Shown here piece by piece: positions 1 through 64,000 of a stretch of 64,000 bases of DNA (positions are counted from its first letter, which is position 1; each line of letters opens with the position of its first letter). A program made the position numbers and the translations under genes. Origin of the DNA: Streptomyces sp. NBC_01314 (GTDB lineage: Bacteria > Actinomycetota > Actinomycetes > Streptomycetales > Streptomycetaceae). Under the pieces are notes generated by a model. That model saw nothing but the letters and a program-made list of their open reading frames with translations. It was not told where the DNA came from and did not search any database. The stretch lies in the NCBI RefSeq assembly GCF_041435215.1, contig NZ_CP108394.1, positions 11,098,001 to 11,162,000 on the forward strand. The letters are read 5' to 3'.

Positions 1-766
1 AGACGTCGTACCAGCCCGCGCTGTTCAGGCTGGGCAGCTCCAGCTTGGCGTAGTGATCGCAGACACGTGACTCGGCGAGGGTCGCCGGGTTGGCCAGCGC
101 GCGGGTGACTCCGAGGTCGGGCTGACCTGTGCGGACGATCACCGGCAGGTTTCCGGACGGCAGCCCCCAGTAGCCGACGGTGGCCAGGTCGTCCATATCA
201 GCGACGGCCGCGCCGATCCTGCCCATCAGCTCCTCGACCGGGAGCCCTTCCTTCGGATACTGCCCCAGCGCGGTGAAACCACCCCAGAACGCGTTGAGGC
301 CCAGCTCGATCGCACCACCACGGAAGAGCAGACCGTCGGCCGGGTCCGCCCATGTGATGGACGGTGTGATCGCAACCAGGTGCGGGGCGCCGGAGATCGC
401 GGCGCTCCATTGGGTGGACCCGAGATAGCTCCCGCCGACCATGCCGACCTTGCCGTTGCTGCCCGGCAGGGACGCAGCCCACTCGATCGTGTCGTACCCG
501 TCCTCCCGCTCGTACTTCCAGGGCACCCATTCACCGTCGGAGACGGCCCGACCACGGGTGTCCTGGTTGACGACGATGTACCCGTTCCGCGCGGCGAGCC
601 GGAAATCGAGCAACGCCTCCCCAATCGAGAGCGACTTGTCATACGGCGTGCGCTGCACGATGACGGGAAACGGGCCGTCACCTGCCGGGCGGTAGACATC
701 CGCTCGCAACACGGTGCCGTCGCGCATCGGCACGGGAACGTCGTACTCAATCTCGATCTGGCGCAT
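1..766 (-). CDS. CocE/NonD family serine hydrolase (3' end outside window)
   Basis: The first 255 residues of a CocE/NonD-type alpha/beta hydrolase; the C-terminal part lies beyond the left edge. The N-terminus (MRQIEIEYDVPVPMRDGTVL) is the typical beta-strand opening of the family, followed by a PYDK block near residue 41 and the nucleophile elbow GGSYLG with Ser113. The family hydrolyses acyl esters or X-Pro peptides; the substrate cannot be told here. The ATG at 766 is preceded by an AAGGAG sequence. It lies 94 bp downstream of the SDR gene on the same strand, so it may be the last gene of the acyl-CoA operon, acting for example as an esterase or thioesterase. The role is inferred from context only. 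Confidence 0.9.
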   Translation of the reverse strand, partial: MRQIEIEYDVPVPMRDGTVLRADVYRPAGDGPFPVIVQRTPYDKSLSIGEALLDFRLAARNGYIVVNQDTRGRAVSDGEWVPWKYEREDGYDTIEWAASLPGSNGKVGMVGGSYLGSTQWSAAISGAPHLVAITPSITWADPADGLLFRGGAIELGLNAFWGGFTALGQYPKEGLPVEELMGRIGAAVADMDDLATVGYWGLPSGNLPVIVRTGQPDLGVTRALANPATLAESRVCDHYAKLELPSLNSAGWYDV

Positions 767-860
767 GTGTCTCCTTTGACAGGGGGCTGAACTGTGGGCA
801 GCCCGTATGGCGCGATGTGTGAGGGGCCCGCCTTCCGGACATGGCGGGGATCGATGGGGC

Positions 861-1619
861 TCAGCGGATGGAGGATCCGATGCCGAGGCCGCCGTCGACG
901 TCAAGGACGACGCCGGTGACGTAGCCGGCGGCGGGTGAGCAGAGGTAGGCGGCGGCTTCGGCGATGTCGGCGGGGTCGCCCGTGTGGCGCAGCGGCACCT
1001 TGGAGACGAGCTTGTCGCGGGCGGGGCCGTTCATCGAGGCCAGCATCGGGGTCTCGATCAGACCGGGAGCGATGGCGTTGGCGGTGATGGCGTGGCGGGC
1101 TCCTTCGAGAGCGATGGTGCGGGTGAGCCCGACGATCCCGGCCTTGGCGGCGACGTAGTTCGCCTGTCCGTAGTTGCCTCGCCAGCTCATCGAGGAGAAG
1201 GAGAGGATCCGGCCGTAACGTCGCGCCTGCATGACCGGCAGCACCGCGCGGATGCAGAAGAAGGCGGCAGACAGGCTGGTGTCGAGCACGGCGTGCCAGT
1301 CGGCGTCGTCGATGTCGGTCGCGCGGTTGTCGCGGATGATCCCGGCGTTGTTGACCAGGACGTCGATGCGGCCGTGGTCGGTGTGGACCTGGGCGATCCA
1401 CTCGTTCACCTGGTCCGAGCGGGTCACGTCAATGACGCGGGCCTCAGCGGTCACGCCATGCTCGTCGGTCAGCTCGGCGGCGAGCTCTGCACCGGCGGCC
1501 TCGTTGATCTCTCCGATCATCACGGCGGCGCCCTCGGCGGCGAAGCGGTGCGCCATGGCGCGACCGAGGCCCTGCCCGGCGCCGGTGACCAGGACGGTCT
1601 GTCCGGTGTAGCGGTTCAT
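861..1619 (-). CDS. SDR family NAD(P)-dependent oxidoreductase (FabG-like)
   Basis: A 252-residue classical short-chain dehydrogenase. The cofactor motif TGAGQGLG is at residues 12-19, NNAG at 90-93, the catalytic serine at about 142-143 and YVAAK with Tyr155 and Lys159; the C-terminal DVDGGL is typical of 3-oxoacyl or 3-hydroxyacyl-CoA reductases. Its ATG overlaps the stop of the enoyl-CoA hydratase gene by four bases (ATGA), so the two are translationally coupled. Next to an acyl-CoA synthetase and a crotonase, the likely step is oxidation of a 3-hydroxyacyl-CoA. The exact substrate is unknown. Confidence 0.93.
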   Translation of the reverse strand: MNRYTGQTVLVTGAGQGLGRAMAHRFAAEGAAVMIGEINEAAGAELAAELTDEHGVTAEARVIDVTRSDQVNEWIAQVHTDHGRIDVLVNNAGIIRDNRATDIDDADWHAVLDTSLSAAFFCIRAVLPVMQARRYGRILSFSSMSWRGNYGQANYVAAKAGIVGLTRTIALEGARHAITANAIAPGLIETPMLASMNGPARDKLVSKVPLRHTGDPADIAEAAAYLCSPAAGYVTGVVLDVDGGLGIGSSIR

Positions 1620-2419
1620 CGCTGCCTTTCGGGCCGGCCCGCGGTGGTGCGGGCGAAGAAACGGCGCAGCTCACGGGGAACGTCGTGGTTGGACCAGTGC
1701 CGGTCGAACTCGTCGAGCTCGAGGGACAGGCCCGACTCGACCGTCGGTTCCTCGTCGAGCTCGGCGAACGTGCGCTTCAGGGCGGCCTGGGCGGGATTCG
1801 CGGCCGCGGCGAAGATCTCGGCGACGCGCAGACCGGCGTCAGCGCCCTGCCCGGGCTCGACGACCTCGTGCAGCCACCCGGTGGCGAGGAATCGCTCGGC
1901 GGGAAGCAGCTCGCCGGAGAGGCCGAGCCACCGGCCCAGAGAATCGCCCAACTTACGGCGTATCCGCACTGCCGACCCGCCGCCAGGCACCAGATGGTTG
2001 CGGATGTGCCCGTCGCCGATCAGTGTGCCTGCCTCCGCGACGACGGCGTCACACGCCAGCGCGATCTCCAGACCGCCCGCGACGGCATGACCGTGCAGTA
2101 CCGCGACCACCGGAAGCGCGCTGCGCTCGAGGCGGCGGGTCAGGTCGGAGACGGTGCGCAGGAACGGCACCGGCGACGCTCCCGCCTCGGCCAGAGCCAG
2201 CAGGTGTTTCAGGTCCGCACCGGCGCAGAAGCTCGGCCCCGCCCCGGTGACCAGGACCGCGCTGGTCGAGGGATCCTGTTCGGCCTCGGTCAGTGCGGCG
2301 GTGAGTGCGTCGACGAGAGAGGCGTTGAGCGCGTTGCGCTGCCGCGCCCTGTTGAGTACCAGTCTGCGGACCAGCCCGTGCTGCTCGACGCGCAGTGTGG
2401 TCGAGGACAGTTCCGTCAC
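1616..2419 (-). CDS. enoyl-CoA hydratase/isomerase family protein
   Basis: A 267-residue crotonase-fold protein. The oxyanion-hole segment SFCAGADLK is at residues 63-71 and GGLEIALACD at 115-124 supplies one catalytic glutamate (Glu118). The second active-site segment reads LVPGGGS without an obvious second glutamate, so it may be an isomerase, hydrolase or decarboxylase rather than a classical hydratase. The GTG start at 2419 is chosen because it overlaps the upstream acyl-CoA synthetase stop as GTGA; the same frame stays open further upstream only inside that gene. It is the middle gene of a coupled three-gene operon. Confidence 0.9.
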   Translation of the reverse strand: MTELSSTTLRVEQHGLVRRLVLNRARQRNALNASLVDALTAALTEAEQDPSTSAVLVTGAGPSFCAGADLKHLLALAEAGASPVPFLRTVSDLTRRLERSALPVVAVLHGHAVAGGLEIALACDAVVAEAGTLIGDGHIRNHLVPGGGSAVRIRRKLGDSLGRWLGLSGELLPAERFLATGWLHEVVEPGQGADAGLRVAEIFAAAANPAQAALKRTFAELDEEPTVESGLSLELDEFDRHWSNHDVPRELRRFFARTTAGRPERQR

Positions 2420-4056
2420 GGCGTCGTCCCGGCGGCCTCGCGCAGGTCCTTGCGCAGCTTGGCGCGCTGGATCTTGCCGCTGGCGGTCTTGGGCAGACTC
2501 GTCACGATATGCACCCGGCGTGGGTAGGCATGGGCGGCGTAGCGCTCCCGTACGTGGTTCTGCAGCTCGGCGACCAGCTCGTCGGACTCCTCGGCCCCGG
2601 TGCGCAGCACGACGAACGCCTCGATCACCTCGCCCCGCACGGGATCCGGCGCGGCGACCACCGCGCATTCGGCCACCGCGGCGTGCTGAGCGAGCACGGA
2701 CTCCACGTCGAACGGCCCGATCCGGTACCCGGCCATGATGATCACGTCGTCGTCACGGGAGGAGAACCGCAGCGTGCCGTCGGCGTTGCGCACCGCGAGG
2801 TCACCGGAGAGGTAGTGGCGCCCGTCGGCGGTGAACCGGTCCGTGGCTTCCCGGCCGACGTAGCCGGCGAACGTCATGAACGGGCTCGTGGAGACGTCGA
2901 TGGCGAGCAGACCGGGCTCTCCGGCCTCCGCCTCGATGCCGCCGTCTTCCCGCAACACCGTCACCGACCAGCCCGGCAACGCCTTGCCCGTGGTCTGCGG
3001 GATCACCGGCACCTCCAGGTCCGGATGGTGAGGGAAGCCGATGGCCATGCCGAGCTCGGTCTGCCCGTAATGGTCGTGCACCTGCAGTCCGAGCGCCGGG
3101 ACCGCCCACTCGTTGACCTCGGCGGTCAGCGGCTCACCCGCGCTGGACAGCCGTCTCAGGCTCAACCCGGCGGGCACCGGCACATCACCGCTGCGCAACG
3201 CCCGGTATACCGTCGGCGCAGCGGCGTAGTCGGTCACCCCGAGATCGGCGAGAGCCCGCCAGGTCGCGGTCACGTCGAACCCGCCGCGCTGCAACACGCT
3301 GCGCAGGCCCAGGACCATGGGCGCGACGACAGCGGTGTAGAGCCCATACGCCCAACCCGGGTCGGCGGCGCACCAGAACACGGACTCCTCGCGCACGCCC
3401 AGGGCGAATTCGAGATAGGACTGCCATCCCGCGACATAGCGCAGCGGATGTACGACGCCCTTCGGTGCACCGGTGGTACCCGAGGTGAACATGTGCACGA
3501 ACGCGCCGTCGCCCCCGATCGGAGTGCTCGCCTCGAACGGCTTCACCGCGGCGAGTCGGTCGCCAAGCCGCCGGTCCTCGCGAACCTCGGAACCACCACC
3601 GGACACGAGCACCGCCCATGGCCCGTCCGGTACCTTCGCGGCCTGGTCCGCGTCGGCGACGACGACCTTGGCCTGCGCCCCGGACAGCCGCGACGAGACC
3701 CCGTCGGTGGCGAACGCGGTGAAAAGGGGGACGTACACCGCGCCTGTCCGCCAGATCCCCAACAGCACCGTCAGAAGATCGGCGCTCTTGCCCATCAGGG
3801 TCGCCACCCGGTCACCTCGCCCTACACCGAGCTCGGTCAGCAGCCCGGCGAACCGTTGCGACCGTTCGCGCAGTTCTCCGAAGCTCAGGTCGACGGTGGA
3901 GCCGTCCGGCTCGAAGAACGTGAACGCCACCGACTCGCCCGGGTGACGGTCGCACATCAACCATGCCGGGTCGGCGTCGGGCGCCGAGAAGATCTCGACG
4001 AGCTCACTTACCCGAGCGCTTACACGCTCGGCGCTCGTAGTCGGCTGCGGCTCCAT
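2416..4056 (-). CDS. AMP-dependent acyl-CoA synthetase
   Basis: A 546-residue ANL-superfamily enzyme that adenylates a carboxylic acid and transfers it to CoA. The P-loop FTSGTTGAPKG lies near residue 190, followed by GQTELG, the hinge-region motif LSGDLA, GYRIGPFDVE, and near the C-terminus LPKTASGKIQR with the catalytic lysine. The fold resembles medium-chain or acetyl-CoA-synthetase-like (MACS) members. An ideal AAGGAGG at 4061-4067, seven bases upstream, fixes the ATG at 4056 rather than the in-frame ATG 72 bases earlier. It is the first gene of the operon with the crotonase and SDR. Half-sites matching one near the downstream TetR gene lie just upstream. Confidence 0.94.
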   Translation of the reverse strand: MEPQPTTSAERVSARVSELVEIFSAPDADPAWLMCDRHPGESVAFTFFEPDGSTVDLSFGELRERSQRFAGLLTELGVGRGDRVATLMGKSADLLTVLLGIWRTGAVYVPLFTAFATDGVSSRLSGAQAKVVVADADQAAKVPDGPWAVLVSGGGSEVREDRRLGDRLAAVKPFEASTPIGGDGAFVHMFTSGTTGAPKGVVHPLRYVAGWQSYLEFALGVREESVFWCAADPGWAYGLYTAVVAPMVLGLRSVLQRGGFDVTATWRALADLGVTDYAAAPTVYRALRSGDVPVPAGLSLRRLSSAGEPLTAEVNEWAVPALGLQVHDHYGQTELGMAIGFPHHPDLEVPVIPQTTGKALPGWSVTVLREDGGIEAEAGEPGLLAIDVSTSPFMTFAGYVGREATDRFTADGRHYLSGDLAVRNADGTLRFSSRDDDVIIMAGYRIGPFDVESVLAQHAAVAECAVVAAPDPVRGEVIEAFVVLRTGAEESDELVAELQNHVRERYAAHAYPRRVHIVTSLPKTASGKIQRAKLRKDLREAAGTTP

Positions 4057-4068
4057 GCATCCTCCTTC

Positions 4069-4108
4069 GGGTACGCTTTTGGGTACGAACAGCTCGCGTA
4101 ACGTACCC
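4069..4108 (-). promoter_or_regulatory. putative TetR operator half-sites in front of the acyl-CoA operon
   Basis: Three copies of GGGTACG occur in 40 bp: direct copies at 4069-4075 and 4081-4087 and an inverted copy at 4102-4108. Read on the minus strand, the last one extends to GGGTACGTTACGC (4108-4096), which matches the arm GGGTACGTTATGC of the palindrome at 5658-5677 in front of the TetR gene. Regulation by that TetR protein is an inference from the shared sequence. Confidence 0.5.
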
Positions 4109-4347
4109 GACTCCAAGGTGGGACTCAAGGGGAAGCCTGAAGAGCTCCCACGAGGCCGGCATCTGCCGCCTCACCGCAGCCGGAGGCGAGCCGGCCAGCC
4201 GCTGATGGGAGGCGCGAGGGGCTGGTGTCGGCGTACGACCGCATCCGGCTGTGGCGAGATTCTTGTAGCTGGAGATCAGCTGGCGACGGGTCAGTCGGGT
4301 TCGGGGTAGCTCCGGGAGGGGTGTGCGATCTGCAGGACTCGTTGCCA

Positions 4348-4625
4348 GAGCCGGAGCGGTGGACGCGGCGCGTGCCGTTGGCGCAGGCGCTTGCTCTGCG
4401 CGCGCGGATCGTGCTGACGTGCGCGAGTCCAGAGGTACCGCGGATCGTCGCGGTCGCCCGCGAGTTGCGGGTGGCCGCTGACACCGTCCGCAAGTGGCGG
4501 CGCCGGGGTTCCTGGCGGAGCGGCTGGACGGCTTGGTCGACGAGTCCCGACCGGGCCGGCCGCCCACCATCAGCGTTGATCAGATGGAGGCGGTCGTGGT
4601 CACGACGCTGAGGGAGATCCCGAAG
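4348..4625 (+). pseudogene. IS630-family transposase N-terminal relic (frameshifted)
   Basis: Helix-turn-helix part of an IS630-type transposase. One frame gives ERWTRRVPLAQALALRARI and a second HTH helix ending DTVRKWRRR; the next frame continues FLAERLDGLVDESRPGRPPT and stops matching at EIPK. At least one frameshift lies near 4500 and the DDE catalytic domain is absent. No terminal repeats are recognisable. Confidence 0.65.
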
Positions 4626-4792
4626 CCTGCTGAGCCGCATTACAGTGATGGCCGGTCGCCGTCGTCGAAGTGCTTGCCTCTTGATAAGGCCAGTCAGAGC
4701 CAGGAGCGGTCCGTCACGCGGCCGGTCGGTTACCGTGCTCGTCAGTCGGTGACCTGCTCAAACGCGTGCGCGACGGAATAGCTAGATGGTGG

Positions 4793-4818
4793 GCTCGTCG
4801 TACCCCCGTTCGACGAGC
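4793..4818 (-). terminator. possible terminator downstream of the TetR gene
   Basis: GCTCGTCG (4793-4800) and CGACGAGC (4811-4818) form an 8-bp stem with a 10-base loop, 66 bp beyond the TetR stop codon. There is no clear U-tract, so this is tentative. Confidence 0.35.
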
Positions 4819-4883
4819 ATCATCCCTATCGGGAAGTTGTCGCGCCTGGCGCACGGCACCGACATCGCTGGGTGCCCGCTGAT

Positions 4884-5573
4884 TTACCTGGGCGCCGAGA
4901 CCTGATCCCTGGGCGGGCGGGTAGTTGTGGAGGGAGGCTCGGATGCGCCCTGCCCCGAACTGAGCCCGTCGAGCAGGAGGTCCCCGAGTTCGGAGAAGGC
5001 GTCGCCGGCGGTCAGGCCGGTCCTCTCCAGGAGGATCCCCGACTGGACCGCGTCGATGGTGACCGCCACGACCTGGGCGGCGAAATGGCCGTTGAGCGCG
5101 CGGAAAACGCCGCTCTGCACGCCCTCCTCGATCAGTTCGTGGACGCGGTGCGCCGCGGCGGCGGAGTTCTTGCGGTAGATCTGCGCCGTCGGCTCGTAGC
5201 CGACCATGTCGTCGTAGAAGGCGTGGGAATGCCGGCGCATGGCCGTGCCGACGCCGGCGAGGTAGACCCGGATCCGCTGCCGGGGGTCGGGTTCGGCCTG
5301 GACAGCCTGTTCGATCTCGGCTGTCGCGTCCCGGAAGAAGGTGCGGGTGACCGCCAGTACCAGTTGTTCCTTCGTGGAGGCGAGGCTGTACAGCGTCGCC
5401 TTGGAGCACCCCAGTCGCTGGGCGAGCTCATCCATGGTCACCGCGGTGAAGCCTTCAGTCAGGATGATCGCCTCGGCCTGGCGCAGCAGCTCGTCCCGCC
5501 GACCTGTGTCGACAACCCGTCGGCGCGCCGTTCGGCGCGGGCGTCGGTCGCGTGAGTCAGGTTGGGCCGTCAC
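4884..5573 (-). CDS. TetR/AcrR family transcriptional regulator
   Basis: A 229-residue TetR repressor. After a basic 25-residue leader the N-terminal DNA-binding domain shows the expected helix-turn-helix (TMDELAQRLGCSKATLY, about residues 45-62). The C-terminal ligand domain is not specific enough to name an inducer. It lies upstream of, and in the same orientation as, the acyl-CoA synthetase operon, separated from it by an IS630 relic. The palindrome GGGTACTGCATAACGTACCC sits 85 bp before its start and related half-sites precede the operon. By analogy with FadR/PaaR-type TetR proteins it probably represses itself and the operon and is relieved by an acyl-CoA. Confidence 0.9.
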   Translation of the reverse strand: MTAQPDSRDRRPRRTARRRVVDTGRRDELLRQAEAIILTEGFTAVTMDELAQRLGCSKATLYSLASTKEQLVLAVTRTFFRDATAEIEQAVQAEPDPRQRIRVYLAGVGTAMRRHSHAFYDDMVGYEPTAQIYRKNSAAAAHRVHELIEEGVQSGVFRALNGHFAAQVVAVTIDAVQSGILLERTGLTAGDAFSELGDLLLDGLSSGQGASEPPSTTTRPPRDQVSAPR

Positions 5574-5657
5574 CGCAGCAGTCTCCCATGAGCGTCCCCG
5601 CCTGAAGCGGCGGGTGGTCGTCCGGGCCGGAAGGCCGACCCTTGTGAATGGGAACTA

Positions 5658-5677
5658 GGGTACTGCATAACGTACCC
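5658..5677. promoter_or_regulatory. TetR operator candidate (autoregulatory)
   Basis: GGGTACTGCATAACGTACCC has perfect 6-bp arms (GGGTAC/GTACCC) around an 8-bp centre, 85 bp upstream of the TetR start. The right arm extended (GCATAACGTACCC) recurs with one change at 4096-4108 before the acyl-CoA synthetase operon. Confidence 0.55.
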
Positions 5678-5727
5678 ACAGGCCCCCGTGAGCGACGATC
5701 AGACGACCGGCGGCTTCGCCGACGACG

Positions 5728-5826
5728 GCGCAGCATGTAGCGCTGGGTCTTGCCGCTGGGGGTTTTGGGCAGGGCGTCGATGAAGTGGATCGTGCGCGGG
5801 TAGGCGTGGGCGGCGTAGCGGGTCTC
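5728..5826 (-). pseudogene. acyl-CoA synthetase C-terminal fragment
   Basis: About 33 codons reading ETRYAAHAYPRTIHFIDAL followed by PKTPSGKTQRYMLR, the A10/catalytic-lysine end of an ANL ligase. It closely resembles the same segment of the intact synthetase at 2416-4056 (RYAAHAYPRRVHIVTSLPKT). Nothing of the rest of the enzyme is present. It is a degraded second copy or a remnant of a neighbouring operon. Confidence 0.65.
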
Positions 5827-6084
5827 GACTGTCCGGGTTCCCCCGCTTGGCCTCGGCGGACAGATCGCCCGACGACGGGAACCGCTCGGCGAGGGCCCCA
5901 AGGCCCGCGAGGCGTGTCGGTGGGTGGCGCCTCGCGCGAAACTCCTCAGCGCCGCTGCGGTCGAGGGGCGGCTACAGGCGGGTTGACAGCCGGCACAAAC
6001 CGGGGCCACGGAGACGACGTCCCGGGTGACCGTCCGGCCGATGCGCACCGGGCCCGGACACTTCGTCGAGGCTCAGCACGGCCG

Positions 6085-6532
6085 AGCCGTCCGTCACGAC
6101 CGCAACGGAGAGTCGTGTTTGATGGTGAGGCGGCGGGGCGTCCTCGGGGGTTCTCGAGGATCGCCATACAGACGCGGGCCACGCCCGGCGTGTAGACCAT
6201 GGAGAGGTCGTCACGGTTGGGGATGGGGTGTTTGGACGCCATCTCGATCTTGCCGCCGAGGTGCATCAGGAACGTACGGTCGGAGACCTTGCCGAGGGTG
6301 ACGCCCTCGATGTTGCGCAGCTGTTCGGCGATCTCGTCGGCGTGGGCAGGGGAGGTGGCGGCGATGGTGACGTCGACGCCGAGACGGCCGACGTCGGATG
6401 AGATGACGTCGAGGGCGGTGACTGAGCGCCCGGCGCCTCCATGGTGGCTGTCAGCTGGGAGACCGCGTTGCCTGCCGCGGGACTTCGAGCCGGATGGTCA
6501 TCGAGTAGGAGACGCTGGGCGTGCTCGCGGGT
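6085..6532 (-). pseudogene. NAD-dependent malic enzyme, N-terminal fragment with frameshifts
   Basis: Reading from 6532 downwards, the start region gives STPSVSYSMTIRLEV, then after a frameshift at about 6480 AAGNAVSQLTATMEAPG, after another at about 6425 VTALDVISSDVGRLGVDVTI, and a long clean stretch with GKVSDRTFLMHLGGKIEMAS and YTPGVARVCMAI. A further shift near 6130 restores VAVVTDGSAVL. These are the ACT-like and N-terminal catalytic segments of actinobacterial malic enzyme. The remaining two thirds, including the NAD-binding domain, are missing. Confidence 0.75.
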
Positions 6533-6671
6533 AGGGGCCTCATCTGTCCTACGCTGACCGCGCAACATTCGAGCAGCTTCAGCCGAATCACGAACGATGA
6601 CCGCGCTGGTGCACTCCCGAGGATCATCACAGTCAGAAAATAAGTATGCGGCTGTCTGGCCTCAACCGATC

Positions 6672-7397
6672 ATGGGGGGTGTGGCCGAACCTCTGACGAT
6701 CAACACCTTGACTTTGCGGCACAGGATTCCGGACGACTGGGCGGCGGATCCCTGGGCCGAAGTACGTCCTCTGATCGACGGCGTGGACGTCCTGGAGGAA
6801 GTCCATCCGGAAGGTCTCGGACTCAGCTGCCGACACTGGAGGGGGCCGGCCGAGAGCTGGCCGCTGGCGGTCACGGACGAATCCCGCAGGATCATGATCA
6901 GCGAGCCGACATGCACGGCCGGCTGCTGCGGAGCCCTGTACGTGACCATACGCCGCGAGGGCGATCAAGTGATCTGGGACGCCTGGGAAAACACCAGCAA
7001 CATCACAGCGGTGCCGGCGGAGTTCCGTTTCGACAGCGCCCAGTACGAGGCCGAGCTCGCGCGGGCCGCCGTGGACCGCAGCTGGGAAGAGCCTTTGGAC
7101 ACCGTTGCCCGGCTCCTCGAGCAGACGCTTGCGGACAGCGGCTGGTTCGAGCGGTGGGGCTGCGTTCTTACGAATTGCTGGCCACGACGTGAGGAGCCCG
7201 GTCTCCCCGAGGCGCTCACCAGCCCTCAGGGTGTTGATGTCGAATTCCACCAGGTCCGGGAGTCAGGCGAGCGTACAGATCTCTACCGGTACGAGTTGTT
7301 CGTCACCAGCGATCACCCCGTGGAGGAGCAGGTACGGCGGCTGACGGACCGCATTCTGGCGGACGACCCGCGGAAGACCGCTGAGAGGGAACGCTGA
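6672..7397 (+). CDS. hypothetical protein
   Basis: A 241-residue acidic, soluble-looking protein of unknown function, with no signal peptide or membrane segment. It has a Cys-Thr-Ala-Gly-Cys-Cys cluster around TCTAGCCGALYVTIRR and a conserved-looking WDAWENTSN block, suggesting a metal-binding or disulfide-containing fold. The start is uncertain: the frame is open from ATG 6597, but the intervening sequence is AT-richer and does not look coding, so ATG 6672 (MGGVAEPLTINTL) is preferred; GTG 6681 is also possible. No clear ribosome binding site was found. Neighbours on both sides are debris, so context gives no hint. Confidence 0.7.
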   Translation: MGGVAEPLTINTLTLRHRIPDDWAADPWAEVRPLIDGVDVLEEVHPEGLGLSCRHWRGPAESWPLAVTDESRRIMISEPTCTAGCCGALYVTIRREGDQVIWDAWENTSNITAVPAEFRFDSAQYEAELARAAVDRSWEEPLDTVARLLEQTLADSGWFERWGCVLTNCWPRREEPGLPEALTSPQGVDVEFHQVRESGERTDLYRYELFVTSDHPVEEQVRRLTDRILADDPRKTAERER

Positions 7398-7419
7398 GGA
7401 CCAGCTAATGGCGACACGG

Positions 7420-7735
7420 TCGCGCCAGAGCAAACGTTGCCCGATGCGGCATTGGCTGGACGCGTCGGCCATCTGCTGCTCGTGGTGGCGCTTGAGCGCG
7501 TCACGGGCCGCGAGGACGTCGGCTGGGGCGAACTCGCTCCAGTATGCGTGCGTGACGATCGTCCCAGCGGGTTCGACTTCCCGCTCCCGCAGCCGGACGA
7601 TCTCCGCCGCGTTCTGGGGGGCTCAGCCGGGGGAGGCGGGGCGGGACGCCTGCCGCCAGGCGTTCTCGTGCGCCTCCCACGCGTCCAGCGGTACGGCCGA
7701 CCACGGCACCCGCTGGTAGACCGACTGCAGCCGGC
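7420..7735 (-). pseudogene. hypothetical protein relic with internal stop
   Basis: One minus-strand frame reads like protein on both sides of a TGA at 7625-7623: upstream VYQRVPWSAVPLDAWEAHEN, downstream APQNAAEIVRLREREVEPAG followed by an alpha-helical segment. No plausible start is present. I do not recognise the family. The downstream part overlaps the 3' end of the hypothetical gene on the other strand. Confidence 0.35.
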
Positions 7736-7826
7736 GTGGACCTGACGACCCCGACCAACCACGAAGAGCCCTCGATCCCGGTCCCCTTCACGCTGGGCCC
7801 GGACGCCTACGAGCCGCCGGCCACCT

Positions 7827-8210
7827 CGCCTGTTCGGAACACACGTATCCGGTGTGGTCGTGGAGTCCGTCGAGCGGACGTCCGGGGTGGTCACGTTTCG
7901 TACGTCGTGCCGGACGCTCCCGCTGAGATGTTCGCAGTGCACGTTGCCGTCGTGGCGGGCGCACGGCCGGTATCTGCGGCCGACGGCTGACGCTCCCCTC
8001 GGCGCCACTCCGGTCGTGCTCGAGTTTCTGGTACGGCGCTTCAGGTGCACCAACACCGCTTGCCCGGCGGTGACGTTCGCCGAACAGGTGGAGGGCCTGA
8101 CCAGCCCGCACGCCCGTACACGCCAGTGCTGCGGGCGGCGCTTACATCGATCGCGCTGGTCGTACCGGGCCGGCCCGGGGACCGCCGTCGTCCCGCCCCC
8201 GGCGAGGGCG
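7827..8210 (+). pseudogene. ISL3-family transposase, N-terminal half relic
   Basis: Zinc-binding N-terminus of an ISL3 transposase: VVTFRTSCRTLPLRCSQCTL, RFRCTNTACPAVTFAEQVEG and, after a frameshift at about 8115, TPVLRAALTSIAL. The paired CxxC and CxxxxC cysteines of the zinc ribbon are visible. The catalytic DDE part is missing here; a decayed C-terminal half lies at 13385-13860 on the other strand. Confidence 0.7.
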
Positions 8211-8223
8211 TGCGACGGTCCCC
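8177..8223 (-). terminator. terminator of the DUF4232 lipoprotein gene
   Basis: GGGGACCG (8177-8184) pairs with CGGTCCCC (8216-8223), and the loop contains further GC pairing. The hairpin lies 10 bp beyond the stop codon at 8233, where a terminator is expected. Confidence 0.5.
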
Positions 8224-8232
8224 GCGCCTTTC

Positions 8233-8961
8233 TCAGAGCTGGATGATCGGGCGCATCGCCAGTCCCTCGGTGCCGGCCCAGCCGTTCACCCGCGCCGCGT
8301 CGTCGACGGAGACGGTGTCGAGACCGTCGGGCAGGTCGAAGATGAGCGTGCCGCTCAGTTCGGTGCCCTCGCCGGCGACCAGAGTGGCGGTGAAACGGTC
8401 GGACTGGTCGTACTCCGCCTCGCCGCCCTCGTCGTTGCCGAAGACGTACAGGCCGGCGTACGCCTTGCCGCCTCCCTCGACGACGACCGGTTCGGTGTCC
8501 GGCTCTTCGAGCGTCTCGACGATCGGGGCGTCGTTGCCGGCTTTGAGCCGCACCTGCGGCGCGTCGTTGAGGACGCACGGCGTCCTGGTGTCGTTGGTGA
8601 CGGTCAGCAGGAAGTGGCGGGGGGTCTCCCCGGAGTCGTCCTGAAGCTCGACCGCTGTGTTGAGCCCGGTGACCTCGCAGTCGGCGTACTCGGTGCTGTT
8701 GCCGCCGCCGGTCTCACCGCTGTCCCCGGTCTCCGCGCCCGTCGGGCTGCTGCTGCCGGTCCCGGAGTCGCCCGAGGGCTCGGTGCCCCCGGCCGATGTG
8801 GAGCCCGAGGGGGTGGCGGTCGGCGATGCGGCTGCCTTGTCGTCACCCTCGGAGGGCTGGCAGGCGGTGACCGTCAACAGAGCCGCGACCACGGTCGCAC
8901 CCAGGACGGTGCCACGCAGGCCCCGACGCAATGAACCGGCCCCGACCATTTTCGAGTTCAT
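8233..8961 (-). CDS. DUF4232 domain-containing lipoprotein
   Basis: A 242-residue exported lipoprotein. A basic start and hydrophobic segment end in LLTVTAC (Cys34), a lipobox. Residues 35-90 are a Ser/Thr/Gly/Pro-rich linker typical of surface-tethered actinobacterial proteins. The rest is a DUF4232 beta-sandwich-like domain starting at the YADCEVTGL block with two cysteines (about Cys94 and Cys127). The function of DUF4232 is unknown; membership is inferred from the pattern. The gene is monocistronic, with a terminator hairpin directly downstream. Confidence 0.85.
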   Translation of the reverse strand: MNSKMVGAGSLRRGLRGTVLGATVVAALLTVTACQPSEGDDKAAASPTATPSGSTSAGGTEPSGDSGTGSSSPTGAETGDSGETGGGNSTEYADCEVTGLNTAVELQDDSGETPRHFLLTVTNDTRTPCVLNDAPQVRLKAGNDAPIVETLEEPDTEPVVVEGGGKAYAGLYVFGNDEGGEAEYDQSDRFTATLVAGEGTELSGTLIFDLPDGLDTVSVDDAARVNGWAGTEGLAMRPIIQL

Positions 8962-9201
8962 GCGGTTTCCTCTTCCCCCGTGACCGACTTGGAGTCGGTC
9001 GATGCGTAAGCGACATGGCTATTCTTGCCACTTGAGGGGAGCCGGGTCACCGGCATCCCGTGTCTGTTACAGCCCTCGCACGAACCGGCAGCCGTGGCGT
9101 GACCATGGCTCCTCGCCCGTGAGAACCGGTGCAGAAGATGAGAGTGCAATGCGCCATGAAGGGCCGGACCAGCAGGATGGTGTTCCAGGGGAGCGCGCAG
9201 G

Positions 9202-9245
9202 AGGTCTTGATGCCGAACGTCTGCTGGCGTCCGGCATCAAGACCT
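9202..9245 (-). terminator. strong hairpin terminator after the small secreted protein gene
   Basis: AGGTCTTGATGCCG (9202-9215) and CGGCATCAAGACCT (9232-9245) are perfect 14-base inverted repeats with a 16-base loop, 53 bp beyond the stop codon at 9298. Unlike most Streptomyces terminators the stem is not GC-saturated. Confidence 0.55.
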
Positions 9246-9297
9246 TGAGTGTGTCAGCGGATGAGGTTGGCGACCTGCCCGGACGGCGAGGAGTCGC

Positions 9298-9723
9298 TCA
9301 GGCCGCGTACTCGCCGGTGGCGGTGGCAGTGATCTTGAAGTAGAAGCGGAATTTGACGCCGTTGTTGACGTCGGTGGCGATCACCTTCCACGTGTCCTTC
9401 TCGGCGTACTCGTAGTCGTCCTGACAGTAGTTGAGGTCGCCGTTGCTCTTGTAGAAGCAGACCTTGACGTAGCGGTTGCTGTTGGTCTTGATGTTGATGT
9501 CGGCGCAGTTGGCCGTGGTCTTGAAGAAGTCCGGCGTCTGACTCGGGAGCGGAACCAGGTGGAAGTCCTCCTTCTTGGTGTAGTTCTTGGCGCTGCCGTA
9601 GCAGGACTGGGCGGTCAGTTCGCCCTGCACGGCTGCGCCGGCGCTGGTAGTGGTGGCGGCCAGGCCGCCGCCGGCAAGTGCTCCGGTCATGGCGACGGCG
9701 ACGAGCTGCTTGCGGAGGGTCAT
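9298..9723 (-). CDS. small secreted protein of unknown function
   Basis: A 141-residue protein with a clear Sec signal peptide (MTLRKQLVAVAMTGALAGGG, cleavage probably after SAGAA near residue 31). The mature part has four cysteines (SCYG, NCAD, VCFY, YCQD) spaced to allow two disulfides and ends in a lysine- and aromatic-rich beta-strand pattern. I do not recognise the family. It is transcribed divergently from the membrane-anchored XRE pair across a 373-bp gap, so a link to that pair is possible but only positional. It has its own terminator. Confidence 0.8.
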   Translation of the reverse strand: MTLRKQLVAVAMTGALAGGGLAATTTSAGAAVQGELTAQSCYGSAKNYTKKEDFHLVPLPSQTPDFFKTTANCADINIKTNSNRYVKVCFYKSNGDLNYCQDDYEYAEKDTWKVIATDVNNGVKFRFYFKITATATGEYAA

Positions 9724-10096
9724 GGTGGTCCTTCCCCGTGTGCCTGAAGCGCGGGTGCCTCAAGGCGTGTTGACGGTCGTGGACGCGGCACGCCGTACGG
9801 GATGGCCCGCCGTTTGCCGCGTCCATCAGAGGATGTGCTGTGCCGGAGCCCGCTGGCCAGGGCGATGAGGCAGGTTGGGTGATCACGGGATGCGAAACCC
9901 GTTGACCTGCGGAGATGGCGTCTCGGGTGAGGTTGGGGCGGGACGCTGGGCGGCGAGTCGCCGTCGGCGCGGCGGAGGCCGGGAGAGGCAGGAAGGCGGC
10001 AAAAAAAGGGGGGGTGGGACGCGGCGTGTGCGCCGTGCTCACGACACATCGGCTCTGGCATGCTGAAGCCAGTTTCAGAGACTCACGGGGGTGGAT
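9724..10096. other. divergent intergenic region, no gene seen
   Basis: 373 bp between two divergent genes, likely holding both promoters. It contains a run of seven A followed by seven G at about 9999-10013. Open frames here are shadows with no coding signature. Confidence 0.4.
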
Positions 10097-10903
10097 ATGT
10101 CTCATTGGAAGGACTTACCCGAGTCACTCGATCCGCGGCTGCGGCAACTCGTCGTACTGCTGCGGGAGCACAAGGACCGCAGCGGACTGAGCATCGCGGC
10201 CCTTGCCTCCAGGACGGGATTCAGCAAATCCTCCTGGGACCGTTATCTCAACGGCAGGGCGACGCCTCCGGAGAAGGCCATCGAATCGCTCGCGCAGGCG
10301 TGCGACGCGCAGCCCGCGCCCCTCTTGGAACTGCGGGAGCTGGCGGCGGCGCAGCAAGGGGGCCCAGAAACGTCAGGACCGTCGGCCTCGGCCGAATTGG
10401 CAGGTCCGCAGGGTGTACGAAGCACGGGAACCACGTGCGTACGCCAGTCTGTGCCGTGGCTGGTCATCATGCTCTCCAGTGTCACCACGGCCCTCGTGAT
10501 GATGATCGGCCTGATGCTCCTCGCGCCCTGGGAGAACGCGACGCGGGCCGCAGCGCGTAGTGGGAACGGGAAACCGTACACAGGGCAAGTGCACCCAACC
10601 TTGGGGGAGTTCGTCTACGAGCCGGGCAAAGAGTACGCCTGTGAGGTCCAGCGGGACTCCGATGACGGTCTGCTGTACGCCAGTTACAGCCGCACACGCA
10701 CGGAGCTGATCCAACGGGACGCTTCCCGCTGGTCGGTGGTGGAGGCACAGTGCCTGCTGGTTCATCACAGCATCTCGCCTGGGGTCATCGACGGTTCCCT
10801 CGGCGAGAACACGGAACGTGCGGTGCGGCGCATACAAGACCGGGCGCGCATCGCTGTGGACGGGATCATCGGCCCGGACACCTGGAAGGTGCTGCGCACA
10901 TGA
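10097..10903 (+). CDS. membrane-anchored XRE protein with peptidoglycan-binding C-terminus
   Basis: A 268-residue protein in three parts. Residues 15-75 are an XRE-type helix-turn-helix (LSIAALASRTGFSKSSWDRY), residues 120-143 a single membrane helix, and the outer part ends in a PG_binding_1 domain (GVIDGSLGENTERAVRRIQ, then VDGIIGPDTWKVL). The layout suggests a sensor with a cytoplasmic DNA-binding domain and an extracytoplasmic wall- or muropeptide-binding domain; this is inference. ATG 10097 is chosen over the in-frame GTG at 10091 because the G-rich ribosome binding site at 10086-10091 covers the latter. It is coupled to the next gene by an ATGA overlap. Confidence 0.88.
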   Translation: MSHWKDLPESLDPRLRQLVVLLREHKDRSGLSIAALASRTGFSKSSWDRYLNGRATPPEKAIESLAQACDAQPAPLLELRELAAAQQGGPETSGPSASAELAGPQGVRSTGTTCVRQSVPWLVIMLSSVTTALVMMIGLMLLAPWENATRAAARSGNGKPYTGQVHPTLGEFVYEPGKEYACEVQRDSDDGLLYASYSRTRTELIQRDASRWSVVEAQCLLVHHSISPGVIDGSLGENTERAVRRIQDRARIAVDGIIGPDTWKVLRT

Positions 10904-11799
10904 GCGACCAGAGCACCCGAGGGCTGGACGGAGAGCGGGAAGTGCCCGCGGAGTGTGTCCGGCTCGCCGTGAGACTGCGTGAGCTGCGCGCTGTCACGGG
11001 ACTGAGCCTGGCACGTCTGGCGGACAAGACCCCCTACAGCAAGTCCTCATGGGATCGGTACCTCAACGCAAGGGCCATGCCGCCCCGACACGCTGTTGAG
11101 CAGTTGTGCGCCTTGGCCGGGAAGCAACCACAACGTCCCGTCGCCCTGTGGGAGTTGGCGGAGGCAGCATGGAGCTGCCGCGCCGGCCGGAGCACGCAGG
11201 ACGGCGAGCGGGCCGCGCACTGTCAAGACACGGCGTGGGGCATGCCGGAGGGCGTGTCGGCGAGCGCGGTGGCCCCGCTCGCCGACACGAAACGAATCCG
11301 CCCGCGTATCTCCTGGCTCTACGTCGGCATCCTCGGCGGAGTGTCCGCACTGGCTGCCGGGCTACTGATCGCCCTGTCCCCCTCCGGCGACGGCCCAGCC
11401 GGAAACCGTGCCGCGACGACGGACTTCGCTGCCCCGAGCATCGGCTGCCATGCAGCCTCCTGCACGGGAAAGGGCCCAGAAGACCAGGACTGTTCCACGG
11501 CCAAGACGCCGCCTGTTGAGCTGGGAGAACACCGCTTCGCCGGCACAGTCGTCAAAATTCGCCACTCGGAGGTGTGCGAGACGGTGTGGGCCCGCATCGA
11601 CCGGGGTGTGGTGGGCGATCAGGTAGAGATCGTCGTGCCGGGGAGCCGCGTTCACCAGGTCGTCGTGCAGGACAGATTCGATGAGATGGGCTCGGTGTCG
11701 ACCCCGATGGCCGCCGCTGCCGACGACATCCTGAGCCGCGTACAGGCTTGCCTGGCACGGAAGGACGAACGGCGCTGCTTTTCCGTAACACCAGACTGA
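10900..11799 (+). CDS. membrane-anchored XRE protein with DUF2690 ectodomain
   Basis: A 299-residue sister of the preceding gene. Residues 22-85 are the same XRE domain with the identical SKSSWDRYLN block, residues 138-160 a membrane helix, and residues 185-299 a DUF2690 domain (GCHAASCTGKGPEDQDC, then VCETVWARIDRG) with several cysteines. The start ATG overlaps the previous stop (ATGA). The two anchored regulators probably arose by duplication of the DNA-binding half and acquired different outer domains, so they may form a heteromeric sensor. No target operator was identified. Confidence 0.88.
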   Translation: MSDQSTRGLDGEREVPAECVRLAVRLRELRAVTGLSLARLADKTPYSKSSWDRYLNARAMPPRHAVEQLCALAGKQPQRPVALWELAEAAWSCRAGRSTQDGERAAHCQDTAWGMPEGVSASAVAPLADTKRIRPRISWLYVGILGGVSALAAGLLIALSPSGDGPAGNRAATTDFAAPSIGCHAASCTGKGPEDQDCSTAKTPPVELGEHRFAGTVVKIRHSEVCETVWARIDRGVVGDQVEIVVPGSRVHQVVVQDRFDEMGSVSTPMAAAADDILSRVQACLARKDERRCFSVTPD

Positions 11800-12175
11800 G
11801 TGCAGCCTCGCGCATACCGGGGCCTCGTCTGTTTCCTGCACACCATGATCATTCGTAGCGGGTGGGCTCGGAAAGACGACGCTGAATCCGACTCTCAGAG
11901 GCCCCGAGACCTTGATCTCTCGTCGACGCGGCAGCAGCCCTCTGAGGGTCTTCGGGGCGGTTCTGCGCAGCCCGTCGTACGCGGCGGAGCTTGATTTGCG
12001 GGTGGTGTAGCGCGGCATGGCGATTTCCGAGGTGCTCCACCGTGAGAGGGGTGACGGCACCGACCGAAATGTGCTGCTGGAGCAGTGGGGCAGGGTTCGT
12101 GGGCCCGCCGTTCGCCGTAACCCCGCCTGGATCCGCGTGAGAAGAACGCGAGAGGCGAGTGGAAGGAGAACGCCG
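11800..12175. other. intergenic stretch, no recognised gene
   Basis: 376 bp between the XRE pair and a crotonase fragment. A minus-strand frame is open across it but has no recognisable motif or ribosome binding site and does not look coding. Confidence 0.3.
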
Positions 12176-12266
12176 ATGACCGTTGACGACCGCGAGCCCG
12201 CCGCGCTGTAGGAGGTGAAGGACCGCAAGGCGTACCTCACGTTGAACTGGCCCGACCGGCTGAACC
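12176..12266 (+). pseudogene. enoyl-CoA hydratase N-terminal fragment with in-frame stop
   Basis: An ideal AAGGAG (12163-12168) precedes ATG 12176, which reads MTVDDREPAAL, then a TAG, then EVKDRKAYLTLNWPDRLN. This is the standard crotonase N-terminus (compare YEVKDRVAYLTLNRPERLN); the TAG replaces the usual Tyr codon TAC. Coding similarity ends at about 12266, where the DUF2975 promoter begins. Confidence 0.6.
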
Positions 12267-12277
12267 AGCTCTTGCTT

Positions 12278-12300
12278 AATCTATCGAATATCGATAGATT
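12278..12300. promoter_or_regulatory. perfect palindrome in the DUF2975/XRE promoter
   Basis: Arms AATCTATCGA (12278-12287) and TCGATAGATT (12291-12300) flank a 3-bp centre. This AT-rich dyad in GC-rich surroundings lies 30 bp before the DUF2975 start, as expected for the operator of the XRE protein encoded second in the pair. Confidence 0.6.
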
Positions 12301-12329
12301 CCCATCGCAACTCGATGGGAGAATGGGTC

Positions 12330-12815
12330 ATGGGAAGACTGACAGTGCGTGCGCTGCGCGCCGTGCTCGTGATGATGCTCGCCGGCACCGTGTTCGTGCA
12401 GGCATTGATGGTGTGGGCCTTGGCAACCGACCCGGAGGACGGGTCGCTCCCGCTGACCCCGCTGCGCGTGGTCACGATCCTGGGCATGGTGTCGGTACAG
12501 GCCGCGTTGGTCTGCGTCTGGCGACTGGTGACGATGGTGCGACGCGGAACTGTGTTCTCCCACGCCGCCTTCCGCTACGTGGACGGCGTGATCGGCGCGA
12601 TCGTGGCGGCTGCCCTCGTGTGGTTCGCGGTCACGGCCCTCAATGCGCCGGGCCAGCGGGACGACCCGGGCGTCACCGTCATCATGGGCGGGATCGGCAT
12701 GGCCATTCTGGGGGTCGCGCTCATCGTGCTCGTCCTGCGGATGCTGCTCGCCCAGGCCGTCGCGCGCGACGTCGAAGCGGCGCAGATGAAGGCCGAGCTG
12801 GACGAGGTGATCTGA
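12330..12815 (+). CDS. DUF2975 family membrane protein
   Basis: A 161-residue integral membrane protein with four hydrophobic segments (about 10-32, 45-67, 87-107 and 118-142) and a short charged tail, matching the DUF2975 pattern. ATG 12330 has GGGAG eight bases upstream; an ATG 15 bases earlier lies on that ribosome binding site. It overlaps the following XRE gene by one base (TGATG). DUF2975 proteins are regularly paired with small YozG-like XRE regulators; the function of the pair is not known. Confidence 0.88.
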   Translation: MGRLTVRALRAVLVMMLAGTVFVQALMVWALATDPEDGSLPLTPLRVVTILGMVSVQAALVCVWRLVTMVRRGTVFSHAAFRYVDGVIGAIVAAALVWFAVTALNAPGQRDDPGVTVIMGGIGMAILGVALIVLVLRMLLAQAVARDVEAAQMKAELDEVI

Positions 12816-13036
12816 TGCCGATCACCGTCGACATCGACGTGATGCTGGCCAGGCGGAAGATGTCCGTGGGCGAGCTCGCGGACCGCGTAGGGATTACGCC
12901 CGCCAACCTGGCGGTACTCAAGAACGGCCGCGCCAAGGCAGTGCGCTTCGCGACGCTCGCCGCGCTCTGCGAGGTGCTCGAGTGCCAGCCGGGCGATCTG
13001 CTGCGCTGGGAGGCCGAGGGTGCCGCGGGCGGATGA
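12815..13036 (+). CDS. small XRE (Cro/C1, YozG-like) transcriptional regulator
   Basis: A 73-residue protein that is essentially a single helix-turn-helix domain (KMSVGELADRVGITPANLAV, then RFATLAALCEVLECQPGDLL). The start overlaps the DUF2975 stop by one base. The likely operator is the 23-bp dyad upstream of the pair, giving autoregulation. The DUF2975 partner may control its activity at the membrane, which is inference from repeated co-occurrence of the two families. Confidence 0.9.
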   Translation: MPITVDIDVMLARRKMSVGELADRVGITPANLAVLKNGRAKAVRFATLAALCEVLECQPGDLLRWEAEGAAGG

Positions 13037-13384
13037 GGCACCCCAGGGCGGGCGTGAAAGTGACGGACGACACGCGACTATGCCAAACCCTGAATAGCCC
13101 GCCGTGGAGCGCGCCGGGCGCTATTACGCCGTGCCCATCGGGTGGCGGGCACGGACCGACAACGTCTTCATCCTCAGGGAGAGGGTGAGGGCGTGTGGCG
13201 TGCGCATTGAACTCACGCCCGGCGTTCAGCAAGAGGGCAGTTCGTTATGCAATATCCGTTTCCTGATGGGGCTGGGGTAGGGCTACCGGTCGCAGTGCCC
13301 GGTGGCCTCGTTGAAGACGGCGAGGATGGGCGACGCAAAATGTCCGACTCGGTCATGTAATCGGTGGTTGCACTCTGTGGCGAT
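13037..13384. other. intergenic stretch, no gene seen
   Basis: About 350 bp without a recognisable coding signal between the XRE gene and the ISL3 relic. Confidence 0.3.
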
Positions 13385-13860
13385 CACCGGAGGAGGGGGA
13401 CCTGGCTCTGCCGTGCATCTGCCGCATGATTCTCTTGGTCCGTGTTGACGCTTTCGGTGCGGCCGTTGTGGTGCGGGGTGGTGATGCCGGCGTCGACAGC
13501 GGTGCGATCGAGCTCGTCGAGGCCGTTGGTGAAGGCGTGCAGGTAGGGCAGGTCGGCGGCACGCACGCCGTGATCCACTTCGTGGGTACTGTCTCGTTGC
13601 CTGAGGCCGGGGGAGGAGTGCGGTGAACTCCCGGACCGGCTTGGTGAGGGCGGTCACCTCGGGGCAGGCGGCAGTGAGCTTGCCAAGGAGTGCGGCGTTT
13701 TTGTCCCGCAGGTTGCCGGGCGGGTGAGGAGAAGGCGGGGCAGGCGCCGTGGGGTGGTGATGGGCCGGTCGCCCTCGGCTCGGCCCTGGGTCGCGGAACA
13801 ACTGTTTGACGGGGAAGGCCGGGTCTTCCGCACGGCGCCGACGGAGATGTTCCCGGTAGG
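13385..13860 (-). pseudogene. ISL3-family transposase, C-terminal half relic
   Basis: Pieces in three frames assemble into an ISL3 C-terminus: YREHLRRRRAEDPAFPVKQL, GRAEGDRPITTPRRLPRLLL, NLRDKNAALLGKLTAACPEV, VRAADLPYLHAFTNGLDELD, and HNGRTESVN. At least three frameshifts separate them. The N-terminal zinc-binding half is missing here and is found, decayed and in opposite orientation, at 7827-8210. Confidence 0.7.
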
Positions 13861-14128
13861 GGGTGACCAGGGTGGGCCGGCAGCGCGGAGCTCGGCGCAG
13901 GTTTTCGGGTTCCCGGGTCCGCTCACGCTTCGTTACCACCGATTGCCTGACAGGGCCGCAGGATTGACAGACCCAACTCCGCCCGATCGCTCACGTGGGG
14001 GTCTCCTGAGGTCTCCTGGGGGAGGGCGTTTTGGTGTGGGGCATCGATGTGTCGGCCGCTCCGGGGGGACGGGCCCGGCCGGGCGGTTCGCCGGGGTGCG
14101 GACGTGGGTTTCGGCGTGTCGGGTCTGG

Positions 14129-15103
14129 TCAGGGAAGGAGGAGAATGCGGCCGAGTTGGGACCGACTTTCGAGGAGTCGGTGTGCTGTGGCGGCTTCAGC
14201 GAGGGGGAGACGGGCGTGGACGGCCGTGCGCAGTTGTCGGGTCGTCAAGTAGCTGGCCGCCTCGGTCATTTCGCGGCGTGCCTGCTCCGGGTCGGCCGCG
14301 CGCCAGGCGAGGAGGGAGAATCCGGTCACGGACTTCAGGGCGAAGAGGCTGGTGGGAGGGATGCCGGCCAGGGCACCGCTCGCGGCGCCGTAGATCACGA
14401 TCCGGCCGAACGGGGCCAGCAGGTCCAGGCTCTGCTGCAGGGTCTGGCCGCTGACGGAGTCGAGGACGACGTCCACGCCTCGCGGCGCAGCCTTGCGTAC
14501 CTGTTCGGGCCAGCCGCTGTCGGTGTAGTCGACGGCGATGTCGGCGCCGTATTTGCGGACGAAGTCGAGTTTGGCCGGTGAGCTTGCGGTGGCGATGACC
14601 GTGCCGGCACCGAGCAGTTTGGCGAGTTGTACGGCCAGGTGTCCGATGCCGCCCGCAGCGGCATGGATCAGGACCGTCTCACCCGGTGCGAGTCGGCCGG
14701 CGCGCAGGGTCCGCAGTGCCACCGGGGCACCCATGGGCAGCATGCTCGCCGCACCGAGGTCGAGTGCGTCGGGTACCGGGGCGAGCCATTGCGTGTCGGT
14801 GACGACGTAGTCGGCGAAGGCGTCCTCTGCCAGTCCCGCTGCTCGTTGGCCGACGTGGTGTGTGTCGACGCCGGGTCCGACAGCTTCGACGGTGCCCACC
14901 ACGTCACCGGTGAGTCTGCCCGGCAGGGAACGCTGGAAGAGCGCTCCGCTGGACGGCCCCCGCCGCCACTTGGTGTCGACGAAGTTGGCTCCGATCGCCT
15001 CGACCCGGATGAGTACTTGTCCTGGTCCCGGCGTGGGGATATCGGTCTCCTCCATTGTGAGGACGTCCGGATCGCCGTATTCGTAGTAGCGGACTCGTCG
15101 CAT
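14129..15103 (-). CDS. zinc-independent quinone oxidoreductase (MDR family)
   Basis: A 324-residue medium-chain dehydrogenase/reductase of the quinone-oxidoreductase type, without the zinc ligands of alcohol dehydrogenases. The N-terminal GroES-like part begins MRRVRYYEYGDPDVL; the NADPH-binding motif is AAAGGIGHLAVQLAK. ATG 15103 has AAGGAG at 15111-15116 with seven-base spacing and is preferred to the upstream in-frame ATG at 15139. It is divergent from a TetR gene, with two matching operator-like sites between them. It probably reduces a quinone or enone and is induced through that TetR protein. Confidence 0.92.
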   Translation of the reverse strand: MRRVRYYEYGDPDVLTMEETDIPTPGPGQVLIRVEAIGANFVDTKWRRGPSSGALFQRSLPGRLTGDVVGTVEAVGPGVDTHHVGQRAAGLAEDAFADYVVTDTQWLAPVPDALDLGAASMLPMGAPVALRTLRAGRLAPGETVLIHAAAGGIGHLAVQLAKLLGAGTVIATASSPAKLDFVRKYGADIAVDYTDSGWPEQVRKAAPRGVDVVLDSVSGQTLQQSLDLLAPFGRIVIYGAASGALAGIPPTSLFALKSVTGFSLLAWRAADPEQARREMTEAASYLTTRQLRTAVHARLPLAEAATAHRLLESRSQLGRILLLP

Positions 15104-15158
15104 GTGGACGCTCCTTGAGGGGCCAGTAGGCAGAGGCATTTACCGCCGGAAGCTAAAG

Positions 15159-15205
15159 TGGACTACCGGTCAGGTTCTTTCCGACCGTACTGGACCGTCG
15201 GTCCA
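15159..15205. promoter_or_regulatory. two TetR operator candidates between the MDR and TetR genes
   Basis: TGGACCGTCGGTCCA (15191-15205) is a perfect dyad with 6-bp arms. TGGACTACCGGTC (15159-15171) is a second, imperfect copy 32 bp away. Both share TGGAC and GGTC at the same spacing and sit in the divergent promoter. Confidence 0.6.
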
Positions 15206-15230
15206 GATGTCCATGCGGAGTGAGGACTCG

Positions 15231-15863
15231 ATGACAGAAGGCCGTCGCGAACGCGCCGACGCGGTACGGAATCGGCACGCGATCCTGCTGGCGACCGAGG
15301 AACTCCTGGCGCTGCACCGGCCCGAGCAGATCTCGATGGAGCAGGTTGCAGCCGCAGCGGGCGTCGGCAAGGGCACGGTCTTCCACCGCTTCGGCAGTCG
15401 CATGGGCCTCATGCGGGCACTGATGGTGGAACGTGCCCTCGCCCTGCGCGAAGCCGTCACGACAGGGCCGCCTCCACTGGGCCCGGGCGCCCCAGCACGA
15501 GACCGACTCCTCGCCTTCCTCGACGCCGTCGTCGGCGTGGTCGCCCGCAACAAGGGACTCCTGGCCGCGCTCGGCCACGCCGCGACGACAGCGCACAAGC
15601 CGGAAGAGGATCCACCCGGCGCGCACCCCGTCTACCAGTTCTGGCACGGCCACATCACCGCGCTGATCAGCGAGGAGTGTTCCGACCTGGACGCAGAGGT
15701 CCTGGCCCATGTGCTGCTCGGCGCCCTGCAGAGCGACCCGATCCTGCGTCTGCTGGAGCAGGAAGGTGGCCGGCGCCTCGCCGACTCCCTGCGCACCCTG
15801 GCAGCCGCCCTGCTTGACGCCTCGGCAACCGCTACCGAGCCGAGAATCGGCCGTCACCCGTAA
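15231..15863 (+). CDS. TetR/AcrR family transcriptional regulator
   Basis: A 210-residue TetR repressor with helix-turn-helix ISMEQVAAAAGVGKGTVFHR near residues 33-52 and a C-terminal domain resembling other TetR regulators of oxidoreductases. ATG 15231 is chosen for the TGAGGA sequence just upstream and because the domain begins at once; the frame is open further back but covers the operator region. It very likely represses itself and the divergent quinone oxidoreductase through the TGGAC-N5-GGTC sites. Confidence 0.9.
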   Translation: MTEGRRERADAVRNRHAILLATEELLALHRPEQISMEQVAAAAGVGKGTVFHRFGSRMGLMRALMVERALALREAVTTGPPPLGPGAPARDRLLAFLDAVVGVVARNKGLLAALGHAATTAHKPEEDPPGAHPVYQFWHGHITALISEECSDLDAEVLAHVLLGALQSDPILRLLEQEGGRRLADSLRTLAAALLDASATATEPRIGRHP

Positions 15864-15920
15864 GCTCCTCCTCCGTGCTCGGTCGGCAACTGCGGCGCGG
15901 GCTTGCGAGGGCGACGCCTG

Positions 15921-16095
15921 ATGCGGGAGATCCTCAACGCGATCCCGTATCAGGCCCGGGTCGGCTGCCGGTGGCGTTATCTGCCGCACGACTTTCCGCC
16001 GTACACCGCCGTGTACCACTACTTCGGCTAGTGGCGCGATGACCGCACCGATCAGGCCGTCCACGACCTGCTGCGCCGGCAGGTCCGCGGGTCGA
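15921..16095 (+). pseudogene. IS5-family transposase fragment
   Basis: Reads MREILNAIPYQARVGCRWRY, LPHDFPPYTAVYHYFG, a TAG at 16029-16031, then WRDDRTDQAVHDLLRRQVR. This is the conserved N-terminal block of IS5/IS4 (DUF4096-type) transposases. Both ends of the gene are missing. Confidence 0.65.
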
Positions 16096-16234
16096 GGGGC
16101 CGTCACGAGGGCTCGTCCGCGATCGTATGGCCGCCCAGACGGTGCACGCTTCGGTCAATGCACCCGAGGAGGCGACCGGGCTGGATCCGGGCGAGAGGAG
16201 CCGGCGCCGCAAGCGGAGACCGGAGTTCCCGTTG

Positions 16235-16719
16235 GGGACGTCGAAGCACTCGCTTGAGTTCCGGGCCGATGCCGTCGCGCTGTATCACTTGAGCCCCGGG
16301 TGGACGTACGCGTCGGTGGCCAAGGACCCTGGGTGTCACCCACGAGACGCTCCGCACGTGGGTGCGGGATGCCGAGCAGGGTGCCCGGCCCGGGGCGGTG
16401 GAGGTCACCGTGATGGAGAAGGGGAACCGACCGCTGTGGGCGCGGGTGAAGGAACTCGAGCTCGAGCGGGAGATCCTGCGGAGGGCCGCGAAGTATTTTG
16501 CGGCGGAGACCAGTTGGTGAGCAGCTGCTTCCAGTTCGTCGAGGATCACCGTGGCGCCTTCGGCGTCAAGCGGTTGTGCGGAACGGGGGCAGTGAGGCCC
16601 GTCTCGCAGTCTTCCGCTGGGCGACCCGCTGCAACACCCGCCAACGGCACTTCCGCATCGGCCAGATCAGCCCGATCACCTACGAACAGCGATCAACTCC
16701 GCTGGCCACCGCCGCATGA
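16235..16719 (+). pseudogene. IS3-family element relic with internal deletion
   Basis: The orfA part reads GTSKHSLEFRADAVALYHLS with a frameshift near 16327, then VKELELEREILRRAAKYFAA to a stop at about 16520. The orfB part starts FQFVEDHRGAFGVKRLCG, then jumps directly to the orfB C-terminus VFRWATRCNTRQRHFRIGQI and SPITYEQRSTPLATAA. The whole integrase core between them is deleted, so this copy could move only with help from another element. Confidence 0.7.
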
Positions 16720-16835
16720 CAACCGGTGTCCACGATCACGGGGAAGGCCCCGCTGCTGGGTCGACCCTGGGGTGTAGTCGGCCGCCGTATCGGGTGGGTG
16801 CGGCGGCCGTGGGTGGCATCGGCTCGTGGTTCGAG

Positions 16836-17435
16836 TCAGCCGGCCCGGAGCAGGGCGTGCAGCTCGGCGGTGTCGATGATGTGGGCCCGCGAGGGGAGGA
16901 CTTTGTGGAGCAGGACGTTGTGGACTTCGGTGTCTGGGTCGGCGACGCCGTCGGACAGGACGTAGAGCTGGTAGTCGAGGTCGGCCGCGTCGATGACGGT
17001 GGACAGGACGACGCCGCTGGTAGTGATGCCGGAGACGACCAGAGTGGTGATGTCACGCTCGCGCAGCTGCTGGTCGAGGTCGGTGGTGGACGTGCCGCCG
17101 TAGCGAATCTTGCGCACGGTGATGTCGCCGTCCTGGGGAGCCAGGCGCTCGTGGATGGCGGTGGCAGGGTCTTCGTGGTGCATGACGCGGTGTTGGGCCA
17201 GCGGGGCGAAGGACTTGTTGACGGCAGGGATCGCGTCCCAGTCGGCCTCGGTGAAGCCGAGGCGTACGTAGGCGATGGTGCCGCCGTTTGCGCGAACGTC
17301 GGCGATGGCCCTTTCTACGCGACTGAGCAGAGCGTTGCGGTCCCCGTCTTCGGGCAGAACGGCCAGGATCGTGGGCTGGTAGTCCATGACGAGAAGTGCG
17401 GTGTGCGTGGGGTCAAGTGCGGGGGCAGTGCTCAC
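16836..17435 (-). CDS. isochorismatase-like hydrolase lacking the catalytic cysteine
   Basis: A 199-residue protein of the isochorismatase/cysteine-hydrolase fold. The aspartate (Asp18 in LLVMDYQ) and a lysine (about Lys109 in TVRKIRYGG) of the usual Asp-Lys-Cys triad are visible, but the nucleophile position reads GITTSGVVLST, with Ser140-Gly141 where Cys is expected. Subfamilies with this replacement exist; activity is therefore uncertain. The GTG start at 17435 has AAGGAGA eight bases upstream; the frame runs back another 51 bases without a site. It lies downstream of the MFS gene on the same strand and may be cotranscribed. Confidence 0.88.
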   Translation of the reverse strand: MSTAPALDPTHTALLVMDYQPTILAVLPEDGDRNALLSRVERAIADVRANGGTIAYVRLGFTEADWDAIPAVNKSFAPLAQHRVMHHEDPATAIHERLAPQDGDITVRKIRYGGTSTTDLDQQLRERDITTLVVSGITTSGVVLSTVIDAADLDYQLYVLSDGVADPDTEVHNVLLHKVLPSRAHIIDTAELHALLRAG

Positions 17436-17541
17436 GCGAGTGTTCTCCTTGCTGGTGGTATGAGCATGGTCGACGCGGACGGGCACCGGCAGACGGCCTG
17501 CGGCCTGCGGCCTGCGGGCTTCAGTGGCGAGTTGCGGTGTG

Positions 17542-18804
17542 TCATGAGTGGCTGCGGGACAGTTCCGGCTCGTGTTGCGACGTCTGGTCGTGTCGGGGAA
17601 GCAGGAGCGGGGTGGTCAGGATGAGCAGTCCCGCGACCGTGAGAGCGGTGCGGGGGCTGGTGACGTCGGCGAGCAGCCCGGCGAGCGCGGTGAGGATGGC
17701 GATGGACGCCTGTTGGCCGATCGACCAGGCCGAGAGGGTTCGGGCGACGAGATGCTTGGGGGTGTGTTCGAGCCGGTAGGTGGCGAGCACCGGGGTGTAC
17801 AGGCTCATGTTGATGATGATCGCCAGCTCGACGGCTATCACGGTGACGAGGCCGACGACGCCGGGACGCACGAAGGCCAGGCCGATCAGCCAGATGGCGC
17901 GCAGGGTGCCGGCGGTCCGGAAGACCCAGTGCTGGCCGTAGCGGGCCACAACTCGGCGGGCCAGCCGCGAGCCGATGAGTCCGCCGACGCAGGGAGCGGC
18001 GAAGGCGAGGCCGTACTGCCAGGGTGAGAACCCGAGCTGGCGAAGGAGGAGCACGGCCAGCAGTGGCTCCGTGGCCATGATCAGACCGGCAACGAGCACT
18101 TGGTTGAGGTAGAGCGCTCGCAAGCCGGGATGCCCCATGATGTGTCGCCAGCCGTCAAGCAACGCGCCCGCCCGGGCCGGGCTTTTGCCGGTTGTCTGCG
18201 GCGGCGCTTCTTCTCGGCCGCGGATCGCGGTGATGCACAGTGCGGAGAACAGGTAGCTGAGCGCATCGGCCACCACGGTGATGACCGGCCCGAACAGGCC
18301 GATCGCCGCCCCGCCCAGCGGTGGCCCGACCGCGATGGAGCTCCAGTTCGTGGACTCGAACCGCGCATTGGCCACGAGCAGGTCATCCGACCGGACGAGG
18401 GCCTTGAGGTAGGCGCCACTGGCCGCGTTGAACGCGATCTTGGCTGCGGCGACCACGGCCGAGATCACGAGCAGCTGTACGAAACTGAGCCGCCCGAAGG
18501 CGTAGGCGACCGGGATCGTCGCGATGACCGCGAACCGGGTCAGGTCCATCGCGATCATGACCGGACGCTTGCGCCGAAACTCGACCCACGGCGCGAGTGG
18601 CAGCGCGATCAGCGCGCCCACCGCGGGCCCCACTGCGGACAGCGCGGACACCTCAGCGGGACTGGCGTGCAACGCCAGCACGGCGATCAGCGGCAATGCA
18701 CCGAACCCCAGCCCGGACCCGTAGGCGCTCACCGCATATGCCGTCCACAGCCAGCCGAACTGACGGCCCAACGGTCTCCTGCCCACCATGCGCAGAGCTC
18801 CCAT
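17542..18804 (-). CDS. MFS transporter (efflux type)
   Basis: A 420-residue major facilitator with about twelve hydrophobic segments and a central cytoplasmic loop (REEAPPQTTGKSP, about residues 195-210), resembling the MFS_3 drug-exporter group. The start is either ATG 18804 or the in-frame ATG 18789 (MVGRRPLGRQ). It is divergent from a LysR regulator, with an 8-bp inverted repeat between them, and upstream of the isochorismatase-like gene. Likely an exporter of a small organic molecule controlled by the LysR protein; the substrate is unknown. Confidence 0.9.
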   Translation of the reverse strand: MGALRMVGRRPLGRQFGWLWTAYAVSAYGSGLGFGALPLIAVLALHASPAEVSALSAVGPAVGALIALPLAPWVEFRRKRPVMIAMDLTRFAVIATIPVAYAFGRLSFVQLLVISAVVAAAKIAFNAASGAYLKALVRSDDLLVANARFESTNWSSIAVGPPLGGAAIGLFGPVITVVADALSYLFSALCITAIRGREEAPPQTTGKSPARAGALLDGWRHIMGHPGLRALYLNQVLVAGLIMATEPLLAVLLLRQLGFSPWQYGLAFAAPCVGGLIGSRLARRVVARYGQHWVFRTAGTLRAIWLIGLAFVRPGVVGLVTVIAVELAIIINMSLYTPVLATYRLEHTPKHLVARTLSAWSIGQQASIAILTALAGLLADVTSPRTALTVAGLLILTTPLLLPRHDQTSQHEPELSRSHS

Positions 18805-18819
18805 CCGAACAAACTCACG

Positions 18820-18861
18820 TTGACCTGTGAGAGCTAAGCGAGCCGCACAACATCAGGTCAA
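18820..18861. promoter_or_regulatory. inverted repeat between MFS and LysR genes
   Basis: TTGACCTG (18820-18827) and CAGGTCAA (18854-18861) are perfect 8-base inverted repeats, 26 bp apart, in the divergent promoter. The spacing is longer than the usual T-N11-A box, so two half-sites for a LysR tetramer are possible. Confidence 0.4.
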
Positions 18862-18916
18862 ACAACTGCACTGCCAGTTATCCACAACCATCTGTTGTTC
18901 AATAAGGTGGATCGTC

Positions 18917-19852
18917 GTGGATCTCGAAGCAGTACGTACCTTCGTCGCCGTCGCGGAAGCGGGCCAGTTTCAGAAAGCCGCTGCCGACCTGTCGATCACC
19001 CAGCAGGCTGTCTCCAAGCGCATCGCCACGCTGGAGCGCAGCCTCGGCGTGCGATTGTTCACCCGTGCCCCCCGCGGCGCCGAGCTCACCATCGACGGGC
19101 AGGCGTTCCTGCCCCACGCGCGTGAGCTGTTGCGCGCCGCCGAGCGCGCGGTCGGGTCCGTGCGCCCCGGCCGCCGTCCGCTGCGCGTCGACGTGATCGC
19201 TTCGCGCGGCGCGCAGTCGGGTCTGATGCGCGGCTTCCACCGCGCGTACTCCGAGATCGACCTCGACGTGGTGATGCTGTTCGAGATCGAGACGGCCGTC
19301 GCCGCCATCCGGTCCGGTGCGATCGATGCGTCCTTCCGCGCTGTCGCCGCGCCCGGCCGGCCCCTTCCCGAGGACATCGAGTCTGTCCGGGTGCTCGACG
19401 AGCCGCTCCAGCTCCTCACCGGCCCCGCCCACGCGCTGGCGGGCGCCCGGTCGGTGACCGTCGCTCAGCTCGCCGGGCACCGGATCTGGATGCCCGGCAT
19501 CGTCCCCGGTACCGAGTGGGGCGCCTACTACAACGACCTCGTCGCCGAGTTCGGCCTCACCATCGAGGCGACCGGCCCCAACTTCGGCTCCGACGCGCTC
19601 CTCGACACCATCGCCGACACTCCGGCCCTGGCCACCTTCATGGGCGGGCAGACACGCCTCATCTGGCCCGCCGGCCACGGCCTGCGCCGTATCCCGGTGA
19701 CCGATCCGACGCCCGTCTACCCGCACTCGCTCCTCTGGCACCGTGACAACCCCCACCCAGCGCTGGCCACCCTCCGCTCCCACCTCGCCGCCACAACGGC
19801 CGGCCACGACATCGCCGGAACCTGGGCACCGGCCTGGGTGATTCCGCGCTAA
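18917..19852 (+). CDS. LysR family transcriptional regulator
   Basis: A 311-residue LysR protein. The winged helix-turn-helix is at residues 1-60 (FQKAAADLSITQQAVSKRIA, then RLFTRAPRGAELT) and a periplasmic-binding-like effector domain follows. GTG 18917 is chosen for AAGGTGG at 18904-18910, six bases upstream, and because VDLEAVRTFV is the typical LysR start. It is divergent from the MFS exporter, the usual arrangement for a LysR regulator and its target. Confidence 0.92.
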   Translation: MDLEAVRTFVAVAEAGQFQKAAADLSITQQAVSKRIATLERSLGVRLFTRAPRGAELTIDGQAFLPHARELLRAAERAVGSVRPGRRPLRVDVIASRGAQSGLMRGFHRAYSEIDLDVVMLFEIETAVAAIRSGAIDASFRAVAAPGRPLPEDIESVRVLDEPLQLLTGPAHALAGARSVTVAQLAGHRIWMPGIVPGTEWGAYYNDLVAEFGLTIEATGPNFGSDALLDTIADTPALATFMGGQTRLIWPAGHGLRRIPVTDPTPVYPHSLLWHRDNPHPALATLRSHLAATTAGHDIAGTWAPAWVIPR

Positions 19853-19916
19853 CGGCCCCGCCCGCGCGGTCAGCCCTGGCGGGGTGCAGGCGGTCAACGG
19901 CGGGCGAGCAGGCTGG

Positions 19917-20560
19917 TCAGCCGGAGATCGCCTCGGGGGAGGGCTTGAAGTAGCGGCGGACGTTCTCCGGCTTCCTGTGCCGGGACTTTGTCATCAGCAT
20001 CAGCATCAGCATCAGCATCAGCAGCGACGCGCCCTGCTCGCCGAGGTGGGTGAGGGCAGAGTGGCGGTGCTCGTGCAGGTCCCAGCCCGTCCCCGGGCCA
20101 CGCAGGGCGGTGTGCTCGTCGAGCAGCGCGCGAGCCTGCCTGTACGACAGGGCGGGCCAGGCCCGTGTCCGGGCACACGTCACGAGGGCTGACGACCTTG
20201 CCCGGACCGGTCGGCGGTGAGTGACGAACACCGGCCCGCGGGATCGGCCCTTGAGGAGCCGGGGCAGCAGCCGGGCGGTGCCGGCGTCCCAGTACACGGG
20301 CTCCAGTACGCAGTCCCCGCGCGCTTGGCCCCGGCGGCGGACCTTGGCCCGGGCGCCCTTGGCCTTGACCAAGCAGCGGCGCCCGGCGAAGTACAGCTCC
20401 TCGATGTTGACGCCGACGTCGCTGGTGAAGTCGGTGACGCTGACGAGGAGCGGGCCGCTCCGGCGACCGCGCATGCCACGGTCGGCGCCCTTCGCCGCGG
20501 CACGGTCGCCAAAGGAGTCTCCGACCGGCCCCTGGCACCAGCGGCTCCTCAGCATGGCCC
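19917..20560 (-). pseudogene. tyrosine recombinase (integrase) relic
   Basis: Resembles the catalytic half of an actinobacterial phage-type integrase. Recognisable blocks are [19 protein letters not shown] sequence, [24 protein letters not shown] (another frame), [34 protein letters not shown] with the His-x-x-Arg box, and [15 protein letters not shown] with the active tyrosine. Compensating frameshifts lie near 20190 and 20140, and the N-terminal half is missing. The conserved LLML block is expanded by a hexamer repeat. Confidence 0.7.
19992..20021. repeat. (CATCAG)5 tandem hexamer
   Basis: Five exact copies of CATCAG inside the integrase relic. In its frame they encode alternating Leu-Met ([11 protein letters not shown]) where related integrases have a short LLMLM block, so the repeat has probably expanded. 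Confidence 0.9.
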
Positions 20561-20574
20561 CGGCGTCCAGGACG

Positions 20575-20955
20575 GATCGCGGCCGAGCAGGGCCAGCAAC
20601 CGGTCGCCCGGCGGGGCGTCGTCGGGGACGGCGATCCGTCGGCGGAATACGGAACCGGCAGCCCCGCGCCCCTCGTCCGGGACCAGAGGGGCGACGCGCA
20701 GCGCGGGTGGTGGTGAGTTCGGGGGCGGGCTCCCACGGGGCGCCGATCGTCACCGCGACGTCCCAGGCGTGCGCCACGTAGTCGAGCAGGTGAAAGCCGA
20801 TCGCCATCCGTCCGGGGCCAGCGAAGCCCTCGCCCACCTCCGGCAGCACGAACCGCCGCTCCAGCACTTCGTCTTCCGCGAACGCCGTGGTGACCTCGCC
20901 CACCGACGCCTCATACGCTCCGGCCGGGTCATCACCGAGGTCGCCGTCGCGTCAT
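20575..20955 (-). pseudogene. TIGR03086/maleylpyruvate-isomerase-like protein, C-terminal relic
   Basis: [40 protein letters not shown], then after a one-base shift near 20706 [20 protein letters not shown] and [16 protein letters not shown] to a stop. These match the C-terminal half of DinB-fold TIGR03086 proteins (mycothiol-dependent maleylpyruvate isomerase relatives). The metal-binding N-terminal half is absent. Confidence 0.6.
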
Positions 20956-21558
20956 GCGGCCCACGGCTTTGCAGGGCGCGCCCCTGGCTGCGCTGTCCCC
21001 GCGGCCCCGGCCGCGCCCAAGGGTCCGGTGAGGACACGGGACTCGGTCAGCGACGGCCACCACCGTCTTCTCTCCGCCCACCAGCAGCCCGTTCCGCCCT
21101 TCCTGGAGGCCGGACATCTCTGAGGCGAGCGGCAGACCCGTGGGGTGTAGTCGGACTGGACGGAGAGCGCGGCCTCTGCGCAGCCGTCGGCCCTCCCGTA
21201 GGGAGGGCGGGAGGGACGGCGCGGCCCCGCCCAGGTGGTAGCACGCGGGCGGGGCCAATGGTGGGGCCTCCACGGGGGTTGGAGGATCACCGCCGTCACA
21301 GCATTGCACTGGATTCAGACACGTAACAGGGTTGTGACTGAAATCAGTCGCATTGCTTGGTTGCCAAGGTCGGGACGGTACTGAGCCGCAGCGTGTCCTC
21401 GCGGGAACGGGGGCTGCGCAAGAGGCCAAAAAACCCGGGTCGTCGCCCGGCTACGGACTCGTTCCGGGGGTGCGAGCCGCACACCGGGGCAAGGGCATCT
21501 GCGTCATCGGCGCCCCATGTCCGAGCGGAAGAGGCACCTCCACCCAGGTTCGATTCCG
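20956..21558. other. gene-free stretch, no recognised feature
   Basis: About 600 bp with only shadow frames. It includes a T-loop-like GGTTCGATTCC at about 21547-21557 that does not fold into a tRNA. I see no transposase or promoter that I can support. Confidence 0.3.
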
Positions 21559-22005
21559 TCATGCCCGCCCCTTGCTGTACTGGATGAGGTACCACTCGGT
21601 GACCTCGTCGGGGGCCAGGTCGACGGCGGTGTCCCGGCCGCGGGCATGTACACGCAGCCGGTAGCTGCCGGGGCCGTTGAACGACAGGACGGGAAGTTCT
21701 TCGTCCAGGTCGTTCATCATGCCGCGGACCATGAGCTCGCCCGAGTCGGAGTGCGCGGAGATCTCCACGATTTCCTGCCAGTTACCGCAGTCAGGCGCGG
21801 GCTCGGCCTGGTGGAGGACGACGGTGACGTCGACGTCGCCGGTGTGGATACCAGTCATGACAACGGTGACGCCATCGGCGACCTGGAGCAGTCCGTTGTG
21901 CCCGCGGGCCAGGTCGGGGCCGGTCGGCCCTTCCTCGTCACTGATGTCGAACTGGTGGTACTGGACCGGGACGCTTCCCTTGCCCCGTTCTACCTCGTCA
22001 CTCAT
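21559..22005 (-). CDS. conserved hypothetical protein
   Basis: A 148-residue soluble protein rich in beta-strand patterns (DVDVTVVLHQAEPAPDCGNW, then GPGSYRLRVHARGRDT) and ending WYLIQYSKGRA. There is no signal peptide or catalytic motif. Such small beta-rich proteins are common in Streptomyces, but I cannot name the family or function. Its ATG overlaps the end of a decayed upstream reading frame (GATGAGTGA), suggesting it was once the second gene of a coupled pair. Confidence 0.8.
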   Translation of the reverse strand: MSDEVERGKGSVPVQYHQFDISDEEGPTGPDLARGHNGLLQVADGVTVVMTGIHTGDVDVTVVLHQAEPAPDCGNWQEIVEISAHSDSGELMVRGMMNDLDEELPVLSFNGPGSYRLRVHARGRDTAVDLAPDEVTEWYLIQYSKGRA

Positions 22006-22330
22006 CCGCGTACGGGGCGAGAGCAGCGGCTTCCTCGACGCTGCGCCGCTGCCACAGTTCGATCACCCTCAGCGACGGGGCAGGGTGGCCACCGCGCTCT
22101 CCCAACTGCCGTCCCGCATACGCCAGGCGGACCAGAACCCGACCGGGCCAATGCCGCCCACACACCACCGTGTCGTACGGCTCAGCGACGTCTCCCTTGG
22201 CAGAGTGCGCGCCGTCATCATCTCCAAGACGGCGATGACCAGCTGCTGCATCTGCACGAGCCGCTCCTGTGCGAGGCGATGGATGACGCCCGACGCTCCG
22301 TGGCGGCCCTCGCCCCCCGGTCCGCGACGC
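21998..22330 (-). pseudogene. possible relic of the gene upstream of the hypothetical protein
   Basis: One frame gives VIHRLAQERLVQMQQLVIAV and a different frame gives SLRVIELWQRRSVEEAAALA ending PYADE and a stop inside the next gene's start codon region. Both segments look like protein, but no continuous frame or start exists. The family is not recognised and the call is tentative. Confidence 0.3.
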
Positions 22331-22411
22331 GCACGCCGCCCGCGTCTGGGTGCCGCTCGGCTACCTGAGCTCTTCTTCGGCGTGTTGCAGCACCGGCAGA
22401 CATGCTGAGCC

Positions 22412-22825
22412 TCAGGACCGGACAGCAGGGGTGGCCTGATCCAGGCGGCTGCGGAGGGTGGCCGCGAAGTCCTCCGCGCGGGACAGCTGGACGCGCAACT
22501 TTTCCACCTGTTCGGCGGCGGCCCGCTCGTAGGTGCGTATGCGCTCCAGGAGGGCCTCGCGCTCGCCGGGGTCGAGAGTGTCGTCATTGTCCAGGCGGTC
22601 CGTGGCACCCAGCAGGTCGCGCATCTGCTCCAGGGTGAAGCCCAGCGGCTTCATCCTGCGGATCACCATGAGCCGGGCGACGTCGGTCTCGGTGTAGAGG
22701 CGGAAGCCGCCTGGGGAACGTGCGGAGGGGATCACCAGCCCGGTTTCCTCGTAGTGCCGGATGGTGCGCAGGGAGAGTTCGGTCTGCGCGGCGACTTCGC
22801 CGATCTGCATGTGCTTGTCGTCCAC
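22412..22825 (-). CDS. MerR family transcriptional regulator
   Basis: A 137-residue MerR protein. The winged helix-turn-helix is MQIGEVAAQTELSLRTIRHY with EETGLV and GGFRLYTETDVARL; a coiled-coil dimerisation helix follows (residues 80-135). The effector region has no cysteines suited to metals, so an organic or redox signal is more likely. GTG 22825 (VDDKHMQIGE) is preferred; ATG 22810 is the alternative. A MerR-type dyad lies 59 bp upstream. Confidence 0.88.
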   Translation of the reverse strand: MDDKHMQIGEVAAQTELSLRTIRHYEETGLVIPSARSPGGFRLYTETDVARLMVIRRMKPLGFTLEQMRDLLGATDRLDNDDTLDPGEREALLERIRTYERAAAEQVEKLRVQLSRAEDFAATLRSRLDQATPAVRS

Positions 22826-22883
22826 GCCTGTGATCCTGGCCCTTCCCATCGTGGCGGGCCGCGTTCCGTGCGACCCCACCGAT

Positions 22884-22907
22884 CTCTACTCTAACGTTAG
22901 GGTAGAG
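22884..22907. promoter_or_regulatory. MerR-type operator
   Basis: CTCTACT (22884-22890), the centre CTAACGTTAG (22891-22900) and GGTAGAG (22901-22907) form a 24-bp dyad with one mismatched pair. This layout, a dyad over a stretched promoter spacer, is characteristic of MerR sites. It faces the MerR gene on one side and the region leading to the SulP gene on the other. Confidence 0.7.
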
Positions 22908-23230
22908 TTGGTGATGGCGAGGGCGGTCCGGCTGCTCCGCTACTGCCGTTCCGGGGCCGATGGCGCCCCCGGCGAAGATCCAATTCTTGCAGGAGAGAGC
23001 GTGCGCGAGTCCATGACGCCGATCGCCGCCGCCTGCCCGTCGTGACCCTTCGCCCCCGGACGTGAGCTGCCCGGCCGCGGGCGCGCCCCGCCCTGCCTTG
23101 CGTCCCTCCCTTTGACTTCCGGCCCGCTGTGAGGGTCGTCCGCGGGGTGCCGTCCCGGCCCCCGCTGATCCTTCCCGCACGCCCCGGCCTGTCAGTGGGG
23201 TGTGCCTGAACACGACAGGTACGCATCTCC

Positions 23231-24733
23231 TTGTCTTCTACCGCTGTGACTCCCGCCGCGCGGTTGCGCGGCCTGCGCCCCGACTGGCTGAACAACCCGA
23301 AGGTCTGGCGCACCGAGGTCCTGGCCGGCCTGGTCGTCGCCCTGGCCCTGATCCCCGAGGCGATCTCGTTCTCGATCATCGCCGGTGTCGACCCGGCCGT
23401 CGGTCTGTTCGCCTCGTTCACCATGGCCGTGACCGTCTCGATCGTCGGCGGCCGGCGGGCGATGATCTCCGCAGCGACCGGCGCCGTCGCACTCGTGATC
23501 GCCCCGCTCAACCGCGAGCACGGCTTCGGCTACCTGGTCGCCGCCGTCATCCTGGCCGGCGTCATCCAGGTCGCCCTCGGCGCGCTGGGCGTCGCGAAGC
23601 TGATGCGGTTCGTACCCCGCTCGGTGATGGTCGGCTTCGTCAACGCCCTCGCCATCCTGATCTTCATGGCGCAGGTCCCCGAAATGCACGATGTCCCCTG
23701 GGCGGTGTACCCGCTGATCATCGGCGGTCTCGCGCTGATGGTCTTCTTCCCGAAGATCACCAAGGTGATCCCGGCCCCGCTCGTCTCCATCGTCATCCTC
23801 ACCGTCATTACGGCGGCAGCCGGAATCGCCGTGCCAACGGTGGGCGACAAGGGCGACCTGCCGTCCTCCCTGCCCGTACCGGGTCTGCCTGACGTGCCAT
23901 TCACGATGGCCACCCTGACGACCATCGCCCCCTACGCGCTCGCCATGGCGCTGGTCGGCCTGATGGAGTCCCTGATGACGGCCAAACTGATCGACGACAT
24001 CACCGACACACACTCCTCCAAGACCCGGGAGTCCATCGGCCAGGGCATCGCCAACATCGTCACAGGCTTCTTCGGCGGCATGGGCGGCTGCGCCATGATC
24101 GGCCAGACGATGATCAACGTGAAGGTCTCCGGCGCCCGCACCCGCCTCTCCACCTTCCTCGCCGGCGCGTTCCTGATGGTGCTGTGCATCGTCTTCGGGC
24201 CCGTAGTTTCCGACATCCCCATGGCGGCCCTGGTCGCGGTGATGGTGATGGTCTCGTTCGCGACCTTCGACTGGCATTCCATCGCCCCGAAGACGCTCAA
24301 GCGGATGCCGGCCGGGGAGATCGCCGTCATGGTCATCACCGTGATCTGCGTGGTCGCCACCTCCAACCTCGCCATCGGCGTCGTCGTCGGCTCCATCACC
24401 GCCATGGTCATCTTCGCCAAGCGCGTCGCCCACCTCGCCCACGTCACCCCGGTCACCGACCCCGACGGCACCACTGTGGTGTACTCCGTGACCGGCGAGC
24501 TGTTCTTCGCCTCCTCCAACGACCTCGTCGGCCAGTTCGACTACGCGGGCGACCCGAAGAAGGTCATCATCGACCTGTCAGCCGCGCATGTCTGGGACGC
24601 CTCCTCGGTCGCCGCCCTCGACGCCATCGAGACCAAGTACGCCCAACGCGGCAAGACGGTGGAGATCATCGGCCTCAACGACCCCAGCGCCGACCTCCAC
24701 GGCAAGCTCACCGGCGAACTCACCAGCCACTGA
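23231..24733 (+). CDS. SulP family inorganic anion transporter with STAS domain
   Basis: A 500-residue SulP (SLC26-like) permease. The N-terminus carries the family signature ([20 protein letters not shown]), then about 10-12 membrane helices, and from about residue 415 a cytoplasmic STAS domain ([20 protein letters not shown], then [16 protein letters not shown]). The transported ion could be sulfate or bicarbonate and cannot be told from sequence. The start is weak: TTG 23231 or GTG 23246 are both possible. A hairpin terminator follows directly. Control by the divergent MerR protein is possible but the operator is about 320 bp away. Confidence 0.93.
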
Positions 24734-24753
24734 CCCGCAGCCCCGCGAGACAC

Positions 24754-24791
24754 GAAGGACCCCTCGAATTCGCCGTCGACCGGGGTCCTTC
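24754..24791 (+). terminator. terminator of the SulP gene
   Basis: GAAGGACCCC (24754-24763) and GGGGTCCTTC (24782-24791) form a perfect 10-bp stem with an 18-base loop, followed by TTCGTTCT, 20 bp after the stop codon. Confidence 0.7.
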
Positions 24792-24826
24792 TTCGTTCTC
24801 ACACTCTGTAGATCAAATAGCTCAAC

Positions 24827-25380
24827 ATGCTGAAACCTGACAGGGAAGGATCGGGGGAGGCGGACTGCGACGGAGAGTTCGGCATCAGCCGCGCCCAGGC
24901 GTACCGGCTGCTGCACGTCGCCCGATCACTCACAGCGATCCACGGCGCCGTCACCGCCCTCACCGACCCGTCTCGCAACCGAGACGGCGACCCGGAGGCC
25001 GCGGCGGGCCACGTTCGACTGCGGCCTGTCCCAGCCCGCTCTGATCGCCCTCTCCGGCCGTACGGACGACGTCGCGGAGCCTTGAACTCCCCGGCGCCCC
25101 GCCGCGCTTGCCCACAGCGGCCTTCCAGGCACTCGATGAGCCCATCCGTGCGGGCAGTGGTCCGCCAGGCCGTCCGCGACGTCCGCCCGCCCCGGCCCCC
25201 GCCTCCGCCGCCCGCCGATCCGTCGGTGGACCCCACACTCGCCGCACTGCGCGCCGTTGTCGTAGACCTCGGCGCCAGCACCCACACGATCGGTGAGCCG
25301 ATGCTCGAAGTTGCCCCGGCCTACCTCTCCGACACCGCCGCCACCGACGTCCTCACCAGCTTCACCGCCACCCCCGCCCG
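24827..25380 (+). pseudogene. decayed regulator-like gene
   Basis: An HTH-like segment (FGISRAQAYRLLHVARSLTA) is followed in another frame by FDCGLSQPALIALSGRTDDV and then in the first frame by SVRAVVRQAVRDVRPPRPPP and LGASTHTIGEPMLEVAPAYL. The sequence resembles regulators found on actinobacterial plasmids and integrative elements, but this is from memory of the pattern and not firm. At least two frameshifts are present. Confidence 0.4.
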
Positions 25381-25382
25381 CA

Positions 25383-25567
25383 AACTCACCCCTGGCGAGG
25401 AGGACGCCAACCGCGTCCTCGCCATTGAGCGCGCACCGTCCGAGCGTGGCTCGCCCACCTGAAGAACTGGCGCGCGCGTCCTCACCAAGCTCCGCACCGA
25501 GTCCGCCCGCGCCACTCAGCCCCTGCGCGTTTTGCCCGTCTTGACGAACCTCGGAGTCAACCGCTGA
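25383..25567 (+). pseudogene. transposase C-terminal fragment (IS5-like DDE)
   Basis: KLTPGEEDANRVLAIERA, then after frameshifts AWLAHLKNWR and VLTKLRTESARATQPLRVLP, LTNLGVNR and a TGA. This is the usual C-terminus of an IS5-type DDE transposase. The end of the fragment coincides with the last stop codon. Confidence 0.55.
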
Positions 25568-25757
25568 GCAACACCGCATGGAGTTCCCGGCGTTTGTGCG
25601 CGAAGAGAACTCTGACCACGCCAGGGTGATCGTCTGCCCGGCCCGCTCCTGGTTCTTCCGATGCGACACCACCTTCGGTAGCGGTTGCGCACTCTGGCCA
25701 AGAGCCCCGAGCGCGGTTTTGACTTGCTGGAACACGGCAACGGTCACGTGAAGGGAC

Positions 25758-26705
25758 ATGGACGTGCGCGCACGGGGCATCAACTACGACACAGGGTTCC
25801 TCCCAGGGGAAGAACTCTCCCGCAAGAGCTTCACCCCTGAGACGGTCCGGCACGACATGGCGGTGATCTCCGAGGATCTCCGATGTGACGCCGTTCGTAT
25901 CACCGGACGAGAGCCTGAACGGTTGAGCATCGCTGCCCGACACGCTGCTGACGCGGGCCTTGAGGTCTGGTTCGCCCCCTTTCCTGTGGACCTTCCCCGC
26001 GACCAGTTGCTCCCGCTCTTCGCCGACTGCGCCGCTCGGGCCGAAGCCGTACGGGAGGCTGGCGCCGATGTGGTGTTCGTCGCAGGCTGCGAGATCAGCG
26101 CGTTCTGCGGCGGCTTCCTCCCGGGCGACACCTACGGCGACCGTATGCGGGCCATGGCCGCCGCCGACATGGAATGGTGGTCCTCCCTCGGACCGGTGCA
26201 AGAACGCCTCAACGACTTCCTCTCCCAGATCGCCGCGACCGTCCGTACGCACTTCGGCGGGCAGGTCACCTACGCCTCGGCTCCCTGGGAGTTCGTCGAC
26301 TGGGGTGCGTTCGACCTCGTCGGCATCGATGCCTACCGGGCCGCCTACAACGCCGACAGCTTCCGGGACGAGCTGCGTGGGCACCTCGCCCACGGCAAGC
26401 CCGTCGCGGTGACCGAGTACGGAACCTGCGCGTACCAGGGCGCGGGAGAACGTGGCGGCATGGCCTGGCAGGTGCCGCACGGCGCGGTCCCGGACGAAGA
26501 CGAGCAGGCGCGCTACCTCACCGAATTGCTGGACATCTTCGAGGAGGAAGGCGTGGACACCGCGCTCTGGTTCACCTTCGCCGGTTACAGCAGGCCCGGG
26601 GAGCAGGACCTTGGCTCCTACGGCGTCGTCCGGATGCTCGACGAGAGGCGCTGGGAACCGAAGAAGGTGTTCCATACGATGGCAGCCAGATACCAACGCA
26701 GCTGA
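25758..26705 (+). CDS. putative TIM-barrel glycoside-hydrolase-like protein
   Basis: A 315-residue cytosolic protein. The order of motifs suggests a TIM barrel: ARGINYDTGF at the start, VRITGREPERLSIAARHAAD, LEVWFAPFP, FVAGCEISAFC (possible acid/base Glu in GCEIS), DLVGIDAYR, PVAVTEYGTCAYQG (possible nucleophile Glu in TEYG) and TALWFTFAGYSRP. Two glutamates ending beta4- and beta7-like strands fit clan GH-A. Homologues are sometimes labelled abortive infection proteins; I have no evidence for that role. ATG 25758 lies almost on the AAGGGA at 25751-25756; GTG 25764 has better spacing. Confidence 0.82.
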   Translation: MDVRARGINYDTGFLPGEELSRKSFTPETVRHDMAVISEDLRCDAVRITGREPERLSIAARHAADAGLEVWFAPFPVDLPRDQLLPLFADCAARAEAVREAGADVVFVAGCEISAFCGGFLPGDTYGDRMRAMAAADMEWWSSLGPVQERLNDFLSQIAATVRTHFGGQVTYASAPWEFVDWGAFDLVGIDAYRAAYNADSFRDELRGHLAHGKPVAVTEYGTCAYQGAGERGGMAWQVPHGAVPDEDEQARYLTELLDIFEEEGVDTALWFTFAGYSRPGEQDLGSYGVVRMLDERRWEPKKVFHTMAARYQRS

Positions 26706-26750
26706 TGTACCAAGACCTCCAGCCCCTGGCAGCACCGCTCTACAACCCCC

Positions 26751-26783
26751 GATCATCCGTCAGGCCGGGGCTGACGGATGATC
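26751..26783 (+). terminator. terminator of the TIM-barrel gene
   Basis: GATCATCCGTCAG (26751-26763) and CTGACGGATGATC (26771-26783) make a perfect 13-bp stem with a 7-base loop, 46 bp after the stop codon. Confidence 0.75.
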
Positions 26784-26978
26784 TACTGCCCAGACTGCCG
26801 ATCCTGACCAGCATGAGCACCCCGAACGACCGTCACACCAGCGCTTTGACCTGCGACTTCAAGTTGGCGGAAGCCCGATGTTCCGCACCGCACCGGTGCG
26901 CACGCCGCCCGGCCGAACCTTGTCCAGTTTCGTCCGGGCGCGCGTCGTTCCTGGACCAGGTTCGCTACCGGCACGCTT

Positions 26979-27029
26979 CCCCCTTGTCAGCCTCGGTCCC
27001 GACCGCCGATCGGGCCATGGACAAGGGGG
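26979..27029 (-). terminator. hairpin downstream of the SGNH hydrolase gene
   Basis: CCCCCTTGTC (26979-26988) pairs with GACAAGGGGG (27020-27029), with further pairing of GTCCCGA and TCGGGCC in the loop. It begins 10 bp beyond the stop codon at 27039. Confidence 0.55.
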
Positions 27030-27038
27030 TATGTGATG

Positions 27039-28184
27039 TCAGGGGAAGGGGCCGTCGGTCGCGAACGCGTGGGCTGCAAAGCGCTTGCCCATTCGACGGT
27101 ACGCGGCGGCGGTGGGGTGAAGGCCGTCGGCCAGGTCATCTGCCTCGTCCGGGCCGAGCAGCTCGCGTCCGTCGAGATAGTGGAGGTGGGGATCGGACGC
27201 CTGTCGTGCCGCAGCGATCCGGGCCAGCTCGGCACGGACCACCGCCAGCGACAATGCCCCGCCGGCCACATCGGCCGGGTCGCCCAGGGCAGCGAGCCTC
27301 CCGTCCGGGCCGGTCGCGGTCGGGCCGGGGGCCTCCTCCAGGGCTGGACAGCTCACCGGAGAGATCAACAGCAGTGGGGTGTCCGGGTGTCCGTCCCGGA
27401 TCGTGTCCAGGAATCCGTGTACCGCCGGGCCGAACGTCCGCAGCCGGAAGGCTGACAGGCTCACGATGTTGATGCCCACCTTGAGGCTGATCAGGTCGGC
27501 GGGCGTATCGCGGATCGTCCGGGCGACATAGGGATCCAGCAGCGCGTTGCCCGCCTGGCTGAGATTGATCACCTCCACCCCTCCGAGTGCGGCTGCCACC
27601 ACCGGCCAGGTCCCGGTCGGGCCGTCAGCCTCGATGCAGTGGCTGATGGAACTGCCGTGGTGCACCCAGCGGCGCCGCCCGTCCGGCAGCGGTGCCAGCA
27701 CGTCGCCGTCAGCGCGCAGTGCCACCAGTTCCGTTGGCGTCTGCTGTGGCAGCCACAACTCGACGCTCTTCATGCCGGCCGGCAGCCCGGCGAACCGTAC
27801 GGTCCCTGGCTCGCCCGGGATGAGTCGCTGTACGGCCCCGGGGCCCGTCATCCGCAGCACGTTGCCCACCGGCGCCTGCTGACGCCCGGCCAAGGCGCCG
27901 TCCACCAGCAACTCCAGCATCCCGGTCGGGCGAGGGTGGGGGTCGCAGTCGAGCTGGCCGGTGGAGGTGAGTACCTCGAACTCCAGTGCGCGCGCATCGG
28001 TGCGGAACACCAGCCGCACCCCTGAAGGCATCACGGTCACCCCGTAGACCGACGGGTCCTGGTACTGCTCCTTGGTCCACGCGGGCAACCGGCGCGGCAT
28101 CACCCCTGCCTGTGTGGTCTCCAGGTCCAGCGCACCCCGTAACTCCACCGGCCCGCCCACCAGTGGAACCGCCCGCATCGCCAC
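27039..28184 (-). CDS. SGNH/GDSL hydrolase with N-terminal beta-sandwich
   Basis: A 381-residue esterase. The N-terminal 170 residues look like a jelly-roll domain as in CE2-type esterases (VMPSGVRLVFRTDARALEFE, VELWLPQQTP). The SGNH core follows: nucleophile Ser in HHGSSISHC (about residue 180), Gly in INLSQAGNALLDP, Asn in KVGINIVSLS, and DGLHPTAAAYRRMG with the catalytic Asp and His. There is no signal peptide, so it acts inside the cell. GTG 28184 is preferred over GTG 28190 because AGGAG at 28193-28197 is eight rather than two bases away. The substrate is unknown. Confidence 0.9.
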   Translation of the reverse strand: MAMRAVPLVGGPVELRGALDLETTQAGVMPRRLPAWTKEQYQDPSVYGVTVMPSGVRLVFRTDARALEFEVLTSTGQLDCDPHPRPTGMLELLVDGALAGRQQAPVGNVLRMTGPGAVQRLIPGEPGTVRFAGLPAGMKSVELWLPQQTPTELVALRADGDVLAPLPDGRRRWVHHGSSISHCIEADGPTGTWPVVAAALGGVEVINLSQAGNALLDPYVARTIRDTPADLISLKVGINIVSLSAFRLRTFGPAVHGFLDTIRDGHPDTPLLLISPVSCPALEEAPGPTATGPDGRLAALGDPADVAGGALSLAVVRAELARIAAARQASDPHLHYLDGRELLGPDEADDLADGLHPTAAAYRRMGKRFAAHAFATDGPFP

Positions 28185-28249
28185 CGTCACCGCTCCTGTC
28201 CCAGGTCAACGTGTTCCGGTGATGACATCAACCCGGTGCCTGCCGTGAC

Positions 28250-28798
28250 TCATCGACGCCCGCCGAACTCCCAGTCGTGGACCTCGATGTCCGCGTACCG
28301 GTCCGCAGCCAGGACGGCTCGTGCCGTCTCCGGATCCGGGGCCTTGAGTAGCACCGCCGTACCCAGCCAGGTGTCGCCGTCGTCGGACAGCAGAGGCCCG
28401 TACGCGACCAGCTCGTCCCGGTCGAGCGGCAGGGCAAGGTCGGCGGCCGGGCCCTCGCCGAGACCGAGCACCAGGTACCGGTTGCCACCGGTCAGGCCAC
28501 CGGGAAAATCCCACATGGTGCGCCCCAGCAAGTTGCGCCACCGGCGCAGCAGCACGTCCCGGTACGCGCCTGCCTGGTAGTTGGGTTCGTCGAAGGCGAA
28601 CGCGCGGGCGGCGGCGGGATCGGGCAGATCGACGATGTGCACGCTGCCGGTGGGTGTTTCACCATCATCGGCGAAGGTCGGGCCGCGAGCGATCAGCTCC
28701 TTCGCGTACCGGTCCATGTAGGACCAGTGCTCCTCCAACAACTCTTCGCGTAACGCGAGGGAGCCGGGCCGATCACGGTGGTAGCAGAAGAACTCCAT
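28250..28798 (-). CDS. YciI-like protein with two tandem domains
   Basis: A 182-residue protein made of two similar ferredoxin-like halves. The first (MEFFCYHRDRPGSLALREEL, HWSYMDRYAKELIARGPTFA) and second (RDELVAYGPLLSDDGDTWLG) both carry the G-P-x-x-x-D-D-G pattern of the YCII family. ATG 28798 has AAGGG about ten bases upstream. YciI-like proteins are thought to be small enzymes or ligand-binding proteins; the role here is unknown. It is on the same strand as the SGNH hydrolase, 65 bp upstream of it, so the two may form an operon. Confidence 0.85.
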   Translation of the reverse strand: MEFFCYHRDRPGSLALREELLEEHWSYMDRYAKELIARGPTFADDGETPTGSVHIVDLPDPAAARAFAFDEPNYQAGAYRDVLLRRWRNLLGRTMWDFPGGLTGGNRYLVLGLGEGPAADLALPLDRDELVAYGPLLSDDGDTWLGTAVLLKAPDPETARAVLAADRYADIEVHDWEFGGRR

Positions 28799-28945
28799 GA
28801 CCACTGACCCTTCCCCAGCAAGGGCACAATCTCAACTGGCTTTTGGCGCCCATGACCCCGCACGCGATGAGCGGCGTGACGCATGGTGTGCGGGGCGGTG
28901 CACTGCCCGGCGATGGTGCGCACCATCGCCTTCTCCAGGTGCGCG

Positions 28946-29372
28946 CTACACGATGGTGAGGCGCACGGGGGGCATCGCCGGTGCTGGGTGCGCATCGAGG
29001 GCCTGGCCCACCAGCCGACGGCTTCCATGTGCCGGAGGATGTCGTCGATGTCTTCGTGGTCCTGGGTGAGGATCTCTTTGGTGAAGCGGATGACGGCCTG
29101 GGCGGTGCCCTTCGCTGTGTCCGGCCCGGCCTGTGCCCAGTTGTGGGTGGTCACGAAGACGCGTCCGACGGCCTGCAGGGCGAAGGAGCCGTCGCACGGC
29201 TCCGGATCGGTGCCGCACAGCGCGGTGACCGGGACGACGATCTGCTCGGCGACTTCCACGAGCAGCGCGGCATGGCCGGTTCGGCTGCGGCGAACTCGAC
29301 GGCGGCCTCGGTGTCGCCGGCCTGGACCGTCCGGAGGTAGTCGAAGGCGCTGATCATCGCGTGCGGGGTCAT
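28946..29372 (-). pseudogene. conserved hypothetical protein with two frameshifts
   Basis: Starts MTPHAMISAFDYLRTVQAGD, shifts frame at about 29275, continues HAALLVEVAEQIVVPVTALC, VGRVFVTTHNWAQAGPDTAK and DIDDILRHMEAVGWWAR, shifts again at about 29000 and ends ALDAHPAPAMPPVRLTIV. Except for two single-base indels this would be one protein of about 140 residues. The family is unnamed to me. The intactness of each piece points to very recent damage or base-calling errors. Confidence 0.6.
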
Positions 29373-29399
29373 CGGGGCGAGCTGTGCGGCGGGTTCTGT

Positions 29400-29788
29400 G
29401 ATGGATGGCTTCTTCGTTCAGGACTACTGGCGGCGTTGGGCGCAAGATGACGACAAGGTCTGCGCGGGTGGCATGATGACCGGCGGGAAGTGGGGCTGGG
29501 AGGTGACCGACACCCAGGCGACCTTCGACTACTCCGGCGGTACGACGGCCAGGAACATGGTCGTCGCCAAGAAGACGTCCGGATCCTGCACGGTCCACGG
29601 TGACTCCGGCGGGTCCGGTGTACACCGTCGACAGCAGCGGACGCGCCTACGCCAAGGGCATCATCTCCGGCGGCAGCGGCAGCGGCAGCGGCAGCGGCGG
29701 TGGCGGCCTCTTCGACCCGTGCTGGCTGTACTGCACCGACATCGGACTGGCCAACAGCGCCTTTCCCGGCACTGTAGCGAGGTACTGA
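29400..29788 (+). pseudogene. S1-type serine protease, C-terminal part with one-base insertion
   Basis: DKVCAGGMMTGGKWGWEVTD and SGSCTVHGDSGG carry the catalytic-serine motif of trypsin/chymotrypsin-fold proteases. One extra base after GACTCCGGCGGG shifts the frame; corrected it reads GDSGGPVYTVDSSGRAYAKG and ends LFDPCWLYCTDIGLANSAFP. The N-terminal half with the His and Asp is absent, so the gene is also truncated. Its stop lies next to the following lipoprotein start. Confidence 0.7.
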
Positions 29789-29789
29789 C

Positions 29790-30239
29790 ATGCGCCACAC
29801 CCTTCTCACCCCCCTGCTGGCGGTGGCCCTGACCGGATGCTCGCTCCTCGGCCCGGACACGACGTGCACCGAAGCCGACGCGGACTCACAGGTCTCCGCC
29901 GTGTGGCGGCCCGCTGACTTCGGCGGCCGGGACGCGGCGAGGATACGGCTGTGCGTGGACGGCACCTGCGAGGAGCGGACATCGGGCAGCCCCGACGACC
30001 CGTTCGCCTCGCTGGCAGTCCGACTCCCAGACGACATCGGCGCGTCCCCCGTGCCCGTGCGGCTCACCGTGACGTCCGTGAAGAGCGGTGACACGGTCGT
30101 CGAGGACAGCACCCGGGCCAAGCTGACGGAGCAGCACCCCAACGGCACGTCCTGCCCGCCCACCACGTGGACGGCGACGTTCCGTGCCCACCCCGACAAG
30201 GGCCTCACCTCACCCAAGGGCATGAAGCTCCAGGGCTGA
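29790..30239 (+). CDS. small lipoprotein of unknown function
   Basis: A 149-residue protein with a short signal peptide and lipobox (MRHTLLTPLLAVALTGC, Cys17). The mature part has cysteine pairs (TTCTEAD, LCVDGTC, SCPPT) and predicted beta-strands. It starts a few bases after the protease relic and ends at a strong terminator, so the two probably formed an operon. An inhibitor or partner of the protease would be plausible, but only by position. Confidence 0.82.
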   Translation: MRHTLLTPLLAVALTGCSLLGPDTTCTEADADSQVSAVWRPADFGGRDAARIRLCVDGTCEERTSGSPDDPFASLAVRLPDDIGASPVPVRLTVTSVKSGDTVVEDSTRAKLTEQHPNGTSCPPTTWTATFRAHPDKGLTSPKGMKLQG

Positions 30240-30250
30240 GCCCTCTACCC

Positions 30251-30291
30251 ATGCGCCCGTCCCCCCGGCACCACCGGAGGGACGGGCGCAT
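30251..30291 (+). terminator. terminator of the lipoprotein gene
   Basis: ATGCGCCCGTCCC (30251-30263) and GGGACGGGCGCAT (30279-30291) form a perfect 13-bp stem, 12 bp after the stop codon. Confidence 0.75.
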
Positions 30292-30387
30292 CGCGTTGGT
30301 CTCCCCTCGCATCGTCGGGCGCTCCGACCTCAGCTCAAGGAGGCCCAACACAGGCCCGAAGCCGGTCGGACACGGACCCGCCCGCCA

Positions 30388-30816
30388 GTGGACTCCTTCA
30401 GCTGGGAACGGCACTGCGACATGCTCGACCAGCTCGCCCCGGCCGAGCGCACCCACCTGCTCCGCATTCTCCTCGTCGCCACCCACGTGCTGCCCGAAGG
30501 CGACGAGCAACTCGCCGCGCTGGAACGCTGGGTCTCCCGGGCGACCTCGACGCGGTGCGCAAAGCCATCACCGAGCGCATGGAGTGGGCAACCGCCAAGC
30601 TGGTCCGCTACGAGAGGCTCCGCCAGCGCCTGCTCGACGGGCGCTCCGAGGAGGCGTACTTCGCTGAAGCCGAACGCATCGGCCCGTACCTCACCCTGCT
30701 GCGCGGGATGTCGTTCGAGCGGGAGAACCTCCAGTGGGGGTATCGCGCTCCGCAGGCTCGACCAGCGTGCGGCCGCTCTCCAAACGAACGGCCGACTCGG
30801 CGACAAATATGCGTGA
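30388..30816 (+). pseudogene. hypothetical protein with two frameshifts
   Basis: MDSFSWERHCDMLDQLAPAE to ERWVSRA in one frame, then DLDAVRKAITERMEWATAKL to FERENLQWG in a second, then IALRRLDQRAAALQTNGRLG and DKYA with a stop in the first. The three parts fit together as one helical protein of about 140 residues. I do not recognise it. The GTG at 30388 is the probable start. Confidence 0.5.
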
Positions 30817-31069
30817 CGCGGTCAGGGCGTTCGGCAGGAACTGCACAGACCAGCCGAGCCCTTCGCGTGTGAACAAAAGAACGTCGATGTCTACATCACC
30901 AGGCCAGAACATACGGCGACCGCCGACGGATTGGCCGTCGGCGGCAACCGAGACTGTGCGCTACCCGCAGGCGGGCGGGAAGATCCTGGCCGACGAGCCG
31001 GTGTTCATCGAGAACCTCCGAGGAAAACCCGACCTTCAGGCCGTGGAGGTATCGGACTCCTGCGAAGCA

Positions 31070-31215
31070 GGGCAGTGGTAGGTCCGTAAAGCCCTGGTCG
31101 ACCGGGGCTTCAAGAACCAGGTCGTCATGCACGGCGTCGGCCTGGGGACCGATGTCGAGATCGTCGCACGCAACCCGTGGGACAAGGGGTTCGTGCCGCA
31201 GCCAAAGCGGTGGAT
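31070..31215 (+). pseudogene. IS5-family transposase internal fragment
   Basis: After a TAG at 31079-31081 the frame reads VRKALVDRGFKNQVVMHGVG and LGTDVEIVARNPWDKGFVPQ, PKRW. This is the segment around the second catalytic Asp and the R-N-P block of IS5-type transposases. Upstream residues (GKPDLQAVEVSDSCEAGQW) are in the same frame. Confidence 0.6.
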
Positions 31216-31312
31216 ACACCTTCGACATTCCCTGGGCGCTGTCGGCGGTTGTCGAGGACCCGCTCCGCGACGGCCCGCATCGGCTCGCCCGCGCCGGATC
31301 CGTCGCACCGCC

Positions 31313-31360
31313 GGGAGCCCGGGAGCCCGGGAGCCCGAGAGCCCGGGAGCCCGGGAGCCG
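31313..31360. repeat. 8-bp tandem repeat, six copies
   Basis: GGGAGCCC is repeated six times head to tail; copy four is GAGAGCCC and copy six GGGAGCCG. The array overlaps no intact gene and sits between a transposase fragment and the DUF4389 gene. Confidence 0.9.
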
Positions 31361-31607
31361 ACCGGGTCTTCAGCACGCTGCACGCTTTGCGCACCCCAGG
31401 CGACCGACGTCGCGGAACCATGGAATACGAGTGCTTCGCAACGATCCCTTTCTGAGTCTTCCGGGATTGCCGAATCTGGGGCCGACAGCGCGAGGCCGGC
31501 CCGCCCCAGGACTGGACTGCCCTGCCCTCGCGGGGTCACGCGGAAGCAGCCAGGCTGGTCATGAGCCCATACCGGCGGTCTTCCGCCGGACGAAGGAGCT
31601 GATCACC

Positions 31608-32273
31608 ATGACGAATCAGGTGGCATTCTCGGACCCTCCGGTCCGGGTGAACGCGCGGATCGACTCGCCACTGTCCCGATGGCTGTGGCTCGTGAAATGG
31701 ATTCTCGCCATTCCGCACTATGTCGTGCTGTTCTTCCTGTGGATCGCCTTCTCCGTGGTGACCGTGATCGCGTTCTTCGCCATCTTGTTCACCGAGCGTT
31801 ACCCTCGCGCGCTGTTCGACTTCAACCTGGGAGTGATGCGCTGGAGTTGGCGGGTCTCCTACTACGCGTACGACGCCCTCGGGACCGATCGGTACCCGCC
31901 CTTCAGCCTGGGCGAGGAACCGGACTACCCGGCACGGCTGGACATCTCCTACCCTGAGCACCTCTCCCGCGGCCTGGTGCTGGTGAAGTGGTGGCTCCTG
32001 GCGATCCCGCACTACCTGGTCGTCGGGTTCTTCCTCGGCGGCGCCCACTTCGGCTGGTGGTCCGGTGGCCTGATCGGCCTGCTGACGGTCATCGCGGCCG
32101 TGATCCTGGCCTTCACCGAGAAGTATCCGAAGGACCTGTTCGACCTGATCATCGGGCTCAACCGGTGGGTCCTGCGCGTCTCGGCCTACGCCGCTCTGAT
32201 GACGGACGCGTACCCGCCGTTCCGCCTGGACCTGGGCGGCCCGGAGAGGACCACTCGGGAAACGCGGGCGTGA
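31608..32273 (+). CDS. DUF4389 domain membrane protein
   Basis: A 221-residue integral membrane protein consisting of two similar halves. Each has a hydrophobic segment (LVKWILAIPHYVVLFFLWIA and VKWWLLAIPHYLVVGFFLGG), then an acidic F-T-E-[RK]-Y-P motif, an LFD block and R-V-x-x-Y, ending in Y-P-P-F. The duplicated LAIPHY...TE.YP..LFD pattern defines DUF4389. ATG 31608 has AAGGAG at 31592-31597. Function unknown. A GC hairpin spans the stop codon. Confidence 0.9.
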   Translation: MTNQVAFSDPPVRVNARIDSPLSRWLWLVKWILAIPHYVVLFFLWIAFSVVTVIAFFAILFTERYPRALFDFNLGVMRWSWRVSYYAYDALGTDRYPPFSLGEEPDYPARLDISYPEHLSRGLVLVKWWLLAIPHYLVVGFFLGGAHFGWWSGGLIGLLTVIAAVILAFTEKYPKDLFDLIIGLNRWVLRVSAYAALMTDAYPPFRLDLGGPERTTRETRA

Positions 32274-32281
32274 TCGCCCGC
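32264..32281 (+). terminator. short hairpin across the DUF4389 stop
   Basis: GCGGGCG (32264-32270), a TGAT loop including the TGA stop, and CGCCCGC (32275-32281). Confidence 0.45.
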
Positions 32282-32415
32282 TGTCGGCCGCGTTCCGACT
32301 GGACGACCGAGCCACTCGAACGGGCCTTCCGCCCTCCACGCCCACACGTGCAGCGTTCCTGGACTCAAGCGCAGTCGGCCCTTCGCAACCTTCTCCAGGC
32401 AGCCCCCGAAGGTGC

Positions 32416-32756
32416 GGTGCTCCCTGGCGTCGAGCCGGACCATCGCCCTGCGCACACCGGGCACGGGCGGGACATCCCGCTGGCTCGCTGCTCGGTATCG
32501 CCCTATTCTGCCTGGTCGTGGCCGTCGCGGTGGCCGCGCTGGCTACGGCTGAGGAAGACACCATCACCGCGCTCACCGTGACCGGGGCGACCCTCACCGC
32601 ATGCTGTGCGACCGCACCGCGCGCTGTTATTCATGGTGCTGCCGCCGGTCGCCGTCAATGTGCTCATCGGGGTCACTGTCAGCGGCAGCGACCGGTACCC
32701 GGACGGGTGTGGCGAATCCTGTGTGCTCATGGTCCGACTCGACGCCAGGGAGCACC
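32416..32756. repeat. inverted pair of a 28-bp sequence
   Basis: A 28-bp sequence (ATGGTCCG, then CTCGACGCCAGGGAGCACC) occurs at 32729-32756 on the plus strand and, with one mismatch, at 32443-32416 on the minus strand. Both copies would encode MVRLDAREH at the start of short open frames. The arms are 285 bp apart. Confidence 0.8.
32488..32690 (+). pseudogene. possible remnant of a small membrane protein
   Basis: A hydrophobic segment (LLGIALFCLVVAVAVAALAT, then AEEDTITALTVTGATLTACC) is followed after a frameshift by ALLFMVLPPVAVNVLIGVTV. No start or ribosome binding site is seen. It lies between the two arms of the 28-bp inverted repeat. Confidence 0.3.
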
Positions 32757-33253
32757 TCACCCCCCTTTCAAGGGCGGCCGGCCCCCGTAACGGGCCGAAG
32801 GTCCCTACGGGGCGACGCCCGGCCCATCTGACCGGTTCGCATCCGCGGAACGACCGCAATCGGGCCCGGCGCGTGATGCGGCATCGCTTTGTCGACGAGG
32901 CCAGAGGCATCCCGGTGTACCCGCACCTACCGATCACCGGCAGTTCGGCCACCGCCTCCGGGCCCGCCTCGGAACCGTCGACACCGGCCACCAGGCAATC
33001 GTCACGGCCTCCGCTCCTCTCGTGCGGATCCCATGCGGCTCTCGTCGGGTGGGTCCGCGCGGATCTCGCGTGTCCGTCTTCGCTGGTCCGCCGGGTCCAC
33101 ATGCGCCGTGGAGGGGAATGGGGTACTTCTCGAAAGAGACAACGCATCTCGCTCGGCACGCCGGCGACGTCCGGACCTCCACATATCGGACTCGCTCACC
33201 GTCACCCACATGCACCGCCATCCCCAGTTTCGTACGAGACGGAGGCTGCCGCC

Positions 33254-34135
33254 ATGCAACCAGTTGTCACCGTGGGCTTGGACGGCTCACCCGAGAGCCT
33301 TGCCGCCGCTCGCTGGGCCGCCGACGAGGCCGAGAAGCGCAAGCTGACCCTGCGTCTGCTGCATGCGTGGCCGCTGCTGGCGCCGGAACCGGCCCTCGTT
33401 CCCTCGGAGGTCGACCAGAACTACTGGGCGAAGCGTCTCGTCCACACCGCGCGAGCAGAGCTACAGACCCGCCACCCGGGACTGCTGGTCGTCGGGAGCC
33501 TGGTCCCCGACGACGCCCAGAACGCCCTGATCCAGGCTGCTGCGGAGTCGGAGATGACCGTGCTCGGCTCACGGAGGCTGGAGTCGGTGGAAAGCTACTT
33601 CCTGGGAGACATCAGTCTGCCCGTCGTCGCACGGGCCCAGCGGCCGGTCATCCTCGTCCGAGCCGATGCCCAGGAGCGGGCCGGGGAGGAAGTGCCCCAT
33701 AAGACAGCCGCGAGCCGCGTGGTCGTAGCCCTGAAACTGCACGGCTCCTCCGACGAACTGCTGGACTTCGCCTTCCACTCCGCCGCCGCCAGGGGCGTTC
33801 CGCTCCTGGCCGTCCACGGGCGGAGCGTGCCGCTCCACGCACGCGTGCCCTGGGGTGTGGACCACGATGTCACCGAGGAACTGACCGGGGACGCGCGAAA
33901 GCTGCTGGACAAGGCACTGCACCCCTGGCGCGAGAAGTATCCGCAGGTGGAAGTGGCCGACAGCGTGCGTCTGGCCGGCCACGCCAAGGCCGTCGTGCAC
34001 GCCGCCGAGGGCGCCGCACTGCTGGTGGTGGGCCGCAGTGCGCACCGCCACGGGCTGGGATCCCACCTGGGCCACGTGGTGCAGGCAGCGCTCCATCACG
34101 TGAGTTGCCCGGTGGCCGTCGTCCCCCACGGCTGA
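33254..34135 (+). CDS. tandem universal stress protein
   Basis: A 293-residue protein with two USP domains. The first begins VVTVGLDGSPESLAAARWAA; the second begins ASRVVVALKLHGSSDELLDF and keeps a good nucleotide-binding signature (VVGRSAHRHGLGSHLGHVVQ). In the first domain the equivalent loop (LGSRRLESVESYFLGDISLP) is altered, so ATP may bind only one domain. GGAGG at 33241-33245 fixes ATG 33254; the frame is open further upstream but not coding. USPs of this type respond to oxygen limitation, starvation or redox stress. Confidence 0.92.
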   Translation: MQPVVTVGLDGSPESLAAARWAADEAEKRKLTLRLLHAWPLLAPEPALVPSEVDQNYWAKRLVHTARAELQTRHPGLLVVGSLVPDDAQNALIQAAAESEMTVLGSRRLESVESYFLGDISLPVVARAQRPVILVRADAQERAGEEVPHKTAASRVVVALKLHGSSDELLDFAFHSAAARGVPLLAVHGRSVPLHARVPWGVDHDVTEELTGDARKLLDKALHPWREKYPQVEVADSVRLAGHAKAVVHAAEGAALLVVGRSAHRHGLGSHLGHVVQAALHHVSCPVAVVPHG

Positions 34136-34733
34136 GGCCGACCCGGACGGATCACCAGTGCGGTCGGCGCCAAGGCCGACGCGTCCGTGGTCCGGTCAGG
34201 GGCGGCCCGACGGCGTGCCTCCGCCGCGCGCTGAGGTCTGCGAGACGTGCTCGGCGATGGCGTCCTTCGGATCCGGTGGCTGTCGCCGTGGCCGCCCAGA
34301 AGCGGACCAGGAGCGCCGGCGCGAACGGGCCCGCTGCAGACGGCCGGGCCCGGACAACCGTGTCAGCGACCTCGGCCGATTCCACGGACACGCCTTTTAA
34401 CGACCACGCCGACGTGTCCTTACGAAGCGATCTCTATCCGCATATCCCAATGAGTGGCCGTGTCGTCCGGGGGACTGGGCGGCCTATCAGTCAAAGCCAC
34501 ACGTACGGCATGAGCGCTTTCAGCCACACCCAGGCCTCTGGGCCTCCCGATCGTACGAAGGCCCGGAATCAACCCTTCAACAAGGTATGGAGCGCTGTAT
34601 GGCCCGTTCGGCCAAGTCTGTGCTCAAGGTGTCACCCGTTGGGTCGCGCGGCCGGCGGTCTCCCCGACGGCCGAACGCCCTGGTTGTCCGGAGCAGCGCG
34701 CCGCCCACGCAACGCACTGGCTCCGAGGCTCAG
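34136..34733. other. intergenic stretch, no gene seen
   Basis: About 600 bp between convergent genes, with shadow frames only and no recognisable repeat or RNA. Confidence 0.3.
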
Positions 34734-35474
34734 TCAGGTCTCCGGCAGTACGAGCCAGATCTCGGAGAGGGCGAGGCCGTGCTCGCGACTCACCGCCCCA
34801 CAGGGGCAGCCCAACGTGGTCCGGCGCCAATCGCAGGTCACGGTCCACGGGCCTTCCTTGCCCCCGCACTCCGGGCAGCCGACGGTTTCGGCTGCCCATA
34901 CCCCCGGCGCGGGTTTGGTGTGGCGGCGCAATCTACCCGCGTATCGTGCGTGCCAGGGCTCAACCGGCGGTGCGAGCGGGACGGCGCCGGGCACGCTCGT
35001 CGCGGCGAGAGCGGTGAACAGTGCGGCCAGGTCGGGGAGCAGGGCTTCGCCCTCTTCGGTCGGCGGCGCCGCGCGTTCTGTCGTCCCCGGCACGGTGCCA
35101 TACCTCGGAGCCGCCGCCGCAGTGGGTGGATTCGGGGCCATGTGCCAGGGCAACAGGGTGCGGGCGACGGCGGCCAGGAGGGCGGCGGCGGGCGGGCTGA
35201 CAGCACCGGCGTCGAGGTGATGGACGGTAGTGCGGAGTATGCGTTGAAGCCGTCTGTCTCGGTCAGTCGCCCGGGTCTGTGCCGCTGCGCCCCGCCGGGT
35301 CGGGAGCGGAGCGGTGAGGCGGGCCAGGACAGCCACTACCGCCTCGGCGTCCGCTGAGGACAGGCGCCACTCGCCCGCAGCAAGGAACTGCCAGGCATTC
35401 CCGGTCTCCAGGGTGAGAGCGCGTGTCAACAGGGAGCTCGATGCTGCTACCGGCCTTCCGTGTACGTGTGCCAT
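34734..35474 (-). CDS. zinc-ribbon hypothetical protein
   Basis: A 246-residue protein. The N-terminal 150 residues are alanine-rich and helical; the C-terminus carries a probable zinc ribbon (VGCPECGGKEGPW with a second pair in LGCPCGAVS). ATG 35474 is chosen for the GGGGGA five bases upstream. Proteins of this layout occur in Streptomyces accessory regions; I cannot assign a function. It is monocistronic and convergent with the stress protein. Confidence 0.75.
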   Translation of the reverse strand: MAHVHGRPVAASSSLLTRALTLETGNAWQFLAAGEWRLSSADAEAVVAVLARLTAPLPTRRGAAAQTRATDRDRRLQRILRTTVHHLDAGAVSPPAAALLAAVARTLLPWHMAPNPPTAAAAPRYGTVPGTTERAAPPTEEGEALLPDLAALFTALAATSVPGAVPLAPPVEPWHARYAGRLRRHTKPAPGVWAAETVGCPECGGKEGPWTVTCDWRRTTLGCPCGAVSREHGLALSEIWLVLPET

Positions 35475-35639
35475 GGCATCCCCCTTCTGCCTCACATTGA
35501 GTATTGAGTATGGAGGCGTACTCGACGCCGGACGGATCATTCCTGCCCGTCCAGGTCGCGACCGTTCTGATTCCTCTGTGGGGCCGGGTAGCCGACGACC
35601 TGGGATTACCTTCAGCACTCACCCGGGCCGATCAGAACG

Positions 35640-36058
35640 CTCACGGGCCAACCGCAGCGCTCGGTCACACGTCGAGGGGCCCAGTGGCGGGACGCGTTCA
35701 GCGGGTGGTGAGGGAAGCCGGGGCGTCCGCGATCGAAGCGGCGCAAGATCAGGTCGAGGGTGTCGTCATCGACGGCTCTCAGGTCGGCGCCCATGGCCGA
35801 GACCAGCGGGTAGTGTCCGGCGCCGCTTCTTTCGGCGGAATATCGTCAGCAGAATTGCGGCGCCGCGATCCACACCCTCAGTTCGGGCCGCGGAGCCATC
35901 TTTGCGGGTCGCGGAACTGCCTGGCCCCTGCGGTGAACACCACCGCCTCGGCGCGCGTCAGGTGCCGTGCGGCCTCGTCATTCCTGGCCGCTTGCAGATT
36001 CACGACAACCGTCTCCGCCCCGGTCTTGGCCAGAGCCGCGGCCTGCGCCGGGTTTCAC
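35640..36058 (-). pseudogene. NAD(P)H-binding (NmrA-like) protein fragment
   Basis: QAAALAKTGAETVVVNLQAA, then RHLTRAEAVVFTAGA, a stop, VDRGAAILL in another frame, then YPLVSAMGADLRAVDDDTLD. These are the middle segments of an atypical SDR of the same kind as the intact gene at 36423-37076. Two or more frameshifts are present. It is fused to the truncated ridA gene. Confidence 0.55.
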
Positions 36059-36059
36059 A

Positions 36060-36376
36060 TGAGACCGGTGATGGTCACCGAAGTGGGCCAGGTTCGAGGT
36101 GGCCATCGCCATCTTGTACTTCGGCAGGTCCACGATGAACTGGGTCTCGGATACGACCTGGTTGCGGGTGGCGCCGTAGTGGGAGAGCACCTGTTCGAAG
36201 TTGGCGTAGGACTGCTGAAGCTGAGCGTCGAAGTGGTCCGGGTGGAGGAAGTTGCCCTCGTCGTCGTGCGAGAGCTGTCCGGAGACGTAGATCGTGTCGC
36301 CGACGTTGATGGCCTGGGCGAAACCGAACTCCTTCTCACCGCAGACGTCATGGCTGTAGGAATCGAGGGCGGTCAT
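36060..36376 (-). pseudogene. RidA/YjgF family protein, C-terminally truncated
   Basis: The first 105 residues of a RidA-type enamine/imine deaminase: FGFAQAINVGDTIYVSGQLS, then VLSHYGATRNQVVSETQFIV, ending at MATSNLAHFGDHH. The last 30 or so residues, which carry the substrate-binding Arg and Glu, are replaced by a different frame of the adjacent NAD(P)-binding relic. The open frame runs on to 35978. The gene is the last one of the VOC/SDR operon and is probably non-functional. Confidence 0.7.
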
Positions 36377-36422
36377 GGTGCTACTCGCTGCTGGTGGTGC
36401 GGTTGTTGAGTGGGGTGGGAGT

Positions 36423-37076
36423 TCAGGCGGCCGCGAGCTGGGCTACGGCCTCGGCGACGGGGGTGTCGCCGGAGGTGAGCTCGACGATCACGCGGTTCAG
36501 GGCGGGCTCGTGGAGGGTCGCGTCGATGAACGCGGCGACGTCGTCGCGGTGCACGTCGCCGTACTCGATGGCGGGCCCGGCGGTGACGCGGCCGGTGCCG
36601 GGGGTGTCCAGGAGGGTTCCCGGGCGGACGATCAGCCAGTCCAGATTCGTGCGCGTCAGGTACACGTCGGCGGTCTTCTTGACCTTGGCGTAGTGCTCGA
36701 AGCCCTCACCACCCTCACCGCCGCGCAACGCGTCGGGGAACACCGAGACGAGGACGAAGCGTGATACCCCGGCGAGCGCGGCCGCGTTGGCGGCCTTCTC
36801 CAAGCCCTTGCCGTCGATGAGGGTCGTCTTGTCCATCCCCGTACCGTGCGCACCGGCCGAGAAGACCACCGCGTCATGGCCCTGCATCTTCTGCACGAGA
36901 TCGTCGACCGAGTCGGTGATGAGATCACCGATCACCGGAGTCCCGCCGGCCTCCCGCACGGTCTCTCCTTGACCGGGCCCGCGATGCATGCCGGTCGCCG
37001 CGTCCCCGCGGCTGGTGAGGAGCTGAGTGAGGCGACGGCCGACTCCGCCGGCAGCGCCGAGTTGGAACACCTTCAT
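36423..37076 (-). CDS. NAD(P)-binding atypical SDR (NmrA/YwnB-like)
   Basis: A 217-residue protein with the Rossmann motif LGAAGGVGRRLTQLL at residues 7-21, the segment AVVFSAGAHG (about 70-79) and YAKVKKTADVYL (about 130-141), then LDWLIVRPGTLLD. It belongs to the NAD(P)H-binding 13 type. There is no classical YxxxK dyad. It is the second gene of an operon after the VOC protein, followed by ridA; the divergent GntR regulator likely controls it. Confidence 0.88.
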   Translation of the reverse strand: MKVFQLGAAGGVGRRLTQLLTSRGDAATGMHRGPGQGETVREAGGTPVIGDLITDSVDDLVQKMQGHDAVVFSAGAHGTGMDKTTLIDGKGLEKAANAAALAGVSRFVLVSVFPDALRGGEGGEGFEHYAKVKKTADVYLTRTNLDWLIVRPGTLLDTPGTGRVTAGPAIEYGDVHRDDVAAFIDATLHEPALNRVIVELTSGDTPVAEAVAQLAAA

Positions 37077-37127
37077 GAATGTTCCCGTCTTTCGAGTGGT
37101 GAGGGGGAGGGGTGCGGTGTCCGCCGG

Positions 37128-37553
37128 TCAGGAAGCGAACACCTGGGAGTCGTCGGCGAACGCCTTGAACTCCAGCGCGTTACCGGCCGGATCGAGGAGG
37201 AACATCGTCCACTGCTCGCCCGGCTGCCCCTCGAAGCGCACATGGGGCTCGATCACGAACTCGGTGTTCGCCGTGCGCAGCCGGGCGGCGAGTTCATGGA
37301 ACCCGGGGATCGTCAGGATCAGCCCGAAGTGCGGCACAGGGACGTCGTGACCATCAACCGGGTTGTGGATCCGCTGCGCGCGGCCCGGCGCCAGGTGCGT
37401 GACGAACTGATGGCCACGCAGGTTCCAGTCCACCCACGTGTCCGCGCTGCGGCCCTGCTTCAGGCCGAGCACGTTGCCGTAGAAGCGACGCGCGGCGACC
37501 AGGTCGTCGACCGGCACGGCGAGGTGAAACCGGGGAATCGGAGGAACGGTCAC
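37128..37553 (-). CDS. VOC family protein (glyoxalase/dioxygenase superfamily)
   Basis: A 141-residue vicinal-oxygen-chelate protein with two beta-alpha-beta-beta-beta modules: [20 protein letters not shown] with a possible metal His, and [20 protein letters not shown] to [15 protein letters not shown] with His and Glu ligands. GTG 37553 has AGGAAGG seven bases upstream; the frame continues back through the promoter but is not coding there. First gene of the VOC-SDR-ridA operon, divergent from a GntR regulator. Confidence 0.9.
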
Positions 37554-37598
37554 GTCACTGCCTTCCTGAGCGGGCCGAACGATCCGACCAGTTGTCTC

Positions 37599-37634
37599 AA
37601 TGTTGACATTCGGACAATAGGTGAATGTTAACAT
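37599..37634. promoter_or_regulatory. operator candidate for the GntR regulator
   Basis: AATGTTGACATT (37599-37610) and AATGTTAACAT (37624-37634) are two near-identical palindromic sites 25 bp apart in the divergent VOC/GntR promoter. TTGTC (37592-37596) and GGACAA (37612-37617) add an outer inverted repeat. Confidence 0.6.
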
Positions 37635-37661
37635 GAGGACGTTGTTTGAGGAGGTGCGAGT

Positions 37662-38330
37662 TTGAGTGAACAGGGCAAGGTAGCGCCCGCGCGCCGCAGG
37701 GGGCTGGCCGACGAGGTCGCGGACCGCATCAGGGAAGCGATCTTCAGCGGGGTCTACGATCCCGGCGCACAGCTGCGTGAGGTGGAACTCTCGGGCCTCA
37801 TGGAGGTCAGCCGCGGCCCGGTCCGCGAGGCGCTCCGGATGCTGGAGCGAGAGGGCCTGGTCCACTGCGCGTGGCATCGAGGCACTACGGTGACCACGCT
37901 GTCCGCCGATGACGTCGCCGAGCTGCACAGCCTCCGCGGCGCGCTGGAGGACCTCGCCGTCCGCCGCGTGGTCGAGTACGCCTCCGACGAGGACCTCACC
38001 TCGCTCGACAAGGTCACCGCACTGATGGAGCGAGCGGTGGACGAGCACGAAATGGTCCGCCTCGACATTGCCTTCCACGACGCCGTCTTCGCCGCCTCCC
38101 GTCACCAGCGCCTGGCCGAGGCGTGGGAAGGCATCCGGTGCCAGGTCCATCTGTTCCTGCTGACCCGGATCATCCGAAGCACCGAGGGCTACCTGACCCG
38201 CGTCCCCGAGGAACACCGCGAGCTCGTCACCGCCCTGCGTACCCGCGACACCGAGACCGCCCTGAATCTCTTCGCTGCCCACCGTCGGCGTGCCGTCGAC
38301 GTGGTCACCGCGAGCCCTGCTCCGGGCTGA
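37662..38330 (+). CDS. GntR family regulator, FCD (FadR-type) subfamily
   Basis: A 222-residue regulator. Winged helix-turn-helix at residues 15-75 ([20 protein letters not shown], then [20 protein letters not shown]) and an all-helical FCD ligand domain with metal-binding candidates (Asp in [10 protein letters not shown] and His residues of HQRL and EEHRELV). The TTG start at 37662 is strongly supported by GAGGAGG at 37648-37654, seven bases upstream. It presumably represses the divergent VOC operon through the ATGTTRACAT sites, with an organic acid as inducer. Confidence 0.92.
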
Positions 38331-38614
38331 TCCGCAGGGCGCCTGGTTCTAACGTCTCCACGCAGGCCGTACCTCCGGCAATCCCGACGGCCCCCTATGC
38401 CGCCACCGTGAAATTGCGTCCGCCCGGGGGGCGCCCGGCCTAGACCGCACACACAGGTGACCAGAGCCAGCCCGGTCGCTACCTGCATCGATCACGTACT
38501 TGACCCCTCGTACTGGAGAAGCGGGTGCGCGACGCCCGGCCCGCGCCCATGCCCACCGATCCGCGCGCGAGAGGCGGGCGTCAATCGCCGCCGTAGGTGC
38601 GTAGGGTGGCGCGG

Positions 38615-39910
38615 ATGCGAATAGCTGTGTCCTCCGGCCGGCGTGCCGGTTACCGAAGTTGGCCGGGGCGGATCCTGATCTCGGCGCTGGCGCTGTTGTT
38701 CCTCTTCTCCGTCTATGAGGACATGCGGGAACGGATCGTCTTCGACCCGACCTTCGACATGGAGGCCTTCGTCGGGGACTGGGTGCCGGTCTGCTCCGGA
38801 GCCCTGGCAGGGGCGATGGCAGTGCTGGCCGCGGTGCGCGATTCCCGATGGGTTCCGCGGGCCGTGCTGGTGGCCTGCGCCGGCACCTTCGTGGCCACGG
38901 TGGCCTACCACCTGCTGCCGGTGAACATGGTGACCAGCGAGAGCAGCGGCAGCGAACTCATGGGCCTGCTGGTCCTCCTCGCCGTGGCGGTGCGCCGCTG
39001 CACGCCCCGGTGGGCCCCGGTGGTCGTGGCGGCCTTGGGTATCAGCGTGTTCTCCGTCCCGGTGCTGCGGGACTCGGATCCCGGCGACTTCTCCGACAGC
39101 ACCGTGCTGGAACTGGCCCTGGCCTTCGTCTGCGGCCTGGTGCTGCGCCTCTACGACGTCCAACAGGAACGCACCGGACAACTGGTCCGGCAGGAGGAAC
39201 GGCTTGCCCTCGCCCGCGACCTGCACGACACCGTCGCCCATCAGGTGACCGCGATCGTGGTGCAGTTGCAGGCCGTGCGCCATGTCACCGGCCGGGGCAC
39301 CCTCGACCCGCGGATGCTGAACGAGATGCTTGAGGCCGTCGAGTACGCGGGCGGCGAGGCGCTGACGTCGATGCGGCGTCTGGTCGGTTCGATGCGCGGT
39401 GACGAAGCCCCGCGGCATCCGGAGAGCCTCGGCGAGGTGCTGACCCGCATCGTGGACGAGGCACGGGCGACGGGACTGCCGATCCGGCTGGACCTCGGAC
39501 AGGAGCTGCCCAAGGACGTCCCCACGGAGGTCACCGGCGGGCTGAGCCGAGTCCTGCAGGAAGCCCTGACGAACGCCCAGCGCTATGCGCGCGGAGCGCG
39601 GTCGGTGGATGTGTCCGCCCGGGTCGCGGCAGGCCACGCCGAACTGGTCGTCGAGGATGACGGACAAGGCTCTCCGTCCGGACACCGCGGCAGCTTCGGG
39701 CGGCTCGGCGGCGGCTTCGGCATCATGGGCATGCGGGAGCGGATCGAGCTGCTCGGCGGCGCCTTCGAGGCGGGGTACCGACCCGAAGGCGGGTGGCGTG
39801 TCCACGTCTCCGTACCGCTGGACCCCGACGAGGCTTCACGGAACGCCCGTGCACGCGGGCGGCACGCCGTACGATCCGGGTTGCGGCTACGGGAGGGCAG
39901 GACGGCATGA
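38615..39910 (+). CDS. sensor histidine kinase, NarL/DesK type
   Basis: A 431-residue membrane kinase. Four or five N-terminal membrane helices (residues about 10-35, 58-75, 84-102, 114-127 and 134-150) form the sensor. The HisKA_3 domain has LALARDLHDTVAHQVT with phospho-accepting His204, and the HATPase domain has LQEALTNAQRYA and the G-box GGGFGIMGMRERIELLGG. ATG 38615 is preferred over an in-frame GTG 18 bases earlier. The stop overlaps the response regulator start (ATGA). It probably senses membrane or cell-wall stress and controls the ABC genes that follow. Confidence 0.93.
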   Translation: MRIAVSSGRRAGYRSWPGRILISALALLFLFSVYEDMRERIVFDPTFDMEAFVGDWVPVCSGALAGAMAVLAAVRDSRWVPRAVLVACAGTFVATVAYHLLPVNMVTSESSGSELMGLLVLLAVAVRRCTPRWAPVVVAALGISVFSVPVLRDSDPGDFSDSTVLELALAFVCGLVLRLYDVQQERTGQLVRQEERLALARDLHDTVAHQVTAIVVQLQAVRHVTGRGTLDPRMLNEMLEAVEYAGGEALTSMRRLVGSMRGDEAPRHPESLGEVLTRIVDEARATGLPIRLDLGQELPKDVPTEVTGGLSRVLQEALTNAQRYARGARSVDVSARVAAGHAELVVEDDGQGSPSGHRGSFGRLGGGFGIMGMRERIELLGGAFEAGYRPEGGWRVHVSVPLDPDEASRNARARGRHAVRSGLRLREGRTA

Positions 39911-40557
39911 CCATACGCATCCTGGTCGCGGACGATCAGTATCTGGTGCGGGCCGGGTTCCGCATGGTGCTGTCGGCCGAGTCCGACATGGAGGTGGTGG
40001 CCGAGGCCGCCGACGGGGCCTCGGCCCTGTCGCTGGCCCGCGAGACGAGGCCGGACGTGTGTCTCGTGGACATCCGGATGCCTCCGCCCGACGGTCTGGA
40101 GGTCACCCGCCGACTGGCCGGCGACGGTCATCCCGGAGCGCCGAAGGTGGTCGTGGTCACCACCTTCGACCTCGACGAATATGTGTACACGGCGCTGTCG
40201 AACGGAGCATCGGGCTTCCTCCTCAAGGACGCCGGTCCGGCGCTGCTGACCGAGGCCGTCCGGGCGGCCGTCCGCGGGGACGCCATGGTCGCCCCCCAGA
40301 TCACCCTCCGTCTGCTGCAGCACTTCACCAAGGCGCGGCGGCGCGGCGCATCCGAGCCGGCCGAACCGCTGACCGACCGCGAGGAGGAGGTCATCCAGGG
40401 CATCGCCCGGGGACTGACCAACCCGGAGATCGCCGCCGAGCTGTACATCGCACCCAGCACCGTCAAGACGCATCTGGGGTCGGTCCAGGCGAAGCTGGGC
40501 CTGCGCAACAGGGTCGAGGTCGCGGCCTGGGCCTTCCGCTCGGGGCGTGCCGAATAG
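39907..40557 (+). CDS. NarL/FixJ family response regulator
   Basis: A 216-residue regulator. Receiver domain at residues 1-120 with acidic pair Asp9-Asp10, phosphorylation site Asp55 (LVDIRMP), Thr86 and Lys107 (LLKDAG); LuxR-type helix-turn-helix at about 150-205 (LTDREEEVIQGIARGLTNPE, then STVKTHLGSVQAKLGL). Translationally coupled to the kinase (ATGA). The likely targets are its own operon and the ABC exporter downstream; the direct repeats at 40577-40680 and 41599-41705 are candidate binding sites. Confidence 0.95.
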   Translation: MTIRILVADDQYLVRAGFRMVLSAESDMEVVAEAADGASALSLARETRPDVCLVDIRMPPPDGLEVTRRLAGDGHPGAPKVVVVTTFDLDEYVYTALSNGASGFLLKDAGPALLTEAVRAAVRGDAMVAPQITLRLLQHFTKARRRGASEPAEPLTDREEEVIQGIARGLTNPEIAAELYIAPSTVKTHLGSVQAKLGLRNRVEVAAWAFRSGRAE

Positions 40558-40576
40558 CGATCGCGCCATAGGAGCG

Positions 40577-40680
40577 GCCCGGCCGGAGCAGCGGAGCAGC
40601 GGTCCGGCGGTCTTTGCGGTCCGGCCGGAGCAGCGGTCCGTCGGTCATTGCGGTCGGGCCGGAACGGCGGTCCCGTGGCG
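40577..40680. repeat. 34-bp direct repeat, about three copies
   Basis: A unit of about 34 bp (GGTCCGGCCGGAGCAGCGGT, then CCGTCGGTCATTGC) is present at 40618-40651, with a preceding copy at about 40577-40617 carrying a GCGGAGCA insertion and a degenerate third copy at 40652-40680. The array fills the gap between the response regulator stop and the ABC operon. Confidence 0.75.
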
Positions 40681-40824
40681 ATCTCCCCCGATCGGGGGAT
40701 GCGGTGCCGGATGTTCGGGGGATCCGCCGGCGGGTGGCCGAGCGGGAGGCTCATGGAGGTCGCCATCAGCGGCGACACCCTCTGCCACGAGGGGCAATCC
40801 ATCGAGCGTCCACCGAGGATCGGC

Positions 40825-41592
40825 ATGCACGCAAACCTGCCCCCTTCCGCCCCGGAGAGCTACGCGGCCCACGCCACCGACCTGACGAAGGTGTACGGCA
40901 CGGGGGACACCCGTGTGGTGGCCCTCGACGCGGTCACGGTCGGCTTCGTCCGGAGCCAGTTCACCGCGATCATGGGTCCCTCCGGATCGGGGAAGTCCAC
41001 CCTGATGCACTGCATGGCCGGTCTTGACTCGCTGTCCTTCGGGTCGGTCCGCCTCGGCGACACGGAGATCGGCTCCCTGAACGACCGTCAGCTCACCCGG
41101 CTGCGCCGCGACCGCATCGGCTTCGTCTTCCAGGCGTTCAACCTGCTGCCCACCCTGAGCGCCGTGGAGAACATCACCCTCCCCATGGACATCGCGGGCC
41201 GCAAGCCGGAACGGGCCTGGCTGGAGAGCATCATCCAGACCGTCGGCCTGGCCGACCGGCTCGACCACCGGCCCGGCCAGCTATCCGGCGGCCAGCAGCA
41301 GCGCGTCGCCGTCGCCCGCGCGCTGGCCGGGCGGCCCGACATCGTCTTCGCAGACGAGCCCACCGGCAACCTGGACTCCCGCAGCGGGGCCGAGATCCTC
41401 GAGTTCCTGCGCGGCTCCACGAGCGCGCTGGGCCAGACCGTCGTCATGGTCACCCACGACCCCGTCGCCGCCTCCTACGCGGACCGCGTTGTCTTCCTCG
41501 CCGACGGGCGCATCGTCGACGAACTCCACGCGCCCACCGCCGAGGCCGTCCTGGAGCGCATGGGACGCCTGACACCCGCGCACCAGGTCTGA
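40825..41592 (+). CDS. ABC transporter ATP-binding protein (MacB/LolD type)
   Basis: A 255-residue ATPase of the MacB/FtsE group. Walker A GPSGSGKST is at residues 51-59, signature LSGGQQQ at 153-159, Walker B DIVFADEP at 172-179, and the group-specific FQAFNLLPTLSAVEN follows the Q-loop. ATG 40825 has GAGGAT upstream; earlier in-frame ATGs (40753, 40648) are less likely. Works with the FtsX-like permease 157 bp downstream. This class moves lipids, peptides or antibiotics by a mechanotransmission mechanism rather than classical transport. Confidence 0.95.
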   Translation: MHANLPPSAPESYAAHATDLTKVYGTGDTRVVALDAVTVGFVRSQFTAIMGPSGSGKSTLMHCMAGLDSLSFGSVRLGDTEIGSLNDRQLTRLRRDRIGFVFQAFNLLPTLSAVENITLPMDIAGRKPERAWLESIIQTVGLADRLDHRPGQLSGGQQQRVAVARALAGRPDIVFADEPTGNLDSRSGAEILEFLRGSTSALGQTVVMVTHDPVAASYADRVVFLADGRIVDELHAPTAEAVLERMGRLTPAHQV

Positions 41593-41598
41593 CGCCCA

Positions 41599-41705
41599 CG
41601 CCGCGCCTGACGTCCGCTCCCCGCGCCTGACGCGCGTACGTCCCGCGCCTGACGCGCGTACGTCCCGCGCCTGACGCGCGTACGTCCCGCGCCTGACGCG
41701 CGTCC
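41599..41705. repeat. 22-bp tandem repeat between ATPase and permease genes
   Basis: Three exact head-to-tail copies of a 22-bp unit (CCGCGCCTGACGCGCG followed by TACGTC) at 41621-41642, 41643-41664 and 41665-41686, with partial copies before (from 41601) and after (to about 41705). The period is two DNA turns. The array fills most of the 157 bp between the ATPase stop and the permease start. Confidence 0.92.
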
Positions 41706-41749
41706 CGCTCTCCGAGCACCCCTCACCCGGCACCCCCGGAAGGCCGCCC

Positions 41750-44281
41750 GTGTTCCGCACCGCCTTGCGCAACGTCCTCGCGCACAAAGCCCGCCTGCTG
41801 ATGACCATGCTCGCCGTTCTGCTCGGCGTCGCCTTCGTCGTGGGCACCCTCGTCTTCACCGACACCGTCGGCAACGCCTACAAGGAGCGCTACCTCACCA
41901 CCCTGCGCAATGTCTCGGTCCAGGCCACACCGCCGTTCGACGAGAAATCCGGCGAGCCCGGAACCGTGGGGGAGGACACGCTACGGCGTCTGCAACGGCT
42001 GCCCGGCGTTGCGTCCGTGACCGGCTCCGTCGAAGGGTTCGCCGCCGTGGCCGCGAAGGACGGCCGCCCCCTCGGCGAGGACAACGTGGCCATGGCGGGC
42101 AACTACTTCCCCCAGGCCGACGGCAAGGACAACCGCCACCCGCTGACCACCGGACGCGCCCCCACCGGGCCCGACGAGGTGCTGGTGGACACCAGCACCG
42201 CCGACCAGGGCGGCTACAAGGTGGGCGACACCGTCCGGCTGGCCATCGACGGGCCGGTGCTGCACAAGAAACTCGTCGGCATCGTCCGCACCGACGACAC
42301 CTCCGGCTCCGGCGGCACCTCGGTGTTCTTCGACGACGCCACCGCGCAGAAACTATTGCTGAAGCCGGGTCAGTACGACGGTTTCTCCCTCGTGGCCGAG
42401 CGCGGCGCCTCCGAGCAGCGGCTCGCGGCCGAGGCGCGCGACCTGCTGCCCAAAGATTCCGAGATCAGCACGGGGGCGCAGTTGCGAGAGCAGCAGCGGG
42501 CCGAGGCCGCCGAGGGGGCGGCCGGGCTCAGCCAGGTGCTGCTCGTCTTCGCGGCCATCGCCCTGTTCGTCGGCATCTTCGTCATCGGCAACACCTTCAC
42601 CATGCTGGTCACCCAGCGTTCGCGGGAGGTGGCCCTGATGCGGGCCGTCGGCGCCGAACGCCGCCAGGTGACCCGTTCCGTCCTCATCGAGGCCGCCCTG
42701 CTGGGGCTGAGCGCGGGGGCCGCGGGTTTCCTCCTCGGTATCGGAGTGGCCATGACCATGCGGCAGCTGTTCGCGTCCACCGGATCCGGCTTCCCCGACG
42801 GGCCGTTGATCGTCGCTCCGAGCACCGTGCTGGTCTCGTTCCTGGTGGGCGTCGTCGTCACCATGCTCGCCGCCTATCTGCCGGCCCGCCGCGCCGCCGC
42901 CGTGCCTCCCGTGGCCGCCATGTCCGCGCTCCACACACCCCCGCCGGCCCGCAGCCTCCGCAGGCGCAACGCCATCGGTGTCGCCCTGATCGTGATCGGT
43001 GTGCTCGGCGTGGTGTTCACGGCGTCCAGCGGCGAGCAGGGCCGCACCATCGTCCTCGTCCCGTCCGCCCTGCTGCTCATCGGCATCATCGTGGTGACCC
43101 CGGCGCTCTCCGGCCCGGCCATCGCCCTGGCCGGGCCCCTCCTGCGCCGCTTCGGTGTCCCGGGCACGCTGGCCGCGCGGGGCGCCCGGCGCAATCCCCG
43201 GCGCACTGCCTCCACGGCCTCGGCCCTGATGATCGGGCTGTCCATGGTCACCGGCCTCACGGTGGTCGCGGTGTCCGCCACGACATCGCTGCACCAGCGG
43301 GCCGAGAACACCGTCACGGCCGACTTCGAGATCTCCTCGAGGAGAGGCGGCTACCTGCCGGCGTCGGTCCATGACACCCTGGCGAAGTCCACGGCCGTCA
43401 CCTCCTCGAGCCCGCAGCGCCAGAGCGCCGTCCGGATCGGCGGCGACGAGGTGAACCTGACCGGTGTGGACGCCCGGAGCATCGGCGACCTCCTCGACCC
43501 GACCTTCGCATCGGGGTCGCTCGCGGCACTGAGCGTGGGCGGCGGCAAGAACCTGCTGATCGACACCTCCACGGCCGACATCTACGGATGGACCATGGGC
43601 CAGCGGGTTCCGGTGGTCTACGGCGACGGCAGCCGGGGCACCCTGCGGATCGGCGGCATCTACCACAACGACGAATTCCTCCCGGCCACCATGATGCCGC
43701 TCGCCACCCTCCAGCCCCATCTGAAGGAGATCGAGGACACCTCGGTCCTGGTACACACCAAGGACGGCGACGGCGAGACGGTACGGCGGTCCCTGCGGCG
43801 CGCCCTCGACCAGAACCCCCTCATCCGGCTGCGGAACACCGACGGCCTGGCCGAGTCCGCCGGTGGCGGGGACATCGCCCTGCTCCTCAACATCCTGTAC
43901 GGGCTGCTTGCCATGGCTGTGGTGATCGCTGTCCTGGGAGTCGTCAACACCCTCGCGATGTCCGTGTCCGAGCGCACCCGTGAGATCGGGATGCTGCGCG
44001 CGGTGGGGCTCCAGCCCGAGCAGACCAAGCGGATGATCCACCTGGAGTCCGTCCTCATCTCGCTGTTCGGGGCTCTTCTGGGCATCGGCGCGGGCATCTT
44101 CGTCGGCTGGGCCGCGGGCAGGATCGCCTCCGACAGCATCCAGGGGTACGAGATGGTCATCCCCTGGGGCCGCATGGCCGTGGCCCTCGCGGGCGCCGCA
44201 CTCGTCGGCGTGGTGGCGGGACTCTGGCCCGCCCGCCGGGCGGCCCGGCTGAACGTCCTCACCGCCCTCAAGGCGGACTGA
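41750..44281 (+). CDS. ABC transporter permease, double FtsX/MacB domains
   Basis: An 843-residue permease with two FtsX modules: N-terminal helix (LLMTMLAVLLGVAFVVGTLV), a large extracytoplasmic MacB_PCD domain (about 45-255), three helices to residue 395, two helices at about 405-470, then a second extracytoplasmic domain (about 515-700) and three terminal helices. Cytoplasmic REVALMRAVGAER and REIGMLRAVGLQPEQ loops contact the ATPase. GTG 41750 is the start. Proteins of this size usually export peptides or lipids, or confer resistance, under a paired two-component system as here. Confidence 0.95.
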   Translation: MFRTALRNVLAHKARLLMTMLAVLLGVAFVVGTLVFTDTVGNAYKERYLTTLRNVSVQATPPFDEKSGEPGTVGEDTLRRLQRLPGVASVTGSVEGFAAVAAKDGRPLGEDNVAMAGNYFPQADGKDNRHPLTTGRAPTGPDEVLVDTSTADQGGYKVGDTVRLAIDGPVLHKKLVGIVRTDDTSGSGGTSVFFDDATAQKLLLKPGQYDGFSLVAERGASEQRLAAEARDLLPKDSEISTGAQLREQQRAEAAEGAAGLSQVLLVFAAIALFVGIFVIGNTFTMLVTQRSREVALMRAVGAERRQVTRSVLIEAALLGLSAGAAGFLLGIGVAMTMRQLFASTGSGFPDGPLIVAPSTVLVSFLVGVVVTMLAAYLPARRAAAVPPVAAMSALHTPPPARSLRRRNAIGVALIVIGVLGVVFTASSGEQGRTIVLVPSALLLIGIIVVTPALSGPAIALAGPLLRRFGVPGTLAARGARRNPRRTASTASALMIGLSMVTGLTVVAVSATTSLHQRAENTVTADFEISSRRGGYLPASVHDTLAKSTAVTSSSPQRQSAVRIGGDEVNLTGVDARSIGDLLDPTFASGSLAALSVGGGKNLLIDTSTADIYGWTMGQRVPVVYGDGSRGTLRIGGIYHNDEFLPATMMPLATLQPHLKEIEDTSVLVHTKDGDGETVRRSLRRALDQNPLIRLRNTDGLAESAGGGDIALLLNILYGLLAMAVVIAVLGVVNTLAMSVSERTREIGMLRAVGLQPEQTKRMIHLESVLISLFGALLGIGAGIFVGWAAGRIASDSIQGYEMVIPWGRMAVALAGAALVGVVAGLWPARRAARLNVLTALKAD

Positions 44282-44392
44282 GGCGCGCGCGACGGCTTGG
44301 TACCCGGGGCGGCGGTCGGACTGGTTCCACCGCCGCCACTCGTGCCACCCGGCGCATTCCCCCGAGCGCTCCGGGACTGCCCGCCCGAGCGC

Positions 44393-44540
44393 TCAGGGGT
44401 TGCCGTAGGCCGCCACCATGATGTTCCGCGCCACCTCGTTCATCTCCTGGCCCTTGGCGTCCGTGGAGTTGACGCCGTGGACCAGGGTGCGCGAGCCGTC
44501 GCGGGCGGAGGCGATGCCGGTGTGGTGAGACAGATGCGTA
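44393..44540 (-). pseudogene. C-terminal fragment of a serine hydrolase-like protein
   Basis: Reads HTGIASARDGSRTLVHGVNS, TDAKGQEMNEVARNIMVAAY, GNP and stop. This resembles the last 45 residues of beta-lactamase/D-Ala-D-Ala carboxypeptidase-type serine hydrolases, where HxG precedes the final strand. The remaining protein is missing. The family assignment is tentative. Confidence 0.4.
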
Positions 44541-44892
44541 CAGCTGAAAGAAATTGTGGGTGACCAGGACGACAGCCCGCTCGTCGGCCATCCTTCCCCA
44601 TGGGCTGGAGGTGAGGCCCGGGGACACTGTCCCCTCTGCAGCCACATACAGATGAACGGTCAACCATCCTCGGATGTTGCGCTGTTGGCACCACGTAGCG
44701 CGTGAATTGGGGCACCCCGCTGGTCACGGGCCAGCGGCGGAAAGGGAATCCAGGGCGCACGCGCAGGCGACAGCGGATGTGGTTTGTACTCCAGTTGTAG
44801 ATCGTGATCTTCGTGCTGGACAGCTACGCAGCAGCACCCGCGGGCAGCACCGGCCGGGGAGCTGTCCTCATGATCCAGTAGCGTCCCGGGAC

Positions 44893-45393
44893 ATGACAGC
44901 CAACCAGTTCTCGACCTCTACCGAGCGGGAAGCCCTCTGCGGCTTTCTCGACAAGCAGCGCGCCGATCTGCTCAGGAAGGTCGACGGTGTCTCTGACGCG
45001 GATGCCCGCATGACTCCGACGGTGAGCTCGTTGTCCTTGATGGGCCTGCTCAAACACTCGGCCCTCTGGGAGCGCAGGTGGTTTCAGATCATCGTGGCGG
45101 GACGGGCACTTCCCAATGAGTGGCCCGAAGCGGAGGCCCCGGACTGGAGGGACGAAGACTTCCGTGTCGACGAGCAGGACACGGTGAAGCACTGGACGGC
45201 CTTCTTCGAGGAGCAGGTGGCCATCTCACGGGAGATCATCGCAGGCCTATCACTGGAGGCTCCGTGCAGTCGACCCGACCTGGCGGACCGGAATCTGCGC
45301 TGGGTCCTGCTCCACCTGATCGAGGAGACTGCCCGGCACGCCGGTCATGCGGACATCATTCGTGAGAACCTCGACGGCAGCCGCGGTATATAG
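44893..45393 (+). CDS. DinB family protein (DUF664)
   Basis: A 166-residue four-helix-bundle protein of the DinB/DUF664 superfamily. The metal-binding histidines are visible as LLKHSALWE (His about 53), and ETARHAGHADIIRE (His about 149 and 152) near the C-terminus. Members act as thiol-dependent (mycothiol or bacillithiol) S-transferases or are uncharacterised; mycothiol would be the thiol in an actinomycete. It is alone, with decayed sequence on both sides. Confidence 0.88.
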   Translation: MTANQFSTSTEREALCGFLDKQRADLLRKVDGVSDADARMTPTVSSLSLMGLLKHSALWERRWFQIIVAGRALPNEWPEAEAPDWRDEDFRVDEQDTVKHWTAFFEEQVAISREIIAGLSLEAPCSRPDLADRNLRWVLLHLIEETARHAGHADIIRENLDGSRGI

Positions 45394-45469
45394 CGCTCCC
45401 CCGCAAGCCCGAACGGGCTCATGGGCCTGCCGACGACACGAGTACGGCCACCGTTGATCATCGGTATGT

Positions 45470-45950
45470 GAAGACTGAAGATCATGCGGTGGCCGCAGGT
45501 CACAGGGTAGACCCTGCTCGATGGCAAGAGGCGTTCGAATGCCTGATGGGCCGGATCGCGGGCCGGTTCAAGCGGGTCGAGCCCCGGCGCCGCGGCGATT
45601 GGTGCTCGGGCTCCTGTCGGACCTGCCGCGCACGAACTGCTGGACGATCGCCGAGTGGGCCGGGGAGGCCACCCCGGATGCCATGCAACACCTGCTCAGC
45701 CGGGCCAAGTGGGACGCCGACGCCGTCCGCGACGAAGTACGCGGATACGTGGTGGAGCACCTGCATGACGAGCGGGCGGTGCTGGTGGTCGACGAGACCG
45801 GCGATGTGAAGAAGGGTATCGGCACGGTCGGCGTCCAGCGCCAGTACACCGGTACCGCAGGCAGCAGGCAGAATCGAGAACGCCCAAGTTGCCGTCTACC
45901 TGGTCTACGCCGGGCAGAGCGGGTACGCCGCAGTGGACCGGGAGCCGGGA
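45470..45950 (+). pseudogene. IS701-family transposase, N-terminal relic
   Basis: RWQEAFECLMGRIAGRFKRV, then shifted LLSDLPRTNCWTIAEWAGEA, VVEHLHDERAVLVVDETGDV with the first catalytic Asp, KKGIGTVGVQRQYTGTAG, then shifted again RIENAQVAVYLVYAGQSGYA. At least two frameshifts, and everything after about residue 160 is missing. Confidence 0.7.
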
Positions 45951-46308
45951 GCGGCAGCATGGCGTCCGGGTTCGACTTGGTCCACGTCGCACTGCGGGCC
46001 GCGCTGGAAAAGCGAGGAGCACCCGCAGGGCTCCTGGACAAGAGCTGCTCCAACTGCGTCCACTGGGCGATGCGCTGGCGCGAGCGCGTCCTGGACGTGC
46101 TCCACGCCCCCGGCAGCTGATGCCGCCCGCTGCGAACGCCACCTGGCTCCCCGCGCAGCGCCCCCGCGTGCTGCCGGACCCCGGTATCGCTGACCGGGCA
46201 GTAATCGATGAGCGCTTCACATAGCGTGATCACGTGCCGGCGTGTCAGGCTGCTGGGTATCTACCTCTCGTCATGTCCATGCTCTGTCGGCGTCGCAGGG
46301 AGTTCATC

Positions 46309-46833
46309 GTGATCGGGGAAGTGCGGCAGTTGGCGTCAGTAGTGGGACGCCGATCGGCTCTGAAGTACGCCGACTTAGGTTTGGTCGCAACGATGCTCAG
46401 CGCGTGCGGGGGCGACGAGGGCGGTTCAGGAGTCGCCGGGAACACGATCGAAGCCTTCGCCAAGGGCAAATGGAACCTCACCGCGCAGGGGAGCGAGTGC
46501 ACCCTCACTGTCGCCGATGGCAAGTGGGACCTGTCGGAAGGAACAGATTCACCCGGCGAGGACGGCCCGCTCACGCGGGAACTGTACGGAACCTACGCTC
46601 TCACCGGCGGCGTCCTGGAGGTCTCGGCACAGGAGCGTGAGAACAACGCCGGACCCACGCGCGGGGTCGGGACGCCACTGCCCTCCCAAGTTTCAGACTC
46701 GGAGTCCACCACCATCCAGTGGAGCTACGACACCGACCAAAGCCAGGTCCCCATCACCTGGGATGGCAAGAAGCTGGTGCTGGTGTTCAACAACTACGAC
46801 GGCCCGTTGGTCATCACTGCAAAGCGCCTTTGA
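46309..46833 (+). CDS. putative lipoprotein
   Basis: A 174-residue protein with a basic N-terminus and a hydrophobic stretch ending LSACGG, a probable lipobox (Cys about 33). The remainder is beta-rich (FAKGKWNLTAQGSECTLTVA, then TIQWSYDTDQSQVPITWDGK). GTG 46309 has AGGGAG at 46297-46302, six bases upstream, and is preferred over ATGs at 46273 and earlier. I do not recognise the domain. It is not in an operon. Confidence 0.75.
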   Translation: MIGEVRQLASVVGRRSALKYADLGLVATMLSACGGDEGGSGVAGNTIEAFAKGKWNLTAQGSECTLTVADGKWDLSEGTDSPGEDGPLTRELYGTYALTGGVLEVSAQERENNAGPTRGVGTPLPSQVSDSESTTIQWSYDTDQSQVPITWDGKKLVLVFNNYDGPLVITAKRL

Positions 46834-46869
46834 CGGATACTGGGGCGTATCTCCAAGTCGCCCCGACGT

Positions 46870-47100
46870 GGCTTCAGGAGCGCAACGTGGGCTGAACTGG
46901 CAGCCACCCAGCTCAGCCAGGACTCGTTCTACCCCGACATCACAGGGGCCCAGATGGACGTGCCGAAGAACAAGATCAGTCTGACCGTCCGCGGTATGCG
47001 GAGCCTGATCGGCAACGGTCCGATGCACTTCGCCGGCGCCTGGTCGTTCCTGGACGGCGTGAAGGCCGGGGCCATCGTGGCGGCCGACGGCCGAGACTGA
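46870..47100 (+). pseudogene. hypothetical protein C-terminal remnant
   Basis: One frame ending at TGA 47098-47100 reads LAATQLSQDSFYPDITGAQM, DVPKNKISLTVRGMRSLIGN and GPMHFAGAWSFLDGVKAGAI, VAADGRD. It looks like the end of a real protein but has no start. The family is not recognised. Confidence 0.35.
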
Positions 47101-47257
47101 ACAAGGCTGAAACTCCAGCAAGATCGTTCTCACCGGGATTTCCTGTACGCCAACTACTCACACCCGGGGTGCGATCGAGGTGGTTCCACCATTTCCGCGA
47201 GGGCCAATTCGGCATAAAATCAGGGGACTTGCATAGTCAGGAGAAGCAGGAGCCCGC

Positions 47258-47776
47258 GTGGAGATTGTTGTCCTGGCTTTGTGCGCCGCGACCGCATACG
47301 GACTGTTCCGGAAGACCCGAACCGTGCTCCACGCCTGGCGGCTCCCCACCCTGTCCATCAGCATGGATCGGCTGGACGTCTACCAGAAGCAGGCGTTCCA
47401 GGAGATCTGCCGAAGATCTCCGAGCCTCGGTACCCGAGTCCGCCTGGCACCTTACTTCGATGAGCGGCACTGGAACCGCGCCGACGCCCTGCTCGTCCTC
47501 GCGGAACCCGTCAAACACAAACTCGTACGCATCGAGGGATGGAAGTTCGGTTCCTACGCCCTCACCCGGAAGGGCTGGCGCGAGTACCGGAAGCACTTCA
47601 TGTGGACAGGGATCAGTGACGAATCCATGCACATAACGGCCTCAGCGGGCGGCTTCGCGGCAGTCAACGTCAACAGTGAAGTTCCCCCCGCGAACTGGAC
47701 AGCGGGTGTTTACGCTGCCGGGGCGAGGTTCTGCCTGAGCAAGGATCTCGTTTCGAGCGGGGTGACGTACCCGTAG
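47258..47776 (+). CDS. hypothetical protein interrupted by the IS3 element
   Basis: An open frame of 172 codons from GTG 47258. The first 139 residues are native: a hydrophobic start (MEIVVLALCAATAYGLFRKT), then a globular part with RLAPYFDERHWNRADALLVL and a basic WKFGSYALTRKGWREYRKHF. From 47676 on the codons lie in the left terminal repeat of the insertion sequence, so the last 33 residues are foreign. The original C-terminus is lost. Function unknown; possibly membrane-attached. Confidence 0.65.
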   Translation: MEIVVLALCAATAYGLFRKTRTVLHAWRLPTLSISMDRLDVYQKQAFQEICRRSPSLGTRVRLAPYFDERHWNRADALLVLAEPVKHKLVRIEGWKFGSYALTRKGWREYRKHFMWTGISDESMHITASAGGFAAVNVNSEVPPANWTAGVYAAGARFCLSKDLVSSGVTYP

Positions 47777-48618
47777 TCGGGGTGTCGACGGAGCCGGCTG
47801 CGGTTGTACTCGACCTCGATGTAGCGGAAAACGTCGGCCCGGGCGGCCTTGCGGGTCTCCCACATGGTCGTCCCGATCTCCGCTTTCAGGATGGCGAACC
47901 AGCTTTCCGCGGCGGCATTATCGTAACAAGAGCCGACGCGCCCCATCGACTGCCTCATGCGCAACTTGCGTATTTCGCTGCGGAATTCGTCACTCGTGTA
48001 CTCGCTGCCGCGATCCGTATGCATGACGCAACCCTGCTCCAGGCCGCCACGCCCGGCCGCCATCCGCAAGGCGGCGACCGGCAGCTCGGCGCGGTGGTGG
48101 TCGGCCATCGCCCAGCCGACCACCTCCCGCGTCGCGAGATCGATACAGGTCGCCAGATACAACTTCCCTTCCAGCGTGCTGAGTTCAGTCATGTCGCCGA
48201 CGAGCCGTATCCCGGGCCGGGGCGCGGTGAAGTCCCGGCCGATCAGGTCGAGCGCGAACACCGCCCGCTTCGCCTGCCGGGTCAGGCCCCGCCGCCGACG
48301 GCGGGTGATCCCGACGATCCGGTGCTTGCGCATCAGCCGCTCGACCTTCTTGGAGTTCACCACCCGCCCGGCCCGCCGCAGGGCGGCGTGGATCCGCGGG
48401 GCCCCGTAGGCGCCGCGAGATCCGGCGTGAAGCACCCGGATCTCGCCCACCAGCACCTCCTCGGCCCGCTCCCGCACCGACCGGGCCGGCCGTGACGCCC
48501 TGTGCGCGTAGTAGGTGGAACGGGGCACTCCCAGCACACGGCACAGAAACGCAACGCTGTGACCTGCAGGATTACCCTCCGATGCCTTCTCCGCATCGAT
48601 GAAACGACACCGTGCCAC
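47710..48618 (-). CDS. IS3-family transposase OrfB (DDE integrase core)
   Basis: A 302-residue catalytic subunit with an HTH_21 region (LCRVLGVPRSTYYAHRASRP), then the rve core: first Asp in LVGDMTELSTLEGKLYLAT, second in HTDRGSEYTSDEF, and Glu in CYDNAAAESWFAILK. The GTG 48618 start lies five bases after the orfA stop. The orfB frame is also open upstream in the -1 frame relative to orfA (QDEVDTVARC), so an OrfAB fusion by programmed frameshifting is possible, as in other IS3 elements. Confidence 0.9.
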   Translation of the reverse strand: MARCRFIDAEKASEGNPAGHSVAFLCRVLGVPRSTYYAHRASRPARSVRERAEEVLVGEIRVLHAGSRGAYGAPRIHAALRRAGRVVNSKKVERLMRKHRIVGITRRRRRGLTRQAKRAVFALDLIGRDFTAPRPGIRLVGDMTELSTLEGKLYLATCIDLATREVVGWAMADHHRAELPVAALRMAAGRGGLEQGCVMHTDRGSEYTSDEFRSEIRKLRMRQSMGRVGSCYDNAAAESWFAILKAEIGTTMWETRKAARADVFRYIEVEYNRSRLRRHPDYGYVTPLETRSLLRQNLAPAA

Positions 48619-48623
48619 GGTGT

Positions 48624-48929
48624 CTACCTCATCTTGTCCTGAGCGAAGAAGGCGGTCGCTTTTCCCAGAACCTCGATCGTGGCCTCCTGCTCGCGAACCT
48701 TCCGCCGCAGCCGGACCAACTCCTCACGCTCCGCAGTGGTCAAAGCCCCGGCGGGTCCCTCACCGCGGTCGACCTTCGCCTGCTTCACCCACCCGCGCAG
48801 CCCTTCGGGACTCACGCCCAGATCCCTCGCGACCTCGGTGACCGTCTTCTCCGAGGACAACGCCAAGGCGACCGCGTCCCGCTTGAACTCGGCCGTGTAC
48901 CGCTTACTCATGTTGCTCTTGCTGCTCAC
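48624..48929 (-). CDS. IS3-family transposase OrfA (helix-turn-helix)
   Basis: A 101-residue DNA-binding protein: HTH_Tnp_1 (KRYTAEFKRDAVALALSSEK, then TVTEVARDLGVSPEGLRGWV) and a leucine-zipper-like helix (EREELVRLRRKVREQEATIE, VLGKATAFFA). It recognises the element ends and partners OrfB. It starts with ATG 48929; a second ATG 18 bases on (MSKRYTAEF) is also usable. Confidence 0.9.
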   Translation of the reverse strand: MSSKSNMSKRYTAEFKRDAVALALSSEKTVTEVARDLGVSPEGLRGWVKQAKVDRGEGPAGALTTAEREELVRLRRKVREQEATIEVLGKATAFFAQDKMR

Positions 48930-49057
48930 TACCTGTGACTGCTTCCTCCGGGACCATCCGTCCCAGTATCAAGCTGTCCGGCTGGCAGGGGGAACCTCAC
49001 CGCCCGCCGTCGACGACCCGTCGGGCAGTCACAAGCTGATGCGATAGTTTCTGAATC

Positions 49058-49650
49058 ATGACCATTCGTGTGAAGCGGGCGTTCAAGTACCGCTTCTACC
49101 CGGACGATGCGCAGGCGGCGGAGCTGTCGCGGACGTTCGGGTGCGTGCGCAAGGTCTACAACCTGGCCCTGGAAGCCCGGACCATCGCGTGGTTCCAGCG
49201 CCGGGAGCGGGTCAACTACAACGCGACCTCGGCGATGCTCACCGCGTGGAAGAAGACCGAGGAACTCGCCTACCTCTCCGAGGTGTCCTCGGTGCCGTTG
49301 CAGCAGTGCCTGCGGCATCTGCAGGGCGCGTTCACCCACTTCTTCGAGGGGCGGGCGAAGTACCCGCGGTTCAAGTCGCGCAAGAGGTCCCGGCGTTCGG
49401 CGGAGTACACCAGCTCGGCGTTCCGTTACCGCGAAGGCCGGCTTACGCTCGCCAAGATGCGCGAGCCGCTGGCCATCGTGTGGTCGCGTCCGCTGCCCGA
49501 GGGTGCGGTCCCGTCCACGGTGACCGTGTCCCGGGACGCGGCGGGGCGCTGGTTCGTCTCCCTGCTCTGAGACGACACGATCCCCCCGGCACCGGACGCC
49601 ACGGCCGCGGTCGGCATCGACGCGGGCATCACCTCACCCTCCCGCCCCCG
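49058..49650 (+). pseudogene. IS200/IS605 or IS607-type TnpB, nonsense-mutated and truncated
   Basis: The first 170 residues are intact TnpB N-terminus: RVKRAFKYRFYPDDAQAAEL, SRTFGCVRKVYNLALEARTI, FFEGRAKYPRFKSRKRSRRS, and EGRLTLAKMREPLAIVW. A TGA at 49568-49570 stands where homologues have Cys (FVSLL-stop-DDTIPPAP); the frame then continues to ATAAVGIDAGITSP with the first RuvC aspartate and stops matching at about 49650. RuvC-II, the zinc finger and RuvC-III are gone, so no RNA-guided nuclease can be made. Confidence 0.8.
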
Positions 49651-49922
49651 TCCCGGTGGTACGACTGGCCCTCTGGCCCGAGGGCCGACCGCGGTGTAGG
49701 GGGCGTCGAACCCGAACATCACCCCCCAACGGGCCGGAATTGTGTCGCCCCCGCATCACGGCAGCCTCTTCCGGAATCACCGGGGGAGGGAATCGCGACC
49801 TTTTGGGGGCGGGGGCGGACGCCGCCGCATGGCCGGTCGCTACGGCTGCCTCAGCCCGAACAGCAACTCGTCGGGTGGATCGCCGAACCCCGCGGCCGGA
49901 TCCATTGGGCGGCGGCTTGCGT
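49651..49922. other. intergenic, no gene seen
   Basis: About 270 bp after the TnpB relic, with G-runs (for example at 49782-49812) and no coding signal. The expected right end and reRNA part of a TnpB element is not recognisable. Confidence 0.3.
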
Positions 49923-50882
49923 TCACCGTCTTTTCCTCGGAAACAGATGTTGGGCATTGGCTGTCGTCAGGGAACGCCACGTGGTTCCTTCCACCGGTGA
50001 CTCGGCCGTGTCGATCGCCGCGATGTGGGCGTCGGCCAGTGGGGGAGGCGTCCAGCAGTAGTCGCTGCCGAAGAGCACGCGGTCCGGATCGACGAGGTTC
50101 AGCAGGGCGGGAACCTGGCGTGGGAAGGCTGTGCCGGCCATGTCGTAGTACAGGCCGCGTAGTTGTTGCACGGCATCGGGGGCGGGCGGTTCCTGGGTGG
50201 GCAGGAACAGCCGCATGAACTCGTTGATGCGGTCGGCCAGGACGGGAATCGCGCCGCCGCAGTGCGGGACGATCACCCGCAGGTTCGGATGACGCGTCAG
50301 GACGCCCGCCATCACCAGGTCGGTGACCGTGCGGGCGGTGTCGAAGATGTACTCGACCATCGGCCGTGGTCTGCCGAGCGCCGATTGTTCCCAGCACACC
50401 GGTGAGGTGGGGTGCAGGAAGACCACGGCCTGCCGGCGGTCGAGTTCCGCGAAGACGGGGTCGAGGCGCTGGTCGCCCAGGTACACACCGTGCGTATGCG
50501 TCAGCAACGCCACGCCGTCGGCGCCGAGTTCGTCGAAGGCGAAGGTGATCTCCTCCAACGCGCCGTCCACGTCCGGAAGCGGTAGCGACACGAAGTTACC
50601 GAAGCGGCCCGCATGGTCCCGGGTCAGTTCGGCGGTGTACTCGTTGACGTGCCGGGCCAGGAGGCGGGCCGCCTTGTCGTCGCCGAAGTGCACGCCGGGG
50701 GAGGACATGGACAGCATGGCGGTGTCGATGCCGTTGCGGTCCATCAGGTCGAGGTGCGCTTGCACGGACCATGACGGCCAGGCTCCCATGCCGTCGGGGT
50801 GGGTGTGGCCCGCGGCTGTCGCCTGCTGGACGTAGAAGTCGGGCAGGAGGTGGGCGTGGACGTCGATGAGGCCGGAGGACAT
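49923..50882 (-). CDS. amidohydrolase family protein (ACMSD-like)
   Basis: A 319-residue metal-dependent hydrolase or decarboxylase of the amidohydrolase-2 family. The HxH metal motif is IDVHAHLLP (His9, His11), with further ligands in VVFLHPTSPVC, VPHCGGAIP and LFGSDYCWTP. This pattern is shared with 2-amino-3-carboxymuconate-semialdehyde decarboxylase and related aromatic-acid decarboxylases. It is the last gene of a minus-strand series of detoxification genes, 58 bp after the antiporter. The substrate may be an aromatic acid or its ring-cleavage product. Confidence 0.9.
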   Translation of the reverse strand: MSSGLIDVHAHLLPDFYVQQATAAGHTHPDGMGAWPSWSVQAHLDLMDRNGIDTAMLSMSSPGVHFGDDKAARLLARHVNEYTAELTRDHAGRFGNFVSLPLPDVDGALEEITFAFDELGADGVALLTHTHGVYLGDQRLDPVFAELDRRQAVVFLHPTSPVCWEQSALGRPRPMVEYIFDTARTVTDLVMAGVLTRHPNLRVIVPHCGGAIPVLADRINEFMRLFLPTQEPPAPDAVQQLRGLYYDMAGTAFPRQVPALLNLVDPDRVLFGSDYCWTPPPLADAHIAAIDTAESPVEGTTWRSLTTANAQHLFPRKRR

Positions 50883-50940
50883 GACGGGGATCCCTTCTCG
50901 TCGGTTTGGGGCGAGGGCGCGGCTGGGCGCCGAGCACGGC

Positions 50941-52527
50941 TCACTCCACCTGTTCGCGTCCGGCCAGCCGCACCTCTTCGTTGTCCAGGGCGGCCTGAAG
51001 TCGGCGCAGCACGGTGTCGTCGATGTGCCGTTCGTCGCGCAGGCGGACGACGGTTGCGCGTTTGTGGGCGATGAGGGCGAGGCGGAGGTCGGTGTAGTGG
51101 CGGTTGTGGAGCAGGGCCAGTTCTCCTTCGGCGCCCGCGTCTTTGGCCCTGACGGTCGCCAGGTGGGCTTCGTACTCCTGGCGCAGCCACTCCGTGACCT
51201 TCGGGGTGGTGCCCAGTTCGTCGGCGAGTTGCGGGAGCGCCTGGATGGCTTCCTTGGTTGCTGTGGTGTCGGCGAGGACCTCCTCCTCGTCGACGGAGGT
51301 GTCGCGTGGCAGTCGGGCCCAGCGCACCACGGCCGGCAGCAGCAGTCCCTGCACCACGAGTGTCACGACGATGACGCCGGAGGTGACGAAGACGATGAAG
51401 GCACGGTCGGGGAAGGGCGCACCCGAGTCGAGGACCTCCGGTACGGAGAGCGCCACGGCGAGCGACACCGCGCCACGGAAGCCCGCGAACCCGCTGACGA
51501 CACGGGCCCGGTGACTGATTTCCCGCATCCGCTGCTCGGGGCGCCGGTTGATCAGGCGGATCAGGTAGGCGGAGGAGAACAGGAACGCGAACCGGACCGC
51601 GACCAGCACCACGCTGATCACTCCGATCGCGATCAGGGCGTCCTGGAGGTCGGACCGGTTCAGGTGGCGCAGCGCGTACTGGAGTTCCACTCCGACCAGG
51701 ACGAAAAGGGTGCCGTTGATGATGAAGGTGAGCAGCGGCCAGAAAGCCAGGGCCTGGCGGCGGTGCTCGGCGCGGATGAGGCTCGGCGCCACCTGGGCCA
51801 TGATCAGCCCGCTCACGACGACCGCGAGGACGCCTGAGGCGTGGATCACTTCAGCGAGCAGATACGCCGTGAAAGGGGCAAGGATCATGACGAGATTGCC
51901 CAGCAGGGGATCGTCCAGGCGTCGCCGCAGGTTCATGTTGACCCAGGCGACCGCCACACCGACCGCGGCCCCTCCGCCGTAGGCCAGGAGGAACAGCGCT
52001 CCGACATGCGGAAGGGTGAGGTGTTCCTCACCGACGGTGATGCCGACCGCCAGGCCGAAGATGACCAGCGCCGTGCCGTCGTTGACGAGGCTTTCGGCAC
52101 GCAGCACCGTGACCTGACGGCGCGGCAGCGAGCGCGCCAGGACGCCCACTGCCGTGGCGTCGGTGGGAGCCACGGCCGCACCCAGCGCCCACGCCGGCCC
52201 CCACGGCAGCCCGAGGGCGTGACCGGCGACCGCGACGGCGCCCGCGGTGAGGATCACCAGGACCGTGCTGAGCAGCGCGATTCCGCGCAGGTTGGTACGG
52301 ATCTCCCGCATGGACGTGGTGAGGCTCTCCCAGTACAGCAACACCGGCAGGAAGAGCAGCAGCACCACTTCCGGGGGAAGCTGTGTCTGGCGCACGGCGG
52401 GGACCAGCCCGACCAGGGCACCCACGACGAGCAGCACCACGGGCGGTGCGACGCCCAGGCGCTGCGCGACGAACTGGCCGACCAGCACGGCCACGCCCAG
52501 GAGTACGACGAGTTCGAGACCGATCAT
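50941..52527 (-). CDS. Na+/H+ antiporter, CPA1 family
   Basis: A 528-residue cation-proton antiporter with about 12 membrane helices. The conserved ion-binding region is LGAAVAPTDATAVGVLARSL with Asp in PTD, followed by RAESLVNDGTALVIF (Glu and Asp of the ND motif) and GFRGAVSLAVALSVP. A 120-residue cytoplasmic tail is helical (ALPQLADELGTTPKVTEWLR to the end). Same strand as its neighbours, with gaps of 58 and 67 bp, so likely cotranscribed with the amidohydrolase and the SnoaL-DUF2255 gene. Confidence 0.93.
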   Translation of the reverse strand: MIGLELVVLLGVAVLVGQFVAQRLGVAPPVVLLVVGALVGLVPAVRQTQLPPEVVLLLFLPVLLYWESLTTSMREIRTNLRGIALLSTVLVILTAGAVAVAGHALGLPWGPAWALGAAVAPTDATAVGVLARSLPRRQVTVLRAESLVNDGTALVIFGLAVGITVGEEHLTLPHVGALFLLAYGGGAAVGVAVAWVNMNLRRRLDDPLLGNLVMILAPFTAYLLAEVIHASGVLAVVVSGLIMAQVAPSLIRAEHRRQALAFWPLLTFIINGTLFVLVGVELQYALRHLNRSDLQDALIAIGVISVVLVAVRFAFLFSSAYLIRLINRRPEQRMREISHRARVVSGFAGFRGAVSLAVALSVPEVLDSGAPFPDRAFIVFVTSGVIVVTLVVQGLLLPAVVRWARLPRDTSVDEEEVLADTTATKEAIQALPQLADELGTTPKVTEWLRQEYEAHLATVRAKDAGAEGELALLHNRHYTDLRLALIAHKRATVVRLRDERHIDDTVLRRLQAALDNEEVRLAGREQVE

Positions 52528-52594
52528 GGGGCTTGCTCCTGGGTCGGGCGGGCTACTGGAGGGAGTCCAGTGGCCTCCACCGGGCGCGTCCTGC

Positions 52595-53479
52595 TCATCT
52601 GGGCACCAGCTTCAGGGTCGTAGGGCGTGCCGCGACCAGGGGATTGATGTACGCGTCGCCGAAGCGGCCGTACTTGGTGCGGTACGCGGTGTCGATGCGG
52701 TCGTTGATCTGGGAGTCCGCCACGTCGGCGAAGGTGACGTCCTTGTCGACGCCGCCGGATCGGATGTGCCCCTGATGGAGCGTGCGGGCCGTGCGCCACC
52801 ACCCGCCGTCCGTACCCCGGAAGGAGCGGACGTACAGGGCGTCACCCTCGCGGACGACCCAGATCGGCACGGGCCGGCGCAGGGTGCCGTCACGGCGGAG
52901 CGGCGCCACCTCCAGTTCGTCGGCCCCGGCGATGCGGTCGAGCTCGTCGCTCGTCCATGTCGTCATCGGTGTGCTCCGATCTCCTGGTGATCCTGCGAGG
53001 CCGCGAAGCGGCTCGTCACGATCGTCGACCGGCCGCGGCAGCTGGACCTGTGGTCGGGCGGCAATGGTGGTGAGAGGCTCACCGAGGTAGGTCCGGGTGA
53101 TGCCGAGCGAGTCCTCGAAGACGCGGTAGTCGGTGATCAGGGCGTCGGCCACGGTGAAACGCAGGATCATCTCGCTTTCGATCACCTGTCCCGAGGGATG
53201 GAACCGGGAGGCGTACCGGCCCGGTGCCAGGACCTGTCCGTCGGCCTCCACCATGGTCCGCAGCTCGAACGCGAGCGGCTCGACGGCGGCGAAGAACGCG
53301 GCGAGGGACTGCCGGATCTCCTCCGGCCCGGTGCGGCACCCGGCCCAGGGCGTCAGTGCCGGGTCGCCCGGGATCGTCCACGTCGCGTCGGGAGCGAAGT
53401 GGGAGAGGATCCGCTCCAAGTCGCGTGTGCCGAGGGCATCGAAGAACGCCTGGACGGCGGCGATCGCCTCGCTGGCCAT
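52595..53479 (-). CDS. SnoaL-like domain fused to DUF2255
   Basis: One uninterrupted 294-codon frame. Residues 1-140 form a SnoaL/NTF2-like domain (IAAVQAFFDALGTRDLERIL to EDSLGITRTYLGEPL), residues 141-170 a charged linker (PRPVDDRDEPLRG), and residues 172-294 a DUF2255 domain (TWTSDELDRIAGADELEVAP to PTTLKLVPR). DUF2255 is usually a separate gene; a GGAG about eight bases before the internal ATG 52966 means it could also be made separately. SnoaL folds act as isomerases, hydroxylases or binding proteins; DUF2255 resembles flavin-associated nitroreductase-type proteins. Confidence 0.85.
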   Translation of the reverse strand: MASEAIAAVQAFFDALGTRDLERILSHFAPDATWTIPGDPALTPWAGCRTGPEEIRQSLAAFFAAVEPLAFELRTMVEADGQVLAPGRYASRFHPSGQVIESEMILRFTVADALITDYRVFEDSLGITRTYLGEPLTTIAARPQVQLPRPVDDRDEPLRGLAGSPGDRSTPMTTWTSDELDRIAGADELEVAPLRRDGTLRRPVPIWVVREGDALYVRSFRGTDGGWWRTARTLHQGHIRSGGVDKDVTFADVADSQINDRIDTAYRTKYGRFGDAYINPLVAARPTTLKLVPR

Positions 53480-53536
53480 GACTGTCGGTCCGTTCTGCCG
53501 GGTGGCGGCGATGGGAGGCGCCGCCGCTGATTGGTG

Positions 53537-53580
53537 CCGGCGGTGGTGGGCGCGGCTGATCCCGCGCCCACCACCGCCGG
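53537..53580 (-). terminator. 19-bp perfect hairpin after the alcohol dehydrogenase gene
   Basis: CCGGCGGTGGTGGGCGCGG (53537-53555) pairs perfectly with CCGCGCCCACCACCGCCGG (53562-53580) around a 6-base loop, nine bases beyond the stop at 53589. It divides the minus-strand series into two parts, perhaps as an attenuator. Confidence 0.8.
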
Positions 53581-53588
53581 GCTTCAGG

Positions 53589-54605
53589 TCACGGACGGAG
53601 CAGCGTCTTGATGGCGCGGCGTTCGTCCATGGCCTTGTAGCCTTCTGCGGCCTCGTCCAGGGGCAGGGTGAGGTCGAAGACCTTGCCCGGGTTGATGCGG
53701 CCGCTGAAGACACGCTCGATGAGGTCGGGAAGGTAGGCGCGCACGGGGGCGGGGCCACCGCGCAGCCCGACGTGGGAGAAGAAGAGCTGCTGGCCGTCGA
53801 TCTGCACGTCGTGCGGCATACCGACGAAGCCGACGTTGCCGCCCGGGCGCGTGGACTGCAGGGCCTGGTGCATCGACTCCTGGGTGCCGACGCACTCGAG
53901 GACCGAGTCCGCGCCGATGCCGTTCGTCAGTTCCTTGACGCGGGCGATGCCTTCCTCGCCGCGCTCGGTGACGATGTCGGTGGCGCCGAACTCCAGGGCC
54001 AGCTTCTGCCGGGAGGCGTGCCGGCTCATGGCGATGACGCGTTCGGCGCCCAGTTCCTTCGCGGCGATGACGCCGGACAGGCCCACCGCGCCGTCCCCGA
54101 CGACCACAGCCGTCGAACCCGGTTTGACCTCGGCCGCCTTGGCGGCGTACCAGCCGGTGCCCATGACGTCGGACAGGGCCAGCAGGTCCGGGATCAGCTC
54201 CTCGGCCGGCTGCTCCGGCACGGTGACCAGGGTGCCGTCGGCGAGGGGGATGCGGACGTACTCGGCCTGGGCCCCGTTCACCCACTGCGCGTGCTGACAC
54301 GATGTCTGGTAGCCGAACTGACAGATCGGGCAGGTGTTGTCGGAGGCGACGAAGGAGCCGATGACGAACTGGCCCGGCCTGACGCTTGATACGTCGCTGC
54401 CGACCTCCTCGACGATGCCGACGTACTCGTGGCCGATCGGCTGCGGCTCAACAACCGGCAGGACACCCCGATAGCTCCACAGATCGGAGCCGCACACGCA
54501 GGCGGCGACCGTACGGATGACCGCGTCCGTCGGTGCCGTGATCCCTGGCTCGGGAGCGTTCTCCACCCGGATGTCACCGGGTGCGTGAATGACGGTTGCT
54601 CTCAT
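53589..54605 (-). CDS. zinc-dependent alcohol dehydrogenase
   Basis: A 338-residue MDR alcohol dehydrogenase. Catalytic zinc ligands are Cys38 (VCGSD), His59-Glu60 (PIGHEYVG) and a later acidic residue; the structural zinc site is CPICQFGYQTSC, with fewer cysteines than classical enzymes. The cofactor motif is GDGAVGLSGVIAAKELGA. The substrate domain is unassigned. It lies in an operon-like series with a carboxymuconolactone decarboxylase-like gene, a cupin relic and a SnoaL-DUF2255 protein, a combination often seen near MmyB- or TetR-controlled detoxification genes. Confidence 0.93.
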   Translation of the reverse strand: MRATVIHAPGDIRVENAPEPGITAPTDAVIRTVAACVCGSDLWSYRGVLPVVEPQPIGHEYVGIVEEVGSDVSSVRPGQFVIGSFVASDNTCPICQFGYQTSCQHAQWVNGAQAEYVRIPLADGTLVTVPEQPAEELIPDLLALSDVMGTGWYAAKAAEVKPGSTAVVVGDGAVGLSGVIAAKELGAERVIAMSRHASRQKLALEFGATDIVTERGEEGIARVKELTNGIGADSVLECVGTQESMHQALQSTRPGGNVGFVGMPHDVQIDGQQLFFSHVGLRGGPAPVRAYLPDLIERVFSGRINPGKVFDLTLPLDEAAEGYKAMDERRAIKTLLRP

Positions 54606-54639
54606 GATGCCTTCTCAGCTCTTGTCGGGTCTGTCGTGG

Positions 54640-54836
54640 TGTCAGAGGCGGGTACGGGTCCTGGCGCGCGGGCCGTGGTAGTCGTCGGTCCGCGACGTGC
54701 TCGAGCCAGGTGACGTCGTCCGTCTCCCACAGCGCGAGATGGACCATGAAGTGGTCGGCGCGGCCCCGTGCCAGTGCTCCTCACCCGAGGGTGTGTGGAT
54801 GACGTCGCCGGTGAACCACTCGGCAGGGAGCTTCAT
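54640..54836 (-). pseudogene. cupin-domain protein, C-terminal relic with frameshift
   Basis: MKLPAEWFTGDVIHTPSGEE, HWHGAAP with the cupin His-x-His, then after a one-base deletion near 54757 DHFMVHLALWETDDVTWLEH, VADRRLPR. This is the C-terminal half of a cupin of the kind usually fused or adjacent to carboxymuconolactone decarboxylase-like genes (mandelonitrile-lyase-like cupins). The N-terminal half is missing. Confidence 0.7.
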
Positions 54837-54929
54837 GGTGGGAGGCCGCTTCAGCAGTTCCGCCGGCCCGTGTGGCGGCGATGTGTGGGGGAGCCCGCGA
54901 TGTGGGGGTGCGTGCGGGCGGAGGAGCCC

Positions 54930-55262
54930 TCAGCTGGACTGGCCGGACTTCTCCACGGTCTCCTTGAGCTGGGTCATCGCGGTCATGGCGTTGGGCCATC
55001 CGGCGTAGAAGGCCAGATGCGTGATGGCCTCGACCAGTTCGTCCTTGGTCACGCCGTTCTCCAGTGCCTTGCCGAGGTGGAAGCCGAGCTGGTCGGTTCG
55101 GTACAAGGCGGCGAGAGCGGTGACGGTGACCAGACTGCGGTCGCGCGGGGACAGTCCCGGCCGCTCCCAGATGTCGCCGAACAGGACGGTGTCGGTCAGC
55201 TCCGCGAGCTTGGGAGCGAGCTCCTGGATGGCCGGCGGCGCGAACTTCTTCCGTTCGGACAT
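54930..55262 (-). CDS. carboxymuconolactone decarboxylase family protein
   Basis: A 110-residue helical protein of the CMD/AhpD superfamily. Conserved segments are RDRSLVTVTALAALYRTDQL and LVEAITHLAFYAGWPNAMTA, the latter ending with the characteristic H-L-A-x-Y-x-G-W-P. No CxxC is present, so it is not an AhpD-type peroxidase reductase. AAGGAGC precedes ATG 55262. It sits directly after the alpha/beta hydrolase relic (30-bp gap) and before the cupin relic. The reaction is unknown. Confidence 0.92.
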   Translation of the reverse strand: MSERKKFAPPAIQELAPKLAELTDTVLFGDIWERPGLSPRDRSLVTVTALAALYRTDQLGFHLGKALENGVTKDELVEAITHLAFYAGWPNAMTAMTQLKETVEKSGQSS

Positions 55263-55292
55263 GGGTGGTGCTCCTTGCGTGTGTGGGGGGAT

Positions 55293-56225
55293 TCAGGCTG
55301 CCCGGCCTTCGACCGGGGGTGGGGACGGGTGCTCACCGAAGAACGAGGTGAGCTTGGCGAGGGCGGGGAAACGTCTTCGTCCTTGTCGTAAAGGTCGAAG
55401 TGGGAGCGCCGTCGATCCAGAACAACTCCTTCGGTTCCCCCGGCCCGTTCGACGGTCCTTCGCCTGAAGTGGGCCGTGGCGGCCTCGCTGACCGCGACCA
55501 TCAGCAGCGGGCGCGGAGCGAGGCTTTCGATGCTGGCGAGGAGCCGTGCTGGGCGTCTGGTGGACACTGCGCAGCATCCACGCGTTCTCGGACCGCAGGT
55601 GCGCACTTCGTGCGGCGCGGCGGTAGTACTCGTACCGCTGCCGGAGGTGGTCCGGCGTCGTCGCGTCGACTTCCTCGGGCACGATGTGTTCGAGGAGGGT
55701 GGGCTCGCCGCGAGCCTCGTCCGTACGCAGGAGGCCTGCGCGGGCGAGGGGATCGCGGAAGACGGCCGGGCCTTGACCGCCGCCGAACCCGTCGCGCAGC
55801 AGGCTGCCGATGCAGGCGGCGCTGACCGTGCCGACGGCCCTGATGCGCTGGTCACCGATGGCGGCGTACAACGCGTGGCCGCCGCCGGTGGAGATGCCCA
55901 GCGCACCGATGCAGTCGGGGCCGACGTCCTTCTGGGCGCTGAGGTAGCTGACGGCGTCCTGGATGTCCTCGGCTCGCTGGACGGGGTTCTCCAGGAAACG
56001 GGGTTCGCCTTCACTCGTGCCCTGGTGGGCGGTGTCGAAGGCGAGGACGGTGAAGCCGTGCTCGGTCAGTCGCCGGGCGTGGAGCCCCGCGGTCTGCTCC
56101 TTCACCCCACCCCACGGGCGGATGACCACGATCGCGGCCAGCGGGTGTCCGACGCGGGCGTCGGGCGTGTGAAGGTGACCGGCCGGCGTCAGGCCGTTGC
56201 TGACGAAGGTGACATCCGTCCGCAC
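55293..56225 (-). pseudogene. alpha/beta hydrolase with several frameshifts in the C-terminal half
   Basis: The first 215 codons from GTG 56225 are intact: VTFVSNGLTPAGHLHTPDAR, VIRPWGGVKEQTAGLHARRL, and nucleophile elbow GALGISTGGGHALY with a serine-like centre. After SENAWMLRSV the frame breaks; SIESLAPRPLLMVAVSEAAT and RRSHFDLYDKDEDVSPPSPS are in another frame, and LAKLTSFFGEHPSPP in the first again. It is a paralogue of the intact gene at 63110-64000. GGAGGAG lies 12-15 bases before the GTG. It would have headed the operon with CMD, cupin and ADH. Confidence 0.75.
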
Positions 56226-56433
56226 TGTTTTTCTCGCCTCCTCCGCCTGCAGCATGGAAATACGGGATATCGGTGACGTGCGGAAAGTAATTCTGTCCCG
56301 GGGGCTGGGCGTCCCGCTTGTTCGGGTGGATGCTCTCCGCAGACCGATTCTGGTCGCCGAACACGCCATCGAGCGTGCCGCCTTTGAAGGAATCAGCAAA
56401 GGGGAGAATTCCATCCTCGGCATCCCTTATCCA

Positions 56434-56454
56434 GGGGAGAGATTCTTACCCCCC
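56434..56454 (+). promoter_or_regulatory. MmyB-operator candidate 1
   Basis: GGGGAGAGATTCTTACCCC starts here and runs on with CC, 34 bp before the first MmyB-type gene and between it and the divergent hydrolase relic. 17 of 19 bases match the site at 62937-62955. Confidence 0.65.
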
Positions 56455-56487
56455 TCGTACAGACCGAGCGGTGCGAGACTCGCTGAC

Positions 56488-57363
56488 ATGACCAGCGACG
56501 CGCATCTGAACGGGCTGGGAGAATTCCTCAAGGTGCGGAGGGCGGAGTTGACCCCGCGCACCGTCGGTCTGCCCGACACCGGTGGTCGGCGTGTACCTGG
56601 CCTGCGCAGGGAGGAGGTTGCCCTGCTCGCCGCCATCAGCGTCGACTACTACACACGGCTGGAACAGGGCCGCATCCAGCCGTCAGCGTCAGTGCTGGCC
56701 GCTCTCGCCCATGTCCTGCATCTGGATGATCACCAGCGTGACCACCTGTTCGAGCTGGCCGGCCGGCAGAGGGCGCGACACCGTCGCCCGGCCGTACAGA
56801 AGGCGCACCCGCAGTTGTGCCGCCTACTCGACGATCTCTCCGTGAGCCCCGGCGTGGTGATCGGCCGCAGTATGGACATTCTGGCGTGGAATCCGCTCGC
56901 CGCCGCCCTGGTGACCGATTTCGCGAAGGTGCCGGAAGACAAGCGGAACTGCGTCCGGATCCTCTTCGAGGATCCGTCCATGCGGACGCTGTACGCGGAC
57001 TGGCGGGCCGTTGCCCGTGGCTGCGTGTCCCATCTGCGCATGATGGCCGCCAAATACCCGGACGATCCGCGGCTGACCAGTCTGGTCGGCGAACTATCCG
57101 TGCAGGACAGGGACTTCGGGCAGTGGTGGGGAAGCCGTCACATGCCGTCGCGCAGGCTGGGCATGAAGAGGTTCCACCACCCCGTCGTCGGCGAACTCGT
57201 CCTCGACTGGGACACCTTCACCTGCGGCAGCGATCCCCATCAGGAACTCGTCGTCTGGACAGCGGAACCCGGCACGCCGTCGTACGACGGGCTGCGTGAC
57301 CTCGCCTCACGGGCCTCCGGTCAACTCGGCGGGCCCGCCGGCCGGGCCGGTCGACCGGTCTGA
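56488..57363 (+). CDS. XRE regulator with MmyB-type ligand domain (paralogue 1)
   Basis: A 291-residue regulator. XRE helix-turn-helix at residues 8-75 with the family hallmark VPGLRREEVALLAAISVDYY, TRLEQGRIQPS; MmyB-like C-terminal domain at about 105-280 with VIGRSMDILAWNPLAAALVT, FEDPSMRTLYADW, RDFGQWWGSRHM and HPVVGELVLDWDTFTC. In the known structure of a related protein this domain binds a fatty-acid-like ligand. It is divergent from the CMD/ADH operon and 98 bp before paralogue 2. Its own promoter carries operator candidate 1. Confidence 0.93.
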   Translation: MTSDAHLNGLGEFLKVRRAELTPRTVGLPDTGGRRVPGLRREEVALLAAISVDYYTRLEQGRIQPSASVLAALAHVLHLDDHQRDHLFELAGRQRARHRRPAVQKAHPQLCRLLDDLSVSPGVVIGRSMDILAWNPLAAALVTDFAKVPEDKRNCVRILFEDPSMRTLYADWRAVARGCVSHLRMMAAKYPDDPRLTSLVGELSVQDRDFGQWWGSRHMPSRRLGMKRFHHPVVGELVLDWDTFTCGSDPHQELVVWTAEPGTPSYDGLRDLASRASGQLGGPAGRAGRPV

Positions 57364-57408
57364 TCCGGCGCCGCGCACTCGGGAGGAACAAGGTGAATTA
57401 CCGAACCT

Positions 57409-57426
57409 GGGAAAAAACTCTCCCCC
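57409..57426 (-). promoter_or_regulatory. MmyB-operator candidate 2
   Basis: Plus strand GGGAAAAAACTCTCCCCC; its complement GGGGGAGAGTTTTTTCCC matches the GGGGAGAG...CCC pattern with a shorter centre. It ends 36 bp before ATG 57462. Confidence 0.5.
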
Positions 57427-57461
57427 TCATTTCTCGGGTGAATGCTGCGACACTGACTGCT

Positions 57462-58331
57462 ATGTACAGCGAAGCGCATTTGTCTGAACTGGGAGAATTC
57501 CTCAAGAAGCGCCGAGCCCAACTCAGCCCGCGGACCGTGGGCTTGCCCGAGTCCGGCACACCTCGGCGCGTGCCGGGCCTGCGCCGTGAGGAGGTCGCCC
57601 GACTTGCGGGGATCAGCGCGTACTCCTACGCGCGGTTGGAGCAGGGGCGCGCCCCTGTGCCGAGGTCGGTGCTCACTGCTCTGGTCCGTGTCCTGCACCT
57701 TGATGACAACCAGCGCGACCACCTGTTCGAGCTGGCCGCGAGCGGCGGGTATGAACCGCGCCGCCGACCGGCGCAGAAGGTCCACCCGCAGCTCAGACGC
57801 ATCCTGGACGAGCTGACAGCGACTCCCGCGCTCGTCCTGGGCCGACACCTGGACATCCTCGCCTGGAACCCTCTGGCCGCCGCTCTGCTCACCGACTTCG
57901 ACCGGATCCCCGACAAGAAGCGCAACTACGCCCGGCTGCTCTTCACCGACCCCGCCTTCCGGGAGCTCTGCCTCGATTGGAGGACGAGCGCTCGGACCTG
58001 CGTCGCCCACCTGCGCCTGGAGGCCGCAAGGCGCCCTGACGATCCCGGTTTGGCCGCACTCGTCGGCGAGCTCTCGGTGGCCGACACCGACTTCCGCCAG
58101 TGGTGGGCCGGCCGTCAGATGATTGGCCTGCGAATGGGCACCAAGAGGCTGCGACACCCGCTCGTCGGCGACCTCACCCTCGACTGGGACAGCCTGACCT
58201 GCACAGCCGACCCCGCACAGAAGCTGGTGATCTCGACCGCCGCGCCCGGGACCCCGTCCCATGACGGACTCCTCTTCCTCGCGTCGTGGAATGCGGACCC
58301 GAATCAGTCGGCACGTGATGCGGCAGCCTGA
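57462..58331 (+). CDS. XRE regulator with MmyB-type ligand domain (paralogue 2)
   Basis: A 289-residue protein built like paralogue 1: SELGEFLKKRRAQLSPRTVG, VPGLRREEVARLAGISAYSY, ARLEQGRAPVP, then MmyB domain with LGRHLDILAWNPLAAALLTD, FTDPAFRELCLDW, TDFRQWWAGRQM and HPLVGDLTLDWDSLTC. ATG 57462 is chosen because the frame upstream is the promoter; a GTG at 57393 is in frame. It lies in tandem with paralogue 1 on the same strand and upstream of an SDR remnant that may have been its target. Confidence 0.93.
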   Translation: MYSEAHLSELGEFLKKRRAQLSPRTVGLPESGTPRRVPGLRREEVARLAGISAYSYARLEQGRAPVPRSVLTALVRVLHLDDNQRDHLFELAASGGYEPRRRPAQKVHPQLRRILDELTATPALVLGRHLDILAWNPLAAALLTDFDRIPDKKRNYARLLFTDPAFRELCLDWRTSARTCVAHLRLEAARRPDDPGLAALVGELSVADTDFRQWWAGRQMIGLRMGTKRLRHPLVGDLTLDWDSLTCTADPAQKLVISTAAPGTPSHDGLLFLASWNADPNQSARDAAA

Positions 58332-58530
58332 CCGCGACGGGGGCAGTCGGCTCGCGCCGTCGTGCCGCCCCTGAGCGTAGGTGGCGATGGACCCCGCCGG
58401 GGCGCTGAACCGGATCGCCTTCCTGCCGGAGCGGTGCCTGGCGCCCCCTGCAGCGTGCGTGTCTTCCGTGCGGTCGTCGGCCGCCGGCGGGGGCTCCGAC
58501 GGCGAGGTGCGGGCACGGGCTGAGACCGGA

Positions 58531-58758
58531 ACACTGCAGTCACTCATGGGCGTCGGCCCCAAGACAGCGCAGGTGTGGGCGGCGACGTCCCCCCGGCTGG
58601 CTGGCCTGACCGGCCTCTACCTGGTGGAGGACCGCGACATCACCGATCCCGCTCCCTCGGACGGTGAGTTGCGCGGTGTGAAGGACTGGGCGATCGACCC
58701 CGAGCACGCAGCGCGCCTGTGGGAGCTGTCGGCGGAGCTGACGGGCGTGAACGCTTTC
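58531..58758 (+). pseudogene. SDR oxidoreductase C-terminal fragment
   Basis: TLQSLMGVGPKTAQVWAATS, PRLAGLTGLYLVEDRDITDP and KDWAIDPEHAARLWELSAEL, TGVNAF. This is the end of a retinol-dehydrogenase-like SDR (the WA-T-S-x-x-L segment followed by the acidic tail). The Rossmann half is absent. SDRs are frequent neighbours and targets of MmyB-type regulators. Confidence 0.6.
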
Positions 58759-58943
58759 ACCGCGTGGTGCGTGTCCGGAGAGGGGAGCGCCCTGCTCGCT
58801 CCCCTCTCCGGACTCCCCGAGATGGATGAGCGGTACCGGCCCCCAAGATCGTGGCCACCAGTGCCACGGGTAGCACCGGTACCAGGGTGGTGCGGCTCCT
58901 CGCGAAGTGTCCAACGGGTGCTTCGGCTCTGACCGATTCCGCG

Positions 58944-58983
58944 CGGCTGCGGCCGGACTTCGTACCATGTCCGGCCGCAGCCG
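58944..58983. terminator. bidirectional 15-bp hairpin terminator
   Basis: CGGCTGCGGCCGGAC (58944-58958) and GTCCGGCCGCAGCCG (58969-58983) pair perfectly around a 10-base loop, between the plus-strand SDR fragment and the minus-strand oxidoreductase ending at 59029. Confidence 0.75.
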
Positions 58984-59028
58984 TGAGGTGGCGTTGAGGG
59001 CCGCCCCTGTGCCCATACGGCCCTCGGA

Positions 59029-59961
59029 TCAGAACGTCAGGATCAGTCGGCCCCGTACGCCGCCTGTGGCGAGGAGCCGGTGAGCTTCGGCGGCCTGCTT
59101 CGCCGGGAACATCTTCGCGACCCGCAGCGTGATGCTGCCTTCCTCCGTCTGCTGTCGGAGCCGGTCGAGCTTGGCGCGCTCCCTGGCGTAGCGGAACACG
59201 ACGATCGGCTGGAAGACGATGTCTCGTTCGCCAGGGCCGTCGTAGCCGCGCAGTGTCACCACTCGGCCGCCGTCGCGTACCGCCCGAGCGGTGAGGGCGC
59301 CGAGCGACGCGGCGTCGAGGAGTCCGTCGACGCCGTCAGGTATCTCGGCGCGTACCCGGTCCGGGTACTCGGCGCCGCGACGGAGTACGACGTCGGCACC
59401 GAGTTCCTTGATCAGGGTCTCGTCCTGGTCCGAGGCGTCGGCCACCACCCGCAGCCCGTCCGCCTTGGCCAGCTGGACGGCGTAGCCGCCCACCGCACCG
59501 GCCGCTCCGGTGATCGCGACGGTCTGGCCGGGCTCCAGGCCGAGCGTGTCCAGGGCGAGGCGCGCGGTCAGGCCGTTCATCGGGAGCGACGCGGCCTGTG
59601 CGTCGGTCGCGCCGTGAGGGGTACGGACGACCGAGTCCACCGGGACCACGACCTGCTCGGCGTAGGCGCCGTGCGCGCCGTCGGGGAGCACGATCGCCAT
59701 CACGTGGTCGCCGACGCTCAGATCCGTGTCCGTACCCGTGCCGATCTGGTCCACGACCCCGGCGGCTTCCATGCCGGGAACGAACGGCGGCTGGGCGTCC
59801 GGCGACCGGGCGGGTCCACCGCGCTGGAGGGCGTCGACCGCGTTGACGGTCGCGGCGTGCACCCGGATGCGCACCTCGCCCGGACCGGCATCGGGGGCGG
59901 GCAGCTCAAGAATCTGAAGCACCTCCGGCCCACCGAATTCCGTGAAACCTACAGCCTTCAT
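59029..59961 (-). CDS. NADP-dependent quinone oxidoreductase (MDR family)
   Basis: A 310-residue zinc-free MDR enzyme: N-terminal MKAVGFTEFGGPEVLQILEL, the GMEAAGVVDQIGTG segment, nucleotide motif ITGAAGAVGGYAVQLAKADG and C-terminal HRLLATGGVRGRLILTF typical of quinone or enone reductases. ATG 59961 is preceded by GAGGTG; the frame is open far upstream but not coding. Operator candidate 3 lies 107 bp before the start. By analogy it detoxifies quinones or enals under control of an MmyB regulator. Confidence 0.93.
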   Translation of the reverse strand: MKAVGFTEFGGPEVLQILELPAPDAGPGEVRIRVHAATVNAVDALQRGGPARSPDAQPPFVPGMEAAGVVDQIGTGTDTDLSVGDHVMAIVLPDGAHGAYAEQVVVPVDSVVRTPHGATDAQAASLPMNGLTARLALDTLGLEPGQTVAITGAAGAVGGYAVQLAKADGLRVVADASDQDETLIKELGADVVLRRGAEYPDRVRAEIPDGVDGLLDAASLGALTARAVRDGGRVVTLRGYDGPGERDIVFQPIVVFRYARERAKLDRLRQQTEEGSITLRVAKMFPAKQAAEAHRLLATGGVRGRLILTF

Positions 59962-60067
59962 TCGAAGCACCTCACTGCTCGGCATGCGGTCGTTGAGGTG
60001 TCCGACCTTTTCGTCTCGCGCACGCCGGGAAAAGGGGAAGGTTCTTGGCTGGGATGCGGTCATAGGA

Positions 60068-60086
60068 GGGACGAATCCCTCCCCCC
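60068..60086 (-). promoter_or_regulatory. MmyB-operator candidate 3
   Basis: Complement reads GGGGGGAGGGATTCGTCCC, 17 of 19 bases identical to candidate 4. It precedes the quinone oxidoreductase gene by 107 bp. Confidence 0.6.
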
Positions 60087-60089
60087 ATG

Positions 60090-60420
60090 ACACCAGCACC
60101 GGTGAGAGATGCGATGCTCCTCCCGGTCGCGCTGTGGCATGCCGATGAGAGCGAGTGTGTGGGGCAGTCTGGGGCAGGCTCATCCTGAGGGCGGAACGAG
60201 CGGTTCCGGCGGTCAGAGCGCCCAGACGGGCGTGGACGAAGCCGCTGAGGAGCATGCCGACGGTGGTCACAGCCGTTCAGCCGACCGTCGCCCACAGCAC
60301 CGGGGCGGCGGTCGAGCCGATCGCGCCGCCGGGGAAGTCGCTCGTGACAAAGGCCGTATTCTCCGCCGGGCGGGGCTCTGTATGGGAGGCAGGCCGGTGA
60401 GATGCGCTCGTTCAGCAATG
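60090..60420 (-). other. gene-sized gap with hydrophobic frame fragments, no intact gene
   Basis: Minus-strand fragments AENTAFVTSDFPGGAIGSTA, APVLWATVG, stop, VTTVGMLLSGFVHARLGALT suggest the end of a membrane transporter, but no family can be named. Candidate operator 5 lies just upstream of it. Confidence 0.25.
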
Positions 60421-60480
60421 CCCGCTGATTTTTTTCGAGCCCATGCAGGCGAATCCTGTTCAGCGGGGCAGCCCTGGCCA

Positions 60481-60500
60481 GGGGGAAAGACTTCTCCTCC
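60481..60500 (+). promoter_or_regulatory. MmyB-operator candidate 5
   Basis: GGGGGAAAGACTTCTCCTCC; its complement (GGAGAAGTCTTTCCCCC) resembles the other sites more weakly. It sits between the third regulator's stop and the decayed membrane-protein stretch. Confidence 0.35.
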
Positions 60501-60523
60501 TGCGGACGCACGTGGGAGAGGGC

Positions 60524-61393
60524 TCAGGTGACGGTGTCGGACGCGGTCCGTTTGTGGTCTGCGGCCCAGGAGGCCAGGAGGCGTAGTCCGTCGTGGGAGG
60601 GGGATCCGGGTTCGGCGTTCCATACGATGATGTGCTGGTCGGGGTCTGTGCCGCAGGTGAGGGTGTTCCAGTCGAGTGTGAGGTCGCCGATCACGGGGTG
60701 ACGGAGTTTCTTGACGCCTTTGCCGCGCATGGCGACGTCGTGTGCGGTCCACCACTGCCGGAACTGTGCGTCGCGGGTGGAGAGTTCCTCGACCAGGGTG
60801 GTGAGGCGCTCGTCGCCGGGGTAGCGTGCGCTTTCCATGCGCAGCTGGGCGATGGCCAGCCGGGTGACTTCTTCCCAGTCGGTGTACAGCTCGCGCATCC
60901 AGGGTTCGGTGAACAGCAGCCGGACGAATACGCGTTCCTGTTGCGGGTAGCGTCCGAAATCGGTCCACAGGGCGGCGGCGAGCCGGTTCCAGCCCAGGAT
61001 GTCGGTGCGCCGGCCGATGACGAAGGCGGGGGAGGCGGTGAGGTCGTCCAGCATGCGCTGCAGCTGTGTGTCCACCTGCTGACGGTCGCCCGAGGTGGGT
61101 GGGCGCGGCGTCCCTTTCGCCGCGAGGTCGAAGAGGTAGGTGCGCTGGTCGTCGTTGAGGCGGAGTGCCTGGGCGATCTCGTTCAAAAGGGGTGCCGATG
61201 CCTGGAGGCGGCCCTGTTCGATCCGTGTGTAGTACTCGGTGCTGATCGCGGCGAGCAGGGCTACTTCCTCGCGGCGCAGACCGCTCACCCGCCGCCGTTG
61301 CCCCTCGCGGAGTCCGACCTGGGAAGGGCTGACCTCGGCGCGGCGGGCCTTGAGGAACTCACCCAGCTCGTTCAGATGAGGATTGCGGTTCAT
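60524..61393 (-). CDS. XRE regulator with MmyB-type ligand domain (paralogue 3)
   Basis: A 289-residue regulator like paralogues 1 and 2: LNELGEFLKARRAEVSPSQV, VSGLRREEVALLAAISTEYY, TRIEQGRLQAS, then MmyB domain with VIGRRTDILGWNRLAAALWT, FTEPWMRELYTDW, AQFRQWWTAHDV and HPVIGDLTLDWNTLTC. ATG 61393. It faces the DJ-1/SnoaL genes and the quinone oxidoreductase on the same strand. Operator candidate 4 lies 36 bp before its start, the same distance as for paralogue 2. Confidence 0.93.
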   Translation of the reverse strand: MNRNPHLNELGEFLKARRAEVSPSQVGLREGQRRRVSGLRREEVALLAAISTEYYTRIEQGRLQASAPLLNEIAQALRLNDDQRTYLFDLAAKGTPRPPTSGDRQQVDTQLQRMLDDLTASPAFVIGRRTDILGWNRLAAALWTDFGRYPQQERVFVRLLFTEPWMRELYTDWEEVTRLAIAQLRMESARYPGDERLTTLVEELSTRDAQFRQWWTAHDVAMRGKGVKKLRHPVIGDLTLDWNTLTCGTDPDQHIIVWNAEPGSPSHDGLRLLASWAADHKRTASDTVT

Positions 61394-61428
61394 GACTTGC
61401 AGCCTCGCACAGAAGCCCGGGGTTGTGA

Positions 61429-61447
61429 GGGGGGAGGGATTCCACCC
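61429..61447 (+). promoter_or_regulatory. MmyB-operator candidate 4
   Basis: GGGGGGAGGGATTCCACCC, ending 36 bp before the start of the third MmyB-type gene; nearly identical to candidate 3. Confidence 0.6.
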
Positions 61448-61487
61448 ATGGTGGCCTGGCTCAGGTACGCATTTTCATCGTGGTGGA

Positions 61488-61521
61488 CTCGGCGGCCCGG
61501 GGTGCGTGCCGGGCCGCCGAG
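61488..61521 (-). terminator. 13-bp hairpin terminator after the DJ-1/PfpI gene
   Basis: CTCGGCGGCCCGG (61488-61500) and CCGGGCCGCCGAG (61509-61521) pair perfectly around an 8-base loop, 20 bp beyond the stop codon at 61541. Confidence 0.75.
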
Positions 61522-61540
61522 GGATCACACGGCTGTGGTG

Positions 61541-62242
61541 TCAGCCCGCCAGTGCCCTGACGAGCTCGTGGGCCAGCGGGACCGCGGAGCCCGGGTTCTG
61601 GCCGGTGTACAGGGTGCGGTCGGTCTCGACGTGCGGGGCGAACGGCTCGCTCTCACGGTAGTCGGCGCCGAGTTCGTCGACGAGGCGGTCCTGCAGCAGC
61701 CACTTCGCGCGGTCCGCGAGACCGTTGAGTTTCTCCTCGGCGTTGGACAGGCCGGTCATCCGGTAGCCGGCGAACGGCGACGTGCCGTCCGCACCGATGG
61801 TGGCCAGCAGCGCCGCGGGGCCGTGGCACACCAGGGACACCGGCTTGCCCGAGGCGAGCCACTGGGTGAGCAGCCGGCCGGAGGCGGCGTCGTCGGGCAG
61901 GTCCTCCATCGGGCCCCAGCCGCCGGGGTAGAACACCGCCGCGTAGTCGTCGATGTTCACGTCCTCGATGCGCATCGGGTGCGCGAGCTCGCTCGCCTCG
62001 CGCAGGGCGGTGCGCATGCGCTGCGCGCCTTCCTCGCCGCCGTTGAACTCCGCGGTGAGGCTGAGCGCGTCCGCCGTGGGCGGCACGCCGCCGGGTGTCG
62101 CCGCCGCGATCTGGTATCCGGCTTCCCTGAAGACCTGGTAGGGGCCGATTGCTTCCTCGGCCCAGAAGCCGGCCGGCTGCCGGGTTGCGTCGGCCAGCGT
62201 CCAGTGGTCGGACGCGGTGATCACGAAGAGGATCTTCGCCAT
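61541..62242 (-). CDS. DJ-1/PfpI family protein (type 1 glutamine amidotransferase-like)
   Basis: A 233-residue protein of the DJ-1/Hsp31 fold. It starts MAKILFVITASDHWTLADAT, has the acidic residue in GFWAEEAIGPYQVF, the segment YAAVFYPGGWGPMEDL and the nucleophile elbow VSLVCHGPAALL with the reactive cysteine. AGGAGC precedes ATG 62242. This larger subgroup includes methylglyoxal-detoxifying and chaperone-like members. It is downstream of the SnoaL gene with a 31-bp gap and closed by a strong terminator. Confidence 0.93.
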   Translation of the reverse strand: MAKILFVITASDHWTLADATRQPAGFWAEEAIGPYQVFREAGYQIAAATPGGVPPTADALSLTAEFNGGEEGAQRMRTALREASELAHPMRIEDVNIDDYAAVFYPGGWGPMEDLPDDAASGRLLTQWLASGKPVSLVCHGPAALLATIGADGTSPFAGYRMTGLSNAEEKLNGLADRAKWLLQDRLVDELGADYRESEPFAPHVETDRTLYTGQNPGSAVPLAHELVRALAG

Positions 62243-62273
62243 GGTCTGCTCCTGATGAAATGGGTGGGGGGCT

Positions 62274-62666
62274 TCAGCCCTTGAGGGCTTCCTGCAGGAC
62301 GTGGCTGTCGGCGGCCTGGCGCATGCTGACGGCCCTGCCGTCGCGGACGGTCCACAGGTGGATGAAGCGGACGTCGGCCTTGTTCCCGGTCTTCGTCTGG
62401 GCGTGGTAGTGCCCCAACACGAAGACATGGCCTTCGTCGTCGGCGTAGAACTCCTCCGCCACCGCCCCGAAGGACTCGTAGTTCGGCATCGTCCTGCCGA
62501 AGAAGTCCTTCGCCGCGCTGTCCCAGCCGTGGTAGACGCCGCTGTTGGGGAAGCCGGGGGTGATGTCCCACACGAGGTCCGGCGCCATGACCTCGGCGGT
62601 GACTTCCGGGGCCATTGCGGATTCGTAGAGCCGGCGGATGAGGGCGAGGTTCGGGGAGTCGGACAT
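62274..62666 (-). CDS. SnoaL/NTF2-like protein
   Basis: A 130-residue NTF2-fold protein: LALIRRLYESAMAPEVTAEV at the N-terminus, DLVWDITPGFPNSGVYHGWD with the common F-P-x-x-G-x-Y-x-G pattern, and VRFIHLWTVRDGRAVSMRQA. Such proteins are often isomerases or stress-related binding proteins. AAGGAGCCACCC precedes ATG 62666. It is cotranscribed with the DJ-1 gene. A related but distinct SnoaL domain is fused to DUF2255 at 52595-53479. Confidence 0.9.
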   Translation of the reverse strand: MSDSPNLALIRRLYESAMAPEVTAEVMAPDLVWDITPGFPNSGVYHGWDSAAKDFFGRTMPNYESFGAVAEEFYADDEGHVFVLGHYHAQTKTGNKADVRFIHLWTVRDGRAVSMRQAADSHVLQEALKG

Positions 62667-62735
62667 GGGTGGCTCCTTGCGGAAGGTGGGTGGGGGGTGG
62701 ATCGGAATCGGATACGGGGAGGAAAGGCCTGGTGA

Positions 62736-62867
62736 TCAGGCGGCGAGAGCGGCCCGTCCCGCGCGGAAGACCGCGGCCCGGCACGCGACCCGAGCACCCA
62801 GGAAGAAGCCCAGCCGGCTGATGTCGCCCTCACTGCCCGTGGTGGAGTCCCGGCCGGAATCGGACAT
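62736..62867 (-). CDS. possible 43-residue protein
   Basis: A short frame from ATG 62867: MSDSGRDSTTGSEGDISRLG, then FFLGARVACRAAVFRAGRAA, LAA. AGGAG lies ten bases upstream. The first residues (MSDS) resemble those of the SnoaL gene 69 bp downstream, which may mean a truncated relative or a genuine small protein. It is the first frame after operator candidate 6. Confidence 0.4.
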   Translation of the reverse strand: MSDSGRDSTTGSEGDISRLGFFLGARVACRAAVFRAGRAALAA

Positions 62868-62936
62868 GGTGAGGGGCTCCTCGAAATGTCTTGGTCGGTG
62901 TGCGACCAAGCTTTGCATCGGAAGAGCGCGCTGTGA

Positions 62937-62955
62937 GGGGTAAGAAAATCTCCCC
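62937..62955 (-). promoter_or_regulatory. MmyB-operator candidate 6
   Basis: Complement reads GGGGAGATTTTCTTACCCC, 17 of 19 bases matching candidate 1. It precedes the small frame, the SnoaL gene and the DJ-1 gene. Confidence 0.65.
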
Positions 62956-63109
62956 TCCCTGCCGCGCTCCCGGTATGCGAATTCGGTCCGACGCCGGATC
63001 CTGCGGGGCGGTCCGTCCCGCACCCGCGTGGTAGGACAGTCGCAGTTCGCGTTCGCCGCTTTGTCCGGGACCGGTTTCTGCGCCTACTCGGCTGAGGCGT
63101 TGTGGGCCT

Positions 63110-64000
63110 CTAGAGGACGGCGAAGAACTCCACCATCTTGGGGATCGCCTGGTCCATGTATTCAGGCACGTCGTACAATGCGATATGCGTTGCGCCTTCG
63201 ATGACGAACAATTCCTTCGGCCCCTTGGAAAGCTCGTAGGCCTGGTCGCTGAATACCTTTGTGTCCGCCTTGCTCCCTGCGATGAGGAGCATCGGCTGGG
63301 TAAGCAGTTCCGGGATCTGGTCAAACGCCGAGAAGGCGAACATCTTGTCCATGCTGGTCAGCAGGAAACGGCCCTTCGAATTTGGATGCTGACCTCGCGG
63401 CGTCCTGTAGTAGTCGTACCCCTCGCGCAGGAGGTCCGGGGTGCTTTCGTTGATCTCTTCCAGCGTTTCCGGGATGAACGGGGCGTAGACGGGCTCCGCA
63501 CCTCGCGCTTCCGCGGTGCGCTGGTTGGAGACCATTTCCAGCGTTCCGATCTGCTCGGCCACCGGGGACATGTGCCCCAGAAAGCCCCTGGAACCCTCGC
63601 CCATCGGAGCTGCGCTGACCGTGGCCACTGCCTTGAAGCGACGTTCGGTCTGGGCCACGCTGATCGCGTAGCCGCCGCCGGCGCAAATGCCGAAGACCCC
63701 CATGCGCTCGGAGTCGACGAACGGAAGCGTGGTGAGGAAGTCGGCTGCACAGCGAGCGTCTTCCACCCGGGTCGTCGGGTCCTCCAGGAGGCGGGGTTCG
63801 CCACCGCTCGCTCCCTGATATGAGGAGTCGTAGACAACGGTGACGAATCCCTGCTCGGCGAGCTTCTTGGCGTAGTGGCCGATGGTCTGTTCCTTTACGC
63901 CTCCGGCCGGATGGATTCCGACGAGTGCCGGATACGTCTTGTCTTCGCTGAAGTTTTCTGGCAGATGGAGATGTCCTGAAATCTCTACTGCCTTGTTCCT
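63110..64000 (-). CDS. alpha/beta hydrolase, dienelactone-hydrolase-like (5' end outside window)
   Basis: 297 codons of an alpha/beta hydrolase whose N-terminus lies beyond the right edge. Segments in order: SGHLHLPENFSEDKTYPALV, IHPAGGVKEQTIGHYAKKLA, YQGASGGEPRLLEDPTTRVE, then the nucleophile elbow GVFGICAGGGYAISV with Cys instead of Ser, as in dienelactone hydrolases, and GATHIALYDVPEYM with the catalytic His. It is the intact paralogue of the relic at 55293-56225, which has Ser-Thr at the elbow. Codon use is clearly less GC-rich than the neighbours, a sign of recent transfer. Confidence 0.92.
   Translation of the reverse strand, partial: RNKAVEISGHLHLPENFSEDKTYPALVGIHPAGGVKEQTIGHYAKKLAEQGFVTVVYDSSYQGASGGEPRLLEDPTTRVEDARCAADFLTTLPFVDSERMGVFGICAGGGYAISVAQTERRFKAVATVSAAPMGEGSRGFLGHMSPVAEQIGTLEMVSNQRTAEARGAEPVYAPFIPETLEEINESTPDLLREGYDYYRTPRGQHPNSKGRFLLTSMDKMFAFSAFDQIPELLTQPMLLIAGSKADTKVFSDQAYELSKGPKELFVIEGATHIALYDVPEYMDQAIPKMVEFFAVL

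Follow-up and report, generated by a model that had tools for sequence, protein, structure and literature searches.

The cI protein of phage lambda at OR2/PRM, like other XRE activators, binds as a dimer to a dyad next to the −35. MmyB/MltR proteins, a large family of actinomycete regulators (PF17765; structure 3pxp), are proposed in the sections of PMC3406030 considered here to be activators with divergent SDR/MDR partners and with a target that is predicted to be two-fold symmetric and to span about one turn, and the B-boxes of the methylenomycin cluster are described there as pseudo-palindromic sites of MmyB, an activator of this family. An operator consensus is absent from these passages and from section 13 of PMC3406030, and none for the family was found in the one open-licence literature library searched. 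A defined operator and promoter layout would make target genes predictable from sequence, and would make the on/off action of these proteins decidable by test. In the parts of PMC7532634 considered here, MsrR, an XRE-type regulator of Corynebacterium glutamicum, is an autorepressor with a thiol switch, a divergent target and an oxidative stress theme.

The locus described here lies in a window of 64,000 nucleotides from Streptomyces sp. NBC_01314 (NZ_CP108394.1, positions 11,098,001 to 11,162,000), where a mirror-symmetric site before three regulator genes and adjacent detoxification genes looks like the binding site of the regulators, probably switching these genes on. The proposed arrangement resembles that of lambda cI in that the dyad adjoins the −35 region, operators come in pairs where promoters diverge and autoregulation is positive, but it differs in the dyad centre (about −44.5, against −42 in lambda), the leaderless regulator genes, the PAS-like ligand domain and a mirror spacing of 30 bp. 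The window regulators have the two-domain build and the often divergent oxidoreductase neighbours of the family as portrayed in the cited sections of PMC3406030, to which the present work adds, for one subclade, a dyad with its mirror partner and the layout of the promoter; 3pxp itself was matched weakly by a profile built from five clade proteins (E 4.5e-7). Like the B-boxes as described there, the dyad would be a pseudo-palindromic site of an MmyB-family member, probably an activator. With MsrR, as characterized in those parts of PMC7532634, the regulators share the XRE type, a divergent target, the oxidative stress theme and, as proposed here, autoregulation, whereas MsrR is a repressor with a thiol switch and activation is proposed for the window regulators.

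A 22-bp dyad upstream of one subclade of MmyB/MltR regulators

All three regulators carry an XRE-type HTH at the N-terminus (PF13560 above cut-off in 3/3) and the MLTR ligand-binding domain PF17765 (191-195 bits; cut-off 26.3). The host genome has 24 PF17765 matches, and six regulators of the window clade are found at four places (2.02, 2.64, 11.15 and 11.17 Mb); the subclade is built of HTH and MLTR_LBD and begins with LGEFLK. Neighbouring oxidoreductase or antibiotic genes, usually divergent, are typical of the family. Here genes for a hydrolase (so called because it resembles its paralogue), a carboxymuconolactone decarboxylase (CMD) and an alcohol dehydrogenase (ADH) diverge from regulator 1, and those for a quinone oxidoreductase, SnoaL and DJ-1 adjoin regulator 3 and share its strand.

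A sequence-only reading had placed six sites in this region, five of them fitting GGGGAGrGATTCnnnCCC and 60481 as a weaker match. Their sequences are found at those positions, and the agreement in 17/19 bases that it saw between sites 1 and 6 and between sites 3 and 4 holds, each pair lying on opposite strands. The shared motif is real, but the proposed pattern is a fragment of a longer 22-bp dyad, approximately TCCtGGGAGnaAatyCcTCCCCC on the regulator sense strand, as derived from clade upstreams (Table 1). The evidence supports five of the six sites (56434, 57409, 60068, 61429 and 62937). The sixth, 60481, is doubtful as an operator, since the sequence behind it resembles a decayed gene and the fetched loci showed no conserved counterpart. 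Between the end of the 22-bp site and the ATG there are 35 bp at regulators 1 and 2 and 36 bp at regulator 3, the last distance being taken from regulator 3's identical copy, in line with the 34-36 bp first reported. Scanned with the clade matrix, the window has nine matches of at least 12 bits, overlapping matches of one place counted in, against 0.87 expected from 100 order-3 Markov simulations, and three of at least 20 bits against 0; seven of the nine fall within 56.4-61.5 kb and the other two at 25802 and 33600. Sites like regulator 1's dyad also precede relatives in L047, L052, L053, L301 and L306; from the fetched loci, sixteen that overlap the window or paralogues of it were left out.

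Table 1. Positions of regulator genes, candidate operator dyads, promoter elements and putative target genes in the window
Feature	Position	Strand	Evidence or remark
Zinc alcohol dehydrogenase	53589..54605	-	PF00107, PF08240; divergent gene group behind mirror site
Carboxymuconolactone decarboxylase-family gene	54930..55262	-	PF02627; divergent gene group behind mirror site
Mirror-image second dyad	56400..56421	-	12.3 bits; 31 bp from regulator 1 dyad; faces divergent hydrolase/CMD/ADH genes
Candidate operator dyad, regulator 1 (site 56434)	56431..56452	+	22.3 bits
Extended −10-like element TGCGAGACT, regulator 1	56472..56480	+	Hexamer end 7 nt before ATG
MmyB/MltR-type regulator 1 (HTH + MLTR_LBD)	56488..57363	+	PF17765 E 1.9e-56, PF13560 7.5e-13
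Candidate operator dyad, regulator 2 (site 57409)	57405..57426	+	29.8 bits; exact genome-scan match, 35 bp before gene
Extended −10-like element TGCGACACT, regulator 2	57446..57454	+	Sequence; geometry statistics
MmyB/MltR-type regulator 2	57462..58331	+	PF17765 E 1.7e-57
Zinc-type/quinone oxidoreductase, likely target	59032..59961	-	PF08240, PF13602
Weak second site	60033..60054	-	5.5 bits; 33 bp downstream of 60066..60087 dyad
Operator-like dyad before quinone oxidoreductase gene (site 60068)	60066..60087	-	13.9 bits; 17.1 on other strand
Doubtful site (60481)	60481..60502	-	13.3 bits; before decayed gene
MmyB/MltR-type regulator 3	60524..61393	-	PF17765 E 1.1e-57
Extended −10-like element TGCGAGGCT, regulator 3	61401..61409	-	Sequence
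Candidate operator dyad, regulator 3 (site 61429)	61430..61451	-	23.6 bits
DJ-1/PfpI family protein, likely target	61541..62242	-	PF01965
SnoaL-like protein, likely target	62274..62666	-	PF12680
43-codon remnant, flavodoxin/WrbA-like gene	62736..62867	-	First gene behind site 62937
Extended −10-like element TGCAAAGCT	62909..62917	-	19 nt after site 62937
Operator-like dyad before wrbA-remnant/SnoaL/DJ-1 genes (site 62937)	62937..62958	-	4.4 bits by clade matrix

A blind de novo search recovered the motif upstream of 29 of 33 non-redundant relatives. Of the recovered starts, 28 fall within 4 bp of one another, and the motif log-likelihood is 322; control sets (8 of other upstreams and 4 shuffled) reached at most 6 such starts and a log-likelihood of at most 89. 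In a held-out sample, from which 7 of 40 entries had been removed before the count (3 seen earlier, 4 near-duplicates), the site again precedes 29/33 regulators; the aligned start of L287, L298, L300, L313 and L319 is no start codon, three of these belonging to the four misses, and the promoters are new but not all of the genomes, at least three of which look like sources of L059, L061 and L064. Enrichment upstream of MmyB genes, named by the sequence-only reading as support for an operator, is strong. Five of eight plasmid homologues, the eight records coming from the best ten of 290, also have the site, and it is lacking at 4/33 regulators of the motif set, 4/33 held-out regulators, 3/8 plasmid homologues and 7/20 members of the L171 subclade.

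The site is two-fold symmetric around a centre at about −44.5, counted from the start codon (z 7.2). Comparison of clade upstreams showed that other MmyB clades do not share the window-clade site and bear different dyads, with peaks at −44 in cluster 5 (z 3.6, 7 genes), −54 in cluster 7 and −75.5 in cluster 8. The suggestion of an operator consensus for the MmyB family therefore stands for one subclade and was rejected family-wide; judged by these upstream sequences, the operator belongs to the subclade, not to the whole family.

In 150 Streptomyces genomes, searched with the 21-bp consensus by a pattern scan instead of a matrix scan, 15 exact matches were found, 14 of them before an MmyB-type gene or remnant and the remaining one at a distance of 3.6 kb from an MmyB-type gene. 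Allowing at most one mismatch gave 62 matches, seven of which are one repeated sequence, against 5 for the reversed pattern. In 27/62 cases, including 13/15 exact ones, a listed MmyB gene on the same strand follows the match at 34-42 bp, and two matches beyond the listed genes (L264 and L266) likewise precede MmyB-like genes. An exact site occurs in 13/33 genomes with a close clade regulator (best E ≤1e-90) and in 0/117 others (Fisher 3e-10), while 23/47 one-mismatch matches are in genomes without one, and some sites have no MmyB gene inside the fetched stretch. Enriched far above background, the operator-like site goes with MmyB genes and their redox neighbours.

Promoter layout and the mirror-image dyad

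The mirror site (56400-56421), the extended −10-like element and a 10-bp spacing shift are additions to the sequence-only reading. The −10-like element lies 18-20 nt past the site at the regulators and at many unrelated genes: TGnnAnnnT occurs at this distance at 54/65 regulator sites and 29/70 other sites, some of the latter standing before truncated regulators, and 41/70 lack the element at the set distance. At 16-19 nt it is found at 28/70 other sites against a mean of 0.5 and a maximum of 4 in 500 shuffles. Among non-regulator sites with a called ORF, 24/51 have the element, at least one of these ORFs (L062 3944) being an MmyB gene; the ORFs were chosen by composition, with starts after a purine-rich stretch preferred, which makes gene and leader assignments rough.

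Because the −10-like hexamer ends 6-7 nt before the start codon, the latter is taken as the transcription start, which would place the dyad at about −57 to −36, adjoining the −35 region, as an activator site adjoins or overlaps the −35 in class II-type promoters. An RNA hairpin or attenuator was rejected, the dyad being upstream of this inferred start. The best −35 match at 34 regulator promoters is about that of random sequence, as would suit the class II-type trait of a poor −35 with a −10; at 19 others this is less clear, 16 of the 19 non-regulator promoters matching TTGACC in at least 3/6 bases against about 52% in random sequence, and a weak −35 may be present at target promoters. Some promoters do contain a classical −35 behind the dyad (CTCACA or CTGACA), but this was rejected for the regulators, where the TTGACC match is no better than random.

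In the L171 subclade the site precedes the start by either 34-36 or 44-46 bp, save for a weak site at 52 bp (L334, 12.0 bits); for these classes the starts of L175 and L263 were shifted to the next ATG, and in L337 the aligned position is not a start codon. The displacement amounts to about one helical turn. The subclade tree, which omits L174, L334 and all members without a site, requires two changes of spacing, although a single origin may apply instead.

A mirror dyad at offset −29 to −31 is present in 19/52 non-redundant regulator promoters, 18 of them at 30-31 bp, and each promoter of such a pair has both dyads upstream of it. Seven opposite-strand matches in the regulator promoters, at offset −14, overlap the main site.

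Activation or repression

The sequences show the site itself, its placement and geometry, its conservation and its genome-wide specificity; from them we infer binding by the MmyB proteins, the transcription starts, activation and ligand control through the LBD. We propose, as the probable reading, that the sites are operators of one MmyB/MltR subclade, most likely activating ones. A regulator dimer would occupy the G-run/C-run dyad, and the regulator mRNA would be leaderless. Because the regulator promoters have no recognisable −35, the bound dimer would most likely help RNA polymerase there by class II-like activation, leading to positive autoregulation and to joint activation of the detoxification genes close by (zinc alcohol dehydrogenase, quinone oxidoreductase, WrbA-like flavoprotein, SnoaL, DJ-1, CMD, hydrolase, aldo/keto reductase and efflux). 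The second dyad, about 30 bp upstream in a good third of regulator promoters, may serve the divergent gene, and a ligand may act through the LBD. The fixed geometry could partly reflect descent from a duplicated promoter.

The sequence-only reading had taken the spacing to suggest autorepression. A dimer blocking RNA polymerase at the −35 region until released by a ligand is conceivable but rather unlikely: the dyad abuts that region, a −35 is at least partly present at 16/19 non-regulator promoters, and autorepression is described for the XRE regulator MsrR in the parts of PMC7532634 considered, yet the dyad is centred upstream of the core promoter, beside a −10-like element that lacks a recognisable −35 at 34 regulator promoters and keeps its distance at 29/70 other sites. 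Displacement of the site by about one helical turn in one subclade, and mirror dyads that are both upstream of both promoters, also argue against it. Promoter-proximal activation is favoured over autorepression because of the mirror site, the −10-like element without a recognisable −35 at regulators and the 10-bp shift. Taken together, these features suit activation better but do not prove it.

Control of the MmyB genes and their neighbours by another, more widespread regulator would accommodate the sites without an MmyB gene in the fetched stretch, but it is improbable given the confinement of exact sites to genomes with a close clade regulator and the presence of the site at plasmid homologues. 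An upstream element of an alternative sigma factor promoter, suggested by the fixed distance to the −10-like element, is very improbable: the site is two-fold symmetric, has mirrored second copies in the opposite direction and tolerates 10 bp of added spacing, and the −10-like element is close to TANNNT, which ordinary Streptomyces promoters carry according to the part of PMC4895711 considered. Runs of G and of C are frequent in genomes of this kind, but chance G/C-rich similarity, or hitchhiking conservation among close relatives, is scarcely credible and is refuted by the reversed-pattern, Markov, shuffled and other-upstream controls and by the held-out sample. Within the activation reading, we raise as a tentative extension that paralogous regulators activate themselves and each other through one shared −35-replacing operator, with mirrored pairs in divergent promoters. 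If so, they would form a self-amplifying, cross-wired detoxification switch spread across the chromosome, and onto plasmids in other strains, whose contact to RNA polymerase would need the same helix face.

Sites before the putative target genes

The sites that the sequence-only reading had placed before the quinone oxidoreductase and SnoaL/DJ-1 genes have counterparts in relatives. That of the quinone oxidoreductase, which has no clear −10 at 19 nt, recurs at the same place in L061, L160 and L256; the place of its weak second site scores 5.1 (L061), 5.3 (L160) and −0.6 bits (L256). Site 62937 has counterparts in five relatives (L061, L062, L064, L160 and L256), where a stronger site is followed by nearly the same downstream sequence and the same −10-like element. 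Behind the counterpart stands a WrbA-like gene in L064 and L160 and a SnoaL-like one in L062, and the last residues of the WrbA-like remnant match, by eye, the end of the intact protein that follows a similar site in L162. The eight target proteins compared were hand-picked, two of them (both hydrolases) standing behind sites without a −10-like element. An extra site lies beyond the window edge (C1:11162110-11162130), before the hydrolase gene that ends at 63110.

A fixed dyad in front of one regulator clade

The three regulators of the window, which had been called MmyB-type from sequence alone and which a domain search (PF17765 plus an XRE-type HTH) placed in the MmyB/MltR type, belong to one subclade most of whose genes are preceded by a 22-bp dyad at a nearly constant position. 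Upstream sets came from the own genome, from 80 named loci of relatives and from 30 loci drawn from 150 genomes, giving 109 distinct genes with callable start codons. A blind motif search recovered TCCTGGGAGAAATCCCTCCCCC (21 bits) in 29 of 33 non-redundant upstreams of the clade, the exceptions being L051, L055, L061 and one L054 gene. In this set 28 motif starts fell inside 4 bp and the log-likelihood was 322. Twelve control sets of the same size, eight built from other upstreams of these loci and four by shuffling, did not exceed 6 starts in 4 bp or a log-likelihood of 89. The dyad centre lies at -45 to -44 relative to the start codon (z 7.2, 40 genes). Within the own genome, all five clade members whose promoters differ from one another carry it (regulators 1, 2 and 3, L005 and L010); the sixth, at 2.0 Mb, is a regulator 3 copy with identical upstream. 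The six sites of the sequence-only reading lie where it placed them, and the 17/19-base agreements that it claimed within pairs 1/6 and 3/4 were borne out by comparison.

Because the search pattern was derived partly from the scanned genomes, we also used held-out genes, a family-level sample with a match in 25 of 121 genomes that supplied 33 new, non-duplicate regulators. A site scoring at least 12 bits against the clade matrix preceded 29 of them, at a distance to the start codon of 30-39 bp (23 genes), 44-46 bp (five) or 52 bp (one), and 18 of these 29 promoters carried an extended -10-like element. Among eight plasmid homologues, the site was found at five and not at three.

Features of the window
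Feature	Coordinates	Remarks
Regulator 1	56488..57363 (+)	
Regulator 2	57462..58331 (+)	
Regulator 3	60524..61393 (-)	
Sites	56434, 57409, 61429	
Site before quinone oxidoreductase gene	60068	kept in loci L061, L160, L256
Site	60481	no conserved counterpart seen among fetched loci
Site before wrbA-remnant/SnoaL/DJ-1 genes	62937	kept in loci L061, L062, L064, L160, L256
Mirror second dyad	56400-56421	faces divergent hydrolase, CMD, dehydrogenase genes
Quinone oxidoreductase promoter	60033-60087	apparently two tandem sites 33 bp apart; second weak, possible -10 after it
43-codon ORF behind 62937 site	62736-62867	looks like WrbA-type flavoprotein gene, middle deleted
Probable decayed gene	60170-60360	81-85% identical to pieces adjoining two other regulator 3-like genes; reading frame not clear
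Alpha/beta hydrolase gene, divergently oriented to regulator 1	55293-56254	stop codons in single-frame reading; looks frameshifted relative to paralogue at 63110 onwards
Matrix matches, probably chance	25802-25823, 33586-33621	10.6-15.9 bits; distant from the MmyB genes; 25802 match within an ORF

Specificity across genomes

The genome-wide and cross-species motif search that had been proposed revealed enrichment at MmyB genes. With one mismatch allowed, a 21-bp pattern matched 62 times across 150 Streptomyces genomes, compared with 5 for the reversed pattern, and 27 of the 62 lay 34-35 bp (one 42) upstream of a listed MmyB gene on the same strand. Thirteen of the 15 exact matches stood in that position; of the other two, one (L264) preceded an MmyB-like gene or the remnant of one, and one lay at a distance of 3.6 kb from an MmyB gene. 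A close clade regulator was present in 33 genomes, of which 13 had exact matches; the 117 others had none. The 47 one-mismatch matches were divided between these 33 genomes (24) and the rest (23). An MmyB core was found in four (L264-L267) of twelve stretches around matches without a listed gene there, and not in the other eight. In the own genome, a 19-bp pattern with at most two mismatches matched at 56434, at 62937 and its copy at 2.0 Mb, at a position 110 bp past the window end before a hydrolase gene, and at 11.05 Mb.

Seven Streptomyces genomes share the sequence CCCGGTAATGATGTCTCCCCC, which was matched by the 21-bp pattern, among others in loci L197, L198, L200 and L224; it is perhaps a conserved coding stretch with no relation to MmyB genes.

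Promoter layout and proposed mechanism

The extended -10-like element, TGnnAnnnT, starts 18-20 nt past the site in 54 of 65 regulator promoters and at 29 of 70 other sites; at the latter it occurs at 16-19 nt in 28 cases against a shuffle mean of 0.5. In regulator promoters the hexamer ends 6-7 nt 5′ of the start codon, a proximity described as a signature of leaderless genes (PMC3160421, PMC4895711). Of the 24 non-regulator sites that had this element as well as a called ORF, 20 continued into a leader in which purine-rich sequence precedes the start, a count obtained with an ORF picker that favoured such starts. The best -35 was near random-sequence level at 34 regulator promoters and somewhat above it at 19 others. 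Of 52 non-redundant promoters, 19 also carry a second, mirror-oriented dyad 29-31 bp farther upstream.

Spacing varies in steps in the subclade of L171, a regulator locus of a relative, where members carrying the site have it 34-36 or 44-46 bp from the start (with the starts of L175 and L263 shifted to the next ATG). L334 departs from this pattern (52 bp, 12.0-bit site), L337 has no start codon at the aligned position, and the site is absent in 7 of 20 relatives of the subclade. The tree requires two spacing changes, one sufficing in 4% of bootstrap trees. Since the site shifts by 10 bp while the -10-like element is unmoved relative to the start, contact with a single helix face is suggested.

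The site, its position, its geometry and its specificity are observed. Most likely, a ligand-loaded regulator dimer would occupy the dyad, adjoining the -35, and aid polymerase at a -35-less promoter, raising expression of the regulator's own gene and of detoxification genes; the binding protein, ligand, transcription start and activation are here what we infer. Xu et al. proposed family members as activators from structure and neighbourhood (PMC3406030). Autorepression by these regulators is a less likely alternative. MmyB B-boxes are mentioned in literature on the family (PMC3406030), and no operator consensus for MmyB/MltR regulators was found in the open-licence literature searched; a 2025 survey of XRE palindromes (PMC12565409) may hold a related motif in its supplement. 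The site is a new predicted operator within a known regulator family.

Predicted targets and genomic setting

In other loci, as in the window, such sites precede quinone oxidoreductase and SnoaL genes. Further genes behind them elsewhere, picked by hand, encode an aldo/keto reductase, a cupin, two hydrolases, a zinc alcohol dehydrogenase, CMD, an FMN-reductase/flavodoxin (WrbA-like) and an MFS transporter.

The right end of the 11.33 Mb contig lies about 166 kb beyond the window. The 2.45 kb at 60530-62980 (regulator 3, DJ-1, SnoaL and two sites) are 99.5% identical to C1:2016333-2018779 of the same contig, inside a paralogous island that otherwise matches at 65-91% identity, a disparity that points to recent duplication or gene conversion.

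The own genome holds 24 PF17765 hits. By eye, eight of its other MmyB genes (L003, L004, L006, L007, L012, L013, L015 and L016) have different dyads near their starts, e.g. GGGGTACTGACAGGGACCCC and GGGGGTGTGACAGGGCCCC, which are candidate operators of other MmyB clades; a -10-like hexamer often stands immediately 5′ of these genes.
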